From Chlorobiota bacterium (lineage in GTDB: Bacteria; Bacteroidota; Ignavibacteria; OLB7), in NCBI GenBank assembly GCA_016788565.1, contig JAEUSP010000019.1:1-64000 (forward strand): a DNA stretch of 64,000 nt, written 5' to 3'. Position 1 is the first letter of the stretch, and each line of letters starts with the position of its first letter. The translations under genes were made by a program, and so were the position numbers. Below are positions 1 through 64,000 of the stretch, one piece after another. The notes under the pieces are model-generated. The model was not told the origin of the DNA, made no database searches, and saw only the letters and a program-made list of their open reading frames with translations.

Positions 1-132
1 CCGGAGAACATCTCGTTGCTGAAGAGTTGGGTGTTGTCATTGTTCCGCATCAAGGGGTATGATTCGATCAAGAATGCAACGATCACCTTCGCCAACAGAA
101 TCTCCTGCCTCCATCAACTTGTGATAACTTAA
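1..132 (+). CDS. C-terminal fragment of an open frame cut by the window edge, possibly a transposase
   Basis: Frame 1 is open from the first base to a TAA at 130-132 and encodes 43 residues (starting PENISLLKSW). The pattern of a hydrophobic helix, then a Gly-Tyr-x-Ser-Ile-Lys turn, then a second helix resembles the C-terminal tail of some DDE transposases, but this rests on general resemblance only. The start lies outside the window. It could equally be the end of an unrelated gene. No inverted repeat that would mark the end of an insertion sequence was seen in the following 200 bases. Confidence 0.35.
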   Translation, partial: PENISLLKSWVLSLFRIKGYDSIKNATITFANRISCLHQLVIT

Positions 133-335
133 CAGCCCTGCGACCTGTCGGGGCGATGACGACGGGGCGGCATCGTTTCAGCTAACGTCTTCTGATGCTC
201 GCAGACCAAGTGGTTTCGAGTATCGCTTCAACCCAACAAAGCCAACGATTGTCGGCGACGCTCACTCGCGGGATACTCAACTTCTAACGCTCCATTTTCA
301 ACTTCCCGCTTCCAACTTCCCTATCTTGCAGCACC
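133..335. other. Intergenic stretch
   Basis: About 200 bases between the partial frame and the first complete gene. The last 15 bases hold a TATCTTGC element (322-329). Nothing else was recognised. Confidence 0.4.
322..329 (+). promoter_or_regulatory. Candidate -7 promoter element TATCTTGC
   Basis: Degenerate match to the Bacteroidota -7 element TAnnTTTG. It lies only six bases before the ATG at 336, so a transcript starting about 12 bases after the first T would be leaderless or nearly so. Confidence 0.25.
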
Positions 336-1751
336 ATGAAGCACACCGTCTCCGAACAAGCCCTTGCATTAGTTGAAAAACGGGTTCCTGGATTGGGGGG
401 CAAGCTAACCCCACAGGATGCCGCCACTGCCACCGGAGTCACCGTAGATGAAGCCCGCGACGCGCTGGCGCGATTGATGGAGTTGTACATCACCCGCGTC
501 ACCCACGACGACCAGGGGAACTTGCAGTTTGCCTTCGAGCTGCCGCTGCGCCAGCGGGGAAGCAAAACCGCAAAAGAACGCTGGGCCGCAATCAGGGGGA
601 AACTGTGGCGCGGGTTCAAAATCTTCTTCAAGATTTGGATTGGCCTGATGGTCATCGTCTATTTTGCAGTGATGCTGCTGGTGCTGCTTGCGCTGGTGAT
701 CGCACAAAGCTCCGCATCCAGCGACCGCGACGACAACCGAAGCAGCAACAGCGGCGGCGGAATGATTGCCGGATTGTTCCGCGTGTTGTTTGAAGGCTTG
801 GCGTGGTCCATGTGGGCACGCCCCAGCTATGCCGGCTACGCCTTCGATGACCACGGCTACCGCTACCGCACCGTACAAGCACCACGCGGCGCAAAGGACC
901 CCAAAAAGAAATCGTTCATCATTGCCATTTACGACCTTGCGCTTGGGCCAGAACGTGCGCCGTCGGACCCGCTGGAGAACGAACGTGAGGTTGCGGCGTT
1001 TCTGCGGGCCGAGCGTGGCGTGCTGACCCCGGCAGAAATCGTTGCCCTTTCCGGCGGGACCATCGCCGATGCCGAGGAGCGAATGGCCGATTATCTTGTT
1101 CGATTCGACGGCGAGCCAACCATCACCGACGAAGGCGCGGTGGTGGGTGAGTTCGATAGCTTCATCGGCGGAACGGCAACAAAGGATGCCGACGCAAAAG
1201 TGGTGAACTACTGGGATGAGTTCGAGGCTCCCTACGAACACAGCGGGAACTCATCCGGGCGGAATGGGATCATCGTTGCAATGGTGGTGTTCACCGCAAT
1301 CATGGGGGGATATTTGCTGGCTGGCGGGCTGGCGGCGTTTGGCCACTCCCTCCCCTTTTTCCGAACCGGTGCAGCCAAGTTTTTGCTGGGATATTTGCCG
1401 GTAGCGTTTTCGGTCATCTACCTGCTGGTCGCGCTGCTTCGGTGGCCCGGGGTGCGCCGCCGCGAAGGTGAACGATTGGAGCGGAACCGGAAGAAAAAAG
1501 TGATGCGGGCAATCTTCCAGGGAAGGTTTTGGAACGCCACCGCCGACCAAGTCTATTTCACCCTGGTCTCCCTGGGCGATAAGGAACTGAACCGCGACGC
1601 GGTGGCAACAATTCTGGGAACGTTGGTGTTAGAGCTTGGTGGAAGCGTTGAGCTGGGTGAAAACGGCGAAGGAATCTACAGCTTTGCACGGCTGCAACGG
1701 GAGTTTGAAGCCGCCGGAAGTATGCGAAACAGCAGAAGGATAGGGGGCTAA
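336..1751 (+). CDS. Membrane protein of unknown function with duplicated soluble module
   Basis: 471 residues, family not recognised. Hydrophobic segments are visible at about residues 98-123, 311-333 and 346-368. Soluble stretches at about 23-70 and 230-275 resemble each other: both begin Leu-Thr-Pro, then an Ala-rich helix, a Gly-x-Thr turn and a second helix (LTPQDAATATGV against LTPAEIVALSGG). A weaker third copy may lie at about 415-460. The spacing of helix, turn, helix and strand would suit a small winged-helix fold, but that is a guess. A Ser/Asp/Asn/Gly-rich linker (125-142) follows the first membrane helix. The next gene starts four bases after its stop, so the two are probably co-transcribed. 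Confidence 0.75.
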   Translation: MKHTVSEQALALVEKRVPGLGGKLTPQDAATATGVTVDEARDALARLMELYITRVTHDDQGNLQFAFELPLRQRGSKTAKERWAAIRGKLWRGFKIFFKIWIGLMVIVYFAVMLLVLLALVIAQSSASSDRDDNRSSNSGGGMIAGLFRVLFEGLAWSMWARPSYAGYAFDDHGYRYRTVQAPRGAKDPKKKSFIIAIYDLALGPERAPSDPLENEREVAAFLRAERGVLTPAEIVALSGGTIADAEERMADYLVRFDGEPTITDEGAVVGEFDSFIGGTATKDADAKVVNYWDEFEAPYEHSGNSSGRNGIIVAMVVFTAIMGGYLLAGGLAAFGHSLPFFRTGAAKFLLGYLPVAFSVIYLLVALLRWPGVRRREGERLERNRKKKVMRAIFQGRFWNATADQVYFTLVSLGDKELNRDAVATILGTLVLELGGSVELGENGEGIYSFARLQREFEAAGSMRNSRRIGG

Positions 1752-1755
1752 TGCC

Positions 1756-2247
1756 GTGGCCACTTTGGAACAACGCGCCCACGCTATCAAGCTGCTTCTT
1801 ACCGATGTTGATGGCGTGCTCACCGATGGCGGAGTCTTTTATGGCCCCGAGGGTGAGGTGATGAAGCAGTTCAACATCCGCGACGGAATGGCGGTGGAAC
1901 GGCTGCGGGCGGTGGGGATTGATGTTGGCATTATCACCGGCGAGCTTTCGCAATCGGTGGTGCGGCGTGCCGAGAAATTGAAGATTGAGTTACTCTATCT
2001 GGGGTGCAAGGATAAGCCCGAAGCATTGCGCCAAATTCTGATCCAACGCCAGCTTGCCCCGGAAGAAATTGCCTACATTGGCGACGATGTGAACGACCAA
2101 GCAATCATGGGGATGGTCGGCGTATCCGCCGCCCCAAGCGACGCGCTTCCGCAGATAGTAGCCATTGCCGATTACTTCTGCAGCCGTGCTGGCGGCCACG
2201 GGGCGTTTCGGGAGTTTGCGGAGTTTTTGATTGCTGCGGCTGACTAA
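1756..2247 (+). CDS. kdsC: KdsC-like HAD phosphatase (KDO 8-phosphate phosphatase)
   Basis: 163 residues. HAD motif I is LTDVDGVLTDG with the nucleophile and acid/base Asp at residues 17 and 19, followed by the family-typical FYGPEGE and FNIRDGMAVERL stretches. The second conserved acidic motif is GDDVND. In this family the enzyme hydrolyses 3-deoxy-D-manno-octulosonate 8-phosphate in the KDO pathway for lipid A core synthesis, as a cytosolic tetramer. The length is normal for KdsC. The start is GTG; the ATG at 1751 is in another frame. No other kds gene is nearby. A related sugar-phosphate phosphatase is the main alternative. Confidence 0.9.
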   Translation: MATLEQRAHAIKLLLTDVDGVLTDGGVFYGPEGEVMKQFNIRDGMAVERLRAVGIDVGIITGELSQSVVRRAEKLKIELLYLGCKDKPEALRQILIQRQLAPEEIAYIGDDVNDQAIMGMVGVSAAPSDALPQIVAIADYFCSRAGGHGAFREFAEFLIAAAD

Positions 2248-2377
2248 GTAAAGCACGACCCGATCAACCTTCTTCCTGGTGGATCATCACAAGCTGCCCA
2301 AAAGGAAATCTTCGCCGCTGCCGTGCGTCGTGGCGTAACCAGCACCGAACCATTTGCTGATTTTACACAACTCACAC

Positions 2378-3289
2378 ATGACCTTCCGCTTTTTCACTGG
2401 CTTCGCGCTCTTCTGCATTCTTTGGATTGCCGCCGCCGCTGTCCCGTCAATGCTTGTTGCGCAGGGAATCGAGCAGGACCCGCCAGCACCAGCCGACACA
2501 GAGTTCACCCCGGATTGGGACTGGTCGGCAGAACAGTTTACGGCCACCGAGATCATGTACACCTTTGGCGGGCAAAAACGGTGGAAGGATAAAAGCTGGA
2601 ATCTGGCTTTTGACGTTGTTGCCACCGCCAACGGCCAGGAGGTGGAACGCCACAGCTACCAATGGAATCGCACAACAAACCAATGCATTGCTTCCGGGAA
2701 AACGCCCGACGGTCGCCCCTGGTTGGTGAACTTCAGCGACGTAACGACGCACACCGGAACGGCCACCGTTGGCGGCAAACCAGTGCTGAAGCGGGAGCTT
2801 CCGGAGATTCTTAGAACGACCGCCCTAGAATTTAACGACGACCTGCGCGGGATACTTCTCCCCTTTTTCTTGCTTGATTCCGGTGTGGTGCTGACGATGG
2901 GACCCGACACCACTCTACCAGGTGAAAACAAAGCGGACGGCGGACCCGGTGAGGGCATGATGGGGCAGATGCAAGGCAGTGGCGGTGGCCCCAACCCGGC
3001 AGGAAGATCAGGGCAAACCTCCATACTGATTGCCGAGTTCACCCGCGACTCACTTCAGCCTTCCATCTACACCCTCTTCCTTGATAGTAGCCGGGAGATC
3101 AAAGCGGTGGAATCGGAGCGGGGGGACAAGAAGAAATTTTTGTGGTGGGATAAGGTCAAACGGTTTGGCGACATCCGATTGCGCATCGCCACACGCCGCC
3201 AAACGCTTGACCGCAGCGTGACCATCCAGTACGAAAATATCCAGGTGGGGAAGTTCGAGCTGAAAGCCCCACCAGAAAGCACCGAGTAA
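2378..3289 (+). CDS. Secreted protein of unknown function
   Basis: 303 residues from the ATG at 2378, chosen because it gives a clean signal peptide (MTFRFFTGFALFCILW followed by an Ala-rich end, cleavage near residue 28-30). An in-frame ATG at 2354 would only add eight polar residues. The mature part is rich in beta-type sequence and contains a Gly/Met-rich stretch near residue 190 (GEGMMGQMQGSGGG). No family recognised. It converges on the VWA gene with only eight bases between the stops. Probably periplasmic or outer-membrane associated. Confidence 0.7.
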   Translation: MTFRFFTGFALFCILWIAAAAVPSMLVAQGIEQDPPAPADTEFTPDWDWSAEQFTATEIMYTFGGQKRWKDKSWNLAFDVVATANGQEVERHSYQWNRTTNQCIASGKTPDGRPWLVNFSDVTTHTGTATVGGKPVLKRELPEILRTTALEFNDDLRGILLPFFLLDSGVVLTMGPDTTLPGENKADGGPGEGMMGQMQGSGGGPNPAGRSGQTSILIAEFTRDSLQPSIYTLFLDSSREIKAVESERGDKKKFLWWDKVKRFGDIRLRIATRRQTLDRSVTIQYENIQVGKFELKAPPESTE

Positions 3290-3297
3290 GCAATCGG

Positions 3298-4404
3298 CTA
3301 CCGCGAAATGAACTTCTTCCGGCGGTTGCGGATGTAATCCACGAACACCGTTTCGCCCAGTTGGTTCAGCCCGGAGTAGTAAGCACGGCCACGGTTGGCT
3401 TTGGTGAGCTCCTCCACAAAATTCACCAAGTAGGGGTCGCGCGCAACCATGAAGGTGCTGATCGTGATCCCTTCGCGACGGCACGCCACCGCTTCATCCA
3501 ACGTTTTATTGACGATTCGGGGATCCAACCCGAACGAGTTTTTGTAGAGCCTTCCCGAATCCTCGAACATGGCCGAGGGCTTGCCGTCAGTCACCATAAA
3601 AATCTGCCGATTGCCGCTCCCTTTCCGTTTCAGCAACTGCCGCGCAAGCTGCAACCCGGCGCGGGTGTTGGTGTGGAACGGCCCCACGGTCACGAACGGA
3701 ATCTCATGGACGTTCACTTCGCGAGCTTCGTCGCCGAACAGCACCACGTGCAGCCGATCCTTCGGATAACGGGTCATCACCAGCTCGCTTAAGGCCAACG
3801 CCACTTGCTTGGCCGGAGTGATCCGATCCTCGCCGTACAGCACCATCGAGTGGGAAATATCCAACATCAGCACCGTGCTGACGCTGGTGGTGTGCTCCAT
3901 CTCATGCACCCTGATGTCCTCCTCCTCCAGCCGGAATTGCTCCAGATCACTCTCCCGTTTCAACGCATTGCTCAGTGTGCTGGTGGGGTCAATCTGGCTG
4001 GCGTGGTCGCCAAATAGGTAGTTCCGCAAATCCCCTGCCGGCTCAACGCCGGCACCGATGTGTGGCGTGGTATGTTCCCCCGGCCCAGTTTTTTTCAGTG
4101 AGGTAAAAATCTCCCGCAGTGCATCTTGCCGGATGCGCTGGCCGCCCCGCGCCGTCAGGTCGAAATCGTTATTCCCTTCGCCGTCACGTATCAGCCCTTG
4201 CTCCTTCAGGCGGTCAATAAACTCCTGCATCGTCATCTTCCCCAGAATGCCGTACCGCTCGTCAAGCTGGCTCATCCAGTTCAAGGCTTCGTCAACATCG
4301 CCGCCGGTCTGCATCAGCAAGTAGCTGAACAGCCGCAGCAACTGCTCCTGGCGGTCGTCGTCCTGCTGCTGCTGGGGAATCCATTGGGAATAGCGAGTTA
4401 GCAT
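3298..4404 (-). CDS. VWA-domain protein
   Basis: 368 residues. The C-terminal half is a von Willebrand factor A domain with the metal-binding MIDAS motif DISHS at residues 182-186, preceded by a hydrophobic strand and followed later by MVTDGKPS. The N-terminal 170 residues are charged and helical, without signal peptide or membrane segment, so a cytoplasmic protein is likely. Stand-alone VWA proteins of this kind commonly work with a MoxR-type AAA ATPase; no such ATPase is in the window. A MITE-like element lies directly upstream (4503-4618) and may have separated the gene from, or supplied, its promoter. Confidence 0.85.
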   Translation of the reverse strand: MLTRYSQWIPQQQQDDDRQEQLLRLFSYLLMQTGGDVDEALNWMSQLDERYGILGKMTMQEFIDRLKEQGLIRDGEGNNDFDLTARGGQRIRQDALREIFTSLKKTGPGEHTTPHIGAGVEPAGDLRNYLFGDHASQIDPTSTLSNALKRESDLEQFRLEEEDIRVHEMEHTTSVSTVLMLDISHSMVLYGEDRITPAKQVALALSELVMTRYPKDRLHVVLFGDEAREVNVHEIPFVTVGPFHTNTRAGLQLARQLLKRKGSGNRQIFMVTDGKPSAMFEDSGRLYKNSFGLDPRIVNKTLDEAVACRREGITISTFMVARDPYLVNFVEELTKANRGRAYYSGLNQLGETVFVDYIRNRRKKFISR

Positions 4405-4455
4405 GGCGGGTTAAACGAACCGGGAAGTGAGATTATTGGAGCAGGGGGAACCGCA

Positions 4456-4471
4456 GGCTCAGCATGAGCGG
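4456..4471. repeat. Short repeat GGCTCAGCATGAGCGG, copy 1
   Basis: The same 16 bases occur at 10223-10238. The core GCTCANNATGAGC is palindromic. It lies just outside the MITE-like element. Confidence 0.5.
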
Positions 4472-4502
4472 GGGGGCCAGATTCGGTGGCTGATGCACAT
4501 GA

Positions 4503-4618
4503 TATACTCCAAACAGAGTGGTTTGCGAAAAACGTAATCACTGTCATTCCCGCGAAAGCGGGAATCCATACCACACCTGGCTGAGTAGAATTTCGCAAAC
4601 CAATTTGCGCCGAGTATA
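4503..4618 (+). mobile_element. MITE-like element, copy A (116 bp)
   Basis: A 116-bp unit with imperfect terminal inverted repeats of 28 bp (22 of 28 positions match; outer TATACTC and inner TGGTTTGCGAAA are exact). The centre holds the hairpin ATTCCCGC-GAAA-GCGGGAAT. A second copy lies inverted at 48617-48752, with four substitutions over the 116 shared positions plus a 20-bp insertion. It has no room for a coding gene. Both ends carry TA, which would fit a TA target-site duplication as made by IS630/Tc1-mariner-type transposases, but no transposase is present here. Confidence 0.85.
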
Positions 4619-4648
4619 GATGATCCCAAAGATTTCCAAGTTTCTGGA

Positions 4649-5263
4649 TCACCACATTGCCGAAGCCAACACCAGCCGCAAAATCTCCTGCATGGTCTGG
4701 GGGGCTGCTGGCTCGCCATCGCTGAAGGTGAGGTTGGTGATGGCGCACTCGTACAGGTGGGTCGTGGTGAAGAAGACTGCCACGCGGGTGAGTGTAGCGG
4801 TGTCATCGGTGGAGTAGGCGTAGGTTGCAAACCGGCGTTTCCCAAGCTCAAGCTCTTCCACGAATCCCACCATCGTGGCTTTTGATTGGCTCCCTTTCCA
4901 ACGCCGCTGGAAGCTGGCCTCGGCAAGTCCTTTCAGCCCGTTGGCATCGTAGGCGGCGCGAACACTGTTGTCCACCGGGATTTCCCCCATCACCAGCGAC
5001 ATGGTGTAGCCCGGGTTGCACGCCACGCTGAAGACTTGTGGGGTCTGCAGTTGCTCAACATCCATCGTCACCCACCCGGCCGGAATCCGCACAGTCATAT
5101 CCCCCCCGGGCGAGTGAACAAGGTCGGCAGAAAGCTGCACAATGGGGGGGGCCACTGCAACGGTATCAACAGGCTTCACCACCTGCTTCGGCGAAGGGCA
5201 TCCGCCAAACAGCAGCGCGCAAGCAAGCAGAAGAAGTAGGAAGGAGCGAGGGAACAACGGCAT
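4649..5263 (-). CDS. Lipoprotein of unknown function
   Basis: 204 residues from the ATG at 5263, which gives a lipoprotein signal peptide (hydrophobic run, lipobox LFGGC, lipidated Cys22). Earlier in-frame starts would put the signal peptide in the middle of the protein. The mature part has a proline-rich linker and then an alpha/beta region that contains RIPAGWVTMDVE and a long strand pair; it resembles in outline small periplasmic domains that follow an amphipathic strand, but no family was recognised. The gene lies 67 bases after the DUF1684 lipoprotein gene on the same strand, so the two may form an operon. Confidence 0.75.
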   Translation of the reverse strand: MPLFPRSFLLLLLACALLFGGCPSPKQVVKPVDTVAVAPPIVQLSADLVHSPGGDMTVRIPAGWVTMDVEQLQTPQVFSVACNPGYTMSLVMGEIPVDNSVRAAYDANGLKGLAEASFQRRWKGSQSKATMVGFVEELELGKRRFATYAYSTDDTATLTRVAVFFTTTHLYECAITNLTFSDGEPAAPQTMQEILRLVLASAMW

Positions 5264-5330
5264 AGCAAGGTACGGTGAGTTCAACTCAGTGATCTTCAGT
5301 TCGGTGAGTGTTTGTTTGGTGAGCGTTCGT

Positions 5331-6041
5331 TCAGTGCTCGTCAGTTTCGGAAACCCGCTCACCCGCGCGAATCGGGACAGCAAGGAAATTTTCGCGCGGG
5401 ACCACCGGGCAGGAGTACTCTGGGTTGTAGGCACAATATGGGTTGTAGGCAAGGTTGAAATCAATCATGTAGTTGGCCGATGACCCGGGCTGGACGGTGA
5501 GGTCAATGTAGCGTCCGGCTCCGTAGGTTTCGGTTCCGTTGGTTGCGTCCTTGAACGGAAGGAACAGATGCTGGGGGTGGTCTGCCGACTGATACGCCGT
5601 CAGGGCACACTCCTTCCCATCAACGGTGAAATGGAGTTGGCCGTAGCGAAGCATTGGCCGTGGCTGGCCTGTGGTGGTCATCAAGTTCACCGGCTCGGGG
5701 TTCGGGAATTGCTGCAAACGCGCCGCCACCCAGAACTGGGTTGCAGCAGGGTAGTACAGCAACCCCCGGAACCGCGCCCGAACCCGCTCGGTCAGCGGCG
5801 ATGATTCGCGTTGGCGGAAGCCGCTATCTTTTTCGGCGCGGTACCGCTCCAATCCGGGAACGTCGTACTGGTTGCTCATCGGTTGCTGTGTGGTTCCGGC
5901 ATCGGCGGCCACCTTTTGCGAATCCTTCCCGGCTACGCTGTTTTTTGGGGAGGGTGATGTCCCCTTTTCCCCGCAACCAACAGCAACCACCCCCAGGGCG
6001 ATAGCGGCTGCAATCCAACAGCACAGAAACGCGAGTCGCAT
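5331..6041 (-). CDS. DUF1684 lipoprotein
   Basis: 236 residues from the ATG at 6041, giving a lipoprotein signal with Cys23 (VAVGC). The C-terminal half matches the DUF1684 family: an aromatic and Gly-rich strand region, then the signature DFNLAYNPYCAYNPEYSCP and PRENFL near the end. The function of the family is not established. The gene is divergent from the CHRD protein gene and upstream of another lipoprotein gene on the same strand. The long in-frame extension to 6473 was rejected because it would bury the signal peptide and run into the divergent promoter region. Confidence 0.85.
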   Translation of the reverse strand: MRLAFLCCWIAAAIALGVVAVGCGEKGTSPSPKNSVAGKDSQKVAADAGTTQQPMSNQYDVPGLERYRAEKDSGFRQRESSPLTERVRARFRGLLYYPAATQFWVAARLQQFPNPEPVNLMTTTGQPRPMLRYGQLHFTVDGKECALTAYQSADHPQHLFLPFKDATNGTETYGAGRYIDLTVQPGSSANYMIDFNLAYNPYCAYNPEYSCPVVPRENFLAVPIRAGERVSETDEH

Positions 6042-6291
6042 CGGTTGATCTGTCGGTTGATATGAAAGTTGATTTTGGTTCACTGGTTGCGCCGTCACAA
6101 GAAGGGTGGCCAACTTACTGAAAGTTCCTCTACTGATTTCCCTGGCTTCGCGCACAAGCTGTAGATGAGCCAAGAACGCCCGGCTACCAACCGCAAAATT
6201 CCGAAACCTCCCGATGTGGAGATGTGTTATCTTCTGCCCGCTACTTCCCTGCTCAGTTTCCAACCAACTTTTATCCTTGGAGAATATCTGC

Positions 6292-7779
6292 ATGACGAAA
6301 CGCACAATCTGCGCAGGCTGGTTCCGCCGCCTGCTTCCTTTTGTGATGTTGCTGTGTGGCCTTGCGCTAACGGCAACCGCACAACAAGCCTTTGTGATAA
6401 CCCACAAGGCCATACTGACGGGGGAGAACGAGGTCCCCGCCACCGACAGCAAAGGGTTTGGCATTGCCATCATGAAGGTGGATTATGCCGCCATGACCAT
6501 GGAGTACCGGATCAGCATCACGAACGTGGGGGAGGCGGTAACAGGGGCGCATTTCCACCTTGGCGCAAACGACAGCACCGGCCCGGTTGTGCACCCAATC
6601 ACCTGGGCTTCCGATGCCCAAACCGTCACCGGAACATGGCAGATAACCGAGGGGCAGATATTGGAGCTTAACACGGCGAATATCTATCTGAACATTCACA
6701 CGGCCACCCATCCCACCGGCGCAATCCGTGGCCAAGTAGAGTGGATTGCTAACGGGGGAGCCTTGATGAATGGGACCTATGAAGTCCCCCAAGTGGTGAC
6801 AAGCGGGCAGGGTATCGCTGCGATGTTCATCAACCCAACCGAACGCACGGCAACGTATGCCGCGTTTTGGCAAAATTTAAGCGGCTTTACCGCCACGGCG
6901 AATTTTCACCGTGGCTCAGTGGGGCAAATCGGCCCAGTGGTAGAACCGATGACCGTACCGTTCGCGTTTGTAGCTAACGGAATATGGAGCGACCTAACCG
7001 ACCAAGAACTGAATGACCTTGCCAGCGGCAACATCTACATTAACGTCCAGACCGCAGCTCACCCAAGCGGTGAGATTCGCGGGCAAGTGCAAGTATTCGA
7101 GACCTACGGCGTGGCACTATCGCCGCAGAATGAATCCCCCGCTGTCACCGGATCGAACGGCATGGGAACCGGCATTGTTGGCGTTGTTCACGAAGTCAAC
7201 GGCAGCTACAGTGTGGTTGGTGATTTTGTTCTTCACGGGACAACAGGCCCCATCACCATGGCGCATTTCCACCGGGGAGGGGAAGGGAACAACGGCCAAG
7301 TAATCAGCGCGCTGGCCCAGAACGACACCACCCCCGGCCACTGGGAAGCACCAGCCGGATTGGTCTTTGAAGCTGCCGACATGGAGCGGCTACGGACTGG
7401 CCGCGTGTATGCTAACTTCCACACCGCTGCAAACGGCGGCGGCGAGCTTCGCGGGCAACTGATTGGGGCCGTCAACAACTTCTACCCAGGCCCCGCCAGC
7501 AATGCTCCGCAGGAAATGGAGTTGGGAACCAACGCCACACTTTCAGCAATTGTGGATCGCAGCAGCGGCCAACTACAATTCCGCATTGCTGGCAACCAGC
7601 AAGCCACCGGCGCAAAGGTCCGCCTGTTCAACGCGCTGGGCCAGCAGGTTGGCGTAACCACCGTTGAGGGTGATGTTGCCAGGATACCGCTGGACCAACT
7701 TCCCGGCGGGGCGTACTTTGCCCGGCTTGAGCTTGCAAATCAAGTGATGGGGGTTTGCAACGTGGCGGTAGCATGGTAG
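6292..7779 (+). CDS. Triple-CHRD secreted protein with T9SS sorting domain
   Basis: 495 residues from the ATG at 6292, which has a purine-rich stretch (GGAGA) about 10 bases upstream and yields a signal peptide ending near TATAQQ. Three CHRD domains follow, each ending in a Gly-x-Ile/Leu-Arg-Gly-Gln strand (GAIRGQVEW, GEIRGQVQVF, GELRGQLIGA) and each with the conserved HFHxG motif. The last 75 residues form a Por-type sorting domain (LFNALGQQVG, then GGAYFARLE). CHRD domains are named from chordin; their bacterial role is unknown. The sorting domain implies export across the outer membrane by T9SS and surface attachment or release. Confidence 0.9.
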   Translation: MTKRTICAGWFRRLLPFVMLLCGLALTATAQQAFVITHKAILTGENEVPATDSKGFGIAIMKVDYAAMTMEYRISITNVGEAVTGAHFHLGANDSTGPVVHPITWASDAQTVTGTWQITEGQILELNTANIYLNIHTATHPTGAIRGQVEWIANGGALMNGTYEVPQVVTSGQGIAAMFINPTERTATYAAFWQNLSGFTATANFHRGSVGQIGPVVEPMTVPFAFVANGIWSDLTDQELNDLASGNIYINVQTAAHPSGEIRGQVQVFETYGVALSPQNESPAVTGSNGMGTGIVGVVHEVNGSYSVVGDFVLHGTTGPITMAHFHRGGEGNNGQVISALAQNDTTPGHWEAPAGLVFEAADMERLRTGRVYANFHTAANGGGELRGQLIGAVNNFYPGPASNAPQEMELGTNATLSAIVDRSSGQLQFRIAGNQQATGAKVRLFNALGQQVGVTTVEGDVARIPLDQLPGGAYFARLELANQVMGVCNVAVAW

Positions 7780-7841
7780 GTCAGGGAATTATCACAGGCT
7801 AAAGACCTGCGCCTACCATCCCTAACGGGATGATGCTTCGA

Positions 7842-7880
7842 AAGCCTGCTGGGCGGTGATCCAGCAGGCTTCTTTTTTTC
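7842..7880 (+). terminator. Rho-independent terminator
   Basis: Perfect 11-bp stem (AAGCCTGCTGG at 7842-7852 with CCAGCAGGCTT at 7861-7871), 8-base loop, followed by a run of seven T. It ends the CHRD gene. Confidence 0.9.
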
Positions 7881-8028
7881 TTGCTGCCCCCAAACTTCCA
7901 CCATCTGCACCGATCCCGATGCCGTATTTTGTGGGGCGATTTGCTGGCACAGGCCGCAGCGATTGCTTCCGCCCGCCAGCGTCATTTTCAATGCTTCCCC
8001 GCAAAGTTTTTACCAGCAAGTTTTTAGC

Positions 8029-10113
8029 ATGGCCACACGACCAACCTTCCTTCATCGTGATCTTAGTTGGTTATCGTTCAACCGGCGGGTGTTGCAGGAA
8101 TCCGCTGATCCTTCCGTCCCGCTGTACGAGCGGCTTCGGTTTCTTGCCATTTTCTCCAACAACCTTGATGAATTTTTTCGCGTGAGGGTGGCTTCCATCC
8201 AAGCGTTGATGAACCTGAAGCATGGCGGGGCAAAATCGCTGGGTGGCCAGCCTGCCAAACTTCTTCGGCGCATCCACAAGGTGGTGGACCAGCAGCAGGA
8301 GGAGTTCGGGGAGATTTTCCGGGATCAGTTGCTCCCCGCGCTTGCCCAGCAAGGGGTTACGCTGCGCTACCCCGATAACCTCACCGCCGCAGAACTCTCT
8401 GCCGCCCAAGCATATTTCCAACAAGAGGTTAGGCCACTTCTGCAGACCCTACCGCTGCATGGCGAAGCACCGCCGTTTCTTCACAATAAGGGACTCTATT
8501 TGGCGGTGCAGCTTGCCCCACCCGATGACATCCAAAACGACATCCAACCGGATGACATCCAAGATGACATCCAAGCCCCACCCCACTGCATGATGGTTTC
8601 CATTCCGTCACCTCCGCTTCCCCGTTTTGTTCGGCTTCCTTCGGCTGATGAAAGCTCCTTCCCGTTCATGTTTTTGGATGACGTTGTGCGCCTGGGGCTG
8701 CCGGAAATTTTCCCCGGCCAGCACGTGCTTGGCGCGTGGTCGGTGAAGCTAACGCGCGATGCCGAGCTGCACATTGACGACGAGTTTGAGGGGGACCTTG
8801 TGGAAAAAATTCGGAAGGGATTACGCCGCCGAACCACCGGCGACCCCGCCCGATTTCTGTTCGATGCGGAAATGCCGAAACCAATCCGGCAAGCCTTGCG
8901 CCAACGGCTTCAGCTTGGGAAGGAGGAGATGATTCGCGGCGGGCAATACCACAACTTCAACGATTTTTTCACCCTTCCAAATCCGATTGGCCCGCAACTT
9001 GAGCACCCCCCGATGCCGCCGTTGCCATCGCCAACGCTAGACCGCGCCGAGGGGATGTTTGATGCCATCGCCCAGCAGGATCACATCCTTCATTTCCCGT
9101 ATCACTCCTACCATTACGTTGTGCGGTTCCTTCAGGAGGCGGCGGTTGACCCGGCCACGCAGGCGATATTCATCACCCTGTACCGTGTGGCAAACAACTC
9201 CGGCGTGGTGGCTGCGCTGATTGCTGCGGCACAAGCGGGAAAAAGGGTGGAGGTGTTTGTGGAGATAAAAGCACGGTTCGATGAGGAAGCAAACCTTCAG
9301 TGGGCCGAAGAGCTGACACTGGCCGGGGCGCACGTGACGTACAGCATCCCGGGCATGAAGGTCCACAGCAAACTGCTGTTGATTGAACGGATGGAGGGGG
9401 AAACGATGAAGCGATATGCTTACTTGAGCAGCGGGAATTTTAACGAGAAGACGGCGCGGGTTTATACCGACCACGGGTTGTTCACCGCCGCGCCGGAGCT
9501 TACCGCCGAGGTCCGCCAAGTTTTTGCGTTCTTGATAAAAGAGGAATCAGAGCCAACGTTCCGCCGGTTGCTTGTTGCCCCTTTCACCATGCAGAAGCGA
9601 TTTCAGGAGTTGATAGATCGGGAGATTGCGGCGGCGGTGGCCGGAAAGGAAGCGCGGATTGTGTTGAAGCTGAACAGCCTTGAGGAGCCATCAATGATCC
9701 AGAAGCTGTACCAAGCGGCGGCGGCTGGCGTGCAGATTGAGCTGATTGTTCGCGGCATCTGCTGCCTGAACCCTTCGCTTTCCGAACTGCGCGGAAGGAT
9801 CAGGGCGATCAGCGTTGTGGATCGTTTTTTGGAGCACGCCCGCATCTACATTTTTGGGACCGGGGCGCGGCAAATCATCTACATCGGATCGGCAGATTGG
9901 ATGACACGCAACCTGCGCCGCCGCATTGAGGTTGCCTTCCCGATTGATGACGAGGCGATCCGCCAGCAGATCGTGGAGCTTATTGGCCTGCAACTACGCG
10001 ACAACACAAAAGCCCGCCACCTTGACGGAACCCACAACAACCACCACGTTCGGAACCAGTTGGAGCCAGTGAGGTCGCAGATGGAGGCCTATGAGGTTGT
10101 GGGGAAGTGGTAG
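8029..10113 (+). CDS. ppk1: Polyphosphate kinase 1
   Basis: 694 residues from ATG 8029 (MATRPTFLHRDLSWLSFN is the typical family start). The enzyme reversibly adds the gamma phosphate of ATP to polyphosphate. The two histidines of the PPK1 active site are in place: H446 in MKVHSKLL (autophosphorylated in the E. coli enzyme at H435) and H603 in LEHARIYIF. The stretch TLYRVANNSGVV and the RFDEEANLQWA motif are also present. Odd feature: residues 166-181 hold an acidic insertion built from four GACATCCAA units (Asp-Ile-Gln repeats). No exopolyphosphatase or phosphate-regulon gene is adjacent. Confidence 0.96.
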   Translation: MATRPTFLHRDLSWLSFNRRVLQESADPSVPLYERLRFLAIFSNNLDEFFRVRVASIQALMNLKHGGAKSLGGQPAKLLRRIHKVVDQQQEEFGEIFRDQLLPALAQQGVTLRYPDNLTAAELSAAQAYFQQEVRPLLQTLPLHGEAPPFLHNKGLYLAVQLAPPDDIQNDIQPDDIQDDIQAPPHCMMVSIPSPPLPRFVRLPSADESSFPFMFLDDVVRLGLPEIFPGQHVLGAWSVKLTRDAELHIDDEFEGDLVEKIRKGLRRRTTGDPARFLFDAEMPKPIRQALRQRLQLGKEEMIRGGQYHNFNDFFTLPNPIGPQLEHPPMPPLPSPTLDRAEGMFDAIAQQDHILHFPYHSYHYVVRFLQEAAVDPATQAIFITLYRVANNSGVVAALIAAAQAGKRVEVFVEIKARFDEEANLQWAEELTLAGAHVTYSIPGMKVHSKLLLIERMEGETMKRYAYLSSGNFNEKTARVYTDHGLFTAAPELTAEVRQVFAFLIKEESEPTFRRLLVAPFTMQKRFQELIDREIAAAVAGKEARIVLKLNSLEEPSMIQKLYQAAAAGVQIELIVRGICCLNPSLSELRGRIRAISVVDRFLEHARIYIFGTGARQIIYIGSADWMTRNLRRRIEVAFPIDDEAIRQQIVELIGLQLRDNTKARHLDGTHNNHHVRNQLEPVRSQMEAYEVVGKW
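8524..8574 (+). repeat. Four-unit GACATCCAA microrepeat within ppk1
   Basis: GACATCCAA occurs at 8527, 8539, 8554 and 8566 and encodes Asp-Ile-Gln steps. Spacing is 12, 15 and 12 bases, so every unit keeps the reading frame. Confidence 0.8.
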
Positions 10114-10155
10114 GTGAGAGAATTGGTAGCCTCTCGGTTCGCTGGAAACTCCAAA

Positions 10156-10199
10156 ATTCGACATTCGGCATTCGACATTCCAACATTCCAGCATTCCGC
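10156..10199 (+). repeat. Short ATTCGAC-type heptamer array
   Basis: About six degenerate units of the form ATTCGRC/ATTCCRC in tandem just after ppk1. No unit is long enough for a CRISPR repeat and there are no spacers. It lies in the 250-base convergent gap 10114-10363, which otherwise holds the second copy of the GGCTCAGCATGAGCGG repeat and C-rich sequence. Confidence 0.6.
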
Positions 10200-10222
10200 T
10201 GGCTCCGCTCATACTTCGACGC

Positions 10223-10238
10223 GGCTCAGCATGAGCGG
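10223..10238. repeat. Short repeat GGCTCAGCATGAGCGG, copy 2
   Basis: Identical to 4456-4471. It is preceded by TACTTCGACGC. Probably a dispersed intergenic repeat. Confidence 0.5.
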
Positions 10239-10363
10239 AGGGCTACATTCGCGGGCATCCGCTCTTGGCTTCTATTTCCTCCCTCCTATTTCCTACTTCC
10301 TTCCCCTTTTCCCCCCAGAATTGGGGGGACGCGAAGCTCGCCAGAGCGGAGCAGGGGGGCGCG

Positions 10364-11434
10364 TTACTTCACCACTGCCAACTGCTCGGAAGCAACATAA
10401 TCGCCAGCACGCAACGTGACGATGTAGCTGCCAGCGGTGAGTTTGCTGAGGTCAATTCCCTTGCGGTGGCTTCCGGCCTCCATTGCACCTTCCTCTAATC
10501 GCATCACTTGCTGGCCCAGAATGCTGCGAACCTCAATGGCAACGCTGGCAGCCGAGCCAAGAGTGTAGGATAGCACGGCGGTGTTGTTTGCCGGGTTCGG
10601 CACCACACTGCTGAAGGAGAAACCGCGCACGGAATGTTGTTCGGTAATGCCGCTGGTTGATTTTGGCGAGTATCCGGTTTGGATCACTTCCCCGTTATCA
10701 TCGTTCTGTACAAAGGCAACGGTGTACATCTGGTTTGCTTGCCAATCGGCACCGCGGGTGTAGGTGGCGGTGAAGGTTTTGCTTTCGTTTGCCATCAGGG
10801 TTATGGCTTCGCCGTCGGCTGAGTTCACCAGCTTGCGCATGATGTCGTGAAACTCAACTTCGCCGTTGTAGCCTGGGAAGGGGCTTTTTCCTTTCCAGTC
10901 GTCGCGTACCACCAAGCCTTCCACCGCCACAATCCGCAACCGGTAATCACCATCTATTCCATTCTCGCCTGCGGTGACTTTTACCGAGACGTTGAAGCCA
11001 TTGCCATACGGGGTTTGTGTCACCTCAATTTTCAGAGGGGATTTCACCGTGCGGCGGTCGGCAGCTTCGGGAATGATGTAGGTTTTTTCCGCAGTCTTAC
11101 CATCCACCCGTGTGTGTGGCGGCTCAAGGGGATCGTCTGGGCTGTAGTAGGTTCGCCGTGCTTCCACATCTGCCGGGTTTGCTTTGTACCAGGGATCATA
11201 CGGCTGTGGTTGGTTCACATGATAACGTATGGAGACCGCCTTCCCACTTCCTTCGTCAACCGCTTGATTCATAATCGGTGTTACTTCAACACAGGGAACG
11301 CAGGTCGCGCTCATAAACTCCTCAAGCAGCACAATCCGTTCGTACGTCCCCTCTTGTGCAAAGGCAACGGTAGGCGTTCCAGCAAGCCCGCCGGCAAGAA
11401 GGAGCGTGCAGCAAATGGTGGGAAGTGTCTTCAT
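10364..11434 (-). CDS. Thioredoxin-fold secreted protein (Omp28-like) with T9SS sorting domain
   Basis: 356 residues. Signal peptide to about residue 26 (TVAFAQ). The next segment, VLLEEFMSATCVPC, is a thioredoxin-type strand and helix with a CxxC pair at residues 45-48, as in Omp28-like and related secreted thioredoxin-fold proteins. A beta-rich middle follows. The last 85 residues (VVPNPANNTAVLSYTL to the C-terminus) form a Por sorting domain. Thus it is probably exported by T9SS. The CxxC could be redox active outside the cell or form a structural disulphide; the sequence does not decide. It appears to be a single-gene unit with its own promoter (see 11506). Confidence 0.85.
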   Translation of the reverse strand: MKTLPTICCTLLLAGGLAGTPTVAFAQEGTYERIVLLEEFMSATCVPCVEVTPIMNQAVDEGSGKAVSIRYHVNQPQPYDPWYKANPADVEARRTYYSPDDPLEPPHTRVDGKTAEKTYIIPEAADRRTVKSPLKIEVTQTPYGNGFNVSVKVTAGENGIDGDYRLRIVAVEGLVVRDDWKGKSPFPGYNGEVEFHDIMRKLVNSADGEAITLMANESKTFTATYTRGADWQANQMYTVAFVQNDDNGEVIQTGYSPKSTSGITEQHSVRGFSFSSVVPNPANNTAVLSYTLGSAASVAIEVRSILGQQVMRLEEGAMEAGSHRKGIDLSKLTAGSYIVTLRAGDYVASEQLAVVK

Positions 11435-11505
11435 GGCTGATCCTGGTATTGTTTATGGTTTGTTGAAGGTATTGGCAGGGAGGGAGAGTAACACGAATTG
11501 CCGCA

Positions 11506-11536
11506 GAAAGCTACACCAGGCGGTTCGCAGGGCCAA
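11506..11536 (-). promoter_or_regulatory. Candidate promoter TTGG-N19-TAGCTTTC
   Basis: On the minus strand TTGG (11536-11533) is followed after 19 bases by TAGCTTTC (11513-11506). This is close to the Bacteroidota layout TTTG-N19..21-TAnnTTTG and lies 72 bases before the start at 11434. Confidence 0.4.
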
Positions 11537-11583
11537 GCACATCAGCGTGTTCAGCCCTACCGATTGCAGATGTACGCTGTTGG

Positions 11584-12264
11584 TTATTTGATCCCAGTGT
11601 TGGGAATGGCGAACTGCCACGTAATCCCCAAGTGGGCCGAAACGCTTTGGAAATTGCCGCCGTTATCGGGCAGGTCTTGCTGGCCGTCAAATATTGGGTT
11701 CAGGTTGTAGCCACCGCTGAAGACGATACCCAACCAGCCGATTTCTTCATCAACCACCGGGATCACCGCGCCGATGCGTGGCTCCAACACCGTCAGCATT
11801 TTGTCCTTGTCCGCATCGCTAAAATCTACACTGGTTCCGTTAGAGAGTTCGGTTGCGCCGCCGCTGGGCAGCCCGATGTTCAACCCCAGGTAGAAGGAGC
11901 TAAAAGTGATCCCCGGCGTGAGGTAGAAATATCTGGTTTTGGTGAGGGTGTAGGCATCGGAGTTGCTTTCGGCATGGAGTTCGGTTCCACGGCTATCCAA
12001 TCCTAAACTGAGCATGGGCGTTACGGTTCCGGAAACCGGGATTGAGACATCCACACCGAATCGGGTGGCCAGCAGTGGCCCAACTTTTAACCCGTCGGGG
12101 GGGCTGATAATCATGGCCGCGCCGCCAGCCAGCCCAACGCCAACGGAGTAGTTCCGCGTTGCTTTGCGTTTGCTGTAATTGGTTTGCCCCATCAGCGGAG
12201 CAATGCCGAAAAGAATCAGGATGAGGCTGCCCAGCAGCATCAGTCCACGTTGATGAATTGCCAT
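11584..12264 (-). CDS. Outer-membrane beta-barrel protein, paralogue of the 13067-13807 gene
   Basis: 226 residues from ATG 12264; a signal peptide ends at about residue 26 (IAPLMGQ). The mature part alternates Gly and aromatic residues as in an eight-strand-type barrel and ends with HLGITWQFAIP. It is clearly related along its length to the protein encoded at 13067-13807: shared blocks include YLGLNIGLPSGG against YLGMNIGLPMGG, EPRIGAVIP against EPRLGAVIP, and DEEIGWLG against DEEVGWLG. Third gene of a minus-strand cluster; 77 bases separate it from the lipoprotein gene. Function unknown. Confidence 0.85.
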   Translation of the reverse strand: MAIHQRGLMLLGSLILILFGIAPLMGQTNYSKRKATRNYSVGVGLAGGAAMIISPPDGLKVGPLLATRFGVDVSIPVSGTVTPMLSLGLDSRGTELHAESNSDAYTLTKTRYFYLTPGITFSSFYLGLNIGLPSGGATELSNGTSVDFSDADKDKMLTVLEPRIGAVIPVVDEEIGWLGIVFSGGYNLNPIFDGQQDLPDNGGNFQSVSAHLGITWQFAIPNTGIK

Positions 12265-12341
12265 TGAAGCGTTTGGTTGTACGTGAATGGAATGCGTCCC
12301 ACCAAGTAGTTGGGGCTTTGGAATTGCCGATATGTTGCTGC

Positions 12342-13067
12342 CTAACTCTCTACCCGAATCAGCGTGTGGCCAATGCCGGTTGAAGAAGGGGTGTTGGTGC
12401 CAACCTGCTGGGTGAAGACGATGTTCTCCTGAATGATATACCCCAACGAAGGAGCGTACCAATAGATTGCATCCTCCGTATCGCGAATTGCTATCGGACC
12501 AGAGGAACGGTACTGCTGGCGGATAACGCGAAGTTGCAGCACGTTGATTGGCTTCCCTTCCACCAGCACGGTGGTGGGGCCTTCAAAGGATTGCGCGATG
12601 GTGATTCGCAAGGAATCCCTGCTGCCGCCAAGCACCCGCGCCGAATCCATCACCGTCACGGTGTCGGCGATTTTCAGGCCGTAGGCCAGCCGAACCCAGT
12701 GCCCGGGAACATCGAACAGGCCCACGCTGATCTCCGGTTGGTACATCAGCAGATCGCCGTTGAGCTTGTGCTTCAGCCGCACCGTGTCGGCATTTTGGCG
12801 GAAGGCCATCAGGACGTTGGTTTCCCCGGCAAACGTCAAGCCGGTTCCAAGTATGGTATGCACCCGCTCAATCGGCTTTTTCGTGGCATCGCGGCTGCGG
12901 TCTCTCAGGTCTATCGCGTATTCTTCAAAGATCAAACTGGTTCCCACCTTTGGGGCCAGCGTGGAGTCATCGGGGCTGGTGGTGACGCTGCATGAAGCAA
13001 GGAAACCAGCCACCATCAGCAGCCCCAGCCCAAGCATCACCTTCGGAAGTGTTGTGATTGTTTTCAT
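12342..13067 (-). CDS. Lipoprotein of unknown function between two barrel genes
   Basis: 241 residues from ATG 13067, which yields a lipoprotein signal with lipobox FLASC. The start codon overlaps the TAA of the upstream barrel gene by one base (TAATG), so translation is probably coupled. The mature protein is beta-rich, with LRITIAQSFEGPTTVLVEGK in the middle and no recognised family. The genomic position between two paralogous outer-membrane barrels suggests a lipoprotein that works with them at the outer membrane, but this is inferred from context only. Confidence 0.8.
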   Translation of the reverse strand: MKTITTLPKVMLGLGLLMVAGFLASCSVTTSPDDSTLAPKVGTSLIFEEYAIDLRDRSRDATKKPIERVHTILGTGLTFAGETNVLMAFRQNADTVRLKHKLNGDLLMYQPEISVGLFDVPGHWVRLAYGLKIADTVTVMDSARVLGGSRDSLRITIAQSFEGPTTVLVEGKPINVLQLRVIRQQYRSSGPIAIRDTEDAIYWYAPSLGYIIQENIVFTQQVGTNTPSSTGIGHTLIRVES

Positions 13068-13807
13068 TACTCTGTTCCTCCGGTGGCGGCGATTGGGGTT
13101 TTTTCTGTTCCTGGGATTCCGAACTGCCAAGTCACGCCCAGCATAAACGATGGCGTTGCGGTGGATCGTTCTTGCGAGCGGTACTCCACCGGCAAGAAGT
13201 CGTTGTTATCGGAAAGGTTGCTAAGGTTGTAGCCGGCCATGACGGTTAGCCCCAGCCAGCCAACTTCTTCATCCATCAGCGGAATCACCGCGCCAAGCCG
13301 GGGTTCAAACATCACCACCAGGCTATCGGCATCGGTATCTACTTCTATGGTTCGTTCGCGGTCTTCGGGGCTGGTTTGCCACACCCTTGATCCCCCCATT
13401 GGCAGCCCGATATTCATCCCCAAGTAGAGCGCGTCGAACATGAACCCGGGGTTGATGGTGAAGTAGTTCACATGGCGAATTTCCCACAGCCGCGAATCGT
13501 TGTACCAGTGGTATTTGGTGCCGCGGTTTTCAATCCCCAAGTTCAATCCTGCTTTCACGATTGGAGTAAGCGGGTAGCTGGCATGTAGGCCCGCATTCCA
13601 ACCAAGCACCGGCTTTACTTTCCAGTTTGTGGGTGGGTCAAGGCTCATGGTTACTCCCCCCGAAACGCCCAGCCCAACGCTCAGCATTTTGGTGGCAAAT
13701 CGGTCGCCATATTCATCCATCGGTTCGGTTGGGTCGGCGGCCTGGGCGCGCAACCACGGTGTGGCCGCAATCAGCAGCAGGAAGCAAAGGAGGCAGCGGT
13801 GTTGCAT
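13067..13807 (-). CDS. Outer-membrane beta-barrel protein, first gene of paralogue cluster
   Basis: 246 residues from ATG 13807 with a signal peptide ending near LRAQA. The mature part has a short acidic N-terminus and then alternating strands; the C-terminus FMLGVTWQFGIPGTEK resembles its paralogue at 11584-12264. Starts of long in-frame extensions upstream were rejected since they precede the signal peptide. The stop shares a base with the next start. A TATCTTCG element at 13874-13867 could be its promoter. Function unknown; the family looks like a small porin or adhesin-type barrel. Confidence 0.85.
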   Translation of the reverse strand: MQHRCLLCFLLLIAATPWLRAQAADPTEPMDEYGDRFATKMLSVGLGVSGGVTMSLDPPTNWKVKPVLGWNAGLHASYPLTPIVKAGLNLGIENRGTKYHWYNDSRLWEIRHVNYFTINPGFMFDALYLGMNIGLPMGGSRVWQTSPEDRERTIEVDTDADSLVVMFEPRLGAVIPLMDEEVGWLGLTVMAGYNLSNLSDNNDFLPVEYRSQERSTATPSFMLGVTWQFGIPGTEKTPIAATGGTE

Positions 13808-13866
13808 ACGTGTGGATAAACGGAAGTGTGAGTTCAACGTGAGTTCAGCATGGGTTGCAAACGGCT

Positions 13867-13874
13867 CGAAGATA
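13867..13874 (-). promoter_or_regulatory. Candidate -7 element TATCTTCG
   Basis: Degenerate TAnnTTTG match 60 bases before the ATG at 13807. No clear -33 TTTG was found. Confidence 0.3.
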
Positions 13875-13951
13875 CGAGGGAGTTTGAAGAGAACAGAATG
13901 CTTGTTTGGCGTTCGTTGTAAAAAGGCCACAGGCAAGGTTCATCCCGCAAG

Positions 13952-15079
13952 CTAATGCCCCGCGGCCACGGCTGGCAATCCTTGGAAATCGGCAATGAAC
14001 AAATTGGTTTCCCCTTGTTTGGCTGCGTTGCGGTTGCTGGCAAAGATCAAACGTTTGCCATCGCGGGTGAACATGGGGAAGCCATCGAACGTGCCGTTGG
14101 TGGTGACACGCTTCAGGTCGCTCCCATCTTGGCGGATCAGATAGAGGTCGAAATTCCTTCCTTTGGGATCGGCCATGTTGCTGGAAAAGATGATATGCTG
14201 GCCGTCGGGATGCCAGAACGGTGCAAAGTTTGCCGCGCCGTTGTTGGTAATCTGGCGCATTCCGCTGCCGTCGGCGTTCATCACCACCAACTCCATTTTG
14301 GATGGCCGCACCAACCCTTCTTTTAGCAAGGCTTTGTATTCCTCCAACTTTTCCCCTTCCGGTCGGCTGGCGCGGAAGACGATTTTTGTCCCGTCCCATG
14401 AGTAGAAGGCTCCGCCATCGTAGCCGGGCAAGTTGGTGAGTTGGCGGACGTTGCTTCCATCAAGGTTCATCGAGAAGAGTTCGATGTCGCCGGTGCGGGT
14501 GCTGGTGAAGATGATTTTATCGCCGGTGGCCGCCACGGTGGCTTCGGCATCGTAGCCGGGGGCGTTGGTTAGCTGTTTCAGAATCTTCCCAGCCGTGTCG
14601 GCCACAAAGATGTCGTAGCCGGGATAGAGTGCCCAAGTGTAGCCTTTCGAGAAATCGGGTGGGGGTGGGCAGGCGGTGTCGGCAAGGTGAGTGCTGGCAT
14701 ACAGCACCAGCGTATCCCCGGGAAGGAAGTAACTGCACGTTGTGCGCCCTTGCCCATTGGAGATTCGGCGTTGCTTACCGGTGGCAAGGTCGTAGGTGTA
14801 GATTTGGTCGCAGGCTTCCCCTTCTTCGGGGTGAGTCCGCTGGAAGCTGAACATTCGTTCATTGAAGCTGAAGTAGCCTTCGGCATTTTCGCCACCAAAC
14901 GTTAGCTGGCGGATGTTCGCCAACCAGGGGCGTTCTTCGGCAAGTATCAGCGTGTCGGCTGGATTGGCCGGAAGGTTAGCCGGGGCGGTTTTGTCAGCGG
15001 GCGACGCAGCCTCTTGCTGCTTTTGGCAAGCGGCAAGAATCGTGAGTAGAAGCAGCAGTGCGGTTGGGAATCGGTTCAT
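13952..15079 (-). CDS. TolB-like beta-propeller lipoprotein
   Basis: 375 residues. Lipoprotein signal with lipobox ILAAC (lipidated Cys18). The rest is built from PD40/WD40-like blades; examples are GYDAEATVAATGDKIIFTSTR, whose core is the typical GDKIIFTS strand, then SWDGTKIVFRASR, HPDGQHIIFSSN and TRDGKRLIFASN. Such propellers resemble the TolB C-terminal domain but stand-alone lipoproteins of this type have no settled role. The gene is divergent from the sigma factor gene; the 150-base gap carries a TATATTGC element for this gene. Confidence 0.88.
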   Translation of the reverse strand: MNRFPTALLLLLTILAACQKQQEAASPADKTAPANLPANPADTLILAEERPWLANIRQLTFGGENAEGYFSFNERMFSFQRTHPEEGEACDQIYTYDLATGKQRRISNGQGRTTCSYFLPGDTLVLYASTHLADTACPPPPDFSKGYTWALYPGYDIFVADTAGKILKQLTNAPGYDAEATVAATGDKIIFTSTRTGDIELFSMNLDGSNVRQLTNLPGYDGGAFYSWDGTKIVFRASRPEGEKLEEYKALLKEGLVRPSKMELVVMNADGSGMRQITNNGAANFAPFWHPDGQHIIFSSNMADPKGRNFDLYLIRQDGSDLKRVTTNGTFDGFPMFTRDGKRLIFASNRNAAKQGETNLFIADFQGLPAVAAGH

Positions 15080-15109
15080 TGGCTGAGTGATTGTTATTGA
15101 AGAGGGGGG

Positions 15110-15117
15110 GCAATATA
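15110..15117 (-). promoter_or_regulatory. Candidate -7 element TATATTGC
   Basis: Minus-strand degenerate match to TAnnTTTG, 31 bases before the ATG at 15079 of the TolB-like gene. Confidence 0.3.
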
Positions 15118-15230
15118 ATTAGCAGTTCTGTTCTTCTGCCATGCCACGTATTGTTTGTGACTTTCCAGCAACCTGTGTCACTTACCCATCAGCTTATGGT
15201 TCCTCTCTATCCAGATTGCCTCCTTCTTCC

Positions 15231-15770
15231 ATGTCTTCAAACTCCCAACAGCACCGGCGCGTTACAGCGGAGGAGAAAGAACGATTTATTGCGTTGCTTC
15301 TTCCGTTGCGGCATCGGCTTGCCCATTTTGCGCGGGCAATGGTTCCCGACCCTGAGGAAGCACGTGATCTTGTAAGCGACACTATTCTGGCGGCATTGGA
15401 AGGGTTCCATCGCTTGAAGCATCCCGAGGCATTCCTCAGTTTCTTGTTCACGATTACCACACGGTTGCAACGCCGCCGTGCCGAACGGAACCGGGTGTTC
15501 CAGCGATACGAGGAATCGAATCTGCTCCATCCCGATAGCAGCATCGCGCCCGATACAGCCGCCGATATCCAACGGCTGTATGCTGCAATGGATCAACTCC
15601 CCGCAGCGCAACGTGAAGCGGTGGCATTGTTCGAGATCAGTGGATTGCGCCTTGAAGAGATTTGCACAATTCAGAACTGCTCACTCTCCGCTGTTAAGAT
15701 GCGCCTGAAACGGGGCCGAGAACAGTTAGGGGTGTTGCTGGGCGCAAAAAAAGAGAAGGAATGGTTGTAA
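15231..15770 (+). CDS. ECF-type RNA polymerase sigma factor
   Basis: 179 residues from ATG 15231. Region 2 (VPDPEEARDLVSDTILAALEGF) and region 4 (LPAAQREAVALFEISGLRLEEI, then CSLSAVKMRLKRGREQL) are both present, so it is a two-domain extracytoplasmic-function sigma factor. An in-frame start at 15141 would add a 30-residue tail without family resemblance. The following gene encodes a single-span membrane protein 75 bases downstream, in the usual place of an anti-sigma factor. Confidence 0.9.
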   Translation: MSSNSQQHRRVTAEEKERFIALLLPLRHRLAHFARAMVPDPEEARDLVSDTILAALEGFHRLKHPEAFLSFLFTITTRLQRRRAERNRVFQRYEESNLLHPDSSIAPDTAADIQRLYAAMDQLPAAQREAVALFEISGLRLEEICTIQNCSLSAVKMRLKRGREQLGVLLGAKKEKEWL

Positions 15771-15845
15771 GCTCATCCATGGCTCAACGGAATACAACAA
15801 ACTCAACGCGCTTTTTCTCACCAACTATCTGCAATCAACCGCGCC

Positions 15846-17162
15846 ATGAACGCCATGCACACCGACGATTATTTTGAACTGGTTCGCAACCAGCAAGCCA
15901 TGACCGAACAGGAAGTTCGGACAATTGTTGATGCTTACGCGTCGGATCGAACTGCCACAAAGCGCAGGCCATACGGGGCTGATTGGTTATGGGGGATACT
16001 ACTCCTGCTTCCTTTTTTGGTGTGGCTTGCGGCAACCAACGTGGTAGGAATTTCCAACCCAACCGCCCCTGCTGAAGCAATGCAACCACACAAGCCAAGC
16101 ACTCCCGCAACGCTGCTTGCACCTTCGTCGGTTACACTATCTTCACACAGCCGAGCGATTGGTGATTCTGCAGAGAAAAAATCTGTTCCGGCTCCGGCTC
16201 CGATTCCGGTTTCACCCACCACAACCCCATCCTTCCCAGATTCGCTCACAACATTTGTACCTCCACTTATTGGAGTGCAGCCCCACGGCAAAACCTTACA
16301 CTACGGATTTCCGGTGGGGAAACGGCTGGTGTATCGGAGGATCAGCGATGGAGTGGATCATAGCTGGGGCCGATCAGACCTTTTCACTGTTGATGCAGCT
16401 TTTGAGGTTCAAGGCTATGATCCTTCTGGCAATGTGCAATTGCTCATCACCACATTACGTGAGCAGTTGGTTGAGCGAAAAAAACCAGCTGAGATTTCGC
16501 TTTCCATGGCTGGTCGTAGCCCTGTTGCTAATGGGGCACAACCTGCTCAGGCCTCCACTTCCGCTGCCTCTCCTGATACCTTCACTGTTCACGCTACACT
16601 CACGTACGGAACCAACATTCCAATTCTACAAGCGGTGTTTTCACCACAGGGCAAATATGTTCGTGGCGTGGCAGTGAAGTACAGCGAAGCGTATGAGAAG
16701 TCGCTACAACCACCAGCGGATCCTAAAGTTATTGTGCACCGTGCAAGTCCTGAAAGCATCATTCGCAATGAAGCCGAAAAATGGCTTAATGAGCTTCCAT
16801 TGTTCATCACACTAACCACAGGTACAACTTGGGTTGATACAGTGTTTGAGCAGAAAAATATGACTGCCAAGAATTCTCAAAATGGAGAAACGAAGCAGAA
16901 GAAGTTCCGTTATTCGACAATCAGCACATACCGGGTGATGGCCGACACACTGATAAACAACACATCATGTGCGCACCTATTTATTGATGCGAACAAGCAG
17001 GAAGAGGGGAGTAGCTGGCAAGTCCTTAGTACCCAACATCTGTTTTTTCGCAAAACGGATACTGTGTTAGTACGCCAAGAAAGTGAGTACACGATCCCAC
17101 CTTCATCAGCACAGCCAAGTGCTTGGACCAAAATCACCAAGGAGCTTATTGCTGAAGAATAA
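15846..17162 (+). CDS. Single-span membrane protein downstream of ECF sigma factor, possible anti-sigma factor
   Basis: 438 residues. A short, charged N-terminus of about 46 residues (no zinc-finger Cys/His pair) is followed by a membrane segment near residues 48-66, a Pro/Ser/Thr-rich linker to about residue 130 and a large beta-rich domain predicted to be periplasmic (begins near GKTLHYGFPVGKRLVYRR). No family recognised. Position after the sigma gene and the inside-short, outside-large topology would suit an anti-sigma factor or a sensor, but neither motif nor family supports it. Base composition is more AT-rich than that of most genes to its left. Confidence 0.75.
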   Translation: MNAMHTDDYFELVRNQQAMTEQEVRTIVDAYASDRTATKRRPYGADWLWGILLLLPFLVWLAATNVVGISNPTAPAEAMQPHKPSTPATLLAPSSVTLSSHSRAIGDSAEKKSVPAPAPIPVSPTTTPSFPDSLTTFVPPLIGVQPHGKTLHYGFPVGKRLVYRRISDGVDHSWGRSDLFTVDAAFEVQGYDPSGNVQLLITTLREQLVERKKPAEISLSMAGRSPVANGAQPAQASTSAASPDTFTVHATLTYGTNIPILQAVFSPQGKYVRGVAVKYSEAYEKSLQPPADPKVIVHRASPESIIRNEAEKWLNELPLFITLTTGTTWVDTVFEQKNMTAKNSQNGETKQKKFRYSTISTYRVMADTLINNTSCAHLFIDANKQEEGSSWQVLSTQHLFFRKTDTVLVRQESEYTIPPSSAQPSAWTKITKELIAEE

Positions 17163-17196
17163 CCCCACTTCTTCCCCTACCTCCCCGTTTTCTGCT

Positions 17197-17204
17197 AACT
17201 TCGC
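17197..17204 (+). promoter_or_regulatory. Candidate -7 element TAACTTCG directly before a start codon
   Basis: Degenerate TAnnTTTG match ending five bases before ATG 17210. If used, the ABC-ATPase transcript would be leaderless or almost so. Confidence 0.25.
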
Positions 17205-17209
17205 CGCCA

Positions 17210-18013
17210 ATGGCGATTTCGGGGAGCAATATCACCTTTGGTTATGGCCGCCGCTTTGGTATTGAACAAGCAACGATTGTTGCCACCAATGGCCAACTTG
17301 TTGGGCTTATCGGCGGCAATGGATCGGGCAAAACCACCCTCCTGAAGCTACTCTGTGGTATCCTCCCGTGCCGCAGCGGAAGCATCCTGCTTGATGGCCA
17401 ACCGCTGCAACACTACCCCCCCAACGAACGCGCCCGCCGCATCGCTTGGGTTCCGCAAAGCTACGCCCCAGCATTTGGCTACACCGTCGAGCAATTAGTG
17501 TTGCTGGGGCGGCTTCCGCATCGAGGATTGGCGATTGGGTTCGAATCCGAACAGGACCTTGCCGCTGCCCAAGAAGCCATTGCCCTGATGGAGCTTGAAC
17601 CACTGCGCCACGAACCAATTACTCAACTTTCCGGCGGAGAACTTCAGCGTGCGCTGATTGCAAAATCGCTGGCACAAGGGTGTGGCACACTGCTGCTGGA
17701 CGAACCGAATGCCCACCTTGATATCGCCCGCCAAGCAAGCGTGATGGCCACGCTCCGCCAGCGCGCCGCCGCCCACGGGCTGTGCGTTGTGGCCTCCATC
17801 CACGACCTCAATCTTGCATCCACCTTCTGCGACTCCATTGTGATGATGTCCGCCGGACGTGTTCTGGCGCAAGGCTTGCCACAAGAAGTGCTCCGCCCGG
17901 AACCGCTTGCAGCTGCCTTCGGGGTCCAGGTGGAGGTGCAGCCGAACGCCTACGGCGAACGCCCAGCAATCCGCTATCGCTACGCCCAGTGGCAGAAGGA
18001 GGGAGGGGAATAA
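17210..18013 (+). CDS. ABC transporter ATP-binding protein (iron/cobalamin-type)
   Basis: 267 residues. Walker A GGNGSGKTT at about residues 35-43, Q-loop VPQSYAP, signature LSGGELQRALIAKSLAQ, Walker B TLLLDEPNAHLD and the switch His in SIHDLNLAS. The order and wording of these motifs match the FecE/BtuD group that energises uptake of ferric siderophores, haem or cobalamin. No permease or binding protein is adjacent, so the substrate is open and the partners must be encoded elsewhere. Its TAA overlaps the ATG of the next gene (TAATG). Confidence 0.92.
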   Translation: MAISGSNITFGYGRRFGIEQATIVATNGQLVGLIGGNGSGKTTLLKLLCGILPCRSGSILLDGQPLQHYPPNERARRIAWVPQSYAPAFGYTVEQLVLLGRLPHRGLAIGFESEQDLAAAQEAIALMELEPLRHEPITQLSGGELQRALIAKSLAQGCGTLLLDEPNAHLDIARQASVMATLRQRAAAHGLCVVASIHDLNLASTFCDSIVMMSAGRVLAQGLPQEVLRPEPLAAAFGVQVEVQPNAYGERPAIRYRYAQWQKEGGE

Positions 18014-19056
18014 TGGCAGGTGAATCGCTCCGCTGGAAAGTGCCGGAAAAGAAGCCAGAGATGGCGGGGGGCTTCAATCAACGCTGGTGGTTTTTGCTGG
18101 CTGCGTTGGCTGAGTTTGGCGCGATGTTGCAGATGACCCGAATCCGCTACACCGCGCAACGGCTTCCGCCGCAGTTGTTCGATTTCACCCGCGAGGCGAA
18201 CGTCTATGGGTTCTTCGTCGCGCTGCCGTTTATCTTGCTGTTCCTGGCGTTGGCGTTTGTGCCGCATCTGTATCGGCGCGGGTTGGCGGCAACGGCGGTT
18301 GGGGTTTCCGTTGCTGCATTGGCGGCGTTGGTTGCCTCGCCGTTGCTATCGGCTGCGGCCCAGCCCTATCTGTTCGGCGGCTATTTAGCGGTGAAAGCCT
18401 TTGCGTTGGCGTTGTTTGTGGTGTGGCTCCGTCCGCCGGCGCAGGGGAGGTGGGGAGTGTGGCGCAAAAGTCTTCTTGCATTCCTGCTCGGCTTGGGGAT
18501 CATCGGGGGGGTATTGCTTACGGTGATCGTCATGGTTCTCACCAGCCCAATCGGCCCGCAGGTTGATGAAGCCCCACGCCAGCAGTATGACGCTGGAGTG
18601 ATCTTGGGAGCAGCCGTCTGGAGCGGCAACCGCCCAAGCCCGGTGTTGCGCCAGCGGGTGAACCGGGGCTACGATCTGCTGAATGATGGCGTTGTGCAAT
18701 TCCTTGTGGTGACCGGCGGGAGCGCGCCAAACGAGCTGCCGGAAGCCGAGGTTGCGCGCCGTGCGTTGGTGCAGCTGGGCGTTGACCCCTCGCGCATTGT
18801 GATGGAGGCCCACACCAACTCCACCGTGGAGCAGATACTCTACATCCGCGACCAGCTGATGCAGAAGCAGCGGTGGAGTACGTTCATTATCATCAGCGAC
18901 CAGTTCCACTTAAAACGGGCGTTGGAAATTTGTGCGTTTAACGGAGTCCAAGCGCGGGGCGTTTCCTCCGAATCGCCGTTGGGGCCACAGAACTTAGTCC
19001 TCTATCACGCACGCGAAAGCCTTGCGCTGATTTTATACTGGATGTTTGGCACGTAG
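18013..19056 (+). CDS. Membrane protein with DUF218 (YdcF/ElyC-type) domain
   Basis: 347 residues from ATG 18013. The first 180 residues hold about five hydrophobic segments. Residues from about 190 match DUF218: VILGAAVWSGNRPSPVLRQR, VVTGGSAPNELPEAEVARR and FIIISDQFHLKRAL. ElyC and SanA, members of the family, act in envelope or peptidoglycan precursor biology; the reaction is not established. Start codon overlaps the stop of the ABC ATPase. Followed after 17 bases by the CPBP protease gene, so the genes probably form one operon. Confidence 0.88.
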   Translation: MAGESLRWKVPEKKPEMAGGFNQRWWFLLAALAEFGAMLQMTRIRYTAQRLPPQLFDFTREANVYGFFVALPFILLFLALAFVPHLYRRGLAATAVGVSVAALAALVASPLLSAAAQPYLFGGYLAVKAFALALFVVWLRPPAQGRWGVWRKSLLAFLLGLGIIGGVLLTVIVMVLTSPIGPQVDEAPRQQYDAGVILGAAVWSGNRPSPVLRQRVNRGYDLLNDGVVQFLVVTGGSAPNELPEAEVARRALVQLGVDPSRIVMEAHTNSTVEQILYIRDQLMQKQRWSTFIIISDQFHLKRALEICAFNGVQARGVSSESPLGPQNLVLYHARESLALILYWMFGT

Positions 19057-19073
19057 CACAGCTCAGATAACCA

Positions 19074-19970
19074 ATGGAAAACGAAGCACATCCCACCCGA
19101 ACAATCCACCCGGTGGTGCTTGGAGTAGTGGCCATTGTTGGGCTTACGCTGCTTCACCTCACCGGGTCGTTCTTTTTCATTCTGGATGCCCAGGACCCGG
19201 CCAACCGCACGTTGGCGCGGGGGATGGTTGGCCTTACGCAGTTGATGCTGATGCTGGTTCCCACGGTAATCCTTGCGCGGTTTGCGGTTGGCCCGGTTCA
19301 GCAATCGCTTCGGTTCCGGCCAGCGCCGCCGTTCAGCTACCTTGCCATGGGGATTGCGATTGTGGCGGTGTGGCCAGTGCTGCAGACGTTGCTCATTGTC
19401 CAAGAACTCTATCTGCTCCCCTCCGATTGGCTGGCTTCTTTCAAAGCAACTCAGCAATCCACCGAAGCCACCTACCGGCTGTTGCTGGGTTCGGCAACGA
19501 CGGCGGATTTGCTTCTTTCCCTCACCATCGGCGCGCTGATCCCGGCTGCCAGCGAGGAAATTTTGTACCGTGGGCTGGGGCAAGGGTTGTTCCGCCAAGC
19601 GATGCGCCCAGCTGGGGCAATTCTGGTAAGCGGACTGTTGTTTGCTCTATTTCATTTCCAGCCGCTGACGTTTTTTCCGTTGCTGGGGCTGGGTTGCTTT
19701 CTTGGCTTTGCAACCCATGCAACCGGAAGCATTATCCCAGCAATCAGTGGCCATGCAATGTTCAATGCCATCACTATCATGGGGTTATCGGCGGTGGCCG
19801 ATATGCCGCAGCTTCAGCCGGAGCCGCCAGCAATCAGCACGGAGTTGCTACTGCAAAGCCTTCCTGCTGCTGGGGTGGCTTTTGTGGTGCTAGCCCTTGT
19901 GATATTCTGGTTCCGAAAACTGAAGCCGGATGCTTCTGAGCTTACTCCGCAGGACGACACCTTCCATTAA
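19074..19970 (+). CDS. CPBP-family intramembrane metalloprotease
   Basis: 298 residues with several hydrophobic helices. The diagnostic motifs are visible: AASEEILYRG (EExxxR), ALFHFQP (FxxxH type) and GHAMFNA (HxxxN/B). CPBP proteins (Rce1-like, bacteriocin-immunity-associated) are predicted glutamate or metal-dependent intramembrane proteases. Substrate unknown. It lies within the ABC-DUF218-CPBP-methyltransferase run with gaps under 20 bases. Confidence 0.9.
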   Translation: MENEAHPTRTIHPVVLGVVAIVGLTLLHLTGSFFFILDAQDPANRTLARGMVGLTQLMLMLVPTVILARFAVGPVQQSLRFRPAPPFSYLAMGIAIVAVWPVLQTLLIVQELYLLPSDWLASFKATQQSTEATYRLLLGSATTADLLLSLTIGALIPAASEEILYRGLGQGLFRQAMRPAGAILVSGLLFALFHFQPLTFFPLLGLGCFLGFATHATGSIIPAISGHAMFNAITIMGLSAVADMPQLQPEPPAISTELLLQSLPAAGVAFVVLALVIFWFRKLKPDASELTPQDDTFH

Positions 19971-19988
19971 CCACACCATTTTTGCACC

Positions 19989-21155
19989 ATGCCAACAATT
20001 ACGCTACGCCCCCGCGAAGAACGCCGTTTGCTGAACGGGCATCTGTGGGTGTTCAGCAACGAAATTGGGACGATTGAGGGGACGCCAGGAAAGGGGGATT
20101 TGGTGAACGTGATGTCGGCAGGGGGGAAGCTGATGGGGGTGGCAATCTACAACCCGAACTCACTGATTGCAGCGCGCTTGATTGACCGCAACCAGGTCCC
20201 GTTAGACGGCGACTGGTTCCGCAGCCGAATCCAGCGCGCACTTCAGTTGCGTGGATTGCTGTTCCCGGACTCCACCACCTACCGCATTCTTCACTCAGAG
20301 TCGGACGGCGTGCCGGGGGTGATTGTGGATCGTTTCAACAACGTGATGTCGGTCCAGATTGCAGCCGCAGGAATGGAGGCGCGGCGCGACCTACTGTTCG
20401 ACGCATTGATGGAGGTTGAAGGGGTGGAAGGCGTTGTGGAACGGAACGACCACCAGCTCCGGCAGTTGGAAGGATTGCCCGAGCGAGTTGGATTGGTTCG
20501 TGGCGTTGCCGATGTGCAGCAGATCAGCGATGGAGTTATCAACTATCAGATTGATCCGCTTGGCGGGCAAAAAACGGGAGCGTACTTGGATCAACGCCAG
20601 AACCGAATCGCCATGCGGCGGTTTATGGCGGTTGGCCGAGTGCTGGACCTGTTTTGCAACGATGGCGGCTTTGCCCTTCATGCAAGCCATGCTGGCGCGG
20701 GCCAGGTTGTTGCCGTGGATAGTTCAGCAATCGCACTTCGGGCGGTGGAAACCAACCGCACGCTGAACAACCTTTCAGCGATTCAGCTAAGCCAGAACGA
20801 CGTGTTCAGTGAACTGCACGACCGCCGCGCCCAGGGGGAACAGTTCGATGCCGTGATTGCTGATCCCCCCCCGTTTGCCCGCTCAAAAAAACACATTGCC
20901 GCCGCGCGGAAACGGTATGTTGAGTTGTTCAGTCTTGCGTTGCAAGTAACCGCGCAAAACGGCGTTGCGTTTCTTGCCACCTGCTCTCACCACATCACCC
21001 GCGACACGTTGTTGGAGATGGTGCGCGAGTCGTTACGCCGCGTCCGGCGCGATGCCATCATCCTTGAAGAGCGCGGGGCTTCCCCCGATCATCCCGTTCA
21101 CCCAGCAATGCCGGAAACTGGGTATCTGCATGGAGTGATCCTGCGTGTTGGATAG
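19989..21155 (+). CDS. rlmI: Class I rRNA methyltransferase, RlmI family
   Basis: 388 residues. N-terminal PUA-like domain (PREERRLLNGHLWVFSNEI) for RNA binding, then a Rossmann methyltransferase domain: SAM-binding VLDLFCNDGGFALHAS, acidic VVAVDSS, and the catalytic DPPPFARSKK motif. A cysteine in the C-terminal FLATCSHH is also as in the family. RlmI methylates 23S rRNA cytosine 1962 (E. coli numbering). The family is broad, so the exact site is unproven. It starts 18 bases after the CPBP gene. Confidence 0.9.
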   Translation: MPTITLRPREERRLLNGHLWVFSNEIGTIEGTPGKGDLVNVMSAGGKLMGVAIYNPNSLIAARLIDRNQVPLDGDWFRSRIQRALQLRGLLFPDSTTYRILHSESDGVPGVIVDRFNNVMSVQIAAAGMEARRDLLFDALMEVEGVEGVVERNDHQLRQLEGLPERVGLVRGVADVQQISDGVINYQIDPLGGQKTGAYLDQRQNRIAMRRFMAVGRVLDLFCNDGGFALHASHAGAGQVVAVDSSAIALRAVETNRTLNNLSAIQLSQNDVFSELHDRRAQGEQFDAVIADPPPFARSKKHIAAARKRYVELFSLALQVTAQNGVAFLATCSHHITRDTLLEMVRESLRRVRRDAIILEERGASPDHPVHPAMPETGYLHGVILRVG

Positions 21156-21438
21156 CCCCATTGGATCATCCAATATCCCCCTTCGCCACCGCCCCCTTTC
21201 ACGGTGGGTGACACACGGCCACGGCCTGCATCTACCCCGTGTAACTTCTGGCTCCACACGTGGGTTTGTTGGCTTGTAGAAACGGTTGGCACAGTGGTTG
21301 TTGTTAATGGCTTTGGGATACCAACAAGTGGTAGCATTGCTAACCCATCCGCGATTCCGCTCGTTACGTATCCAACACCACAATGCCACGTTACTCCGCC
21401 ACCCAACCGTGGATCACACAAACAACAGGAGCAGATCA
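21156..21438. other. Intergenic stretch before lipoprotein gene
   Basis: 283 bases with no recognised RNA or repeat. A plausible but unproven promoter for the lipoprotein gene must lie here. Confidence 0.4.
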
Positions 21439-22248
21439 ATGCGCCACACTCACATTCACATTCTTTTCCTTTGCATCGCTGCCGTGATGGCAGGTTGTGC
21501 CGACCAAGCGCCGGCTCCTTCAACAGGGAGCGAGGGGAGTGATATGGCTGCAATTGTGGCGGGTGCTGTTGGCAAAAAAAGCCACGGGTTGATTGCCGAT
21601 ATTCAGGACCTTCTTGCAGCCGCCAACGCCGACTCCATTGACGCACTTCGCACAAAGCTGAACCTTCCAGAAGCGAACGTTCACCGTGTTGGATTTGCGG
21701 CCAACGGGTCATCGCAGGCGGGAACCACATCATTCCGGTTCGAGCGCAATTACATGGATACCATCAGCGAGTGGAAACGGAGCTACACGCTGACAGCAAC
21801 CGAACCCACAAACTCCAAACAGAGAGTAGATCAATCCAGCATCGTGGCCACAGCAACCGGCCAGGGAATCTACCGCAACGGCGACTTAAAATTGCAAGCC
21901 GAATCCGAAGAGACTTTACAGATTGACCGAACAACCGATGGCTATCAGATTTCGGGCCAGCACGTGCTGGATGGCGATGCAACAATCCTAACAAATAACG
22001 CCGCCAGCTACCACGACGTAACGGTAAAACTGAATTTGGCATCGCTCACTGCTGGCCTATCCACCCTTTCTGGATTGCCAGCCTTGTATGGCCGTTGCGA
22101 CGTTGCAGTGTTGGCCGGAAGCACCCACGGCACCTTGTCGGTGATGGGAACGCTGAGCTTTGATGGGTCGGCAATCGCGCGTTTGATGTTAGATGGGCAG
22201 GAGTATCTGATAGACTTGGAAGGGGCGCAAGTCATCACCGGAGCATAA
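21439..22248 (+). CDS. Lipoprotein of unknown function
   Basis: 269 residues from ATG 21439, preceded by AGGAG about seven bases upstream. Signal peptide with lipobox VMAGC (Cys20). The mature protein is Thr/Ser-rich with many alternating strand residues, including ATGQGIYRNGDLKLQAES. No family recognised. It is followed by a strong terminator at 22307, so it seems to be a single-gene unit. Confidence 0.8.
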   Translation: MRHTHIHILFLCIAAVMAGCADQAPAPSTGSEGSDMAAIVAGAVGKKSHGLIADIQDLLAAANADSIDALRTKLNLPEANVHRVGFAANGSSQAGTTSFRFERNYMDTISEWKRSYTLTATEPTNSKQRVDQSSIVATATGQGIYRNGDLKLQAESEETLQIDRTTDGYQISGQHVLDGDATILTNNAASYHDVTVKLNLASLTAGLSTLSGLPALYGRCDVAVLAGSTHGTLSVMGTLSFDGSAIARLMLDGQEYLIDLEGAQVITGA

Positions 22249-22306
22249 ACACACACAAGCCTTAGGCGAGGTAGCCAGTATGTTACCTCTGAATCATAGA
22301 TCGCAT

Positions 22307-22350
22307 GAAGGAAGCAGGTTGCCGGCAACGACCTGCTTCCTTCATTTTAT
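22307..22350 (+). terminator. Rho-independent terminator
   Basis: Perfect 13-bp stem (GAAGGAAGCAGGT 22307-22319 with ACCTGCTTCCTTC 22331-22343), 11-base loop and ATTTTAT tail. Confidence 0.85.
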
Positions 22351-22408
22351 GACTGTGCCATCATTCAAAAACGGCGTAGATTCAGCCAAGAATTACCGAC
22401 CTACCTGC

Positions 22409-23548
22409 ATGAGCTTGCACCGTCTCCTTTGGCTGTTGCGGAACGACCCGCCGATATTTGCCGTCGCAGCATTTCTTTCATGGCTTGGCTACCGCCGCCC
22501 GCCGCCGCCAACTCCACAACGTATTCTTATCTACAAGCCGGATCATCTGGGGGATGTGTTGCTGGCAACCCCAGCACTGCGGGCAATCCGCCAACGCTAT
22601 CCGTCAGCTGAAATTAGAATTGTGGTGGGTGGGTGGGCCCAGCAGTTGCTGCAGAATAATCCAGACGTTGATGGAGTAATCGCCTACAACAGCAAAAAAT
22701 TTGTTCGCGGAACTACTCAGCCAACTTCTTTACGCCAAGCTCTATCGGTTCTGCAAGGGTGGAAACCTGATCTGGTACTTTCGTTGCGTGATGACTGGGC
22801 AATGCTACGGGCATCCATTGTGAACAGAACCGCACGGGTGGATCGTGGAACTGTTCAGTGGCGCGAGTGGGTCAATCGAAAAAAAACAAGCCGGCCAAAA
22901 CGTCACGAAACTGAGTTGCTGTGGGAAACGCTTGCTCCGCTTGGCATTGTTCCGCAGCGTATTGATCGGCTACTCTATTTCGTCAGTCAGGAGGAGCGTA
23001 TCTGGGCAAGCAACCTTCTGCAGGAATCTGGAATTCGCACCCATTTTGTGGCACTTCATCCTGGAGCATCCACAAAATTCAAGGAGTGGGAGCCGGAGCG
23101 GTTTGCGGCGGTGGCGCGGCAATTAACAAAACAATGGGGGGGGGTGCAGCTTGTGCTGGTAGGTTCGCCTGAAGAACAAGAAGAAGGGGCGCGCTTGGCC
23201 GAATTACTGAGCGACCTACAACCGGTTAATTTGTCGGGGAAGTTGCAGCTACGCCAAACCGCAGCGGTGATTGAGCAAGCAAGCATCTACATTGCTTCCG
23301 ATGGTGGAATGATGCACATCGCATCGGCGATGGGGGTGGCAACGGTTGGGTTATTCGGCCCAGGTTATGGTGATGTTTTTCATCCGGTTGGGGATCACGT
23401 TCGCACCATCAATCACCGATTTCCATGCAGCCCATGCAGCCAACAACGCTGCATTCGCCCCAACGATACCTGCATGATGGCAATTACTCCAGAAGAAGTT
23501 GTCGCCGCGGCTAACGCTTTAATGAGTGAGCGGCTGCCACCATCGTAG
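22409..23548 (+). CDS. Glycosyltransferase family 9 (heptosyltransferase-like)
   Basis: 379 residues from ATG 22409; an ATG at 22349 lies in the terminator tail and is less likely. The GT9 hallmarks are present: LIYKPDHLGDVLLATPALRAI near the N-terminus, HPGASTKFKEWEPERFA, and SDGGMMHIASAMGVATVGLFGP for nucleotide-sugar binding, with HPVG after it. GT9 enzymes add heptose or related sugars to the LPS core on the cytoplasmic side. No other LPS gene lies next to it. It converges on the small T9SS-tail gene with seven bases between stops. Confidence 0.92.
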   Translation: MSLHRLLWLLRNDPPIFAVAAFLSWLGYRRPPPPTPQRILIYKPDHLGDVLLATPALRAIRQRYPSAEIRIVVGGWAQQLLQNNPDVDGVIAYNSKKFVRGTTQPTSLRQALSVLQGWKPDLVLSLRDDWAMLRASIVNRTARVDRGTVQWREWVNRKKTSRPKRHETELLWETLAPLGIVPQRIDRLLYFVSQEERIWASNLLQESGIRTHFVALHPGASTKFKEWEPERFAAVARQLTKQWGGVQLVLVGSPEEQEEGARLAELLSDLQPVNLSGKLQLRQTAAVIEQASIYIASDGGMMHIASAMGVATVGLFGPGYGDVFHPVGDHVRTINHRFPCSPCSQQRCIRPNDTCMMAITPEEVVAAANALMSERLPPS

Positions 23549-23555
23549 CAAAATT

Positions 23556-23924
23556 TCAAGCTGCAATTTTGATAACCTTCACCGACTTCACTGCCACATT
23601 CTCCGAAAACAAAACGCAGATGTACATGCCGGGGATTACTGGTTTTCCGGTTTCGTCGTTTCCATCCCACGGAACATCATAATTCCCTTTTGGGTGTACC
23701 CCCTCAAACAGTATTCGGATTGGTTTTCCCAGCAGATCGTACACACTAATGCGAATACGGGCATCGTTCGGCATCGAAAGCTGGAACACCGTCCCTTCGG
23801 TAAAAGGATTGGGATAGACTGCCGCCGCGCTATTTCCCGCGCCAGCAGCAACGATAGGCATGGCCAATGCAGCCGTGCATAGCCCAACCAGTAGTATCAT
23901 GGTGGCAGAACGTAGCGCTCTCAT
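23556..23924 (-). CDS. Small protein: signal peptide plus T9SS sorting domain only
   Basis: 122 residues. A signal peptide (MRALRSATMILLVGLCTAAL...) is followed within about 10 residues by a typical Por-type sorting domain: VYPNPFTEGTVFQL, then ISVYDLLGKPIR and GMYICVLFSEN. There is no cargo domain. Either it is a relic that lost its cargo part, or a functional free-standing tail. The upstream 600 bases hold no cargo-like open frame on the same strand. Confidence 0.75.
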   Translation of the reverse strand: MRALRSATMILLVGLCTAALAMPIVAAGAGNSAAAVYPNPFTEGTVFQLSMPNDARIRISVYDLLGKPIRILFEGVHPKGNYDVPWDGNDETGKPVIPGMYICVLFSENVAVKSVKVIKIAA

Positions 23925-24560
23925 CGTTATTCTCTTGATCTGTTGTTGATAATGGGAAGTAGCATCATTCTCATCACGTTCAATGCAGAAAAATTAGGAT
24001 TGATAGGGGAAGTTTTGCAAGCAAATTATTGGTGCACTCTTGACGCGGCTGGTTCCGAAGGATTGCAGCCTACCGGCGGATGCCTTCAATCTTTGCAGAT
24101 GAACGACACACGCTTCGCTGCAAAAATTCACCAATTCGACGTGTTACTTGCGAATATGATCCATACCCGTCGGAAATATCCATTCCCCCTTTCCCTGTAT
24201 ATCTCCCACCCCTGGCAATTGAGTTCCCTTGACGACGAAATAGGAAGTTGGCTGTGACAATCGCCATAACCTCCCCACGTTGGCAAGCATCACTTACCAA
24301 TTTTCCGATGTTGAATTTTTTCCAGTCACGGCTTAAACAGCAACTTTTCTAACCGAATCCAACACCACCATGGCTTACCGTGCTACGCTGATATTTTCCA
24401 GCGTTCATGGCGGCTAATAGCAGATAGAGTTTTGACTGTCACAAATTTCATACGAATAAATTTTCTCTGATAATTTCTGAAATTCATTTCTGTATATTTG
24501 TACCCGTTCAATGCGAAAGGATTTTCGCAGCACATTCATTTATTCAGCAGGACATTGCAT
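23925..24560. other. AT-rich intergenic region before AT-hook gene
   Basis: 636 bases, clearly more AT-rich than the surroundings, between two divergent genes. A 104-codon frame at 23943-24257 lacks a family resemblance or a convincing start and is not called. The right end carries a TATATTTG element (24493-24500). Nothing else recognised. Confidence 0.5.
24493..24500 (+). promoter_or_regulatory. Candidate -7 element TATATTTG
   Basis: Exact TAnnTTTG in an AT-rich stretch, 68 bases before ATG 24561 of the AT-hook gene. No clear -33 TTTG at the expected distance. Confidence 0.5.
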
Positions 24561-25745
24561 ATGCCATCACTGAACGGGAGTCAGGCAACGCTCGCATCTG
24601 AGCTTGGGACCCAAATGATCTCGATGATCGGATCATTTATGGAAACGATTCACGCCACCCCCGCATCGCCTATTTCCTCCTTCCCCACACAAAGCTCCGG
24701 CAACTACGTTTTTGTGACCTACACCAACGGTGGGCATCCACTAACGATTGGCGTAGTGACCGAATCTATGGGGACTGCAGAAATTGCGCAGATAGTTAGC
24801 AATGTCCGCAGCCTTGGCACTGCTGGCGTAGCGGCATCACAACGAATTATTGATGCAGGAACAGCCTCGGTAGCACTCAATCTCTATCGAATTATTCAAG
24901 GCCTATTGACCGTTGATGCCCAAGTTGCAGCTTCGGTACCTTCGGCCGCAGCAGCTTCAGCACCCACGCCAGCCGCAACCGAAAAAAAACGGCGCGGACC
25001 AAAGAAAAAAGCAGCAGTAGCTCCCCAAAAAGGACGTGGTGGCCGACCAAAGAAAAATGCTGACGCTGCTCCAGCTGATGCCGCCACAACCGCCCCCAAA
25101 AAAGGACGTGGCCGACCAAAGAAAAATGCTGACGCTGCTCCAGCTGATGCCACCACTGCCGCTCCAAAAAAAGGACGCGGCCGACCAAAGAAAAATGCTG
25201 ACGCTGCTCCAGCTGATGCTACCGTAGCCGATGCTCCAAAAAAAGGACGTGGTGGCCGACCAAAGAAAAATGCTGATGCTGCTCCGGCGGATGCCGCCAC
25301 TGCCGCTCCAAAAAAAGGACGCGGCCGGCCAAAGAAAAACGCTGATGCTGCTCCTGCTGATGCCACCACTGCCGCTCCAAAAAAAGGACGCGGCCGACCA
25401 AAGAAAAATGCTGACGCTGCTCCGGCGGATGCTACCGTAGCCGATGCTCCAAAAAAAGGACGTGGTGGCCGACCAAAGAAAAATGCTGATGCCGCCGCAA
25501 CCGCTCCAAAAAAAGGACGCGGCCGTCCAAAGAGAAGCGATAGTGCTGTGCCGACCACACTAACTATCGAACCAGCAGTAGCTGAGGCTCCAGCTGCCGA
25601 GGCCGCACCAACCACACGCCCGGCACCAAAACCACGTGGTGGTGGAAAGAAGCGGAAAGCCACGGTTGCCAAAGGAAAGCGTGGAGCAAAGAAAAAATCA
25701 TCCAAGCCAGCAAGCGCGCCCGCTGAATCGCCAGCAGAAGGCTAA
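24561..25745 (+). CDS. Histone-like protein with eight AT-hooks
   Basis: 394 residues from ATG 24561. Residues 1-120 form a small folded domain of unknown family (Gly/Ser/Thr-rich strands followed by two helices). Then comes a basic, Ala/Pro-rich region with eight AT-hook motifs between residues 157 and about 330: GRGRPKK in five and the one-residue-longer GRGGRPKK in three, arranged GGR-GR-GR, GGR-GR-GR, GGR-GR. The C-terminus is Lys/Arg-rich (KKRKATVAKGKRGAKKK), like histone H1 tails. AT-hooks bind the minor groove of AT-rich DNA, so a nucleoid-associated or transcription-modulating role is likely. The N-terminal domain may be the oligomerisation part. Between hooks the linker is ADAAPADATTA type. 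Confidence 0.85.
   Translation: MPSLNGSQATLASELGTQMISMIGSFMETIHATPASPISSFPTQSSGNYVFVTYTNGGHPLTIGVVTESMGTAEIAQIVSNVRSLGTAGVAASQRIIDAGTASVALNLYRIIQGLLTVDAQVAASVPSAAAASAPTPAATEKKRRGPKKKAAVAPQKGRGGRPKKNADAAPADAATTAPKKGRGRPKKNADAAPADATTAAPKKGRGRPKKNADAAPADATVADAPKKGRGGRPKKNADAAPADAATAAPKKGRGRPKKNADAAPADATTAAPKKGRGRPKKNADAAPADATVADAPKKGRGGRPKKNADAAATAPKKGRGRPKRSDSAVPTTLTIEPAVAEAPAAEAAPTTRPAPKPRGGGKKRKATVAKGKRGAKKKSSKPASAPAESPAEG
25029..25535 (+). repeat. Tandem repeat encoding AT-hooks, 213-bp super-period
   Basis: Hook cores begin at codons spaced 24, 23, 24, 24, 23, 24 and 19. The first three and the next three hooks repeat as a block of 71 codons (25029-25241 and 25242-25454), the third block starting at 25455 is incomplete. 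The DNA of the units is close to identical, so recent expansion is likely. Confidence 0.9.
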
Positions 25746-25770
25746 GAGAGATAGGAAGTTCGATTAACCG

Positions 25771-25812
25771 TGGGCATCTTGGCAGATTGCTAAGATGCCC
25801 ATTCTATTGTGG
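25771..25812 (+). terminator. Probable terminator after AT-hook gene
   Basis: Ten-bp stem (TGGGCATCTT 25771-25780 with AAGATGCCCA 25792-25801), 11-base loop, followed by TTCTATTGT. The T run is weak. Confidence 0.65.
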
Positions 25813-25855
25813 GGCTTCGCGATACCGTAGGATTACACTCTATCAGCACAACGCC

Positions 25856-26917
25856 ATGCCAATCGTTACCTCCGAAAGTTTGATGACCCAATTACGGCAC
25901 GGGAAAATTGAGCCGTTATACTTTTTGTTCGGTGACGAAGAATTTTTGATTGATGAAGCTCTAGAGCAGATTATTGACCGGGCAGTAGATAAATCTACCG
26001 TTAGCTTCAATTTCGACCTGCTGCATGGGACTGAAGTAACCTTGCAAGAAATTGTGGAGCGGGCATCGGCGTACCCCCTGATGGCAGACCGGCGGGTGGT
26101 GGTGGTGCGTGATATTGACCGAACATTCAGCCTGCGTGGGAAACCCGATCCGACTTCGCCGTTTGTTAGATATATCACCTCTGCATCCCCTTCCACCACG
26201 CTTGTGCTGACCGCAGTTGCTGGGGATATTCTAAAAGGAAAAAGCCCAAAAGCCCCATACAACATCATCACCGAACACGCCGCAAGCATTCAGTTTAAAA
26301 AAATCTACGACCGCGAACTACCGTCATGGACAGCCAATAGAATTCGCACACGTGGAAAAGAAATCACCCCGGACGCAGTGGAGTTATTTGTGAGCTATGC
26401 TGGCGGGTCGCTACGAATCATTAGTAATGAAATCGAAAAACTGTTCACCTACGTCGAAGGGAAGAAAAACATCACCCTGGAGGATGTGCGGACTGTGGTC
26501 GGGACTTCCAAAACATGGAATATCTTTGAACTTCAGAAGGCATTGGGAACCAAAAACGCAAGTTTAGCCTCGGAGATTACCGAGCGGATGCTTCGTGCAG
26601 GCGAGCCTGAGCAGCTTATTCTGACAATGCTGACGCGCTATTTCACCATCCTTTGGAGGTTAACCGAGCTACGCGCACGCACCCGCGATCAGAACGAAAT
26701 GGCGCGAGCAGTCGGCATTACTTCCTTTTTCTTGAATGAGTATCTGGCCGCCGTGCAACGCTACCCGATTGACCATTTACGCAATACGTTCCAAGTTCTG
26801 CTGCAAGCCGATATCCTGCTGAAATCATCCAACCTTTCAGGGAGCGTTATTATGCAGATGATGCTGGCTTCAATTACACAGGGAAAAGATATGATGCCCT
26901 ACCGCGAGCGGCGATAG
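25856..26917 (+). CDS. holA: DNA polymerase III subunit delta
   Basis: 353 residues from ATG 25856. The beginning (LYFLFGDEEFLIDEALEQI) is the usual HolA motif, and the middle contains VVVVRDIDR and the AAA-like region with TLVLTAVAG; the C-terminal helical domain follows. HolA opens the beta sliding clamp as part of the clamp loader. The gene stands alone between a terminator and a 450-base gap. Length is normal for the family (about 340). Confidence 0.9.
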   Translation: MPIVTSESLMTQLRHGKIEPLYFLFGDEEFLIDEALEQIIDRAVDKSTVSFNFDLLHGTEVTLQEIVERASAYPLMADRRVVVVRDIDRTFSLRGKPDPTSPFVRYITSASPSTTLVLTAVAGDILKGKSPKAPYNIITEHAASIQFKKIYDRELPSWTANRIRTRGKEITPDAVELFVSYAGGSLRIISNEIEKLFTYVEGKKNITLEDVRTVVGTSKTWNIFELQKALGTKNASLASEITERMLRAGEPEQLILTMLTRYFTILWRLTELRARTRDQNEMARAVGITSFFLNEYLAAVQRYPIDHLRNTFQVLLQADILLKSSNLSGSVIMQMMLASITQGKDMMPYRERR

Positions 26918-27369
26918 CGAATTGCTGGTAGCGGCACAAAACGTGACAGTGCAGAAATCCAGAACCACCGTAACAACAGCTTGAGGCAAGGGTAATAGAT
27001 AGTGGAGGTACAATCGCGAGAATTTACTTGAGAAGAGCGCGTCCACTCTTCGGGAATATCTGTCATGGTTCGTGCAAAATATTCACGAATTTTGCTAACG
27101 AGAATCAGTTGAACATTGATATGCTGCCAACCAATCCACCATTCAACCTTGCAAGCTATCGGACTACTGATTCGGTTACAAGAATGTAATAATGCAGTCA
27201 ACTACTTTGCAGTCTATCTCGTATATCTAACTGGGCAAACCTGCCAAAGCCTACAACTGGCACATAAATAGTTAGGAGTACTGTAGAGATAGAACATTCC
27301 GATGAATAAGGGCTGACGAAACGACGAAACATTGCTATCAGGAACGCTGGGTAAAGGAGAAGTACAATC
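26918..27369. other. Intergenic stretch
   Basis: 452 bases, AT-richer than nearby genes. Minus-strand open frames here lack start context and family resemblance. No RNA, terminator or repeat was recognised. Confidence 0.45.
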
Positions 27370-27945
27370 ATGGAATACACATATAAGTATCCGAGTAAGG
27401 TTCAGGACATCAACGGCCGCCGCTATGGCCAGATTAGCGTCAACGAAGAACACATGGCGCAAACCCTGAACGAGCTGATGAACCGGTTAGATATGCCGGA
27501 AAAAACCATTGCAGTTCAAGTGGAAGTGAACGCCTCGCGGGAAAAAATTTGGGAGATTGCTGGTGGAACAGTAGCAAAATTCTTCACCCACCACCCAATT
27601 TTTGCTGGGCTTTCCTATCTGAACTCGTTTGGCTCCGATGAAGGTGGGCGATTTATCATCCACAGAGTGATGAATGGTGTGGTATTCGACCGCATCGGCG
27701 AAGTCATGGTCAATATGCCATTGGCCGAGTTCACCGCCAGCGATTTGGAAATTGCGGACCCCAGCGTTAGCGGTTTCTTCCCGTCGCTCTACACCATGAA
27801 GCTAACCGACCACCCCGATGACCCCTCCAAGACCATCGTGCTGCTAACCTACACGATGCTTGGCGTTGCGCATCCGTGGGCACTGGGGGTGCTGGCCTAC
27901 CAAGCCAACAGTATTAAATATCATGCGGAGCTGCAGAACGCTTAA
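27370..27945 (+). CDS. SRPBCC-like protein
   Basis: 191 residues with no signal peptide. The segment IAVQVEVNASREKIWEIAGGTVAKFF is the opening strand and helix of the SRPBCC (START/Bet v1-like) fold, followed by strands ending in PSKTIVLLTYTMLGVAHPW and a final long helix. Such proteins bind a hydrophobic ligand in a cavity. No close family is recognised and no enzyme partner lies beside it. It is a single-gene unit, closed by a strong terminator. Confidence 0.75.
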   Translation: MEYTYKYPSKVQDINGRRYGQISVNEEHMAQTLNELMNRLDMPEKTIAVQVEVNASREKIWEIAGGTVAKFFTHHPIFAGLSYLNSFGSDEGGRFIIHRVMNGVVFDRIGEVMVNMPLAEFTASDLEIADPSVSGFFPSLYTMKLTDHPDDPSKTIVLLTYTMLGVAHPWALGVLAYQANSIKYHAELQNA

Positions 27946-27970
27946 CCGCCACAGTTACTGCTAACACTCA

Positions 27971-28015
27971 ATGGCCAGATAGAATAAATTTCTATCTGGC
28001 CATTCTGTTTTTCCC
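27971..28015 (+). terminator. Rho-independent terminator
   Basis: Perfect 14-bp stem (ATGGCCAGATAGAA 27971-27984 with TTCTATCTGGCCAT 27990-28003), loop TAAAT, then TCTGTTTTT. Confidence 0.9.
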
Positions 28016-28063
28016 CCGCTGTAAGTTCATGTTTCGTCACGCCACGCCGGATAGTGCAATGGT

Positions 28064-28071
28064 TAAGTTTG
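28064..28071 (+). promoter_or_regulatory. Candidate -7 element TAAGTTTG
   Basis: Exact TAnnTTTG, 33 bases before ATG 28097 of the Mrp gene. Confidence 0.45.
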
Positions 28072-28096
28072 CTTCCATCAATTATCGGGATTACCT

Positions 28097-29230
28097 ATGG
28101 GACTGTTCAACTCAGCAAGCAGCAAGCAAACCCTTACCGAAGAAGCTGTCCGCCAAAGCCTTTCGGTTATCAACGACCCCGACCTGCGGCGCGACATCGT
28201 CTCGCTGGGGTTCGTGAAAAACATCCAAATCACCGGAACTACCGTTGCGGTGGTGATCGAGCTGACAACCCCAGCTTGCCCCGTGAAAGACCAAATGAAA
28301 GAAGAAGCTGAGCAAGCACTTCGGAAATTAGGGGCCGAAGAAGTGCGGGTTGAGATGACCAGCCGCGTCACCTCACCGGGCGCGGCACGCCGTTCGGCAA
28401 TGCTTCCGGCAGTGAAAAACACCATTGCCGTAGCTTCCGGGAAAGGTGGCGTTGGAAAATCAAGCGTTGCGGTGAACCTTGCCGTCGCGCTGGCAGAAGA
28501 GGGGAGCACGGTTGGATTGATTGATGCCGATATCTACGGCCCTTCGGCTCCGCTGATGTTTGGCCTGAACGGCAAGCAAACCTACGTGTACGAAAACGCC
28601 AACGGCGAACGGAAAATAGCACCGCTGGAAGCCTACGGTGTGAAAGTGATTTCGCTCGGTTTTCTTGTTGATCCCGACCAAGCCGTCATCTGGCGCGGCC
28701 CGATGGCCGCCGGCGCGCTGAAGCAACTGATGAGCGACGTTGAATGGGGCGAACTTGATTACCTCATCTTCGATCTTCCCCCCGGAACTGGTGATATTCA
28801 GCTGACACTCACCCAATCCATCCCACTCACCGGAGCCGTGATTGTCACCACGCCGCAAGATGTTGCCCTTGCCGATGCCCGCAAAGGATTGCGGATGTTT
28901 GAACGGGTGCAAGTCCCCGTGCTGGGAATCATCGAAAACATGAGCTATTTCATTGCCCCAGATACCGGGAAACGGTACGACATCTTCTCGCATGGCGGCG
29001 GCCAACGTGCCGCTACCGAGATGAACGTCCCCTTCCTTGGAGAGATTCCGCTGGTGATGGAAATGCGTGAGGGGGGTGATGAGGGGAAACCGTTGGTTGT
29101 GCGAAATCCCGAATCGGAAACGGCGCAAAGCATCCGCGAGATTGCACGGCAGATGGCCGCCCAGATTTCCATCACCAATATCAGCGGCCAATCGCAGCCA
29201 CTGACGATTGAGTTGCTGCAACAAAACTGA
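28097..29230 (+). CDS. mrp: Mrp/NBP35-type iron-sulphur carrier P-loop ATPase
   Basis: 377 residues. Residues 12-95 are an MIP18 (DUF59) domain (VINDPDLRRDIVSLGFV), and residues from about 108 a ParA-like ATPase with deviant Walker A GKGGVGKS (115-122), DADIYGPSAP and FDLPPGTGD. The family (ApbC, Mrp, Nbp35) carries Fe-S clusters for target apoproteins. The Cys-x-x-Cys pair that many members have after the ENMSYF motif is replaced here by IAPDTG; several Bacteroidota members are also reported to lack it, but I cannot check. The gene converges on the envelope-protein pair, 35 bases between stops. Confidence 0.93.
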   Translation: MGLFNSASSKQTLTEEAVRQSLSVINDPDLRRDIVSLGFVKNIQITGTTVAVVIELTTPACPVKDQMKEEAEQALRKLGAEEVRVEMTSRVTSPGAARRSAMLPAVKNTIAVASGKGGVGKSSVAVNLAVALAEEGSTVGLIDADIYGPSAPLMFGLNGKQTYVYENANGERKIAPLEAYGVKVISLGFLVDPDQAVIWRGPMAAGALKQLMSDVEWGELDYLIFDLPPGTGDIQLTLTQSIPLTGAVIVTTPQDVALADARKGLRMFERVQVPVLGIIENMSYFIAPDTGKRYDIFSHGGGQRAATEMNVPFLGEIPLVMEMREGGDEGKPLVVRNPESETAQSIREIARQMAAQISITNISGQSQPLTIELLQQN

Positions 29231-29265
29231 GTAAAACTCACTGTGGGCCGGGAAGGGCGATCCCC

Positions 29266-31380
29266 TTACCTGCCCACAACTTTAATCTCAACCGCTCCAG
29301 AAACCACCGCTGCCGATTTGGTGAAAATGGAGCACCGCTTCCCCGCCGCCGCGCACTTGGCACGAAGCACGGCGGCCACATCACTTCCCCAGGCCATTGC
29401 CTCTCCGTGCATCGTCACCACCTCAATGTTGCTTCCCGACCTCACTGCCGCAATGACTTCCCCAAGGATGCGCTCCTGAAGGGCTTCGCTGTTTTGATTG
29501 CTGGCAACCACACTTTCTGGCAGAAGCCAGCGCGACTGCATCACCTCACCCACAAAACTCAACGTCTGCTCGGTGATCCGCTCGACCCGCATGACTTGCA
29601 GCGGCAGCTGTGCAGCGGCCCGGGTGGAGGCTCCGCTGGAATCGCGCACGTTCAGTTCGGCCAGCAACGTCGTCATCTTCCCCGATGCCCCGGTGGCTGC
29701 AATCTGCCAGTTAATCTGTGCCGACCCGCTTGATGCCGATTGGTGAGAGTATTCGCCAACAGGCTGGCCATTGTGAACAATCCGGATACTCCACTCCTGA
29801 ATCCCCGCCCCCGATTGGAACGCCGGAGAAAGCTGAATCCGGGGCGGATCAACGGTTGCGGACTGAGTTGAAAGCCACACCGGATCAAACAACGGTGGCG
29901 TGTCGGTCATCAACGCCACCTGTTTTTTTCGATCCTTCTGCTGGTTGGCTCCTCCTTCGCTTTCATTGGTTGATCTCACCTCCATCCGCTCCTGCGCAAT
30001 CCCCCAGGCAGTGTGCAAGTAGTTCCGCACCTCCCCAGAAAGTCGGCTTGGGCCACGCAGCGTTAGCCCGGCATTGGGGTGAAGCGTGGCCATGCGGAAC
30101 CCGATGATGTTCAGCAACTGCGATTGTAGTTCCGGGATCAACGCACTTCCCAACGAATCAGGGACGAACTGCGCGGCAGCGGCTGAGCTAAGCCGCAACT
30201 GCTGTTGCAGCAGGCCTTCATCAATCACCACCGCCCCGGCGGTGCGAAGCTCCCACCGGCGTTGCCGCCGAACATCATCCACGTGTACCACTGCCACCGG
30301 CGTTAGCTTCCCCGCAGCATCCAACGCGCTTAACTCCAACTGGGCAACCAGCGGTTGCGGCACCGCACGATTGCGCGCCGAACCGTTGGAATTAAATGTG
30401 GAGTCGAATGAAGTAGCGGAGCGGGGTGAGGCCGGTGGCGGCAAGGCCGATACCAACACGGTATCTGTTGCCGTACCGGATGCAGCCTCTGGTTTCTGAA
30501 TTTGGCTTGCCAACGGTGAGGGAAACGCGGGGGAGATTGGCTCTGCGGTATCGCTTCCTCCCAAGCTCATCATCAGCCCCACCCGAGCTTGCATTGTCAA
30601 ATCTCTCCATGCCACCCGCTCCACCACCGACAGCAAATCAACATGCCCTGCAATCCCGACCATTCCCGACAAACGCCGACCAAGCGGGAAGGTGTAGTCG
30701 GCAGCCGGAGCAAGGGAAAGGGAAATTCCGGCACCGGAAAGCCGCTCGCCCTGGTTCATAGCCCGGCTGCGTTGGCCGCCGTCAAAACTGTGGTCGCCGG
30801 GGCCGTTCACGTTATCCGTTTGGGTGGTGGTAAAGCTCAGCCGGTAGGTTAGTTCGGCACCAAGACCAACGGTCAATTGTGGAGTAAGCTGGTACTCCAC
30901 GTTGCTGCTGAACAGCGCACGTTGGTCGTCACGCTGCAATCGCAACGTCCGGTCCAGTGCCACCGGGGCAGATGTTGCCGAATCAAAAATGACGGTGGGA
31001 TCAACCGGCGAAGCCTGAAGTGCGCTGGTTCCCGACCTCCATCCAAGCGCAAACGACAGCCCCCATTTTCCGCCAAACAACCCTGGCATTCGCACCATTC
31101 CCATCACCCCATTTCCCCTGGCCGTCCCCGATTCAAACAGCCCGCAATCGGGCGTTCCGGCATACACCGGAACGCTCCCCTGCGACACCCCCAACCCAAA
31201 CTCACCCAGAATACCAACTCGGGTTGGCTCTGCGTTACTATCCAAACTCCGCGCCTGCCCCAACGCCAGCACCGGAAGCATGATGCCGACGATGAACACA
31301 ACAGCACATCCCCGAACCGCAACAGGCACCAGGCAAGAAAAGCAGGGGGGAAACAGCGGGGGAAGAAAGGGATTACTCAT
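29266..31380 (-). CDS. Large envelope protein with barrel-like N-terminus and OmpA-like repeats
   Basis: 704 residues. An N-terminal signal region (residues 25-45, VVFIVGIMLPVLALGQ) is followed by a barrel-like stretch to about residue 280 (LSFALGWRSG, VEYQLTPQLTVGLGAELTYRLSF) and a proline/serine-rich linker. The C-terminal half has degenerate OmpA-like features: GLTLRGPSRLSGEVRNYLHT and the later QSRWLLPESVV. No family is certain. Its start overlaps the stop of the upstream gene by four bases (ATGA), so both are translationally coupled. Likely outer membrane. Confidence 0.75.
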   Translation of the reverse strand: MSNPFLPPLFPPCFSCLVPVAVRGCAVVFIVGIMLPVLALGQARSLDSNAEPTRVGILGEFGLGVSQGSVPVYAGTPDCGLFESGTARGNGVMGMVRMPGLFGGKWGLSFALGWRSGTSALQASPVDPTVIFDSATSAPVALDRTLRLQRDDQRALFSSNVEYQLTPQLTVGLGAELTYRLSFTTTQTDNVNGPGDHSFDGGQRSRAMNQGERLSGAGISLSLAPAADYTFPLGRRLSGMVGIAGHVDLLSVVERVAWRDLTMQARVGLMMSLGGSDTAEPISPAFPSPLASQIQKPEAASGTATDTVLVSALPPPASPRSATSFDSTFNSNGSARNRAVPQPLVAQLELSALDAAGKLTPVAVVHVDDVRRQRRWELRTAGAVVIDEGLLQQQLRLSSAAAAQFVPDSLGSALIPELQSQLLNIIGFRMATLHPNAGLTLRGPSRLSGEVRNYLHTAWGIAQERMEVRSTNESEGGANQQKDRKKQVALMTDTPPLFDPVWLSTQSATVDPPRIQLSPAFQSGAGIQEWSIRIVHNGQPVGEYSHQSASSGSAQINWQIAATGASGKMTTLLAELNVRDSSGASTRAAAQLPLQVMRVERITEQTLSFVGEVMQSRWLLPESVVASNQNSEALQERILGEVIAAVRSGSNIEVVTMHGEAMAWGSDVAAVLRAKCAAAGKRCSIFTKSAAVVSGAVEIKVVGR

Positions 31381-33566
31381 CCCCCTCCCCCAGCTGTGAT
31401 GATGACCGGCATCGCATTCCTTTCGGAGCCGACGTGTAGCTCCAGAAGGTACAGGCCCGGGGCCACTCCATGCAGGTCGGGGTGATATTGCTCCTCGCGG
31501 CCAGTACCGGTCGGGAGGTCAATGGTGCGTGCGGTTTCGCCAACAAGGTCTATCAGCCGAAGCGTTGGCTTGGTTCCGTCGGGGGCAATGTAGTGGAGAG
31601 TGGTGGTTTCCGTGATGGGGCTGGGGCGGATGCTGGTAATCCGCGCCCGTTTCGTGAAACTGATCCCCTTGCCAATCTCACATCCTTCCAACTCCACAAT
31701 TCCGCTGGCGGTATCAATCGCCACAACCGGAGAGCCAACCGCAACGCTATCAACAAAAACCACTGTTTCTGGATACCCGGTTGTGAACGCCATAAACTCT
31801 ATTCGGGCCACAGTCTGCCCGGTAATTGGGCCGGTTAGGTTCACCGTCAGCGTTCCGGCTGCGGTGTCGGCAGCATAGGCCACTGAGTAATTGCTGGGGA
31901 CGCGCCCCCCCGCCGCAGTGGCAACGCCAACCGGATAGAGTGCCCGCGCTGGCATCCGCATTCTGAAAAACAGACTCTGCGCGTTCTGGTCGGCACGGAG
32001 CGGTGCGGAAAGGGTGAGCGGCAACTGGAATGTGGTCCCGGCTTGCCCGGTGATGCCCCCTAACTTGATGCTAATCCGTTCAACCGGTGAAGCTGGATTC
32101 CCAACTCCACGGCCGGTCAGCGGAATGGCCACCGGCGTGTTGCTCCAGCTGGTGGATAAAAAGAGCGTTGCAGCACTATCGGTGATGCTGCTATCGGGAC
32201 AAAAACGGACGATAAGGCGAACACCGTTCGGGGTGATAGTTATCGGCAACGACGTTGGCTTCACCAACGCGAACCGCGTGTCGGTCTGCTGGTTGGAACG
32301 CCAAAATTCCGCACGGGTGATTTGGTGGGCGGTATCGCTGGCGATAGTGATGGTATCGGTAACGCAGCTGTCCCAACGCACATCTCCAAAATCCAACCGC
32401 AGTGGGTTGATGGTCGGCGCAGGGGGAACGGTATCTGGTTTCACACGCCCAAAAAGCTGCACCGTCAAATCTTGAGGGCTTTGCCCGCCAACCCGGTATC
32501 GCAAGGTCAACTCTGCAGCCGTGTCGGTGATGCGCCCGGCGGGGTCGGGGCAGAAGCGAACAACGAACCGAACCGCAAAAACATTTTGAGCCGGGAACAG
32601 CGTGGGGCGGATGATCTGGTACCGGGAATCATTCAATCCGTTGGCTCCCGAAACCCACGCCGTGTCAATCGTGAACGATGTGTTCCCCCCATTCAGCGTC
32701 ACGCTATCTGTTTTGCAATCGCCAGCCGCAACCGCTCCAAAATCAAGAATCGTGTCGCTAAGCTGGGGCGGAGCAGGGGGGGCAATCGAGCGCGCTTGGA
32801 TGCCGATGCGAAGCTCGGTGGCGGCTCGATCGTTGATGATAATGGTGTTCTGGAGCAGCGATTGCGATGGAGCGTTTGGGCTGAACCGCACCCGAATCGG
32901 AATGGCTTGAAGGGGGGGAACCGTTGTTTGGCCCGATGGAGCAATCATTGCAAACCCTTGGTATCCGAACGGATCATCAAGCCGCGCAGTGCTGATTGTG
33001 ATTGGGCTGCTTGTTCGGTTTACAGCAAGGATTGTTAGTGAGTCTTCCCCGCCAACAACCACCGGGTTGGGGAAGGCTGTGTCGGAAGGGGCCGCCCACA
33101 CGGGGGTGATGGTGGCCTGCAACGGAACGGTTCGTGTTTGGGTGGAACCAGCATTCCCCCAACGGATCATCAGCGTGTCGCGCAGGGTAGTCCCGGCCGG
33201 AGCCACGCCGCAAAATCGGATGCCGCACGGCGTGGGGACGCGCGTTGGAATATCCAACAGCCCGCCCCGCAGACTATCCAACGTGACCCCTTCCAAACTC
33301 CATGAAGAAGGGGTGTTGCTTGCCGCCGACGCAAGCGAAACCGTCACCGTGATGGTGGTTTGCGAGGCGTTGGTGAAAGTGATTGCGTCGCTGATGCAGT
33401 TGGTGCGGGGGATGTCGGAATAGAGGAGCGCCGTTGGCTGAACGGAGATGGAAGAATCGGGCTGCTGAGCCCGCGCCAACGGATTGCTCCACGCCGCAAC
33501 CAACAACCAGACAATGGTTGCAGCAATCCCGCAAACTTGATTGCAGAGGAAAAAAGGGAGCCGCAT
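31377..33566 (-). CDS. Secreted multidomain protein with T9SS sorting domain
   Basis: 729 residues from ATG 33566. Signal peptide (NQVCGIAATIVWLLVAAWSN). Then four to five repeating Ig-like modules of about 110 residues, each with a strand ending in LDFGAVAAGDCKTDSVTL-like wording (Asp-Phe-Gly, then Cys and Thr-Asp-Thr/Ser-Ile/Val), similar to choice-of-anchor D or ASH modules; the last part is a cohesin- or Ig-like segment (VERISIKLGGITGQAGTTFQ). The final 90 residues form a Por sorting domain (SITETTTLHY, LIDLVGE). It may act as a surface adhesin or structural protein. First gene of a two-gene operon. Confidence 0.85.
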   Translation of the reverse strand: MRLPFFLCNQVCGIAATIVWLLVAAWSNPLARAQQPDSSISVQPTALLYSDIPRTNCISDAITFTNASQTTITVTVSLASAASNTPSSWSLEGVTLDSLRGGLLDIPTRVPTPCGIRFCGVAPAGTTLRDTLMIRWGNAGSTQTRTVPLQATITPVWAAPSDTAFPNPVVVGGEDSLTILAVNRTSSPITISTARLDDPFGYQGFAMIAPSGQTTVPPLQAIPIRVRFSPNAPSQSLLQNTIIINDRAATELRIGIQARSIAPPAPPQLSDTILDFGAVAAGDCKTDSVTLNGGNTSFTIDTAWVSGANGLNDSRYQIIRPTLFPAQNVFAVRFVVRFCPDPAGRITDTAAELTLRYRVGGQSPQDLTVQLFGRVKPDTVPPAPTINPLRLDFGDVRWDSCVTDTITIASDTAHQITRAEFWRSNQQTDTRFALVKPTSLPITITPNGVRLIVRFCPDSSITDSAATLFLSTSWSNTPVAIPLTGRGVGNPASPVERISIKLGGITGQAGTTFQLPLTLSAPLRADQNAQSLFFRMRMPARALYPVGVATAAGGRVPSNYSVAYAADTAAGTLTVNLTGPITGQTVARIEFMAFTTGYPETVVFVDSVAVGSPVVAIDTASGIVELEGCEIGKGISFTKRARITSIRPSPITETTTLHYIAPDGTKPTLRLIDLVGETARTIDLPTGTGREEQYHPDLHGVAPGLYLLELHVGSERNAMPVIITAGGGG

Positions 33567-33691
33567 AGAGTTGATAGAGATAACGAACAAGAACAACGGC
33601 AGGAACCCACCGAAAAGACAAACACACCAACCGCCGAAAAATCACACGGGCGGCGTGGGAAGTATGGCGTGGCTCTCTGGCTGCGGTTCCC

Positions 33692-33699
33692 TAACTTCG
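33692..33699 (+). promoter_or_regulatory. Candidate -7 element TAACTTCG
   Basis: Degenerate TAnnTTTG match 16 bases before ATG 33715 of lnt. No -33 TTTG seen. Confidence 0.25.
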
Positions 33700-33713
33700 C
33701 GCCCCACGAACGC

Positions 33714-33747
33714 CATGCAACGCTGCCATGCAACACCGTCATGCAAC
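33714..33747 (+). repeat. Three CATGCAAC direct repeats, 13-bp spacing
   Basis: CATGCAAC begins at 33714, 33727 and 33740. The repeats straddle the likely lnt start codon (33715) and are spaced at 13 bases, not a multiple of three, so they are not there to encode a peptide repeat. Confidence 0.6.
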
Positions 33748-35466
33748 GTTGCTTGGCCGGAGCGAATACACCGAACTCCTTTTTCTAAAAAAAAACTTGT
33801 GGCACCAACTGAATCCCGCAACAACCCGCTTGACCGCCTGCCAACATCAGCATTCCTTGTTGCTACCGGGCTGATACTTGGCTTGGCGTATCCCCCAAAC
33901 CCCGTTGGATTGTTCGGCGCGGTTGGGCTTGCTCCGTTGCTTTACGCCCTGCACCGGGCCACCAGTTGGAAACAAGCCTTCCGCTGGAGCTATCTCTCCT
34001 TTCTCCTGTTTTCCGCATTAACCACCTGGTGGGTGGGAAGCTGGCAATCGAAGACTGAGCCGTATTTGATGATTAGCTGCGTTCTGCTCATCATCATTCA
34101 CCCACTGTTTTTTGTGACCCCGATGTTGCTGTACCGCTGGGTGATGAAACGGTCGTCGGTGCTGCAAGCCTTGCTGTTCCTTCCGTTCCTCTGGACCGGC
34201 GGCGAGTATCTTCACGCACTGTCCGATGCCAGCTATCCCTGGCTAACCCTGGGGAACACCCAAACCTACAACCACTACTTCATTCAATTTATTGAGTTCA
34301 CCGGGGTGTGGGGATTGAGTTTTGTTTTGGTGGTGCTGAACTGCGCGGTTGCCGCGCTGCTGTTTGCCGCCGGGGGGAAGTTCCCCGAACAGCAGAAGAA
34401 GCAAATCTGGCGCGGCGCGTGGATAGCGATTGCGGCTGGGGTGCTGCTCCCTTACCTCCATGGGTTGCTTCGTGATGAGTCGCCAACAAAAGGGGGGGGA
34501 ATGAGCATCACCATTATCCAACCGAATGTTGACCCGTGGGATAAATGGAAGCAAGCGGATACCGTAAACCAAATTGCGCTGAACGCCGCGATGACACGCA
34601 ACGCAATCGCCCCGCTTCAGCAGAAACCAGATATGGCCTTGTGGGTGGAAACCGCAATTCCCCGCACGCTAACAACGCCCGGGGCAGAAGGAAGAATGGC
34701 CGAAGTGATGGAGGTAGTCAACAGCCTTGATGTCTCGCTGATGAGCGGCTTCCCCGATTACCGCCGCTACCCCACCGCCGCTGAAGCCCCCGCCAGCGCC
34801 AAGCTGGGGATTGAGTACGGTGCTGCCGGCCAGCTGGATAGTTTCCGCTACGATCACTTCAATGCTGTTGGCCTGTTTGTTCCCGGGAAGGGGCTGACAG
34901 GAGCCTATCACAAGATGCAGTTAGTCCCGTTTGGTGAGCGGATCCCGTTTGCCGATGAGCTTCCATTTCTGATAAAAATGCTGACGTGGGATATGGGGAT
35001 TTCGGCGTGGGGGAAGGGCAAATCCATCACCGTGTTTGATGTGCCACTGCGGCATGGTGGGGTAGCCAAAGGGGGAGCGGTTGTCTGCTTTGAAAGCGTG
35101 TACCCAAACGTGGTTCGGAAGTTTGTTGATTCCGGCGCGAACTTCCTCACGGTGGTGACAAACGATGGTTGGTATCTGGGAACCACTGGGCCACTGCAAC
35201 ACCAACGGTTTGCACTGCTTCGGGCAATCGAAAACCGCAGGCCGATAGCACGCGCAGCCAACACAGGAATCAGTTGCTTTATCTCGCCAAACGGAGAGTT
35301 GTACAACGAAAGCGACCAAAACGTGGCCACCGCAATCACCGACCAGATTGAGCTACGGAGCGACCTTACGTTGTACACCCGCTGGGGCGACTGGTGGCCG
35401 CAGCTGTGCCTGGCAATTGCAGCAGCCCTGGGCATGGCGGTTGGAGTGAGGAGAAAAAAGGGGTGA
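33715..35466 (+). CDS. lnt: Apolipoprotein N-acyltransferase
   Basis: 583 residues from ATG 33715; a GTG at 33799 (555 residues) is nearer the usual length and cannot be excluded. About six N-terminal membrane helices precede a nitrilase-like domain holding the catalytic set: WVETAIP (Glu), AYHKMQLVPFGE (Lys), and GGAVVCFESVYPNVVR (Cys). The enzyme N-acylates the lipid-bearing Cys of lipoproteins in the inner membrane, fitting the many lipoproteins in the window. The 13-bp repeats around the start codon are unusual. Confidence 0.93.
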   Translation: MQRCHATPSCNVAWPERIHRTPFSKKKLVAPTESRNNPLDRLPTSAFLVATGLILGLAYPPNPVGLFGAVGLAPLLYALHRATSWKQAFRWSYLSFLLFSALTTWWVGSWQSKTEPYLMISCVLLIIIHPLFFVTPMLLYRWVMKRSSVLQALLFLPFLWTGGEYLHALSDASYPWLTLGNTQTYNHYFIQFIEFTGVWGLSFVLVVLNCAVAALLFAAGGKFPEQQKKQIWRGAWIAIAAGVLLPYLHGLLRDESPTKGGGMSITIIQPNVDPWDKWKQADTVNQIALNAAMTRNAIAPLQQKPDMALWVETAIPRTLTTPGAEGRMAEVMEVVNSLDVSLMSGFPDYRRYPTAAEAPASAKLGIEYGAAGQLDSFRYDHFNAVGLFVPGKGLTGAYHKMQLVPFGERIPFADELPFLIKMLTWDMGISAWGKGKSITVFDVPLRHGGVAKGGAVVCFESVYPNVVRKFVDSGANFLTVVTNDGWYLGTTGPLQHQRFALLRAIENRRPIARAANTGISCFISPNGELYNESDQNVATAITDQIELRSDLTLYTRWGDWWPQLCLAIAAALGMAVGVRRKKG

Positions 35467-35492
35467 GAAAGAATCAGAGGGTGCGTCATCAT

Positions 35493-36647
35493 CTACTCCC
35501 TTGCCATCGCCTTGAGCAACGCGCGGGTGTATCCCCTGGCACTCTGTTCCGGGGTTAGCGACGTTGCGGCGTGGTGGCGTGCGGCTTGGCTCATCTGCTG
35601 GCGCAACCCTGGGGAGTCAACCAAGCGTCGAATCGCAGCCGTGAATTCGGGGATGTTGTTGGGGTCCACAACGATTCCCGTTACTCCATCTATCACCGCA
35701 TCCACCGTCGCGCCGGCAAATCGTGTGGCCACTATCGGCAACCCCGCCGCCGCCGCCTCCACCATCACCAGCCCGAAGACCTCGGTCAAAGAGGGGAACA
35801 GCAGAACATCGGCAATGGCGTAGTAGCGGGGCAGTTCCGTTTTTTGCTGATAGCCGTGCAGAAATACTTGCGGCTGCAATCCATGCTGGTCAATCGCTTG
35901 GCGCAGTTCGGCTTCGGCTTCCCCCGCGCCCACAATGTGCAAGGCTACATCGGGGCGGTTCAGCGCTGCAACCGCTTCCACCATTTCCAAAACCCCTTTC
36001 CAACGGAGCAGATATCCCACAAACAGAAGGTGCGCCGCAAACGCCCCTCCCGACGGTGTGCGAAACTGAGTTTGTAGCTGGGCAGCTTCGCCGCTGGATT
36101 GCGCCGCGCCAACTTCGGCAGCAAAGAACTGCGTATCTACAACATTGATCGCTATTTCAATCCGGTGCGGCGGCACGCCACGTTGCTGCAAGTAGCGTTG
36201 CGCTGCGGTCCCGTAGGCAATGAATCCGTTGGCCAATTTGTAGAAAGGGATGCGGACCAAATCGCGTATCCATTGCCCCCTTCTTCGCGCCGAAATTTCG
36301 GTTTCGCCGCTGTAGATCAGCACTGGAATTTTTTTTCGGCGGCAATGGAGCATCAGCCGTAAAGCAATCCCATCCATGGCCCAGGCAAGCACCACCGCAG
36401 CGGGGCGCAGTTTCCGTATCTGCTGCAACGATTCTTGCAGCATGGCGTTCGCGCTTCCGGTGGACCATGATAGTTCAGCAAAATCTTCATCGCTGAAGTT
36501 CCAGTTGCGCTGGCGGCTGCGCCCACCTAAAAAATGGATGTGCAGCCGAACCCCCTCTTTCAACAACTCCTTCTGGAACGCCCGGTACTGCGGCAGCCGG
36601 TATGGAGTTGGGGCGTTGGTGATGTGAAGAACAATCGGCTGGGACAT
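35493..36647 (-). CDS. Glycosyltransferase family 4
   Basis: 384 residues from ATG 36647; longer in-frame starts would overlap the end of the upstream gene. The N-terminal domain (LHITNAPTPYRLPQYRAFQ) and the C-terminal domain with LLFVGYLLRWKGVLEMVEA, EVFGLVMVEAAAAGLPIVA (EX7E) and IDGVTGIVVDP are as in GT4 retaining transferases with a GT-B fold. Sugar and acceptor unknown. It follows the heparinase-like gene by 65 bases on the same strand. Confidence 0.92.
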   Translation of the reverse strand: MSQPIVLHITNAPTPYRLPQYRAFQKELLKEGVRLHIHFLGGRSRQRNWNFSDEDFAELSWSTGSANAMLQESLQQIRKLRPAAVVLAWAMDGIALRLMLHCRRKKIPVLIYSGETEISARRRGQWIRDLVRIPFYKLANGFIAYGTAAQRYLQQRGVPPHRIEIAINVVDTQFFAAEVGAAQSSGEAAQLQTQFRTPSGGAFAAHLLFVGYLLRWKGVLEMVEAVAALNRPDVALHIVGAGEAEAELRQAIDQHGLQPQVFLHGYQQKTELPRYYAIADVLLFPSLTEVFGLVMVEAAAAGLPIVATRFAGATVDAVIDGVTGIVVDPNNIPEFTAAIRRLVDSPGLRQQMSQAARHHAATSLTPEQSARGYTRALLKAMARE

Positions 36648-36712
36648 GGTGTGCTGGTTCGGCAAGCAACTGGTGGATAGCGGAAACTGGTTCAGGAATG
36701 AATGGCTGCAAC

Positions 36713-39406
36713 TTACCGACCCAACCCATGCCACCAAAAATTTTTGGCCCCAACAACGCAACCGCGCTGGCGCAGCACGGCAAAATATGCCCCGGTTGGA
36801 GTGGCAGATAAATCCACCAGCACGTAACCACCAGCCGTTGGGATTGCTTGCTCCGCACGCACAACCTCACCAAGCAGATTCAACAACGTGATAGTCGCCC
36901 CCGAACGATCAGCCGTTGGCAACGGAAGGTAGCCGGTGCTGCCAATAATTTTCACCCCCTCAGGCTGCGTTTCTTCGTTGCTCACCCCCGACTGCCTGTC
37001 CAACTGAATCACAAATGTGGAGCCACGGGAAAGCCGAACAACCACATTCCCCGACCCCCATTGGTACTGCCATTGCGCCACCCCATCGCCAACAACATCA
37101 CGGACAGTGGCGGCCTCATCGGGAAGCACAACAACGGTTCCACTGTCGGAAGCATAGCAGTAGTAGGCTTCCGGCTGGCGCACAACCGCCATCGTCATCC
37201 TGTTTCCGAAGGTGGACATCAGGGTGCGGTTGCCATGCTGAAATTCGGTTCCGGCACACATCAGGTATCGCTGCATCCCAAGCTCGTTGGTGGTGGCAAC
37301 AATCACCGCCGCGTCGGCGCGGATTGGGCCGGGGGCACCCGTCAGCGATGATGGATATTCCCGATACGTGCTGTCGGGCGCGGTAAGCATCAGGCTGCGC
37401 TGGCTTCCGGCAGCAACGTTCAGCACGGTCGCGCCATCGGCGGCGGCATCGCTGGAAAGTGTCAAATTGGAGGCCCCCGTTTTCTGCGGAATGCAGGCTG
37501 CAAGAAACTCCGTGGCGGTGGTTCGGTTGCTGGCCGCAAGCATCACCGTGTGGTGGGCTGCCGAGTCGTAGCGTAGCTCATGGACTCCATCCCCGCTCTG
37601 AAGCTCCACCGAATCGCCACGCCCGGTAACGTACGCCAGCAACTCCACTCCGTTCTTTTGCCACCGCCCCATGTTGCTCCCAAAATCTTCGGTGAACAAT
37701 CCGGTTTCGCTGTTTCCCCCCGCCAAGCCATTGCCGTGCAGTTGCCAGGTGAATCGGTGCGGCGTGGCGGCGCGAACAACATCGGCCAGCAAAATTTGGT
37801 TGCCCTCCAGCAGGAATGCGTGGCGTTGAATAGTTGTCCCTTCGTAGGTAGTTTCCACCAACCCGTACATCAGCCCCGGCAGAAATGCCGATTGGCGCAA
37901 GTAGCTGTTGGCTCCGCCGGGCAAGCCTGGGCTTCCGATTGCCGGTCCGCGTCCATCCACCAAAATCATGTTGTGGTTGGCCGCATTTCCAACCTCACTT
38001 CTGCGGTCGTACTTCAAATATCCAGGGTCCAACGCCAGATGTTCCCCCTGGCTGAACAGCATGAAGCTGCCGTCATCGGCTTGGTTGTGCCCCGCACCGG
38101 AAGTCATTGCCCGGCCATGCTCGGCAGAAATATGGAGGTAGGTGGCCGCCGAATCCCAACCAGAACGAAGCACCAAATCCCCCGATTCAGGAAGCGCGGC
38201 CATTGGCGGAAGCGTTGGCTTTGTTGATTCAATCCCAGCCGCAATAAAGTTTGCACGCATATCCACGGTGGAGTTCAACTGCGCCCCAAGCCGGGAAACG
38301 CCCCCAGTTATCGGCCAAACGAACTCTGGTTTTCCGGCAATCGCAAGCTCTGGGAAACCTTCATCCAGGAAGGTATCATCCAACGGTGGCAAGGTTCCAT
38401 CCGGCAGCCGGATGCTGGCAGCCCAGCGGTACAGCTGGTCGTACTCAGGATCATGGAACGGGTGGCGAATGGAGTTCTGGATGCCATTGAAAGAAACACT
38501 CAGCGTAGTATCGGGCAGAAAATTACCCAGGGCGCGGAAGAAGGGGAGCAGATTCAAGAAGGCGTAGCGGAAGTAATGTGGGCCTTCGGCGTAGCCAGCA
38601 ACAACGCCCGGCTCCGATTGCCTTGCGGCATCGCGCCACAGAACGTTATCGCAGTTCCAAAGCGCGGTGGAAATCCAGGTTGCTGGCTGTGCATCGGGGT
38701 TGCTGCTGGTGGCATTGTTCAGCACAACAGCGGCGGCCCCCAAAGCGGCGGCGGTCATCAGCGCATGGTTATTTTTTATCACGCCAAAAAACGTCAGCCC
38801 AAGAATGCTTTTGGTGGATTCGCGGTGCAGGTTGGCGGAAAACTCCTGCAGCCGTATCTGGGCCGCTGCCAGCAAGTCGCGCTGGATTCTGGCCCCCATC
38901 AGTAGATCGTAGGCGCAGAGCATATCAATCAGTTCTTTCGATCTCCATTGCCAATCATCGTAAGCAGTTGGCGTGGTAACGGAAAGGAGGGGGACATCCG
39001 TGTTGAGATCATTCAGCAACTGCAACACGCGGCCGGCAAGCGTGGCTTGCATTGCTGGCGTAATCGGCTGGAACGCACTCCCCGACGGCATCCGATCCAG
39101 CAGCAGAACAAAGGCGATATTTTTTGCCAACCCAGCGCGCACGCGCCGCCCGCTACTGCTGGCGTTATCTGTGGGAATCGGGGATTGAGCCGACTGCCAA
39201 ACGCCACGGTAGAGTTCAGCAACCATGGGGCGTTCCAGCAGTTGCTGCGTTGCTGGAATGTTGCGGCCATTCAGCAGAGTTCGGGGGCGTGAGGTATCGG
39301 CGTTTGGGGGATTCCAATCACCAGTTTGCGCCGGAAGCAGCGCAGCAGAAAAAAGGAGAAAAACAGCAGTAGCAACCGCATTTACCGACGGGATGGGCAT
39401 CTTCAT
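36713..39406 (-). CDS. Heparinase II/III-like secreted protein with T9SS sorting domain
   Basis: 897 residues. Signal peptide to about residue 26 (AALLPAQ). An alpha/alpha-toroid-like helical region covers most of the first half (RDLLAAAQIRLQEF, GVIKNNHALMTAAALGAAAV). The heparinase II/III stretch SGAGHNQADDGSFMLFSQGE, followed by ALDPGYLKYD and NHNMILVDGRGP, fits a polysaccharide lyase-type beta sandwich. The C-terminus is a Por sorting domain (ITLLNLLGEVVRAEQ). Likely a surface or secreted lyase of unknown substrate. A TACTTTTG element ends nine bases before the start. Confidence 0.88.
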   Translation of the reverse strand: MKMPIPSVNAVATAVFLLFSAALLPAQTGDWNPPNADTSRPRTLLNGRNIPATQQLLERPMVAELYRGVWQSAQSPIPTDNASSSGRRVRAGLAKNIAFVLLLDRMPSGSAFQPITPAMQATLAGRVLQLLNDLNTDVPLLSVTTPTAYDDWQWRSKELIDMLCAYDLLMGARIQRDLLAAAQIRLQEFSANLHRESTKSILGLTFFGVIKNNHALMTAAALGAAAVVLNNATSSNPDAQPATWISTALWNCDNVLWRDAARQSEPGVVAGYAEGPHYFRYAFLNLLPFFRALGNFLPDTTLSVSFNGIQNSIRHPFHDPEYDQLYRWAASIRLPDGTLPPLDDTFLDEGFPELAIAGKPEFVWPITGGVSRLGAQLNSTVDMRANFIAAGIESTKPTLPPMAALPESGDLVLRSGWDSAATYLHISAEHGRAMTSGAGHNQADDGSFMLFSQGEHLALDPGYLKYDRRSEVGNAANHNMILVDGRGPAIGSPGLPGGANSYLRQSAFLPGLMYGLVETTYEGTTIQRHAFLLEGNQILLADVVRAATPHRFTWQLHGNGLAGGNSETGLFTEDFGSNMGRWQKNGVELLAYVTGRGDSVELQSGDGVHELRYDSAAHHTVMLAASNRTTATEFLAACIPQKTGASNLTLSSDAAADGATVLNVAAGSQRSLMLTAPDSTYREYPSSLTGAPGPIRADAAVIVATTNELGMQRYLMCAGTEFQHGNRTLMSTFGNRMTMAVVRQPEAYYCYASDSGTVVVLPDEAATVRDVVGDGVAQWQYQWGSGNVVVRLSRGSTFVIQLDRQSGVSNEETQPEGVKIIGSTGYLPLPTADRSGATITLLNLLGEVVRAEQAIPTAGGYVLVDLSATPTGAYFAVLRQRGCVVGAKNFWWHGLGR

Positions 39407-39414
39407 TTTTTTAG

Positions 39415-39422
39415 CAAAAGTA
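39415..39422 (-). promoter_or_regulatory. Candidate -7 element TACTTTTG next to the start codon
   Basis: Exact TAnnTTTG on the minus strand, ending nine bases before ATG 39406. The predicted transcript start would fall within four bases of the start codon. Confidence 0.4.
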
Positions 39423-39601
39423 GAAATTCAACCGGCACATCCCCTCACCCCCTGTGAAAAGTTGTTCCCCCACCCCACTTGGTTTGTGGGGTGTGGTAAT
39501 TTCATTGGCCTTGCGTTCTGCTGTATGCCATTGTGCCGGCAACATTGTTCCCTTGCAGAGGGTCTTATTACGGCAATCGTTACCAAAACCATGATCTAAC
39601 A

Positions 39602-41290
39602 ATGGCTGTTCCAACTTCTTCCATCCCTGTGACGCGCCGCATTTTCGCTCTGCTTGCTGCTCCCCTTCATGCTCCATTGCTTGTTGCGGCTTGCCTGCTG
39701 TTGCTGATGGCAAGCCACCACGCCCTGGCCCAACCCACCCCAACCGATGATGCCGAGCCGACACTGCGGGAAAATCCCGGCCCAGGGGTCAACTCTACCG
39801 CCATCGAGATTCTCCCCTTAGTTTCTCCCGATGGCCGCACCTTGTACTTCGACCGGAAGTATGCCCCCGCAAACACTGGCGGCGTGGATGATGACGACGA
39901 TATCTACATGGCCACGCTGCAACCCGATGGCAGCTGGGGAAACGCCGTCAATCTTGGCTCCCCAATGAACTCGCCGAAATCCGATGTCCTCTTCTGGATT
40001 AGCGCCGACGGCACCACTGGGCTGATGCACAGCGGCGCAACCGTAAAAACCACCATCGGAAAAGGGAAAAAAGCGAAAACCACCGAACACACTGTTGGCC
40101 TATCGCTTATCCGGCGGGTGAATGATGCTTGGGCCAAACCCACACCAATTATCATTCAAGGGCTGGCCTCGCTGGGGGATAGCTACTACGCCACAATCTC
40201 CCCCGATGGCCGCAAACTGATCCTTGCTTACAACACCGACCACAGCAACCCAGACAATCTTGATCTGTTTGTCTGCACGGCCATCACCAGCGACATGACC
40301 CGTTGGTCCGAGCCGACTTCTTTGGGAAGCACTATTAACACCCCAATGTTTGAAGGCGCGCCGTTTATGGCCGCCGATAACCGCACACTCTACTTTGCCT
40401 CGGCTGGGCACGACGGGCTTGGCGAAAGCGACCTTTTTATGACTCGCCGAATCGGGAATTCCTGGAATGCTTGGACAACCCCGGTCAATCTTGGCCCCAC
40501 GATTAACACACCGATGTTCGAGGCCTCGCTATCGGTTCCGGCCACGGGCGATTACATCTACCTTAGCGGCAGCGGCTTCCCCGGTGAAGACAATTTTGGC
40601 CGGTCGGATATCTACCGTTTGCAGCTTCCCCAAGAACTTCGCCCGATTCCGGCAACATTGGTGCAAGGGCATCTGGTGGCGGCGGGCGGCAAACCGGTGG
40701 AAGGGTTAGTTCGGGTGGAGCGGAAGCTGGATGGCTTAGAGCTATTCTCCACCACCAGCGACCACAACGGGCGGTTCACCCTGGTTCTTCCCCCCGACAC
40801 CGACGTGACGATTATTGGGTGGGGGAATGGCTACGATGAGCAATCGCAGGCAGTACGAACCTCGGCTCAGCCAATTTCGGGGATAACTCTAGAGCTAACA
40901 ACCGCTTCGGCAAGCGGGGCAACCATGCCGGAAACTGACACCGAAACAGCGGCGATTCCGGTGATCTATTTTCCCACAGGGTCGGCAATCATCACCACCG
41001 ATTCGGAACGGCGGTTGCAATCGTTGGCACGGCAGTATAGCCGTAAGCGGCTCCAGTCCATCACCCTGGTCGGCTTCACCGATGACGAAGGGGAAGAAGC
41101 AATGAACGACAGCCTTAGCCTGCGCCGCGCAAACGCCGTAAAAGCGTGGTTGCAGCAGAACGGCGGGGTGAACAACATTCCGATCCAGACGATTGGGAAA
41201 GGGGAGAACAACCCGCAAAAAGGGAATCACACCGCGGCTGGAAAAGCGTTAAATCGCCGCGTGGAAGTTGTGGAAAACGAACCACGATAA
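39602..41290 (+). CDS. OmpA-family protein with N-terminal beta-propeller
   Basis: 562 residues from ATG 39602; signal peptide ends near MASHHALAQ. PD40-like blades follow (SPDGRTLYFDRK, SADGTTGLMHS, SPDGRKLILAYN, AADNRTLYFAS), then a carboxypeptidase-regulatory-like domain (LVQGHLVAAGGKPVEGLVRV, NGRFTLVLPPDT) and a C-terminal OmpA domain (VIYFPTGSAIITTDSERRLQ, VGFTDDEGEE, LNRRVEV) that binds peptidoglycan in the family. Same domain order as the 48769-51324 gene, without its N-terminal module. Outer-membrane anchored. Confidence 0.9.
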   Translation: MAVPTSSIPVTRRIFALLAAPLHAPLLVAACLLLLMASHHALAQPTPTDDAEPTLRENPGPGVNSTAIEILPLVSPDGRTLYFDRKYAPANTGGVDDDDDIYMATLQPDGSWGNAVNLGSPMNSPKSDVLFWISADGTTGLMHSGATVKTTIGKGKKAKTTEHTVGLSLIRRVNDAWAKPTPIIIQGLASLGDSYYATISPDGRKLILAYNTDHSNPDNLDLFVCTAITSDMTRWSEPTSLGSTINTPMFEGAPFMAADNRTLYFASAGHDGLGESDLFMTRRIGNSWNAWTTPVNLGPTINTPMFEASLSVPATGDYIYLSGSGFPGEDNFGRSDIYRLQLPQELRPIPATLVQGHLVAAGGKPVEGLVRVERKLDGLELFSTTSDHNGRFTLVLPPDTDVTIIGWGNGYDEQSQAVRTSAQPISGITLELTTASASGATMPETDTETAAIPVIYFPTGSAIITTDSERRLQSLARQYSRKRLQSITLVGFTDDEGEEAMNDSLSLRRANAVKAWLQQNGGVNNIPIQTIGKGENNPQKGNHTAAGKALNRRVEVVENEPR

Positions 41291-41342
41291 CCTTTGCGAC
41301 TCACCCTAGCGCCAGCGATACCGTGACGAAGCGTGGCGAAGA

Positions 41343-41374
41343 TTGAACACAACCCCGATGTTTCGCTAACTTGG
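41343..41374 (+). promoter_or_regulatory. Candidate promoter TTGA-N20-TAACTTGG
   Basis: TTGA at 41343-41346 and TAACTTGG at 41367-41374, 95 bases before the E2 gene start. Degenerate but in the Bacteroidota layout. Confidence 0.35.
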
Positions 41375-41468
41375 CATTGCCGCTGCACGCGCCAAGCAAT
41401 CGCGGCAACAACAATCCGTAGAACAACAGCATACGCAGATACAGCATTTTCAGGGAGATCACAGAACA

Positions 41469-43268
41469 ATGGCAACAGACATTCTGATGCCCAAAATGGG
41501 CGAATCGGTGCAGGAAGGAACTATTCTTCGCTGGACCAAACAGGTGGGCGACACTATCGAGCGCGATGAAGTAATCGCCGAAATCTCCACCGACAAGGTT
41601 GATACCGAAATCCCTTCCCCGGCTGCCGGAGTGCTGCTGGAAATTGTTGCCCCAGAAGGGGAAACCGTCGCCGTTGGGAACGTGATTGCCCGCATCGGTG
41701 CCGAAGGTGAGGTTGCCGCCAGCGGCGCAACGCCCGCACCTGCACCCGCCGCCGAAGCACCAGCACCGGTTGCCGCACCAACACCCGCGCCAGCACCCGA
41801 ACCAGTTGCTGCTGCGCCAGTTGCTGCCGCCCCACCAGCCGCCGCGCCTGCCACCAGCGGCGGCGCGCGTGAGGCAATCCTGATGCCGAAAATGGGGGAA
41901 TCAGTTCAGGAAGGGACTATTCTCCGTTGGACAAAAAATGTGGGGGATGCCATCGAGCGTGATGAGGTGATCGCCGAAATCTCCACCGATAAAGTTGATA
42001 CCGAAATCCCCTCCCCCGTTGCCGGGACGTTGGTTGAAATTGCCGCGCAAGAAGGGGAAACCGTTGCCGTCGGAAATGTGATTGCCTTTATCGCCACCGG
42101 CGCAGCCGTTGCGGCGGCTCCAGTGGCTGCGGCTCCAGCACCGGTTGCACCACCAGCACCAGTCGCTGCGCCACCAATTGCCGCCCCAGTTTCCAGCAAT
42201 GGCAACGCTGCACCAGCACCAGTTGTGGCTGCACCAGTGGCTGCGGCAGTTGCAGCCGGGCCAATCCCGCGCAGTGTTGGCGGGCGATTCTACTCACCGC
42301 TTGTTCGCTCCATTGCCGAGCTGGAAGGGGTGGGGGTGAATGAACTGAACGCCATCAACGGCAGCGGAGTTGGTGGTCGCGTGACGAAGAACGACTTGGT
42401 AGGCTACCTGCAGAATCGAACGTCTGCACCGGCGGCTGCGCCAACGGCTCCGGCAATTGCCGCGCCAGCCCCAGCAGCACCCGTGGCTCCTTCGGCACCA
42501 CCAAAACCGGCGGCCCCAGCGGTGATGACTTCATCCACCGGAACCAAAGATTACGGCCCCGACACCGAGGTCGTCCCGATGGATCGGATGCGCCAGTTGA
42601 TTGCCGAGCACATGGTCCGCAGCAAGCACACCTCGCCACACGTCACCGAAGTTGGCGAAGCCGACGTGACACGCCTTGTGCGGCTGCGCGAAGGGCAGAA
42701 AGATAGCTTCAAAAAACAGCAAGGGGTGGCGCTGACGTACACCGCGTTCTTCATTGCCGCAGTGGCCCGCGCCCTGCGCGAGAACCCCTGGGTGAACGCC
42801 TCGGTTGACGGAACCAACGTCATCCTGAAGAAGCGGGTGAACGTTGGAATGGCAACGGCACTCCCCGACGGCAATTTGATTGTGCCGGTGATTAAAGATG
42901 CCGACCGGATGAACATCACCGGCATTGCTCACGCCGTCAACGATCTTGCCGCCCGCGCCCGTAGCAAGCAGCTTTCGCCCGACGACATTGCCGGCGGGAC
43001 TTTCACCGTTACCAACTACGGCGTGTTTGGATTGCTGCATGGCGCGCCAATCATCAGCCAGCCGCAGGTTGCAATTTTGGGAACCGGGGCAATCCAGAAA
43101 CGGCCAATGGTGCGGGAAGTGGAAGGGCAGGACTTGATCGTCATTCGCTCGATGGTCTATCTATCACTCTCGCACGATCACCGTGTGATTGATGGCTTGC
43201 TTGGCGGCAAATTCCTCTCCGACATCATCCGCCACTTGGAGAGCTTCAACGAAACAACAGCCTTGTAA
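41469..43268 (+). CDS. sucB: 2-oxoacid dehydrogenase E2 component (dihydrolipoamide acyltransferase)
   Basis: 599 residues. Two lipoyl domains (residues about 1-77 and 136-212), each with the lipoylated Lys in STDKVDTEIPSP, separated by Ala/Pro-rich linkers; a peripheral-subunit-binding domain (FYSPLVRSIAELEGVGVNEL) and the acyltransferase domain with LSLSHDHRVIDGLLGG. The core transfers acyl groups from lipoyl-Lys to CoA. Whether pyruvate or 2-oxoglutarate is the substrate is not decided; the wording of the lipoyl domains is nearer the succinyl type. lipA follows two bases after the stop, an economical pairing of enzyme and cofactor synthesis. Confidence 0.93.
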   Translation: MATDILMPKMGESVQEGTILRWTKQVGDTIERDEVIAEISTDKVDTEIPSPAAGVLLEIVAPEGETVAVGNVIARIGAEGEVAASGATPAPAPAAEAPAPVAAPTPAPAPEPVAAAPVAAAPPAAAPATSGGAREAILMPKMGESVQEGTILRWTKNVGDAIERDEVIAEISTDKVDTEIPSPVAGTLVEIAAQEGETVAVGNVIAFIATGAAVAAAPVAAAPAPVAPPAPVAAPPIAAPVSSNGNAAPAPVVAAPVAAAVAAGPIPRSVGGRFYSPLVRSIAELEGVGVNELNAINGSGVGGRVTKNDLVGYLQNRTSAPAAAPTAPAIAAPAPAAPVAPSAPPKPAAPAVMTSSTGTKDYGPDTEVVPMDRMRQLIAEHMVRSKHTSPHVTEVGEADVTRLVRLREGQKDSFKKQQGVALTYTAFFIAAVARALRENPWVNASVDGTNVILKKRVNVGMATALPDGNLIVPVIKDADRMNITGIAHAVNDLAARARSKQLSPDDIAGGTFTVTNYGVFGLLHGAPIISQPQVAILGTGAIQKRPMVREVEGQDLIVIRSMVYLSLSHDHRVIDGLLGGKFLSDIIRHLESFNETTAL

Positions 43269-43270
43269 TT

Positions 43271-44155
43271 ATGGATATTTCTCTTCCAGTTCTTCAGCCT
43301 TCGGAACAGGCCGTGCCGGTTGAGCGGCGGCCTGATTGGCTGAAGGTGCGCATCCCAACCGGGGAAACCGTGACTTGGCTGCGGGAGATGATGCGCTCCA
43401 AAAAACTGCACACCGTTTGCGAGGAAGCGCGCTGCCCAAACATGGCCGAATGCTGGTCCGCCGGGACCGCAACGTTTATGATCCTGGGCGACACCTGCAC
43501 CCGAAGCTGCGGTTTCTGTGCGGTGAAAACCGGGCGGCCAGGAACGGTTGATCTTGATGAGCCAGCGCACGTTGCCGAAGCGGTGATGCAGATGGGGGTG
43601 AAGCACGCCGTCATCACATCGGTGAACCGCGATGAGCTTGCCGACGGCGGGTCGGGAATTTTTGCTGACACCATTCGGCAGGTTCGCCAAACCAGCCCCG
43701 GTGTTCGGGTGGAAGTGTTGATCCCCGATTTTAAGGGGAACGCCGAATCGTTGCAACGGATCATTGATGCCGGCCCCGACATCCTGAACCACAACACCGA
43801 AACGGTTCCATCACTCTACCGAAAAGTGCGCCCGCAGGGGAAATATCAATGGACCTTGGACCTTCTGAAAGAAGCCAAGCGGCAAGGGATGACAACCAAA
43901 ACAGGGATCATGCTGGGGCTTGGGGAATCGCGCCAGGAACTGCTGCAAACAATGCAGGACCTTGCCGAACGGAACGTTGACATCCTGACGCTTGGGCAAT
44001 ACCTGCAGCCAACAAAAAAGCACCTTCCAGTTGAGCGGTTTGTCACCCCCGAGGAGTTCGACGAACTGCGGATTATCGGCCTAAACATGGGCTTCCGGTA
44101 TGTGGAGTCTGGGCCGTTAGTTCGGTCTAGCTACCATGCCGAGCGGCATATCTAA
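43271..44155 (+). CDS. lipA: Lipoyl synthase
   Basis: 294 residues. Auxiliary cluster CEEARCPNMAEC and radical-SAM cluster CTRSCGFC are both intact, as is the C-terminal ESGPLVRSSYHAE. LipA inserts two sulphur atoms into octanoyl-Lys on lipoyl domains, using the auxiliary 4Fe-4S cluster as source. It is coupled to the E2 gene, so lipoylation and its target are co-expressed. No lipB or lplA is visible nearby. Confidence 0.97.
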   Translation: MDISLPVLQPSEQAVPVERRPDWLKVRIPTGETVTWLREMMRSKKLHTVCEEARCPNMAECWSAGTATFMILGDTCTRSCGFCAVKTGRPGTVDLDEPAHVAEAVMQMGVKHAVITSVNRDELADGGSGIFADTIRQVRQTSPGVRVEVLIPDFKGNAESLQRIIDAGPDILNHNTETVPSLYRKVRPQGKYQWTLDLLKEAKRQGMTTKTGIMLGLGESRQELLQTMQDLAERNVDILTLGQYLQPTKKHLPVERFVTPEEFDELRIIGLNMGFRYVESGPLVRSSYHAERHI

Positions 44156-44191
44156 GCGGGCCGCTTCTCACCTAGTTCAGCCGCTACATTT

Positions 44192-44223
44192 CAATGGCCA
44201 ACTGTGTTTGCAGTTGGCCATTG
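44192..44223 (+). terminator. Terminator-like hairpin after lipA
   Basis: Perfect 13-bp stem (CAATGGCCAACTG 44192-44204 with CAGTTGGCCATTG 44211-44223), loop TGTTTG. The following T run is poor, so termination efficiency is uncertain. Confidence 0.65.
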
Positions 44224-44240
44224 TTCGTTAATGGGCATCC

Positions 44241-44248
44241 TATTTTTG
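44241..44248 (+). promoter_or_regulatory. Candidate -7 element TATTTTTG
   Basis: Exact TAnnTTTG, 74 bases before the GTG at 44315 of the sigma factor gene; TTGT lies 20 bases upstream (44221). Just after the lipA terminator hairpin. Confidence 0.45.
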
Positions 44249-44314
44249 TACTGCTTCTAATTTTCCTTCTCACCCCATTCCAACCATTGTTCTTTGGGCG
44301 GCATCAAACCAACC

Positions 44315-44947
44315 GTGAACCCACAATCTGGCATCATAACCTTGCAGACAGGCACGCTACCAAACCACGCCGAACAAACAGCAGTGTTGGAACCGTTGGT
44401 GCAGCGCGCACAGCGTGGCGAAGCAGCAGCATTCGAGCAGTTGTACCACCGCCATGTTGGGCGGGTGAATATGCTTTGCTACCGATTGACCGGCGACAAA
44501 AATTTATCCGAAGACCTGACGCAGGAATCGTTCATCAAAGCATGGGAGCGGCTACCGCAGTTCCGAGGTGAAAGTACCTTCGGGACATGGCTGCATCGGC
44601 TTGTGGTGAATGTGGCATTGGGGGAGCGGCGGCAATCCGAACGGCGGCAGGCGCGGATTATCGCTATGGATGACCTTGCGTCGCTTCCGAATGCAACCCA
44701 CACCCCACAACCGGAAACCGCTTTAGACCTTGAACAAGCTATTGCCGCGCTTCCGCCAGGGGCGCGTGCGGTGTTTGTACTGCATGACGTTGAAGGATAC
44801 CGGCACGAAGAAATTGCCCAGATGACCGGGGTCGCAATTGGAACATCAAAATCGCAACTAAGCCGCGCACGGACGTTGCTGAAGGAGGCACTAAAAGATG
44901 ACTTGTCAGGAGATGAACAACCAGCTGGACGGATACATCGCTGGTGA
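44315..44947 (+). CDS. ECF-type RNA polymerase sigma factor
   Basis: 210 residues from GTG 44315; TTG 44294 is an alternative and no ATG precedes region 2. Region 2 reads EQLYHRHVGRVNMLCYRLTGDKNLSEDLTQESFIKAWERL and region 4 reads LPPGARAVFVLHDVEGYRHEEIAQMTGVAIGTSKSQLSRAR. Its end overlaps the anti-sigma gene by 50 bases, which indicates translational coupling. Together with the anti-sigma and DUF4097 genes it forms a compact regulatory operon. Confidence 0.92.
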   Translation: MNPQSGIITLQTGTLPNHAEQTAVLEPLVQRAQRGEAAAFEQLYHRHVGRVNMLCYRLTGDKNLSEDLTQESFIKAWERLPQFRGESTFGTWLHRLVVNVALGERRQSERRQARIIAMDDLASLPNATHTPQPETALDLEQAIAALPPGARAVFVLHDVEGYRHEEIAQMTGVAIGTSKSQLSRARTLLKEALKDDLSGDEQPAGRIHRW

Positions 44948-45623
44948 GCTGGCCACGGAACAGCAGGCTGCCATCAAACAGCATATCGCCGATTGCGCCG
45001 ATTGCAGATTGGAGCTTTCGCTGCGGCGCGCGCTGATTGCCCGCGCACGCACGTTACCGCGCGAACTTCCGCCGCAGCGCCAGCTATGGCCAGCGATTGC
45101 TAACCAGATCAACGATAAAAAGATCCACCCCTTGTACCCCGCCAATCGGGCATGGCTGCGGCGGTGGGAAACATGGGGCTTGGCCGCAGCAGCGTGCGTG
45201 GCAATTATCGCCCTTGTTTGGGGGATTTGGCAAGGCGAAACAACACCCAACATCAGCGGCCACACCGGCAACCAACTGCCCAGCATCGCCCCTCCAATGG
45301 CTGAAGTCCCACCCCGGCAGCAAGTAGCTATCGGCCCAAACCCGGCCTACAAGAAAGTACGCCAACACATCCAGCAAACGCTGCAATTGAACAAGCAAGA
45401 ACTATCAACCGAGACCATGTCGGTTATTGAAAAAAATATGGGAGTGATTGATGATGCCATTGCCCAGATCAACAAAGCGCTCACCGAAGACCCTGAAAAC
45501 CCCGACCTACAACTAATGCTTGTTGCCACCCAACGGCAAGCCGCCGACCTGCTGGAAACCATTGCAGAAGCACGCACCCAACAACAATCCACCACAAACG
45601 AATTGGAGAAAGAACCACAATGA
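44898..45623 (+). CDS. Zinc-finger anti-sigma factor
   Basis: 241 residues. N-terminal zf-HC2 domain with the zinc ligands in KQHIADCADC (His and Cys-x-x-Cys). A membrane segment lies at about residues 95-112 (AAACVAIIALVWGIW). The periplasmic part has a coiled-coil-like stretch (VRQHIQQTLQLNKQEL). It would hold the adjacent sigma factor at the membrane until a signal releases it. Start overlaps the sigma gene; stop overlaps the next start by four bases (ATGA). Confidence 0.9.
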   Translation: MTCQEMNNQLDGYIAGELATEQQAAIKQHIADCADCRLELSLRRALIARARTLPRELPPQRQLWPAIANQINDKKIHPLYPANRAWLRRWETWGLAAAACVAIIALVWGIWQGETTPNISGHTGNQLPSIAPPMAEVPPRQQVAIGPNPAYKKVRQHIQQTLQLNKQELSTETMSVIEKNMGVIDDAIAQINKALTEDPENPDLQLMLVATQRQAADLLETIAEARTQQQSTTNELEKEPQ

Positions 45624-46522
45624 GGATGAATATCCCAAGCATAATGGCCGCCGTTGCGTTGGCCGCAATTGCCACCACAACCACCGCAACTGCCGATGGC
45701 ACAAAGCCAGTTAACGAACGCCGCAGCGCAAAGCCGGATGAAAACATCTCAATCAATAATGTGGCCGGCAGCGTGGTTGTTACCGGAACCAACGAATCGG
45801 AAATCGTGGTGACGGGGACCTTAGATGACGAGGTGAAGTTAGAAATCAAGCAATCGGGCGGGCAAACCACGATTCACGTGGTACGCGATAAGGAGACCAA
45901 ATCATGGGCCAGAAGAAGCAAAGCCGATCTGCAGATAAAGCTGCCACGCGGAAGCAGAGTAGAGGTGTCCACAGTGAGTGCCGACATCACCGCAAGCAAC
46001 ATCACTGGAAGAACCACGCTGCAAACGATCAGTGGTGAGATTACCACCACCGAGAATATCGAGAAACTGAGAGCCAAAAGCGTCAGTGGCGACATCTCTA
46101 TCGCCCAGTCAACAACTTCGCTGGAGGCGGAGACGGTAAGCGGAACCATTACGATCACGCGCGCAAAAAACCAGGTGAACGCGCAAACCGTAAGCGGCGA
46201 CGTGACGGTAAGCGGGGCCGATCTTGAGCAGCTATCGCTCCGTAGCGTCTCTGGCGATATTGGCTTTGAAGGCTCGGTTGGCCGCGATGCCAAAGTCCGA
46301 ATCAGCAACCACAGCGGCGATGTCACTCTAAAAATTCCGGCAGCCACATCGGCTGAGTTTGAGCTTATCACACGTTCCGGCAGCATCCATAACACCCTAA
46401 CAAACGACCACAGCCGCAACCTGGTGATGGGGGGGGAAGAAATGGAGTTCAAGACCGGCAGCGGCACCGCCTCAATCAATGTGGAGTCGTTTAGCGGTGG
46501 GATTACGGTGATGAAAGATTAG
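45620..46522 (+). CDS. DUF4097 beta-solenoid protein
   Basis: 300 residues with an N-terminal signal peptide (VALAAIATTTTATADG). The mature part has the DUF4097 pattern of short, repeated strands: SVVVTGTNESEIVVTGTL, then several turns with Val-Ser-Gly-Asp-Ile/Val (SVSGDI, VSGDVTVSG, SVSGDIGFEG). DUF4097 proteins frequently occur with sigma/anti-sigma pairs. Probably surface or periplasmic; its role in the signalling is unknown. Closed by a long terminator hairpin. Confidence 0.9.
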   Translation: MRMNIPSIMAAVALAAIATTTTATADGTKPVNERRSAKPDENISINNVAGSVVVTGTNESEIVVTGTLDDEVKLEIKQSGGQTTIHVVRDKETKSWARRSKADLQIKLPRGSRVEVSTVSADITASNITGRTTLQTISGEITTTENIEKLRAKSVSGDISIAQSTTSLEAETVSGTITITRAKNQVNAQTVSGDVTVSGADLEQLSLRSVSGDIGFEGSVGRDAKVRISNHSGDVTLKIPAATSAEFELITRSGSIHNTLTNDHSRNLVMGGEEMEFKTGSGTASINVESFSGGITVMKD

Positions 46523-46548
46523 GCGATCTGCCGCTCTGTGAAAACAAC

Positions 46549-46600
46549 CAAACGGCTCCGGCAGCGCAATTGCTGCCGGAGCCGTTTGATTATTCTGGCA
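46549..46600 (+). terminator. Long terminator hairpin after DUF4097 gene
   Basis: 17-bp stem: CAAACGGCTCCGGCAGC (46549-46565) pairs with GCTGCCGGAGCCGTTTG (46572-46588), six-base loop. The following sequence is GATTATTCTGG. Its sequence is nearly the same as the hairpin at 48566-48601. Confidence 0.8.
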
Positions 46601-46713
46601 GAAAACTTATTCGCTCAATCTGCAGATAGTTTCTTTGCTTTGATTTTCTGTTGCGTTGTTGTTTTTTGGCGGCGATCCTCTTCCATCGGTTCCGCTCAGT
46701 TGTTCTTATCACT

Positions 46714-48561
46714 ATGCTGCCTTTCCGATTTACTCACTTGCTGCTTCTTGCTGCGGCAATTGCCGGTTGCGGCACCGCGCAAATTCCCACACGTTCGCTT
46801 CCGCCAGCAACCGCCCCGTGGATCGAATGGAACGTAAGCCTGCACGACTCACTTGCCGATCACTTCGCCCTCCGTGCCAAGCTCCATAACATCACCGCCG
46901 ACACCATCCTGTTCCGGTTCCCGAACTGGTCACCTGGGGCATATCAGCGGGTGGAGTATGGCCAGTATGTCAGCAACTTGACCGCTACTTCTTCGGCGGG
47001 CGTAGCGTTGCCGGTGACCCGTGAGTCTCCCTCAACCTTCCGCGTTGCGGGGGTGGGAAATGGAGCGGTTCTGCGGTATGCCGCCCAAGAGATTAACGAT
47101 CATCCGAATAGCCCCTTCATGGCCCTCTCGGCCATTACCGACAGGTTTGCTTTTGCCAACGGAACGGCATTGCATGGCTATGTGGAAGGGGAACTACACG
47201 TTCCTCAGGTTATCACCTATTCCTTTTCTAAAGATTGGGAGGTATCCACCGGGCTGTCCCCTGCCGATTCGCTTCCCAACAGCTTTGTTGCTTCCAACTA
47301 CGACGAGCTGGTTGATGCCCCATTACTGGCCGGACAACTCCAGAAATTCGAGGTCACAGTGGAGGGGAAGCCGCACCTGTTTGCCATTGTTGCGCCTGAA
47401 CCAATAAAGAAGTGGCAGCGCGAAAACCTCCTGAAGGCAACCAAACAGATTGTTGAATCTACCAGCTCCTTTTTTGGCGAGATGCCCTACTCACACTACC
47501 TCTTTCAATGCTTCCTGATGGATCGGTGGGGAAATACGGGATACGGAGCTTTGGAGCACCGAAACAGCTCCACCTATCTGATGCCCTGGGCGCCGTGGTC
47601 GTACAGCGCGCTTGAAGCAGTCATCGCCCACGAGTATTGGCATGTGTGGTTTCCGAAGCGAACGCACACCCACGAACTTGGGCCATTTGATTATCAACAT
47701 CCGCCCGCAACCTCGGCATTGTGGTTCATCGAAGGGATCACCGAATACTACTCCCAAAAGATGTTGGTGCAGGCCAAACGCCAACCCGGAAAACAGATGC
47801 TGCTGGAGTTGATGACCGCCCTGTATGATCCCGATGCTATCAGCAAGCAATCACTGGAGGAGGTCAGCCGTGCAGCATCAACCACACCAATTACGTCGCT
47901 CCGCCCAATCTATGCTCGTGGCGCAGTGGTTGGAATGTTGTTGGATTGCGAAATCCGTACCCAAACCAACAACGCACGTTCGTTGGATGATGCAATGCGG
48001 CTGATGAACAACGAGTATGGAAAACTGGGAAAAACCTTCGGCGAAGATGAGATTATTGGCATCATTGAACGCGCAACCGGAACTCAGTTGCAGGAGCTGT
48101 ACCGCACCTGGATTGCTTCCGCCGGGCCGCTTCCGTTGCCGGAGTTTGCCCCCAAAATGGGATTGCGGTTTGTTCCCGATCAACGATTCTCGGTGTACGG
48201 ATTGCAGGGGATGAACCTGTTGCTTGATTCACTGAATCGCTGGATGATTGACAGCCTTGTGCCCGGCAGCATTGCCGACAGCATGGGGCTGCAACATGGG
48301 GATGAACTGGTGAGCTTCTCGCAGAACATCGCCGCCCACGATAGCGTGCTGGCACTCAGCAACCTTTCCACGAACCAGATCACTACGTTGATCAATTTTC
48401 TTCCGGCAAACACCACCGCGTGCACCGTCCGGCGGAATGGCCAGATGCAGCGTTTGCCGGTGCTGTTTCGGCAAGTACGCCCACCAATCGGCCTGTTGGA
48501 GCCTGATCCCGATGCCACAGGGATACCACTGCAAATTCGGGAAAGTATGTTTGGAATCTAA
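46714..48561 (+). CDS. M61-family metallopeptidase lipoprotein with PDZ domain
   Basis: 615 residues from ATG 46714, giving a lipoprotein signal (lipobox AIAGC). The N-terminal beta-sandwich is followed by the gluzincin motif HEYWHVW with the third ligand in WFIEGITEYYS, and a C-terminal PDZ domain (LVPGSIADSMGLQHGDELVSF). M61 includes glycyl aminopeptidases. Outer-membrane or periplasmic; substrate unknown. It ends in a terminator hairpin at 48566 and converges on an OmpA gene; a MITE-like element lies between. Confidence 0.92.
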   Translation: MLPFRFTHLLLLAAAIAGCGTAQIPTRSLPPATAPWIEWNVSLHDSLADHFALRAKLHNITADTILFRFPNWSPGAYQRVEYGQYVSNLTATSSAGVALPVTRESPSTFRVAGVGNGAVLRYAAQEINDHPNSPFMALSAITDRFAFANGTALHGYVEGELHVPQVITYSFSKDWEVSTGLSPADSLPNSFVASNYDELVDAPLLAGQLQKFEVTVEGKPHLFAIVAPEPIKKWQRENLLKATKQIVESTSSFFGEMPYSHYLFQCFLMDRWGNTGYGALEHRNSSTYLMPWAPWSYSALEAVIAHEYWHVWFPKRTHTHELGPFDYQHPPATSALWFIEGITEYYSQKMLVQAKRQPGKQMLLELMTALYDPDAISKQSLEEVSRAASTTPITSLRPIYARGAVVGMLLDCEIRTQTNNARSLDDAMRLMNNEYGKLGKTFGEDEIIGIIERATGTQLQELYRTWIASAGPLPLPEFAPKMGLRFVPDQRFSVYGLQGMNLLLDSLNRWMIDSLVPGSIADSMGLQHGDELVSFSQNIAAHDSVLALSNLSTNQITTLINFLPANTTACTVRRNGQMQRLPVLFRQVRPPIGLLEPDPDATGIPLQIRESMFGI

Positions 48562-48565
48562 ACAC

Positions 48566-48608
48566 AACGGCCCCGGCAGCACTTGCTCTGCCGGGGCCGT
48601 TTGGCTAT
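48566..48608 (+). terminator. Terminator hairpin after M61 gene
   Basis: 14-bp stem: AACGGCCCCGGCAG (48566-48579) with CTGCCGGGGCCGTT (48588-48601), eight-base loop, followed by TGGCTATTT. Confidence 0.8.
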
Positions 48609-48616
48609 TTGGGAAA

Positions 48617-48752
48617 TATACTCGGCGCAAAGTGGTTTGCGAAACTCTACTCAGCTAGGTGTGGTATGGATTCGCTTCGCAGGCCTTCGGCTCCCGCTTT
48701 CGCGGGAATGACAGTGATTAAGTTTTTCGCAAACCACTCTGTTTGGAGTATA
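48617..48752 (-). mobile_element. MITE-like element, copy B (136 bp)
   Basis: Inverted relative to copy A. Of 116 shared positions, 112 match, and a 20-bp block (48672-48691, beginning GCTTCGCAGGCC) is present only here, next to the central hairpin. Ends TATACTC and GAGTATA are intact. It sits in the convergent gap between the M61 gene and the PorE-like gene. Confidence 0.85.
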
Positions 48753-48768
48753 TCTCTACCATCTCCCC

Positions 48769-51324
48769 TTACTTCTTCAAAAACCGGAATTCCACGCGGC
48801 GATTCAGCGAGCGTCCTTCTTCGGTATCGTTGCTTGCCACCGGGTTCTTCTCACCATTTCCTTTCGGGACAAGCCGTGCGCGCTCGATTCCAACCGAACT
48901 GAGGTAGTCCACCACGGCCTGCGCCCGGCGTTGCGAAAGCTGCTGGTTGTAGGCATCGCCCGAAACGTTATCGGTGTAGCCGGCAATCTCCACCCGTGCT
49001 TTGGGATAGCTTTTAATCAGCTCGGCAAGTCGGTCAAGCTCTACCCGGGATTCTGGTTTTAGATCTGACTTGTCGGTGTCGAAAAAGACGTTGTTGATCC
49101 GCACCGCCATTCCTTCTTCGGCAACTTCTTTTATCGGCACAAGGGTGATGTTGACGGTGAGGTTCACCGCCTCCTTGGTCTTCCGTAAATCCACGTTGTT
49201 CGTCACCGGATAGTAGCCGCTTTTCTCGGCATAGTAGCCGTAGTTTTTCCCCAGCGGAACGGTGATAAAATAGGAGCCTTTCTGCGGGTCGGTTTTCAGT
49301 TGGCCGATGCTTTTGCGCGTGTCCAAATCCTCCCACTTGATGTCAGCAATCAGCGGCTTCCCTTTCGGGTCCGTCACAACGCCACGGATGGTGGCAACGG
49401 GGTCCGGCCGCAGTGATTTGGGAAGTGGAATCCAGAAAATATCTTCCGATGTTGAGGTCCCAATTTTATTCCCCGCAGCAAAAAATGCTTGCTGGCCATC
49501 GGTTGTCACCTTGTAGCCCCAATCGGAACCAATGGTGTTGAAGGCTTTCCCCAGATGCACCGGCTGGCTCCATTCGGTCCAAGAATCTTCGCGCAGGCGG
49601 GTGGTTTTAAAAACATCCAATGTGCCAAACCCTTCCCGGCCCGACGTGCTGAAGTAGAGTGTTTTTCCGTCGGGGTGAAGGAACGGCGTCCGCTCGGCAT
49701 AGGGGGTGTTGATCGTTGCTCCAAGATTGATTGGATCGCTCCACCCGGTTGCTGTTTTCAAGCACACGTAGATGTCGGTGTTCCCCCACGTTTCGCCGTG
49801 AAAGTAGCGATCCTTTGGCTGGAATTGCCCCACACCACCGGGGCGTTCGGAGGTGAAAAGAATTGCTTTCCCATCGCTGGTGATCATGCCGTCGCTGTCC
49901 CAATACTCACTGTTGATTGGCTTCGGAAGAAGCTGCAATGGCCCCCAGCCGCTTGGTGTCCGCTCGGTAAGGTACAGGTCGCCGCCGCCAAAACGGCGTG
50001 GCGCGCTGGCACTGAACACCACCAGTTGGTTGGCATCGGCCGAAACGGCGGTGGTGGCTTCGCTGTTGCCGGTGCTGAGTTCTTTCACCAACTGAGCTTT
50101 TCCCCAAACTCCATTTTGCAGTGTGGAAAAGTAGATATCCTCACCACCAACTCCATCGGGGCGTTCTCTTCCGGTGAAGAACAGTCCGTTGCCATCGGCA
50201 GTTGGAACCGGCACATACTCGCCGCCACGCTCGGTGTTCACACCGGGGCCAGCATCTTGGATTGTTGATATTTCTTCCGGTGCTTCCAACACTTGAATGG
50301 AACGGCGGAAACGCTCCTCCATCACCGGAAACAGGGGTTGATACTTCCGATAAACATCGGCGGCTTCTTTCCATTTTTTTTGACCGACATACATCCCCGC
50401 AATCCTCTGCACCGCAAGGAACGCATCCTCCAGCGGGGCATTGATTCGGATGAAGGAATCATACCAGTTCAGCTCGGTTGGGGTGGCCTGCTGGGTTAGC
50501 CGAATTTGGATTAACTGGTTGTTCCCCGAACCAAACGAGGGCCAGAGCGTGGTGTTGACAATGGTGGTGATGTGGAAACTGCGGGTCCAGTAGTTGTTGA
50601 TGAATTTGACGGTCTCCTCATCGGTCCAGCTGCTATCCACCTGATAAACTTGGCGGCCATAATCGCCCCCTTTTGAAAGGACAATCACCCATTTCCCACC
50701 GCCAAACCCGGCATCGGTGATCCGGTAGCCTTCCTGCATTCGTTGCTGGATTTCGGTGTCGGGAAAATCGCCGACGCTGGTGACGAACAACTGGCTGGTG
50801 AACGGGGTGTTGCGGGTAAGCACCGCCGCCCAAAGCGTGTCGCCGTAGGTGATGGAGGTGACGGCAAATCCTTGACTCAGCTTTGCCTGGATGTCTGCTT
50901 CGGGAAACTCCTTTGCTGCAAGAACGGTTTGCTCACCGTACCCCACCGCGCCGCTGGCCACGGCCGTCCAGTTTCCACCGGACCAACCAATATCGGTGAT
51001 GCTGTACCCCTGCGACCACAACCCCTGCATCCCCAAACCCGCTGGCTGGGGCGACATCCGAACTTGCTGCGGACCAACAAACGGGCTTCCAGAAGAAACA
51101 ACAGCAAGCCACGAGCCCTGCATACCAGTAAGCAAAGTGAGGTAGGCCCCTGCCTCGTTTTGCTGCTGAAGGTAGGTGGGTGGCGTGGAAATCGCGCTCC
51201 AAAATTGTGTGGTGAGGCCTGTGCCTTGCGTCATCACCACCAGCACCGGGCGCGGTTGCGCGGTGGCAGCGGCGGCAATCAGAAAGATGCCAATGGCGGA
51301 AAGGAGAGAACGTAGAAGCGTCAT
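48769..51324 (-). CDS. PorE-like OmpA protein with TPR-like, beta-propeller and CRD domains
   Basis: 851 residues with a signal peptide (AAAATAQPRP). The first 250 residues form a repetitive module of aromatic- and Gly-rich strands (WLAVVSSGSP, SVTSITYGDTLWAAVL, GGGKWVIVLSKG) like the DUF7477 type. A TPR-like stretch follows (IAGMYVGQKKWKEAADVYRKY), then PD40 blades (SADANQLVVFSA, HPDGKTLYFSTSGREG), a carboxypeptidase-regulatory-like domain and a C-terminal OmpA domain (NNVFFDTDKSDLKPES, LNRRVEF). TPR, propeller, CRD and OmpA in this order match the described architecture of PorE, which links the T9SS to peptidoglycan. The N-terminal module is extra. Confidence 0.88.
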   Translation of the reverse strand: MTLLRSLLSAIGIFLIAAAATAQPRPVLVVMTQGTGLTTQFWSAISTPPTYLQQQNEAGAYLTLLTGMQGSWLAVVSSGSPFVGPQQVRMSPQPAGLGMQGLWSQGYSITDIGWSGGNWTAVASGAVGYGEQTVLAAKEFPEADIQAKLSQGFAVTSITYGDTLWAAVLTRNTPFTSQLFVTSVGDFPDTEIQQRMQEGYRITDAGFGGGKWVIVLSKGGDYGRQVYQVDSSWTDEETVKFINNYWTRSFHITTIVNTTLWPSFGSGNNQLIQIRLTQQATPTELNWYDSFIRINAPLEDAFLAVQRIAGMYVGQKKWKEAADVYRKYQPLFPVMEERFRRSIQVLEAPEEISTIQDAGPGVNTERGGEYVPVPTADGNGLFFTGRERPDGVGGEDIYFSTLQNGVWGKAQLVKELSTGNSEATTAVSADANQLVVFSASAPRRFGGGDLYLTERTPSGWGPLQLLPKPINSEYWDSDGMITSDGKAILFTSERPGGVGQFQPKDRYFHGETWGNTDIYVCLKTATGWSDPINLGATINTPYAERTPFLHPDGKTLYFSTSGREGFGTLDVFKTTRLREDSWTEWSQPVHLGKAFNTIGSDWGYKVTTDGQQAFFAAGNKIGTSTSEDIFWIPLPKSLRPDPVATIRGVVTDPKGKPLIADIKWEDLDTRKSIGQLKTDPQKGSYFITVPLGKNYGYYAEKSGYYPVTNNVDLRKTKEAVNLTVNITLVPIKEVAEEGMAVRINNVFFDTDKSDLKPESRVELDRLAELIKSYPKARVEIAGYTDNVSGDAYNQQLSQRRAQAVVDYLSSVGIERARLVPKGNGEKNPVASNDTEEGRSLNRRVEFRFLKK

Positions 51325-51415
51325 AATGAAGGAATTTGCGTGCTGTTCAGACGAACAAGGGATGTGGCTGTGTCATCCCGGGGGCAATCGGTGGGGAAGC
51401 AAGGTGTATCAAACT

Positions 51416-51423
51416 CAAAGTTA
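51416..51423 (-). promoter_or_regulatory. Candidate -7 element TAACTTTG
   Basis: Exact TAnnTTTG on the minus strand, 92 bases before ATG 51324. DnaA-box-like nonamers (51432-51468) lie directly upstream. Confidence 0.45.
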
Positions 51424-51431
51424 TTCGCATT

Positions 51432-51468
51432 TGTGGAAAAAATGTGGATAACTCACTTGTAATCCACA
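51432..51468. promoter_or_regulatory. DnaA-box-like cluster in PorE-like gene promoter region
   Basis: On the minus strand TTTTCCACA (51440-51432) and the perfect box TTATCCACA (51451-51443); on the plus strand the one-mismatch TAATCCACA (51460-51468). Confidence 0.55.
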
Positions 51469-51501
51469 TACTCTCTGTTGAGAGGGGGGGAAGGCAAGCA
51501 A

Positions 51502-52443
51502 TTACTCAGCCGACATCATTTCTTGCACGCAGGCTTCCACACTGGTGGCAAGCCCAACTAGGTCGTATCCCCCTTCCAGAATCATCACCAATCGGTTGCT
51601 GCAATGTTGGCTGGCCAGCCGCAACGCTCTGTTCGCCATCTGGCGGAACCCATCTTCAGAAACTTTCATGCTGGCCAACGGGTCGCGGCGGTGGGCATCG
51701 AACCCGGCTGAGATCAGCAGAAACTGCGGCTGAAATTTGGTAATTGCCTCTTCAACTTCATCGAATGCTACGGCATACTCAGCATCGCCGCAACCCCCAG
51801 GAAGTGGGATGTTTCGTGTGGCTCCAATCCCCTGACCTGTTCCCTGCTCGTTGCGTAATCCGGTTCCGGGATAGAGTGGGTGTTGGTGAATGCTGATGTA
51901 CAGAATGCTGGGATCGCTTTCCAGAATATGCTGGGTTCCGTTGCCGTGATGAACATCCCAATCCAGAATAGCCACCTTCGCCAATCCGTACTGGTGCTGC
52001 AAGTAGCGCGCAGCAATCGCCACGTTGTTGAACAAACAGAACCCCATCGCCGCCGAATGCTCGGCATGATGCCCCGGCGGGCGAACCGCAGCAAAGGCAT
52101 TGCGGCATTGTCCCAACATCACCGCGTCGCAGGCAGCAATCCCGCCGCCAACTGCCAGCAACGCAACATCAAACGACTCACGCCCGACGTGAGTGTCGGG
52201 GTCCAGATAGCCAGAACCTGATTGAGCCGCAGCTTCCACGTTGGCAATGTACTCTGCAGAGTGAGCCAGCTCAATCCACCGGCGTTCGGCTGGCTGCGGT
52301 TGGATGTGGTGCAGCTGCTCCCACACTCCCGAATCCTGCAACTCCACCACGATTGCCCGCAACCGGTCGGGGCGTTCGGGGTGGCTGATGCTGGCATTGT
52401 GCAGCAGGTAGTTGGGGTGATAGATGAAGCCTGTGGCCATCAC
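51502..52443 (-). CDS. Histone deacetylase-family enzyme (acetoin utilisation/acetylpolyamine amidohydrolase type)
   Basis: 313 residues. The HDAC-superfamily motifs are plain: HPERPDRLRAI, RPPGHHAEHSAAMGFCLFNN (tandem His), ILDWDVHHGNGTQHI (metal Asp and His) and GFDAHRRDPLASM. They form the zinc-dependent deacetylase site. Bacterial members act on acetylpolyamines, acetoin-related substrates or proteins, which the sequence does not separate. It precedes no partner acetyltransferase here. It lies 21 bases after serS on the minus strand. Confidence 0.92.
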   Translation of the reverse strand: MMATGFIYHPNYLLHNASISHPERPDRLRAIVVELQDSGVWEQLHHIQPQPAERRWIELAHSAEYIANVEAAAQSGSGYLDPDTHVGRESFDVALLAVGGGIAACDAVMLGQCRNAFAAVRPPGHHAEHSAAMGFCLFNNVAIAARYLQHQYGLAKVAILDWDVHHGNGTQHILESDPSILYISIHQHPLYPGTGLRNEQGTGQGIGATRNIPLPGGCGDAEYAVAFDEVEEAITKFQPQFLLISAGFDAHRRDPLASMKVSEDGFRQMANRALRLASQHCSNRLVMILEGGYDLVGLATSVEACVQEMMSAE

Positions 52444-52464
52444 GTTTCTGCCAAGCCGGATAGG

Positions 52465-53739
52465 TTAATTTTTGGGAACGATGCGCTCACGTCCACCCAT
52501 TAATGGGCGCAGAACTTCGGGGATCAGCACGGTTCCATCTTCTTGCTGGAAGTTTTCCAAGATTGCCAGAATCGCACGCGGGACAGCCACGGCAGTTCCG
52601 TTCAGCGTGTGGACAAAACGGGTGCTGTTCTGCTCATCGCGGTAGCGGACCATCAGCCGGCGCGATTGGAAATCGGTGCAGTTGCTGGTGCTGGTCACCT
52701 CACCATATCCATTTTTGGACGGCATCCATGCTTCAATATCAAACTTCCGGTAGGCCGGCCCGCCCAGGTCGCCAGCGGCAACATCCAACACATGGAAGGG
52801 GAGGCCAAGCTCGGTGAAAATTTCCACCTCAATATCAAGCATCTGCTGGTGCATTGCCTCACTTTCTTCGGGTGTGGTGAAGGCGAACATCTCCACTTTA
52901 CTGAACTGATGGACGCGGTACAGCCCACGTTGCGCCGCGCCATGCGCCCCCGCTTCGGTGCGGAAGCAGTGGCTGAAGCCAACCATCAGAATCGGGAGTT
53001 CTTCCTTGCGGAGGATGCGGTCTTTCAACATTCCCCCCAGGGTGATTTCGGCGGTTCCAATCAAGCAAAGATCAGTGTCGGCAATGCTATAAACCTGCGT
53101 TTCTTCGCCACGCGGATTGAAGCCAATCGCTTCCAGAATGCTGGCGCGGGCAAGGTCCGGGGTAAGGTACGGGGTCCAGCCACGAGCCACCAGCTTGCTC
53201 ACGGCGTAGTTCACCAACGCAAGCTCTAACAACGCCCCTTCGTTTTTCAGATAGTAGAATTTTTGGCCGGTGACGGTTCCGGCATTTTCAAAATCAAGCA
53301 GCCCCAACTCCATCCCCAGCGTCACGTGATCCTTTGGAGTAAAGGTGAACGTTGTGGGCTGACCATGCAGCGCAATCACCTTACTATCGGCCTCGCCGCC
53401 GGCGGGAACAGCGGGGTGAGTCATGTTGGGGATGTTGCGTGCGGCGGCCATCAACTCGTCATCCAATCGGCGTTCATCGGCCTCCAATCCTTCCAGCTGA
53501 AGTTTCAGTTGCTTGCCATGTTCAATCAGGGATTGACGTTGTTCGGGTTCCAGCTTTCCCTTCATTTTCTGCGAGGTCTCGTTCCGTTCGGCGCGCACCG
53601 CTTCTAATTGCTGGATCACCCCATTGCGTTGCTGGTACAGGGTTGCCACCAGATCAGCATCGGCATTGCGAACGCCACGGAAGGCAATGTTTTGGCGAAC
53701 AAGATCAAGGTTGTCGCGGATGAATTTTAGGTCAAGCAT
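52465..53739 (-). CDS. serS: Seryl-tRNA synthetase
   Basis: 424 residues from ATG 53739 (MLDLKFIRDNLDLVRQN, the standard start). The N-terminal coiled-coil arm spans about residues 30-110, and the class II core holds motif 2 (CFRTEAGAHGAAQRGLYRVHQF) and motif 3 (LNGTAVAVPRAILAILENFQ). It charges tRNA-Ser with serine. An in-frame start at 53862 was rejected since the arm would gain a long unrelated leader. HDAC-family gene follows closely. Confidence 0.97.
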   Translation of the reverse strand: MLDLKFIRDNLDLVRQNIAFRGVRNADADLVATLYQQRNGVIQQLEAVRAERNETSQKMKGKLEPEQRQSLIEHGKQLKLQLEGLEADERRLDDELMAAARNIPNMTHPAVPAGGEADSKVIALHGQPTTFTFTPKDHVTLGMELGLLDFENAGTVTGQKFYYLKNEGALLELALVNYAVSKLVARGWTPYLTPDLARASILEAIGFNPRGEETQVYSIADTDLCLIGTAEITLGGMLKDRILRKEELPILMVGFSHCFRTEAGAHGAAQRGLYRVHQFSKVEMFAFTTPEESEAMHQQMLDIEVEIFTELGLPFHVLDVAAGDLGGPAYRKFDIEAWMPSKNGYGEVTSTSNCTDFQSRRLMVRYRDEQNSTRFVHTLNGTAVAVPRAILAILENFQQEDGTVLIPEVLRPLMGGRERIVPKN

Positions 53740-53803
53740 GGAAGGTTGATGGATTGTTTTTTTTGGATTGATCGAGCAGCCGAATCCAGCGATTTCTGCG
53801 GGG

Positions 53804-53811
53804 CGAATATA
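53804..53811 (-). promoter_or_regulatory. Candidate -7 element TATATTCG
   Basis: Degenerate TAnnTTTG on the minus strand, 65 bases before ATG 53739 of serS. Confidence 0.35.
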
Positions 53812-53922
53812 CCTCGGCGGGGTGTTGGCGTGGAGTTCGGGGTTGTAATTGGTAGGAACCACCCACCGATCACTTTACACATCAACACCACACAAACCAA
53901 GCTACGCAGCGGAGTTGTTCGT

Positions 53923-53930
53923 TATTTTTG
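53923..53930 (+). promoter_or_regulatory. Candidate -7 element TATTTTTG
   Basis: Exact TAnnTTTG, 93 bases before the GTG start of guaA. Confidence 0.45.
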
Positions 53931-54023
53931 CCGCTTGTTTTTCGTTCGTGCCTTCCCCATGCTGGATGTGTGGGGAGGCACGTATCGTTCCCAGTAAAAC
54001 CAGCGACAAACCAAGGCAAATCC

Positions 54024-55568
54024 GTGACACATGCCGAACGCATCCTGATCCTTGATTTTGGCTCGCAATATACCCAGCTGATTGCTCGCAAAGTCCGTGA
54101 GTGCGGGGTGTATGCGGAAATCCACCCGTTCAACATTCCTCTTGATAAAATTCGGGAGATGTCCCCGGTTGGCATTATCCTTTCTGGCGGCCCATCCTCG
54201 GTGTACGGCGAAGATGCACCACACTCCGACCCCGGGATTTTCGATCTTGGCACTCCGATTCTTGGCATTTGCTACGGCCTTCAGTTGATTGCTTACCAGC
54301 TTGGCGGGGCCGTTGACCGCTCGGCCAAACGTGAGTTTGGGCGCGCCCATTTGCAGGTTGATCGCGCCGATTCGCCGCTGTTTATTGGCTTGCCCGATCA
54401 GTCGGTTGTTTGGATGAGCCATGGCGACTCGCTGACGGAAATCCCTTCCGGCTTTGAAGTGATTGCTCATACCGCTAACGCCCCAATCTGCGCCGTTGCC
54501 AACGAAAGCCGTTCCATCTATGGTGTCCAGTTTCATCCAGAAGTTCATCATACCCCCAACGGCGTTCAGGTTTTGAAGAATTTTGTTTATGGAGTTTGTG
54601 GCGCGGCAGGGGGGTGGAACGCTACTGCGTTTATCGAAGAAGCAAAACGTGAGATTAGGGAGAGCGTTGGAAATGGTCGCGTAATCTGCGCGCTTTCTGG
54701 TGGCGTGGATTCCAGCGTGCTGGCGGTGTTGCTGCACCAGGCAATCGGCGACCAAGTTCATTGCATCCATATTGATAATGGGCTGATGCGGCTTGGGGAA
54801 TCGCAGCAAGTGGTGGAGATGTTCCGCGAACGCTACCACATCTCACTTGATTTTGTTGATGCCAGCGAGCTATTTCTTTCCCGTCTGGCCGGCGTAACCG
54901 ACCCCGAACGGAAGCGAAAAATCATCGGCACAACGTTCATTGAGGTGTTTGAGGAGGAAGCCAAAAAATTTGCCGATGCCGAGTGGTTGGGGCAAGGGAC
55001 GCTCTATCCTGATGTTATCGAATCGGTTTCTTTTAAAGGGCCATCGGTGACAATCAAAACTCACCACAACGTTGGTGGGCTGCCGGAACGGATGAAGCTG
55101 AAGCTGATTGAGCCGTTCCGTGAGTTGTTCAAAGATGAGGTTCGGGCGGTTGGGACGGAGCTTGGGTTGCCGGATGAGTTTCTCTATCGGCACCCGTTCC
55201 CGGGGCCTGGGCTTGCGGTGCGCGTGCTGGGGGAAGTCACCCGCCAACGGTGCGATATCCTGCGCCAAGCCGACGCAATTTTCATGGCAGAACTTCACCG
55301 TTCCAATCTCTACCGTGAAATCTGGCAGGCATTTTCTGTGCTTCTGCCGATTTCGTCGGTAGGGGTGATGGGGGATGAGCGGACGTACGAGAACGTCTGC
55401 GCCCTGCGTGCAGTCACCAGCACCGATGGAATGACGGCTGACTGGGCGCACATTCCGTACGAAGTGCTGGCGCGCGTCTCCAACCAAATTATTAACGAGG
55501 TTCGCGGTATCAACCGTGTCACGTATGATATCAGCTCCAAACCCCCAGCCACCATCGAGTGGGAATAA
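54024..55568 (+). CDS. guaA: GMP synthase (glutamine-hydrolysing)
   Basis: 514 residues from GTG 54024, preceded by AAGG. Class I glutamine amidotransferase domain with the nucleophile in [13 protein letters not shown] and HPE in [10 protein letters not shown]; then ATP-pyrophosphatase domain with [13 protein letters not shown]; then the dimerisation domain ending PPATIEWE. It converts XMP to GMP. Upstream in-frame sequence to 53928 lacks family resemblance. The gene is followed 47 bases later by pepA. Confidence 0.97.
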
Positions 55569-55615
55569 CAACAACAGCAACTTCTAACATTCACATATTC
55601 ATAAAACAGAACATC

Positions 55616-57109
55616 ATGAACTTCACTGTTCAACAGCTTCAGGCTGAGAAGATTACGGCTGATGCCGTTGTTGTGCTGGTTCCGCAATCGGAAGAGAGCT
55701 TCTGGGACGGTTCAGCAGAACTAAAAAAACTTGCCGAAGCCGCAGGCCCACTGCTAACATCAGGCGATTTCACTGGCGCGCGCGACACCAGCGCGGTGGC
55801 CTACACAAGCTGGAAAAAACTTCCCCGGATTATCCTTGTTGGTTATGGCGAAACTGGCCAAGTCTCCCTTGAAAAACTCCGTCGCGCTGGCGCGCTGGCA
55901 ATTCAGCGTGCGGCTGGATTAAAGTGCAAAACTCTTGCCGTGGTTCAACCAACCATTGCCGGCTTTACACCGGCCGAACTTGCCCAAGCAATCAGCGAAG
56001 GGCTTGCTTTGGGGGTCTATTCTTACGACAAGCATATCTCCCAAAAACCGAATGGTGGTTCCCCATCGCCCGATAAAGTCACCCTGCTTGGCCTTGATGC
56101 CGACCAAGTAAAAGGGATGAAAGTTGGCGTAGCAACAGGGAAAGCAGTGTCGGATGGAGTGATCTTGGCACGCGATTTAGCGAATGCGCCCTCCAACGAA
56201 ATTGACCCACAAACGCTTGCTGCACGCGCAAAAGAACTTAGCAGCGTTGGGATAAAAGTCACCGTTCTGAGCAAAGCTCAGATTCAAAAATTAGGAATGG
56301 GGGGATTGCTGGCCGTCAGCCAGGGCGGACCAATGCCACCATCGTTCATTATCATGGAGTGGCATGGTGGAGCGCGCGGCGAGCAGCCAATCGTGTTTGT
56401 GGGAAAAGGGGTGACGTTCGATTCGGGGGGCATTTCGATAAAGCCCGGCGCAGGCATGGCCGATATGAAGTTAGATATGGGGGGCGCAGCCGCAGTGATT
56501 GGAGCAATCCAGAGCATCGCCACATTGAAGCTGAAGCGGAACGTCATCGGGTTGGTAGCTGCAACGGAGAATATGCCGTCGGGAACAGCATTCAAGCCGG
56601 GTGATGTTATCAAGCACCTGAATGGCAAAACCTCCGAAATTGACAACACGGATGCCGAAGGCCGCTTGATCCTTGCCGACGCGCTAACCTATGCCGACCG
56701 CTACAAGCCACAAGCAGTGATTGACCTTGCCACCTTGACAGGGGCTTGCCTCGTCGCGCTTGGCAACGTCGCCAGCGGCTTGATGGGGAACAATCCTGAG
56801 CTAAACAACCGAATCCGCCAAGCTGGCGACCGGACTTACGATCGTGTGGTGGAGCTTCCACTGTGGGAAGAGTATGAAGAGTTAATCAAAAGTGATGTTG
56901 CCGACGTGAAAAATTCTGGCGGGCGGGGAGCCGGGACTATCACCGCTGCATTGTTCTTAAAAACATTCATCGGCAACTACCCCTGGGCACATATTGATAT
57001 TGCCGGCACGGGGATGACCTCGCGTCCATCTGGCTACATCAACAAAGGGGGAACAGGAGCAGGGGTGCGGTTGCTGGTTGATCTTGTGCAGAACTGGAGC
57101 AACCTTTAA
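55616..57109 (+). CDS. pepA: Leucyl aminopeptidase (M17)
   Basis: 497 residues from ATG 55616. Metal-binding motifs are as in family M17: VFVGKGVTFDSGGISIKP, NTDAEGRLILADALTYAD (signature) and the catalytic Lys region; the C-terminal hexamer domain ends HIDIAGTGMTSRPSGYI and GVRLLVDLV. It removes N-terminal residues from peptides; some members also bind DNA. Possibly co-transcribed with guaA. Ended by the hairpin at 57149. Confidence 0.95.
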   Translation: MNFTVQQLQAEKITADAVVVLVPQSEESFWDGSAELKKLAEAAGPLLTSGDFTGARDTSAVAYTSWKKLPRIILVGYGETGQVSLEKLRRAGALAIQRAAGLKCKTLAVVQPTIAGFTPAELAQAISEGLALGVYSYDKHISQKPNGGSPSPDKVTLLGLDADQVKGMKVGVATGKAVSDGVILARDLANAPSNEIDPQTLAARAKELSSVGIKVTVLSKAQIQKLGMGGLLAVSQGGPMPPSFIIMEWHGGARGEQPIVFVGKGVTFDSGGISIKPGAGMADMKLDMGGAAAVIGAIQSIATLKLKRNVIGLVAATENMPSGTAFKPGDVIKHLNGKTSEIDNTDAEGRLILADALTYADRYKPQAVIDLATLTGACLVALGNVASGLMGNNPELNNRIRQAGDRTYDRVVELPLWEEYEELIKSDVADVKNSGGRGAGTITAALFLKTFIGNYPWAHIDIAGTGMTSRPSGYINKGGTGAGVRLLVDLVQNWSNL

Positions 57110-57768
57110 GCGAACGCGGAACCACGCAGTAGTTTTACCCTCATAACAGAAAGGGCAGTTCATCCACCATGAATTGCCCTTTCTTGTTATTGGCGTTTTG
57201 CACTATCGGCTTAAACAGCATCCCACCACATCAAACAAGCAGAGCAATGCCACTATGTTTCACGAAACACCGACTTGCAACCTGCGTTTTTTGAAAAATT
57301 TAAGCGGCTGTTTTCCACAACGATTTCCACAACTCCACAACACAACGGTAAAACAAGGTGGGATTGAAGGTGTGAAACCCATTGACTATCCATCATCTAA
57401 TCAACGTTATCCACCTACTTGTGGAAAGAGTGAATGTTTTCCACAAGTTTTCCGACCCGAAACATTGTTGTTTTTGGGGCTTTTTTCGCCAGAATAAGTT
57501 TTCCTCAATAGTTATCCACTCTTCCACATTCTCATTAACCATAACAATACTATAAATTATTTTTCTTTGGAAGTATAGAAGAAGAACAACTAAGACAAGA
57601 TAGTAATAGGTAGTGTGGAACATAAGCCAACAATATAATGCCAGATAGGATTGGCATTGAAATTTTGGCAATCAACCAAGACAATTTTACAGCATTCACC
57701 TTATGGCATAATGGTTGAGAGGGTTGGAGTTCTACTGTTATCACAATCACCTATTTAACCAGCTACCT
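57110..57768. other. Probable replication-origin region (oriC)
   Basis: 659-base gap with no gene. After the pepA terminator it holds several DnaA-box-like nonamers: TTTTCCACA at 57311 and 57437, ATTTCCACA at 57323, TTATCCACC at 57407, inverted CTTTCCACA at 57428-57420, and TTATCCACT at 57512. The following 150 bases are strongly AT-rich (57540-57690), which would suit a DNA-unwinding element. The nearby mnmE-mnmG pair with two parS-like sites points the same way. The minus-strand frames here are not called as genes. Confidence 0.65.
57149..57195 (+). terminator. Rho-independent terminator after pepA
   Basis: 15-bp stem with one mismatch (GAAAGGGCAGTTCAT 57149-57163 with ATGAATTGCCCTTTC 57169-57183), loop CCACC, followed by TTGTTATT. 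Confidence 0.8.
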
Positions 57769-58224
57769 ATGCGCCAGAACGACGAATGGTTAAGAACGTT
57801 TGAAGAAGTTGCCGGAAGGATCAAAGACTTTATCAAAACCAATGTTCAGGTGGATATTGATCCCCCTAAAACTGAACCGTCCTCAATCTCTTATCCTCCA
57901 ATCGCTGTTTACTACGATGCCGGTGGGGTTCATATCGCCGCCGAGCTACCAGGGATGACAAAACAGGAGATAGCTATTTCACTAACTCCAGACGATGCAG
58001 TAGAGATTTCGGGGAGTAAGCGTGACTTGATTGATACTAATCAAGCTGTGGTACAAACCAACGAACGCTACAAAGGGGAGTTTTGCCGCAGAGTAAAGCT
58101 CCCAAAGAGGCTTGATCTGGACACTGCTAATGCTTCAGCTTCATACACCGATGGAGTGCTTCACATCTATATCCCTCGGCAAGCTGCGCCGCGCAAAGCA
58201 GGCACAACAATCATCATTGAATAA
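57769..58224 (+). CDS. Small heat-shock protein, Hsp20 family
   Basis: 151 residues from ATG 57769. An alpha-crystallin domain is clear: [19 protein letters not shown], then [19 protein letters not shown] and the terminal [13 protein letters not shown]. The N-terminal region is short and charged ([17 protein letters not shown]). Hsp20 proteins hold unfolded clients for Hsp70. dnaK starts 44 bases later, so a shared heat-shock transcript is likely. No CIRCE or other heat-shock operator was recognised. Confidence 0.9.
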
Positions 58225-58268
58225 CCAATACACAAGTACCAATACACGAGATCAAGGAGCATCAAATT

Positions 58269-60164
58269 ATGGGCAAAATCATTGGAATTGACCTTGGAAC
58301 CACAAACTCAGTGGTTGCTGTCATGGAGGGGACTACCCCTACGGTTATTCCAAACAGCGAAGGAGCACGCACAACTCCTTCTGTTATCGGGTTCACAAAA
58401 ACTGGTGACCGAGTTGTCGGCCAAGCTGCAAAACGGCAGGCGGTGACCAACCCCAAGAACACTATCTACTCTATCAAACGGTTCATGGGGCGTACTGCTG
58501 CCGAGGTGAAAGAAGAAGAGAAGATGATCCCCTACGAGGTAGTAAGTGGTGAAGGTGGCACAACAGTTCGTGTTCGCATAGACGACCGCCTTTATTCGCC
58601 ACCAGAAATCTCGGCCATGGTTCTGCAAAAGATGAAGCAGACGGCCGAAGATTATCTGGGTCAAAAAGTGACCGAGGCGGTTATCACTGTTCCGGCATAC
58701 TTTAACGACTCACAGCGTCAAGCCACAAAAGATGCAGGTGAGATTGCTGGGCTTCAGGTTCGCCGCATTATCAACGAGCCAACAGCCGCGGCACTTGCCT
58801 ACGGGATGGATAAAAAAGGGCAAAATCAGAAGATTGCGGTGTTTGACTTGGGAGGAGGAACGTTCGACGTTTCCGTCCTAGAGTTAGGAGATGGCGTTTT
58901 TGAAGTAAAATCAACGAATGGAGATACTCATCTTGGTGGGGATAACTTTGACCAACGCTTGGTTGATTTCCTAGCCGATGAGTTCAAGAAGAGTGATGGA
59001 GTAGATTTGCGGAACGATGCAATGGCATTGCAACGCCTGAAAGAAGCTGCCGAGAAAGCGAAAATTGAGCTTTCCCAGTCGCTTCAAACAGATGTGAATC
59101 TTCCATTTATCACCGCAACCGCTGATGGGCCAAAGCACTTGAACGTTATGATAACTCGAGCAAAGTTCGAGCAACTTTGCGAGGATCTATTCAAACGGAC
59201 AGTTGCACCGCTGCAGCAAGCACTGAAAGATTCTGGCTTGGGGCCGCACCAGATTGATGAAGTCATCTTGGTCGGTGGTTCCACTCGTATCCCGAAAGTA
59301 CAGCAGATGGTTCGGGAATTTTTTGGAAAAGAACCTAACCGTGGCGTGAATCCGGATGAAGTAGTTGCGGTTGGTGCGGCAATTCAAGGAGCCGTTCTTT
59401 CAGGTGATGTCCAAGACGTTTTGCTGCTGGACGTGACACCGCTAACCTTGGGGATTGAGACGTTAGGTGGGGTGATGACACCGATGATCCCATCAAACAC
59501 AACCATTCCAACGCGGAAATCGGAGATTTTTTCCACAGCTTCTGATAGTCAGCCATCTGTGGAAATCAATGTTCTTCAAGGCGAACGCCCAATGGCTGGG
59601 GATAATAAGTCGCTCGGGAAGTTCCATTTGGATGGTATTCCTCCAGCTCCGCGTGGTGTTCCACAAGTTGAGGTCACCTTCGATATTGATGCCAACGGCA
59701 TTTTGAACGTTTCGGCAAAAGATAAGGCGACTAACAAGGAGCAGACTATCCGCATCACATCATCAAGCGGTTTGGCAAAAGATGAAATTGAACGGATGAA
59801 GCGCGAAGCCCAAGAAAATTCGGCGACTGACCGGAAAAAGAAAGAGGAGGTGGAGCTACGAAATCAGGCTGACCAAACGGTGTTTACCACAAAGAAGCAG
59901 CTTCAAGAATTAGGCGACAAGATGCCTGCCGATGGAAAAGCACGTATTGAGGCTGCAGCTGAAAAGCTGGAAACAGCCCTGAAAGGCGGATCAATAGATG
60001 ATATTCGCACTGCTAAAGATGAGCTTGACCGTGCTTGGAGTGAGGTTTCACAGAAGATGTATAGTGGCGGGGATTCTTCGGAGTCATCATCAACAAATAC
60101 TTCAAATGAAGAGAAGAAAAACGTTGAGGATGCTGACTATACAATCGTTGAAGATGAAAAATAG
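58269..60164 (+). CDS. dnaK: Chaperone DnaK (Hsp70)
   Basis: 631 residues. Family signatures: [11 protein letters not shown] at the start, [18 protein letters not shown] and [17 protein letters not shown]; the substrate-binding domain with its linker ([19 protein letters not shown]) and the helical lid follow; the tail is acidic. Length is normal. DnaJ and GrpE genes are not adjacent. GC content is lower than in the left half of the window. Confidence 0.98.
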
Positions 60165-60181
60165 AAGAGTGTGAACTAATC

Positions 60182-60222
60182 AAAAGAGCGAAACCGTCAT
60201 TGGTTTCGCTCTTTTATTTTGA
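60182..60222 (+). terminator. Rho-independent terminator after dnaK
   Basis: 14-bp stem AAAAGAGCGAAACC (60182-60195) with GGTTTCGCTCTTTT (60202-60215), loop GTCATT, then ATTTTG. Confidence 0.9.
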
Positions 60223-60276
60223 TCCAGCTACTATCTTGCTTCAGTAGAACATGTCGCCGTCCAAGTTTCCCATCAT

Positions 60277-60642
60277 TTATGGTTTGCTTTGTTTAAGCAA
60301 GCTAAACTTTAGATGAGGTGTTGTTGGGTTATTGGTGAAAACGTCAATAACGACGGGTTGCAGCGTGTCCATCCTTTCTAATGAAACAGATACGTAGATA
60401 TCTCCGGGATGCTCCTTCGTTGCCTTGTTCTTTTGAACATTCGCCAACACGCAACCACAGCTGGGATGCAGTTTTTCAATAAAGACTGCGCTATCTGTTT
60501 CGTTGACTAATCGAACATGCAAGCTAACATACCGCGCTGTATCGGTAACAACGACTGATTCTGGCTCCAAACGAATAGCTGCTGGTTGTGGGAGCAATCC
60601 CAAAATCAGAGGCCACAGTTGAAATAGCGGGTAAAAGTTCAT
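60277..60642 (-). CDS. DUF1573-family secreted protein
   Basis: 121 residues from ATG 60642. The short N-terminal hydrophobic stretch (FQLWPLILGLLPQPAAI) is probably a signal peptide. The family motif HPSCGCVLANV and a terminal strand pair (VVIDVFTNNPTTPHLKFSL) identify DUF1573, an Ig-like domain of unknown function common in Bacteroidota. It is the only minus-strand gene among plus-strand genes near the presumed origin. TACCTTTG (60671-60664) is its likely -7 element. Confidence 0.85.
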   Translation of the reverse strand: MNFYPLFQLWPLILGLLPQPAAIRLEPESVVVTDTARYVSLHVRLVNETDSAVFIEKLHPSCGCVLANVQKNKATKEHPGDIYVSVSLERMDTLQPVVIDVFTNNPTTPHLKFSLLKQSKP

Positions 60643-60663
60643 TGTGTTGAAGAAGTAGGAGAG

Positions 60664-60671
60664 CAAAGGTA
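60664..60671 (-). promoter_or_regulatory. Candidate -7 element TACCTTTG
   Basis: Exact TAnnTTTG on the minus strand, 21 bases before ATG 60642. Confidence 0.45.
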
Positions 60672-60753
60672 GGCAATTTTGCCTTGAAATTGCCCTTCAG
60701 TTTAGTTGATCACTACCAAGAACAAGGCAATCCATTATCGGTTTAGGCACGAA

Positions 60754-62112
60754 ATGAAGGATTTTTTACGTGATACCATCGTTGCTTTATCAACAGCTTC
60801 TGGGGAAGCAGCAATTGCTGTTATCCGATTTAGCGGGATAGCGAGCGTTCGGATTGTTGCATCGTTGATAAAACTGCGAAGCAAGAAAGAGCTTAGTTCG
60901 ATTCCTCCAAGAACACTGGTGAACTGTGCTGTTTTAGATAATGGGGCGGTCTTAGACGAAGGCTTGGTTGTTCGCTTTGCTGCTTTGGCATCATATACAG
61001 GCGAGGATTTAGTTGAGCTTCACATTCATGGCAACCCTATCATTGCTGACAGAATACTAGAGCTTAGTATTGAACAAGGTGCACGTATTGCGACTGCTGG
61101 CGAATTTACCCGTCGAGCAGTTCTGAGCGGCAAAATGAGTCTTCTTCAAGCTGAAGCTGTTGGTGCTTTGATTAGTGCTGAGTCTCGGCAATCTGTGTTT
61201 TTAGCACATCACCAGCTACATGGAGAGTTATCTAAACAATTATATAGCTTCCGTGAGCAATTATTATCACTGCTTGCCAGATTAGAACTTGAGCTTGATT
61301 TTGTTGAGGAAGGATATGCCTTTGCTTCGGAGGAAGAAATACAGAGAATTTTGAGTACTATCGGTTTATATGTTGAAGAACTGATTCGAACTTTTCCTAC
61401 ATCAGAGCGGCTATCTCGTGGACCACGGATTCTGTTGTTAGGTCGTCCAAATGCGGGTAAATCAAGCCTTTTCAATGCAATTCTGGGATACTCGCGTTCT
61501 TTAGTAAGCATTACACCTGGTACAACAAGGGATTATCTTGAGGAGCGGTTTGTTCACAATGGGGTAACGATTCGATTAATTGACACAGCAGGGCTACGTA
61601 ATGCAAGTGACGAAATCGAAAAAGAGGGCATCTACCGAGCCTTAGAAATGGTTCCGGTCTGCGATCAAATTCTCTATCTCATAGATTCCACGCAAGCTGC
61701 TACAATCATTGGAGAAACGCAGTTTGTCCATCAGCTCCAACTCCAACACCCTTCTGTTCTTATTACTTCTGTTCTGACTAAGTCAGACCTTTCCTCGAGT
61801 CTGGATGCTAATCATCTCTCTATCTCCATTAAAGACCTCACAACAGTTAAATATTTGCTCGAAGTTTTATCAAAAGACTATAGCACGAAGCAAAATACTT
61901 CTTCGTTGGCTGTGTTAAATATCCGGCAACTGAACCTATTGAAGTATATCCATAAACTTGTTTGTGAGATTCAAGAACAATCTGGTATGCCAACTGAGGT
62001 TTTATCTGCGTTGCTCCGAGAAGTTTTAGTTCCTATTTCAGAGCTAGTGGGAGAGAGTACATCTGAAGATGTGCTTAATAAGGTTTTTGGTTCTTTTTGC
62101 ATTGGGAAGTAA
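60754..62112 (+). CDS. mnmE: tRNA modification GTPase MnmE
   Basis: 452 residues from ATG 60754. The N-terminal tetrahydrofolate-binding region (DTIVALSTASGEAAIAVIRFSG) is followed by a helical domain with an inserted G domain: G1 LGRPNAGKSSLFN, GTTRDYLEE, DTAGLRNASDE, and the C-terminal FGSFCIGK that carries the catalytic Cys. With MnmG it makes 5-carboxymethylaminomethyluridine at the wobble position of several tRNAs. The parS-like site lies directly after the stop. Confidence 0.97.
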   Translation: MKDFLRDTIVALSTASGEAAIAVIRFSGIASVRIVASLIKLRSKKELSSIPPRTLVNCAVLDNGAVLDEGLVVRFAALASYTGEDLVELHIHGNPIIADRILELSIEQGARIATAGEFTRRAVLSGKMSLLQAEAVGALISAESRQSVFLAHHQLHGELSKQLYSFREQLLSLLARLELELDFVEEGYAFASEEEIQRILSTIGLYVEELIRTFPTSERLSRGPRILLLGRPNAGKSSLFNAILGYSRSLVSITPGTTRDYLEERFVHNGVTIRLIDTAGLRNASDEIEKEGIYRALEMVPVCDQILYLIDSTQAATIIGETQFVHQLQLQHPSVLITSVLTKSDLSSSLDANHLSISIKDLTTVKYLLEVLSKDYSTKQNTSSLAVLNIRQLNLLKYIHKLVCEIQEQSGMPTEVLSALLREVLVPISELVGESTSEDVLNKVFGSFCIGK

Positions 62113-62126
62113 GTTCCACGTGAAAC
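62113..62126. promoter_or_regulatory. parS-like ParB-binding site
   Basis: GTTCCACGTGAAAC, one mismatch from the palindromic parS core GTTTCACGTGAAAC. It lies in the 30-base gap between mnmE and mnmG. Confidence 0.75.
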
Positions 62127-62142
62127 CTCAAAAGGCAGCGAT

Positions 62143-63969
62143 ATGAGTAACTATTATGATGTCATCGTGATTGGCGGTGGACATGCAGGAATTGAAGCAG
62201 CATCCGCAGCAGCAAGAATCGGTTGTTCTACCTGCCTGATTACAATGACCATTTCTGCAATTGGGCGATTATCATGTAACCCTGCTATTGGAGGCATGGC
62301 TAAAGGGCAGATTGTTCGTGAAATAGATGCTTTAGGGGGGGAGATGGGGAGACTTGCAGACCTATCCGGAATTCATTTTAAGATGCTGGGAAAATCAAAG
62401 GGGCCAGCGATGTGGTCGCCACGTTCCCAGAATGATAAAGACCTCTATCCATTTTTTGCTCAGAAGCGACTTCAAGAGATTGCAAACCTAATTCTTATAG
62501 AGGGAATTGTTGATGATGTCGGTTTGCAAAACGGTGCTGTTTCTTCAGTCCTGTTGCAAAACGGGCGGCGCATTGAGTGTAAGTCGGTTGTTATTTGTTC
62601 TGGCACTTTTCTATCAAGTCGCCTTCATATTGGTGAGCAATCAAAAATTGGAGGGCGGATTGATGAACCCTCGGCTGAGTCTTTAAGTGAAACCCTACGT
62701 CAATATGGAATCGCTACCGGAAGATTAAAAACAGGCACTCCTCCGAGAATTCGTAAGGATAGTATTGATTGGAACTCTTGCACTCCTGATGTTGGAGATG
62801 CTAATCCATCCCCCTTTTCTCGCGAAACAGAGGCTGTTACTAATCAAATTCAATGCTATCTAACAACAACGACTAAAGACACCCACCAAATTCTTGAATC
62901 AGGGTTTGACCGTTCCCCCATGTTCACAGGCCGGATAACAGGTGCGGGACCGCGATACTGTCCATCAATCGAAGATAAGGTCTATCGTTTTTCAGATAAA
63001 AATGGGCATCAAATCTTTCTTGAGCCTGAAGGTCTTTCAACTGATTCTGTCTATGTTAATGGATTCTCCACCTCTCTTCCTGAGGGCATACAAGAGGATG
63101 CTTTACACACAATTCCCGGTCTAGAGAAATCTCAAATCCTGAGATATGGTTATGCCGTAGAGTATGACTATTTCCCATCCTATCAACTTCAACACTCTCT
63201 TGAAAGCAAGGCTGTTAAAGGGTTGTTTTTCGCCGGGCAAGTTAATGGAACATCCGGGTATGAAGAGGCTGCTGCACAAGGGTTAATAGCTGGCATGAAT
63301 GCAGCACTTGGCATCCAAGGTAAACCTCCAATTGTGTTAGACCGCTCGCAAGCCTATATCGGGGTGTTGATAGATGACTTAGTAAGCCTTACTATCAACG
63401 AGCCATATCGCATGTTTACTTCACGTGCCGAATATCGTTTGCTGTTGCGCCAGGATAATGCAGATATACGATTGACTCATATTGGCTATGAAGCTGGGTT
63501 AGTTGATAGAGAAACAGATAATGCCGTTCAAGCGTTGACAGAGTCAATCGAAACAGCACAATATCTGTTGAAAAACTATCGAATTAAAGAACAAGGTTCC
63601 AATGACCAAGCTGTTTCTCTGTGGCAATTACTCAAGCGTCCAGAAAGTTCGGTACAAACCATTCTTCATCACCTCTCTACTGACTCTCTATTAAGCAGAT
63701 TACTAACAAATGAAAGGCTGATTGAGCAGATAGAAATTGCTGCTCGCTATGATGGATATATTCAGCGTCAATTACAGGAGGTTGAACGATTAAAAGCTAT
63801 CGAAGAAAGCCAATTACCATCAACGATTAATTATAACTCCATCGTTGGTTTATCATCCGAAGGTCGAGAAAAGTTGACACGAGTCAGCCCACGGTCATTA
63901 GGTCAAGCATCAAGGATTAGCGGTGTTTCACGGTCGGATATAGCTATACTTTCAATGTATGTTCGATAG
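62143..63969 (+). CDS. mnmG: tRNA uridine 5-carboxymethylaminomethyl modification enzyme MnmG (GidA)
   Basis: 608 residues, ATG 62143 preceded by AAAGG. The FAD-binding GGGHAGIEAA and the family motifs NPAIGGMAKGQIVREIDALGG and RTPPRI-like KTGTPPRI are present, with the GidA-associated C-terminal domain (LGQASRISGVSRSDIAILSMYV). It partners MnmE. In many bacteria it lies near oriC. The gene is AT-rich relative to the left part of the window. Confidence 0.97.
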   Translation: MSNYYDVIVIGGGHAGIEAASAAARIGCSTCLITMTISAIGRLSCNPAIGGMAKGQIVREIDALGGEMGRLADLSGIHFKMLGKSKGPAMWSPRSQNDKDLYPFFAQKRLQEIANLILIEGIVDDVGLQNGAVSSVLLQNGRRIECKSVVICSGTFLSSRLHIGEQSKIGGRIDEPSAESLSETLRQYGIATGRLKTGTPPRIRKDSIDWNSCTPDVGDANPSPFSRETEAVTNQIQCYLTTTTKDTHQILESGFDRSPMFTGRITGAGPRYCPSIEDKVYRFSDKNGHQIFLEPEGLSTDSVYVNGFSTSLPEGIQEDALHTIPGLEKSQILRYGYAVEYDYFPSYQLQHSLESKAVKGLFFAGQVNGTSGYEEAAAQGLIAGMNAALGIQGKPPIVLDRSQAYIGVLIDDLVSLTINEPYRMFTSRAEYRLLLRQDNADIRLTHIGYEAGLVDRETDNAVQALTESIETAQYLLKNYRIKEQGSNDQAVSLWQLLKRPESSVQTILHHLSTDSLLSRLLTNERLIEQIEIAARYDGYIQRQLQEVERLKAIEESQLPSTINYNSIVGLSSEGREKLTRVSPRSLGQASRISGVSRSDIAILSMYVR

Positions 63970-63982
63970 GGAACGTTTTGAA

Positions 63983-63996
63983 GTTTCACGTGAAAC
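63983..63996. promoter_or_regulatory. parS site (ParB-binding)
   Basis: Perfect parS core GTTTCACGTGAAAC, 14 bases after the mnmG stop and at the window edge. parA and parB would be expected nearby beyond the window. Confidence 0.85.
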
Positions 63997-64000
63997 TATC

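Follow-up and report, generated by a model that had tools for sequence, protein, structure and literature searches.

Gene neighbourhood of the pepA–hsp20 gap

In the window, by which we mean the whole stretch of 64,000 nucleotides analysed here, an intergenic gap at positions 57110–57768 separates pepA, encoding leucyl aminopeptidase (55559–57109, plus strand; NCBIfam NF002083, E 7.6e-155), from a gene for an hsp20-family small heat shock protein (57769–58224, plus strand), whose NCBIfam Hsp14/Hsp20 matches are weak and below cut-off. On the same strand follow dnaK (58269–60164; NCBIfam NF001413, 1023.8 bits), mnmE (60706–62112; TIGR00450) and mnmG, or gidA (62143–63969; TIGR00136), the latter two matching above cut-off and lying at the distance from the gap that had been claimed for them. 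An earlier note on this DNA had also remarked on the plus-strand genes to the right; this holds up to the window edge and fails beyond it, where many genes of the next 20 kb are on the minus strand. Gene-strand bias gives no origin signal, the plus-strand coding fraction being alike on both sides (0.46 on the right, over 30 kb). Within the gap, pepA is followed by a predicted Rho-independent terminator (57148–57184, plus strand) with a 16-bp stem and a T-rich tail; the segment 57140–57195 folds at −27.8 kcal/mol (z −7.9). There is no Rfam match in the 64,000-nt window.

The family set used for comparison consists of the window genome (G000), a genome of the same genus (G001; locus L032 on its contig C34, JADZEY010000034.1), two genomes of another genus (G002 and G004) and a fifth genome, G003. 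Across 56001–64000, from the proposed origin through mnmG, the GC content falls from about 55% to 42–49%, and G001 shows the same dip.

The two parS-like sites that had been reported around mnmG are both real. One lies between mnmE and mnmG (62112–62127, three mismatches to TGTTTCACGTGAAACA), and the other, AGTTTCACGTGAAACT, follows mnmG as a perfect palindrome with two mismatches (63982–63997). Such sites flank mnmG also in G001, G002, G003, G004 and many other members of the class. With parS a few kb away from the gap and a ParB gene present in the genome (contig C55), a ParB–parS centromere is predicted for this region. A parS-like half-palindrome, TGTTTCACGAAACA, is found at 57255–57268, some 40 bp before the array of DnaA boxes begins, and is partly kept in G001; as it is without the two central parS bases, it was not counted as a parS site.

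A dominant cluster of DnaA boxes

The DnaA protein of the window genome is a standard DnaA (TIGR00362, 531.6 bits) and its domain IV retains the GGRDHTTV and RQ-AM motifs as in domain IV of E. coli DnaA (1j1v), so that searching for the standard box is appropriate. Nine boxes with at most one mismatch to TTWTCCACA are present in the gap, namely the five nonamers named in the earlier note, which were recovered at 57311, 57437, 57407, 57512 and, inverted, 57420, and four more. Forms accepted as strict are TTATCCACA and TTTTCCACA. The array begins with a strict TTTTCCACA box (57311–57319, plus strand), which is the same in G001, and ATTTCCACA (57323–57331, plus strand; one mismatch), which reads CTTTCCACA in G001. 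Further to the right are TTATCCACC (57407–57415, plus strand) and the inverted CTTTCCACA (57420–57428, minus strand), each with one mismatch and the same in G001, and a second strict TTTTCCACA box (57437–57445, plus strand), which in G001 is replaced by TTATCCACA, a swap between accepted forms. The weak box TTTTCCTCA (57499–57507, plus strand; one mismatch) is not kept in G001 and is possibly non-functional. Two overlapping plus-strand boxes, TTATCCACT (57512–57520) and TCTTCCACA (from 57520), together span 57512–57528, adjoin an AT-rich stretch and are both the same in G001, and this stretch is faced from the right by a minus-strand box, TGTTCCACA (57614–57622; one mismatch), which reads TGTTTCACA in G001. 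The boxes of 57311–57528 mostly share one direction.

Nine boxes compare with 0.79 ± 0.86 expected and a maximum of 4 in 1000 dinucleotide shuffles of the gap. Clusters were scored in 350-bp windows, with a box weight matrix built by us from the literature consensus. The gap scores 119.6, a value reached by 0/5000 dinucleotide shuffles of the gap (maximum 86), and 60 shuffles of the entire 177-kb contig give at most 71. Full scoring covered 601 kb of the genome, including the regions richest in strict boxes, and in these 601 kb the gap is the strongest cluster by two-fold, with the runner-up at about 57; strict-box regions elsewhere that were considered as rivals (on contigs C126, C73, C12, C83, C130, C86 and others) reach 57.8 at best. 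Pairs of strict boxes were sought genome-wide. The whole-genome pattern search returned 112 strict TTWTCCACA boxes, and in only two places, both in the window, are two of them at most 200 bp apart, i.e., 57311/57437 and 51432/51443. The gap accordingly holds an intergenic box cluster beyond chance, and a single dominant one, as is expected of an oriC.

Five DnaA-box-like sites are also present inside dnaK (59308–59665; score 56.7); they are partly kept in G001 and may have arisen by chance in conserved coding DNA.

AT-rich stretch and candidate DnaA-trio array

The AT-rich DNA that had been noticed beside the boxes is confirmed at 57527–57607 (76% AT), and no other 80-bp window of the 177-kb contig surpasses it in AT content; this stretch, which adjoins the cluster as an oriC would have it, is the proposed unwinding element. 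The orientation of DnaA-trios relative to their box is known from B. subtilis oriC. Reading from the box at 57614–57622, after a spacer of 14 nt, eight in-register triplets follow at 57576–57599 (CTT GTC TTA GTT GTT CTT CTT CTA), with T in the middle position on the box strand and A on the opposite strand, which shows the DnaA-trio pattern (consensus 3'-GAT-5', with a conserved middle A). This minus-strand candidate array and its box satisfy the published rule for box-plus-trio modules (BUS), which demands a box with at most two mismatches, a spacer of 0–16 nt and at least three triplets (PMC8287927). A run of eight triplets occurs at 2/967 boxes on the contig, the second one elsewhere on it, and the array taken alone is therefore only suggestive of an unwinding module. 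Eight in-register triplets are present in both G000 and G001, despite substitutions, and three in G002; no convincing array was found in G004, where a weak box away from the main cluster has a run of just three triplets.

Conservation in the family

The order guaA–pepA–gap–hsp20–dnaK–mnmE–mnmG is kept in G001, G002 and G004, and in each of them the pepA–hsp20 gap holds the top cluster of its contig (scores 108.5, 90.9 and 133.3, respectively); the G003 contig stops about 170 bp past pepA, inside the gap. Between G001 and the window the boxes are 91% identical and the positions outside boxes 75% (Fisher p 0.0006). Identity is 97.5% for 57510–57549 and 93–98% in the block 57510–57589. In G002 and G004 the gap sequence has diverged, although its position is kept. 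Conservation is hence of place in three relatives, and of sequence in G001.

A Bacteroidota-type lineage is suggested by two features encoded in the window genome, a T9SS type A sorting domain (L045:16065–18881) and an OmpA protein resembling PorE. The same-genus record JADZEY010000034.1 is titled Armatimonadetes bacterium SJ842, a title that may be wrong given the T9SS domain.

GC skew

The window genome is a draft of 137 contigs, in which skew is readable on single contigs and not across the whole chromosome. The skew step at the gap has the expected sign in four family genomes (p 0.006–0.036; 30 kb on each side where available), and it is weak and off-centre. In the window genome the skew is weak and its local cumulative minimum on the contig, at about 50–52 kb, precedes the gap by several kb; that of G002 is displaced well over 10 kb toward the pepA side. 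Because the skew is weak and the local minimum does not fall exactly at the gap, we treat it as supportive only.

The gap as proposed chromosomal origin

The box cluster, the AT-rich stretch, the conservation, the parS sites, a dnaA locus that is devoid of a comparable cluster (see below) and the sign of the skew step agree, and we therefore assign the pepA–hsp20 gap (57110–57768), with high confidence, as the predicted DnaA-dependent chromosomal oriC of this Chlorobiota lineage. The earlier note had read the gap in the same way, and the strong and unique cluster, its AT-rich neighbour, the family conservation and the nearby parS bear that reading out. From the box cluster, AT-rich stretch, conservation, gene neighbourhood and parS sites, all of them features of the DNA sequence, we infer that DnaA would bind, unwind and initiate at 57110–57768, and that ParB would bind at the parS sites.

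In the mechanism we propose, DnaA expressed from a distant locus would bind the array at 57311–57528 and the facing box at 57614–57622, and the DnaA oligomer would open the intervening AT-rich stretch 57527–57607, with the triplet array at 57576–57599 as its probable guide, so that helicase could be loaded at the opened DNA. The terminator at 57148–57184 would end pepA transcription ahead of the boxes and shield the origin, and ParB on the parS sites flanking mnmG, 4.3–6.2 kb away, would segregate the new origins.

The assignment would fix the origin position for a family that is represented here by draft genomes only.

Alternative readings of the cluster

The second place with closely spaced strict boxes, 51405–51480, is intergenic, with an OmpA-like gene on one side and on the other an HDAC-like gene (named by eye from its sequence, with no NCBIfam match). 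It carries DnaA boxes at 51432 (minus strand), 51443 (minus strand) and 51460 (plus strand), and about 75 bp are identical in G001. The element may act as a switch for DnaA, contribute to a split origin or serve as a promoter under DnaA control. That it forms, together with the pepA–hsp20 cluster, either a split origin or an origin with a nearby DnaA titration or recharging switch is a tentative reading that we consider unlikely; if true, it would represent a genus-peculiar control layout in a lineage where dnaA is no longer at the origin. The E. coli DARS sites likewise have three DnaA boxes at their core and lie in non-coding DNA (PMC4245941), the comparison covering this box core; 51405–51480 differs in its position only 6 kb from the proposed origin. 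The narrower alternative of a bipartite oriC, made up of the main cluster at 57.3–57.6 kb and this element 6 kb to its left, is more doubtful still. The strict pair, unique in the genome apart from that of the gap, its retention in G001 and the clusters that class members with dnaA-adjacent origins carry on either side of dnaA would fit a bipartite origin, but G002, G003 and G004 lack the tandem pair, the 6 kb that separate the element from the gap include several genes, and the main gap by itself holds every expected part.

DnaA also acts as a transcription factor, and the boxes of the gap lie directly upstream of hsp20–dnaK, a neighbourhood that is kept in the three relatives with an intact contig; they could on these grounds form a DnaA-controlled promoter of hsp20–dnaK, with replication starting elsewhere. 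Nine boxes and an AT maximum are, however, more than a promoter needs, the cluster is similar in strength to the dnaA-adjacent clusters of G016 and G006, which have the classical layout, and no rival of similar strength is found in 601 kb. Since a promoter would also leave the proximity of parS and the skew step unexplained, we regard this reading as very improbable and retain the gap as the proposed oriC.

Bacterial origins usually adjoin dnaA (PMC10225481), a trait that is usual but not defining, and which the window genome does not display. As the earlier note had pointed out, dnaA is not next to the gap; it lies with rnpA–yidC on contig C81, and dnaN (C105) and parB (C55) are likewise on contigs separate from that of the proposed origin. 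In this family, too, dnaA (with rnpA–yidC), dnaN and parB are placed apart from the proposed origin. An origin beside dnaA, with the pepA–hsp20 cluster merely titrating DnaA, would follow the usual location, and one class member, G033, does have a box cluster at dnaA, but at C81 there is no comparable cluster (one strict box, best score 41.7) and none above about 28 at the dnaA loci of G001, G002, G003 and G004, which leaves this reading scarcely credible. A plasmid-like or phage origin was rejected, as the gap is surrounded by core chromosomal genes and no similar DNA was found among 50,697 phage records (a phage-only set).

Comparison with known origins

An oriC apart from dnaA is an uncommon layout but has precedent. 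Since origins away from dnaA are already known, as in E. coli, the kind of origin is a known one; new are the pepA/hsp20–dnaK setting and the history of dispersal. In E. coli (gidA/mnmG–oriC–mioC), as here, a box array and an AT-rich unwinding region lie by mnmG and away from dnaA (PMC4446571). In contrast to E. coli, the immediate neighbours here are pepA and hsp20–dnaK, mnmG follows only after dnaK and mnmE, at a distance of 4.4 kb, and has parS-like sites on both sides, and a triplet array is present on the far side. The unwinding module of B. subtilis (DnaA-boxes 6/7 and DnaA-trios; BUS) resembles the present one in combining a box, in-register triplets and AT-rich DNA (PMC8287927, PMC6669920), but here only one facing box is present, separated from the triplets by 14 nt, the origin is not between dnaA and dnaN, and the relatives G002 and G004 have a weak array or none.

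Origin location in other class members

In G006, G016 and G034, yidC–mnmE–mnmG (with rnpA where detected) still adjoin dnaA–dnaN (joined by recF in G006 and G034); both ends of dnaA carry box clusters. The dnaA-flanking origins of these genomes share with the window genome the placement of box clusters in the mnmE–mnmG neighbourhood; they differ in keeping rnpA–yidC–mnmE–mnmG with dnaA–dnaN–recF, genes that the window genome has on separate contigs. In two complete genomes of the class, G028 and G037, dnaA, dnaN and parB are at least 150 kb from mnmG (dnaA about 600 kb in G028 and 150 kb in G037). In both, the sampled skew changes sign beside mnmG, not beside dnaA, and the top-scoring cluster of the regions scanned around this flip is located no more than 2 kb from mnmG.

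Proximity of the origin to mnmG is not upheld as a rule for the whole class: 14 of the 23 mnmG neighbourhoods in class genomes are without a cluster above all shuffles, and the cluster of G033 is at dnaA. The best reading is that in several families, including that of the window, the origin remained with mnmE–mnmG and parS where dnaA became separate. That it was dnaA that moved, and not the origin, is suggested by the shared mnmE–mnmG neighbourhood rather than by a tree. For class members whose classical origin genes are no longer clustered, this would mean that the origin in several families stays with mnmE–mnmG and parS and not with dnaA, which cautions against presuming that oriC adjoins dnaA and offers a practical rule for choosing the start coordinate of such genomes and for coverage-based growth-rate estimates.

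In G037, three strict TTATCCACA boxes are found within 204 bp (G037:C1:2319143–2319346), about 850 kb from the skew flip. There is no skew change near this trio at 2.319 Mb, which is a possible DnaA-control site.
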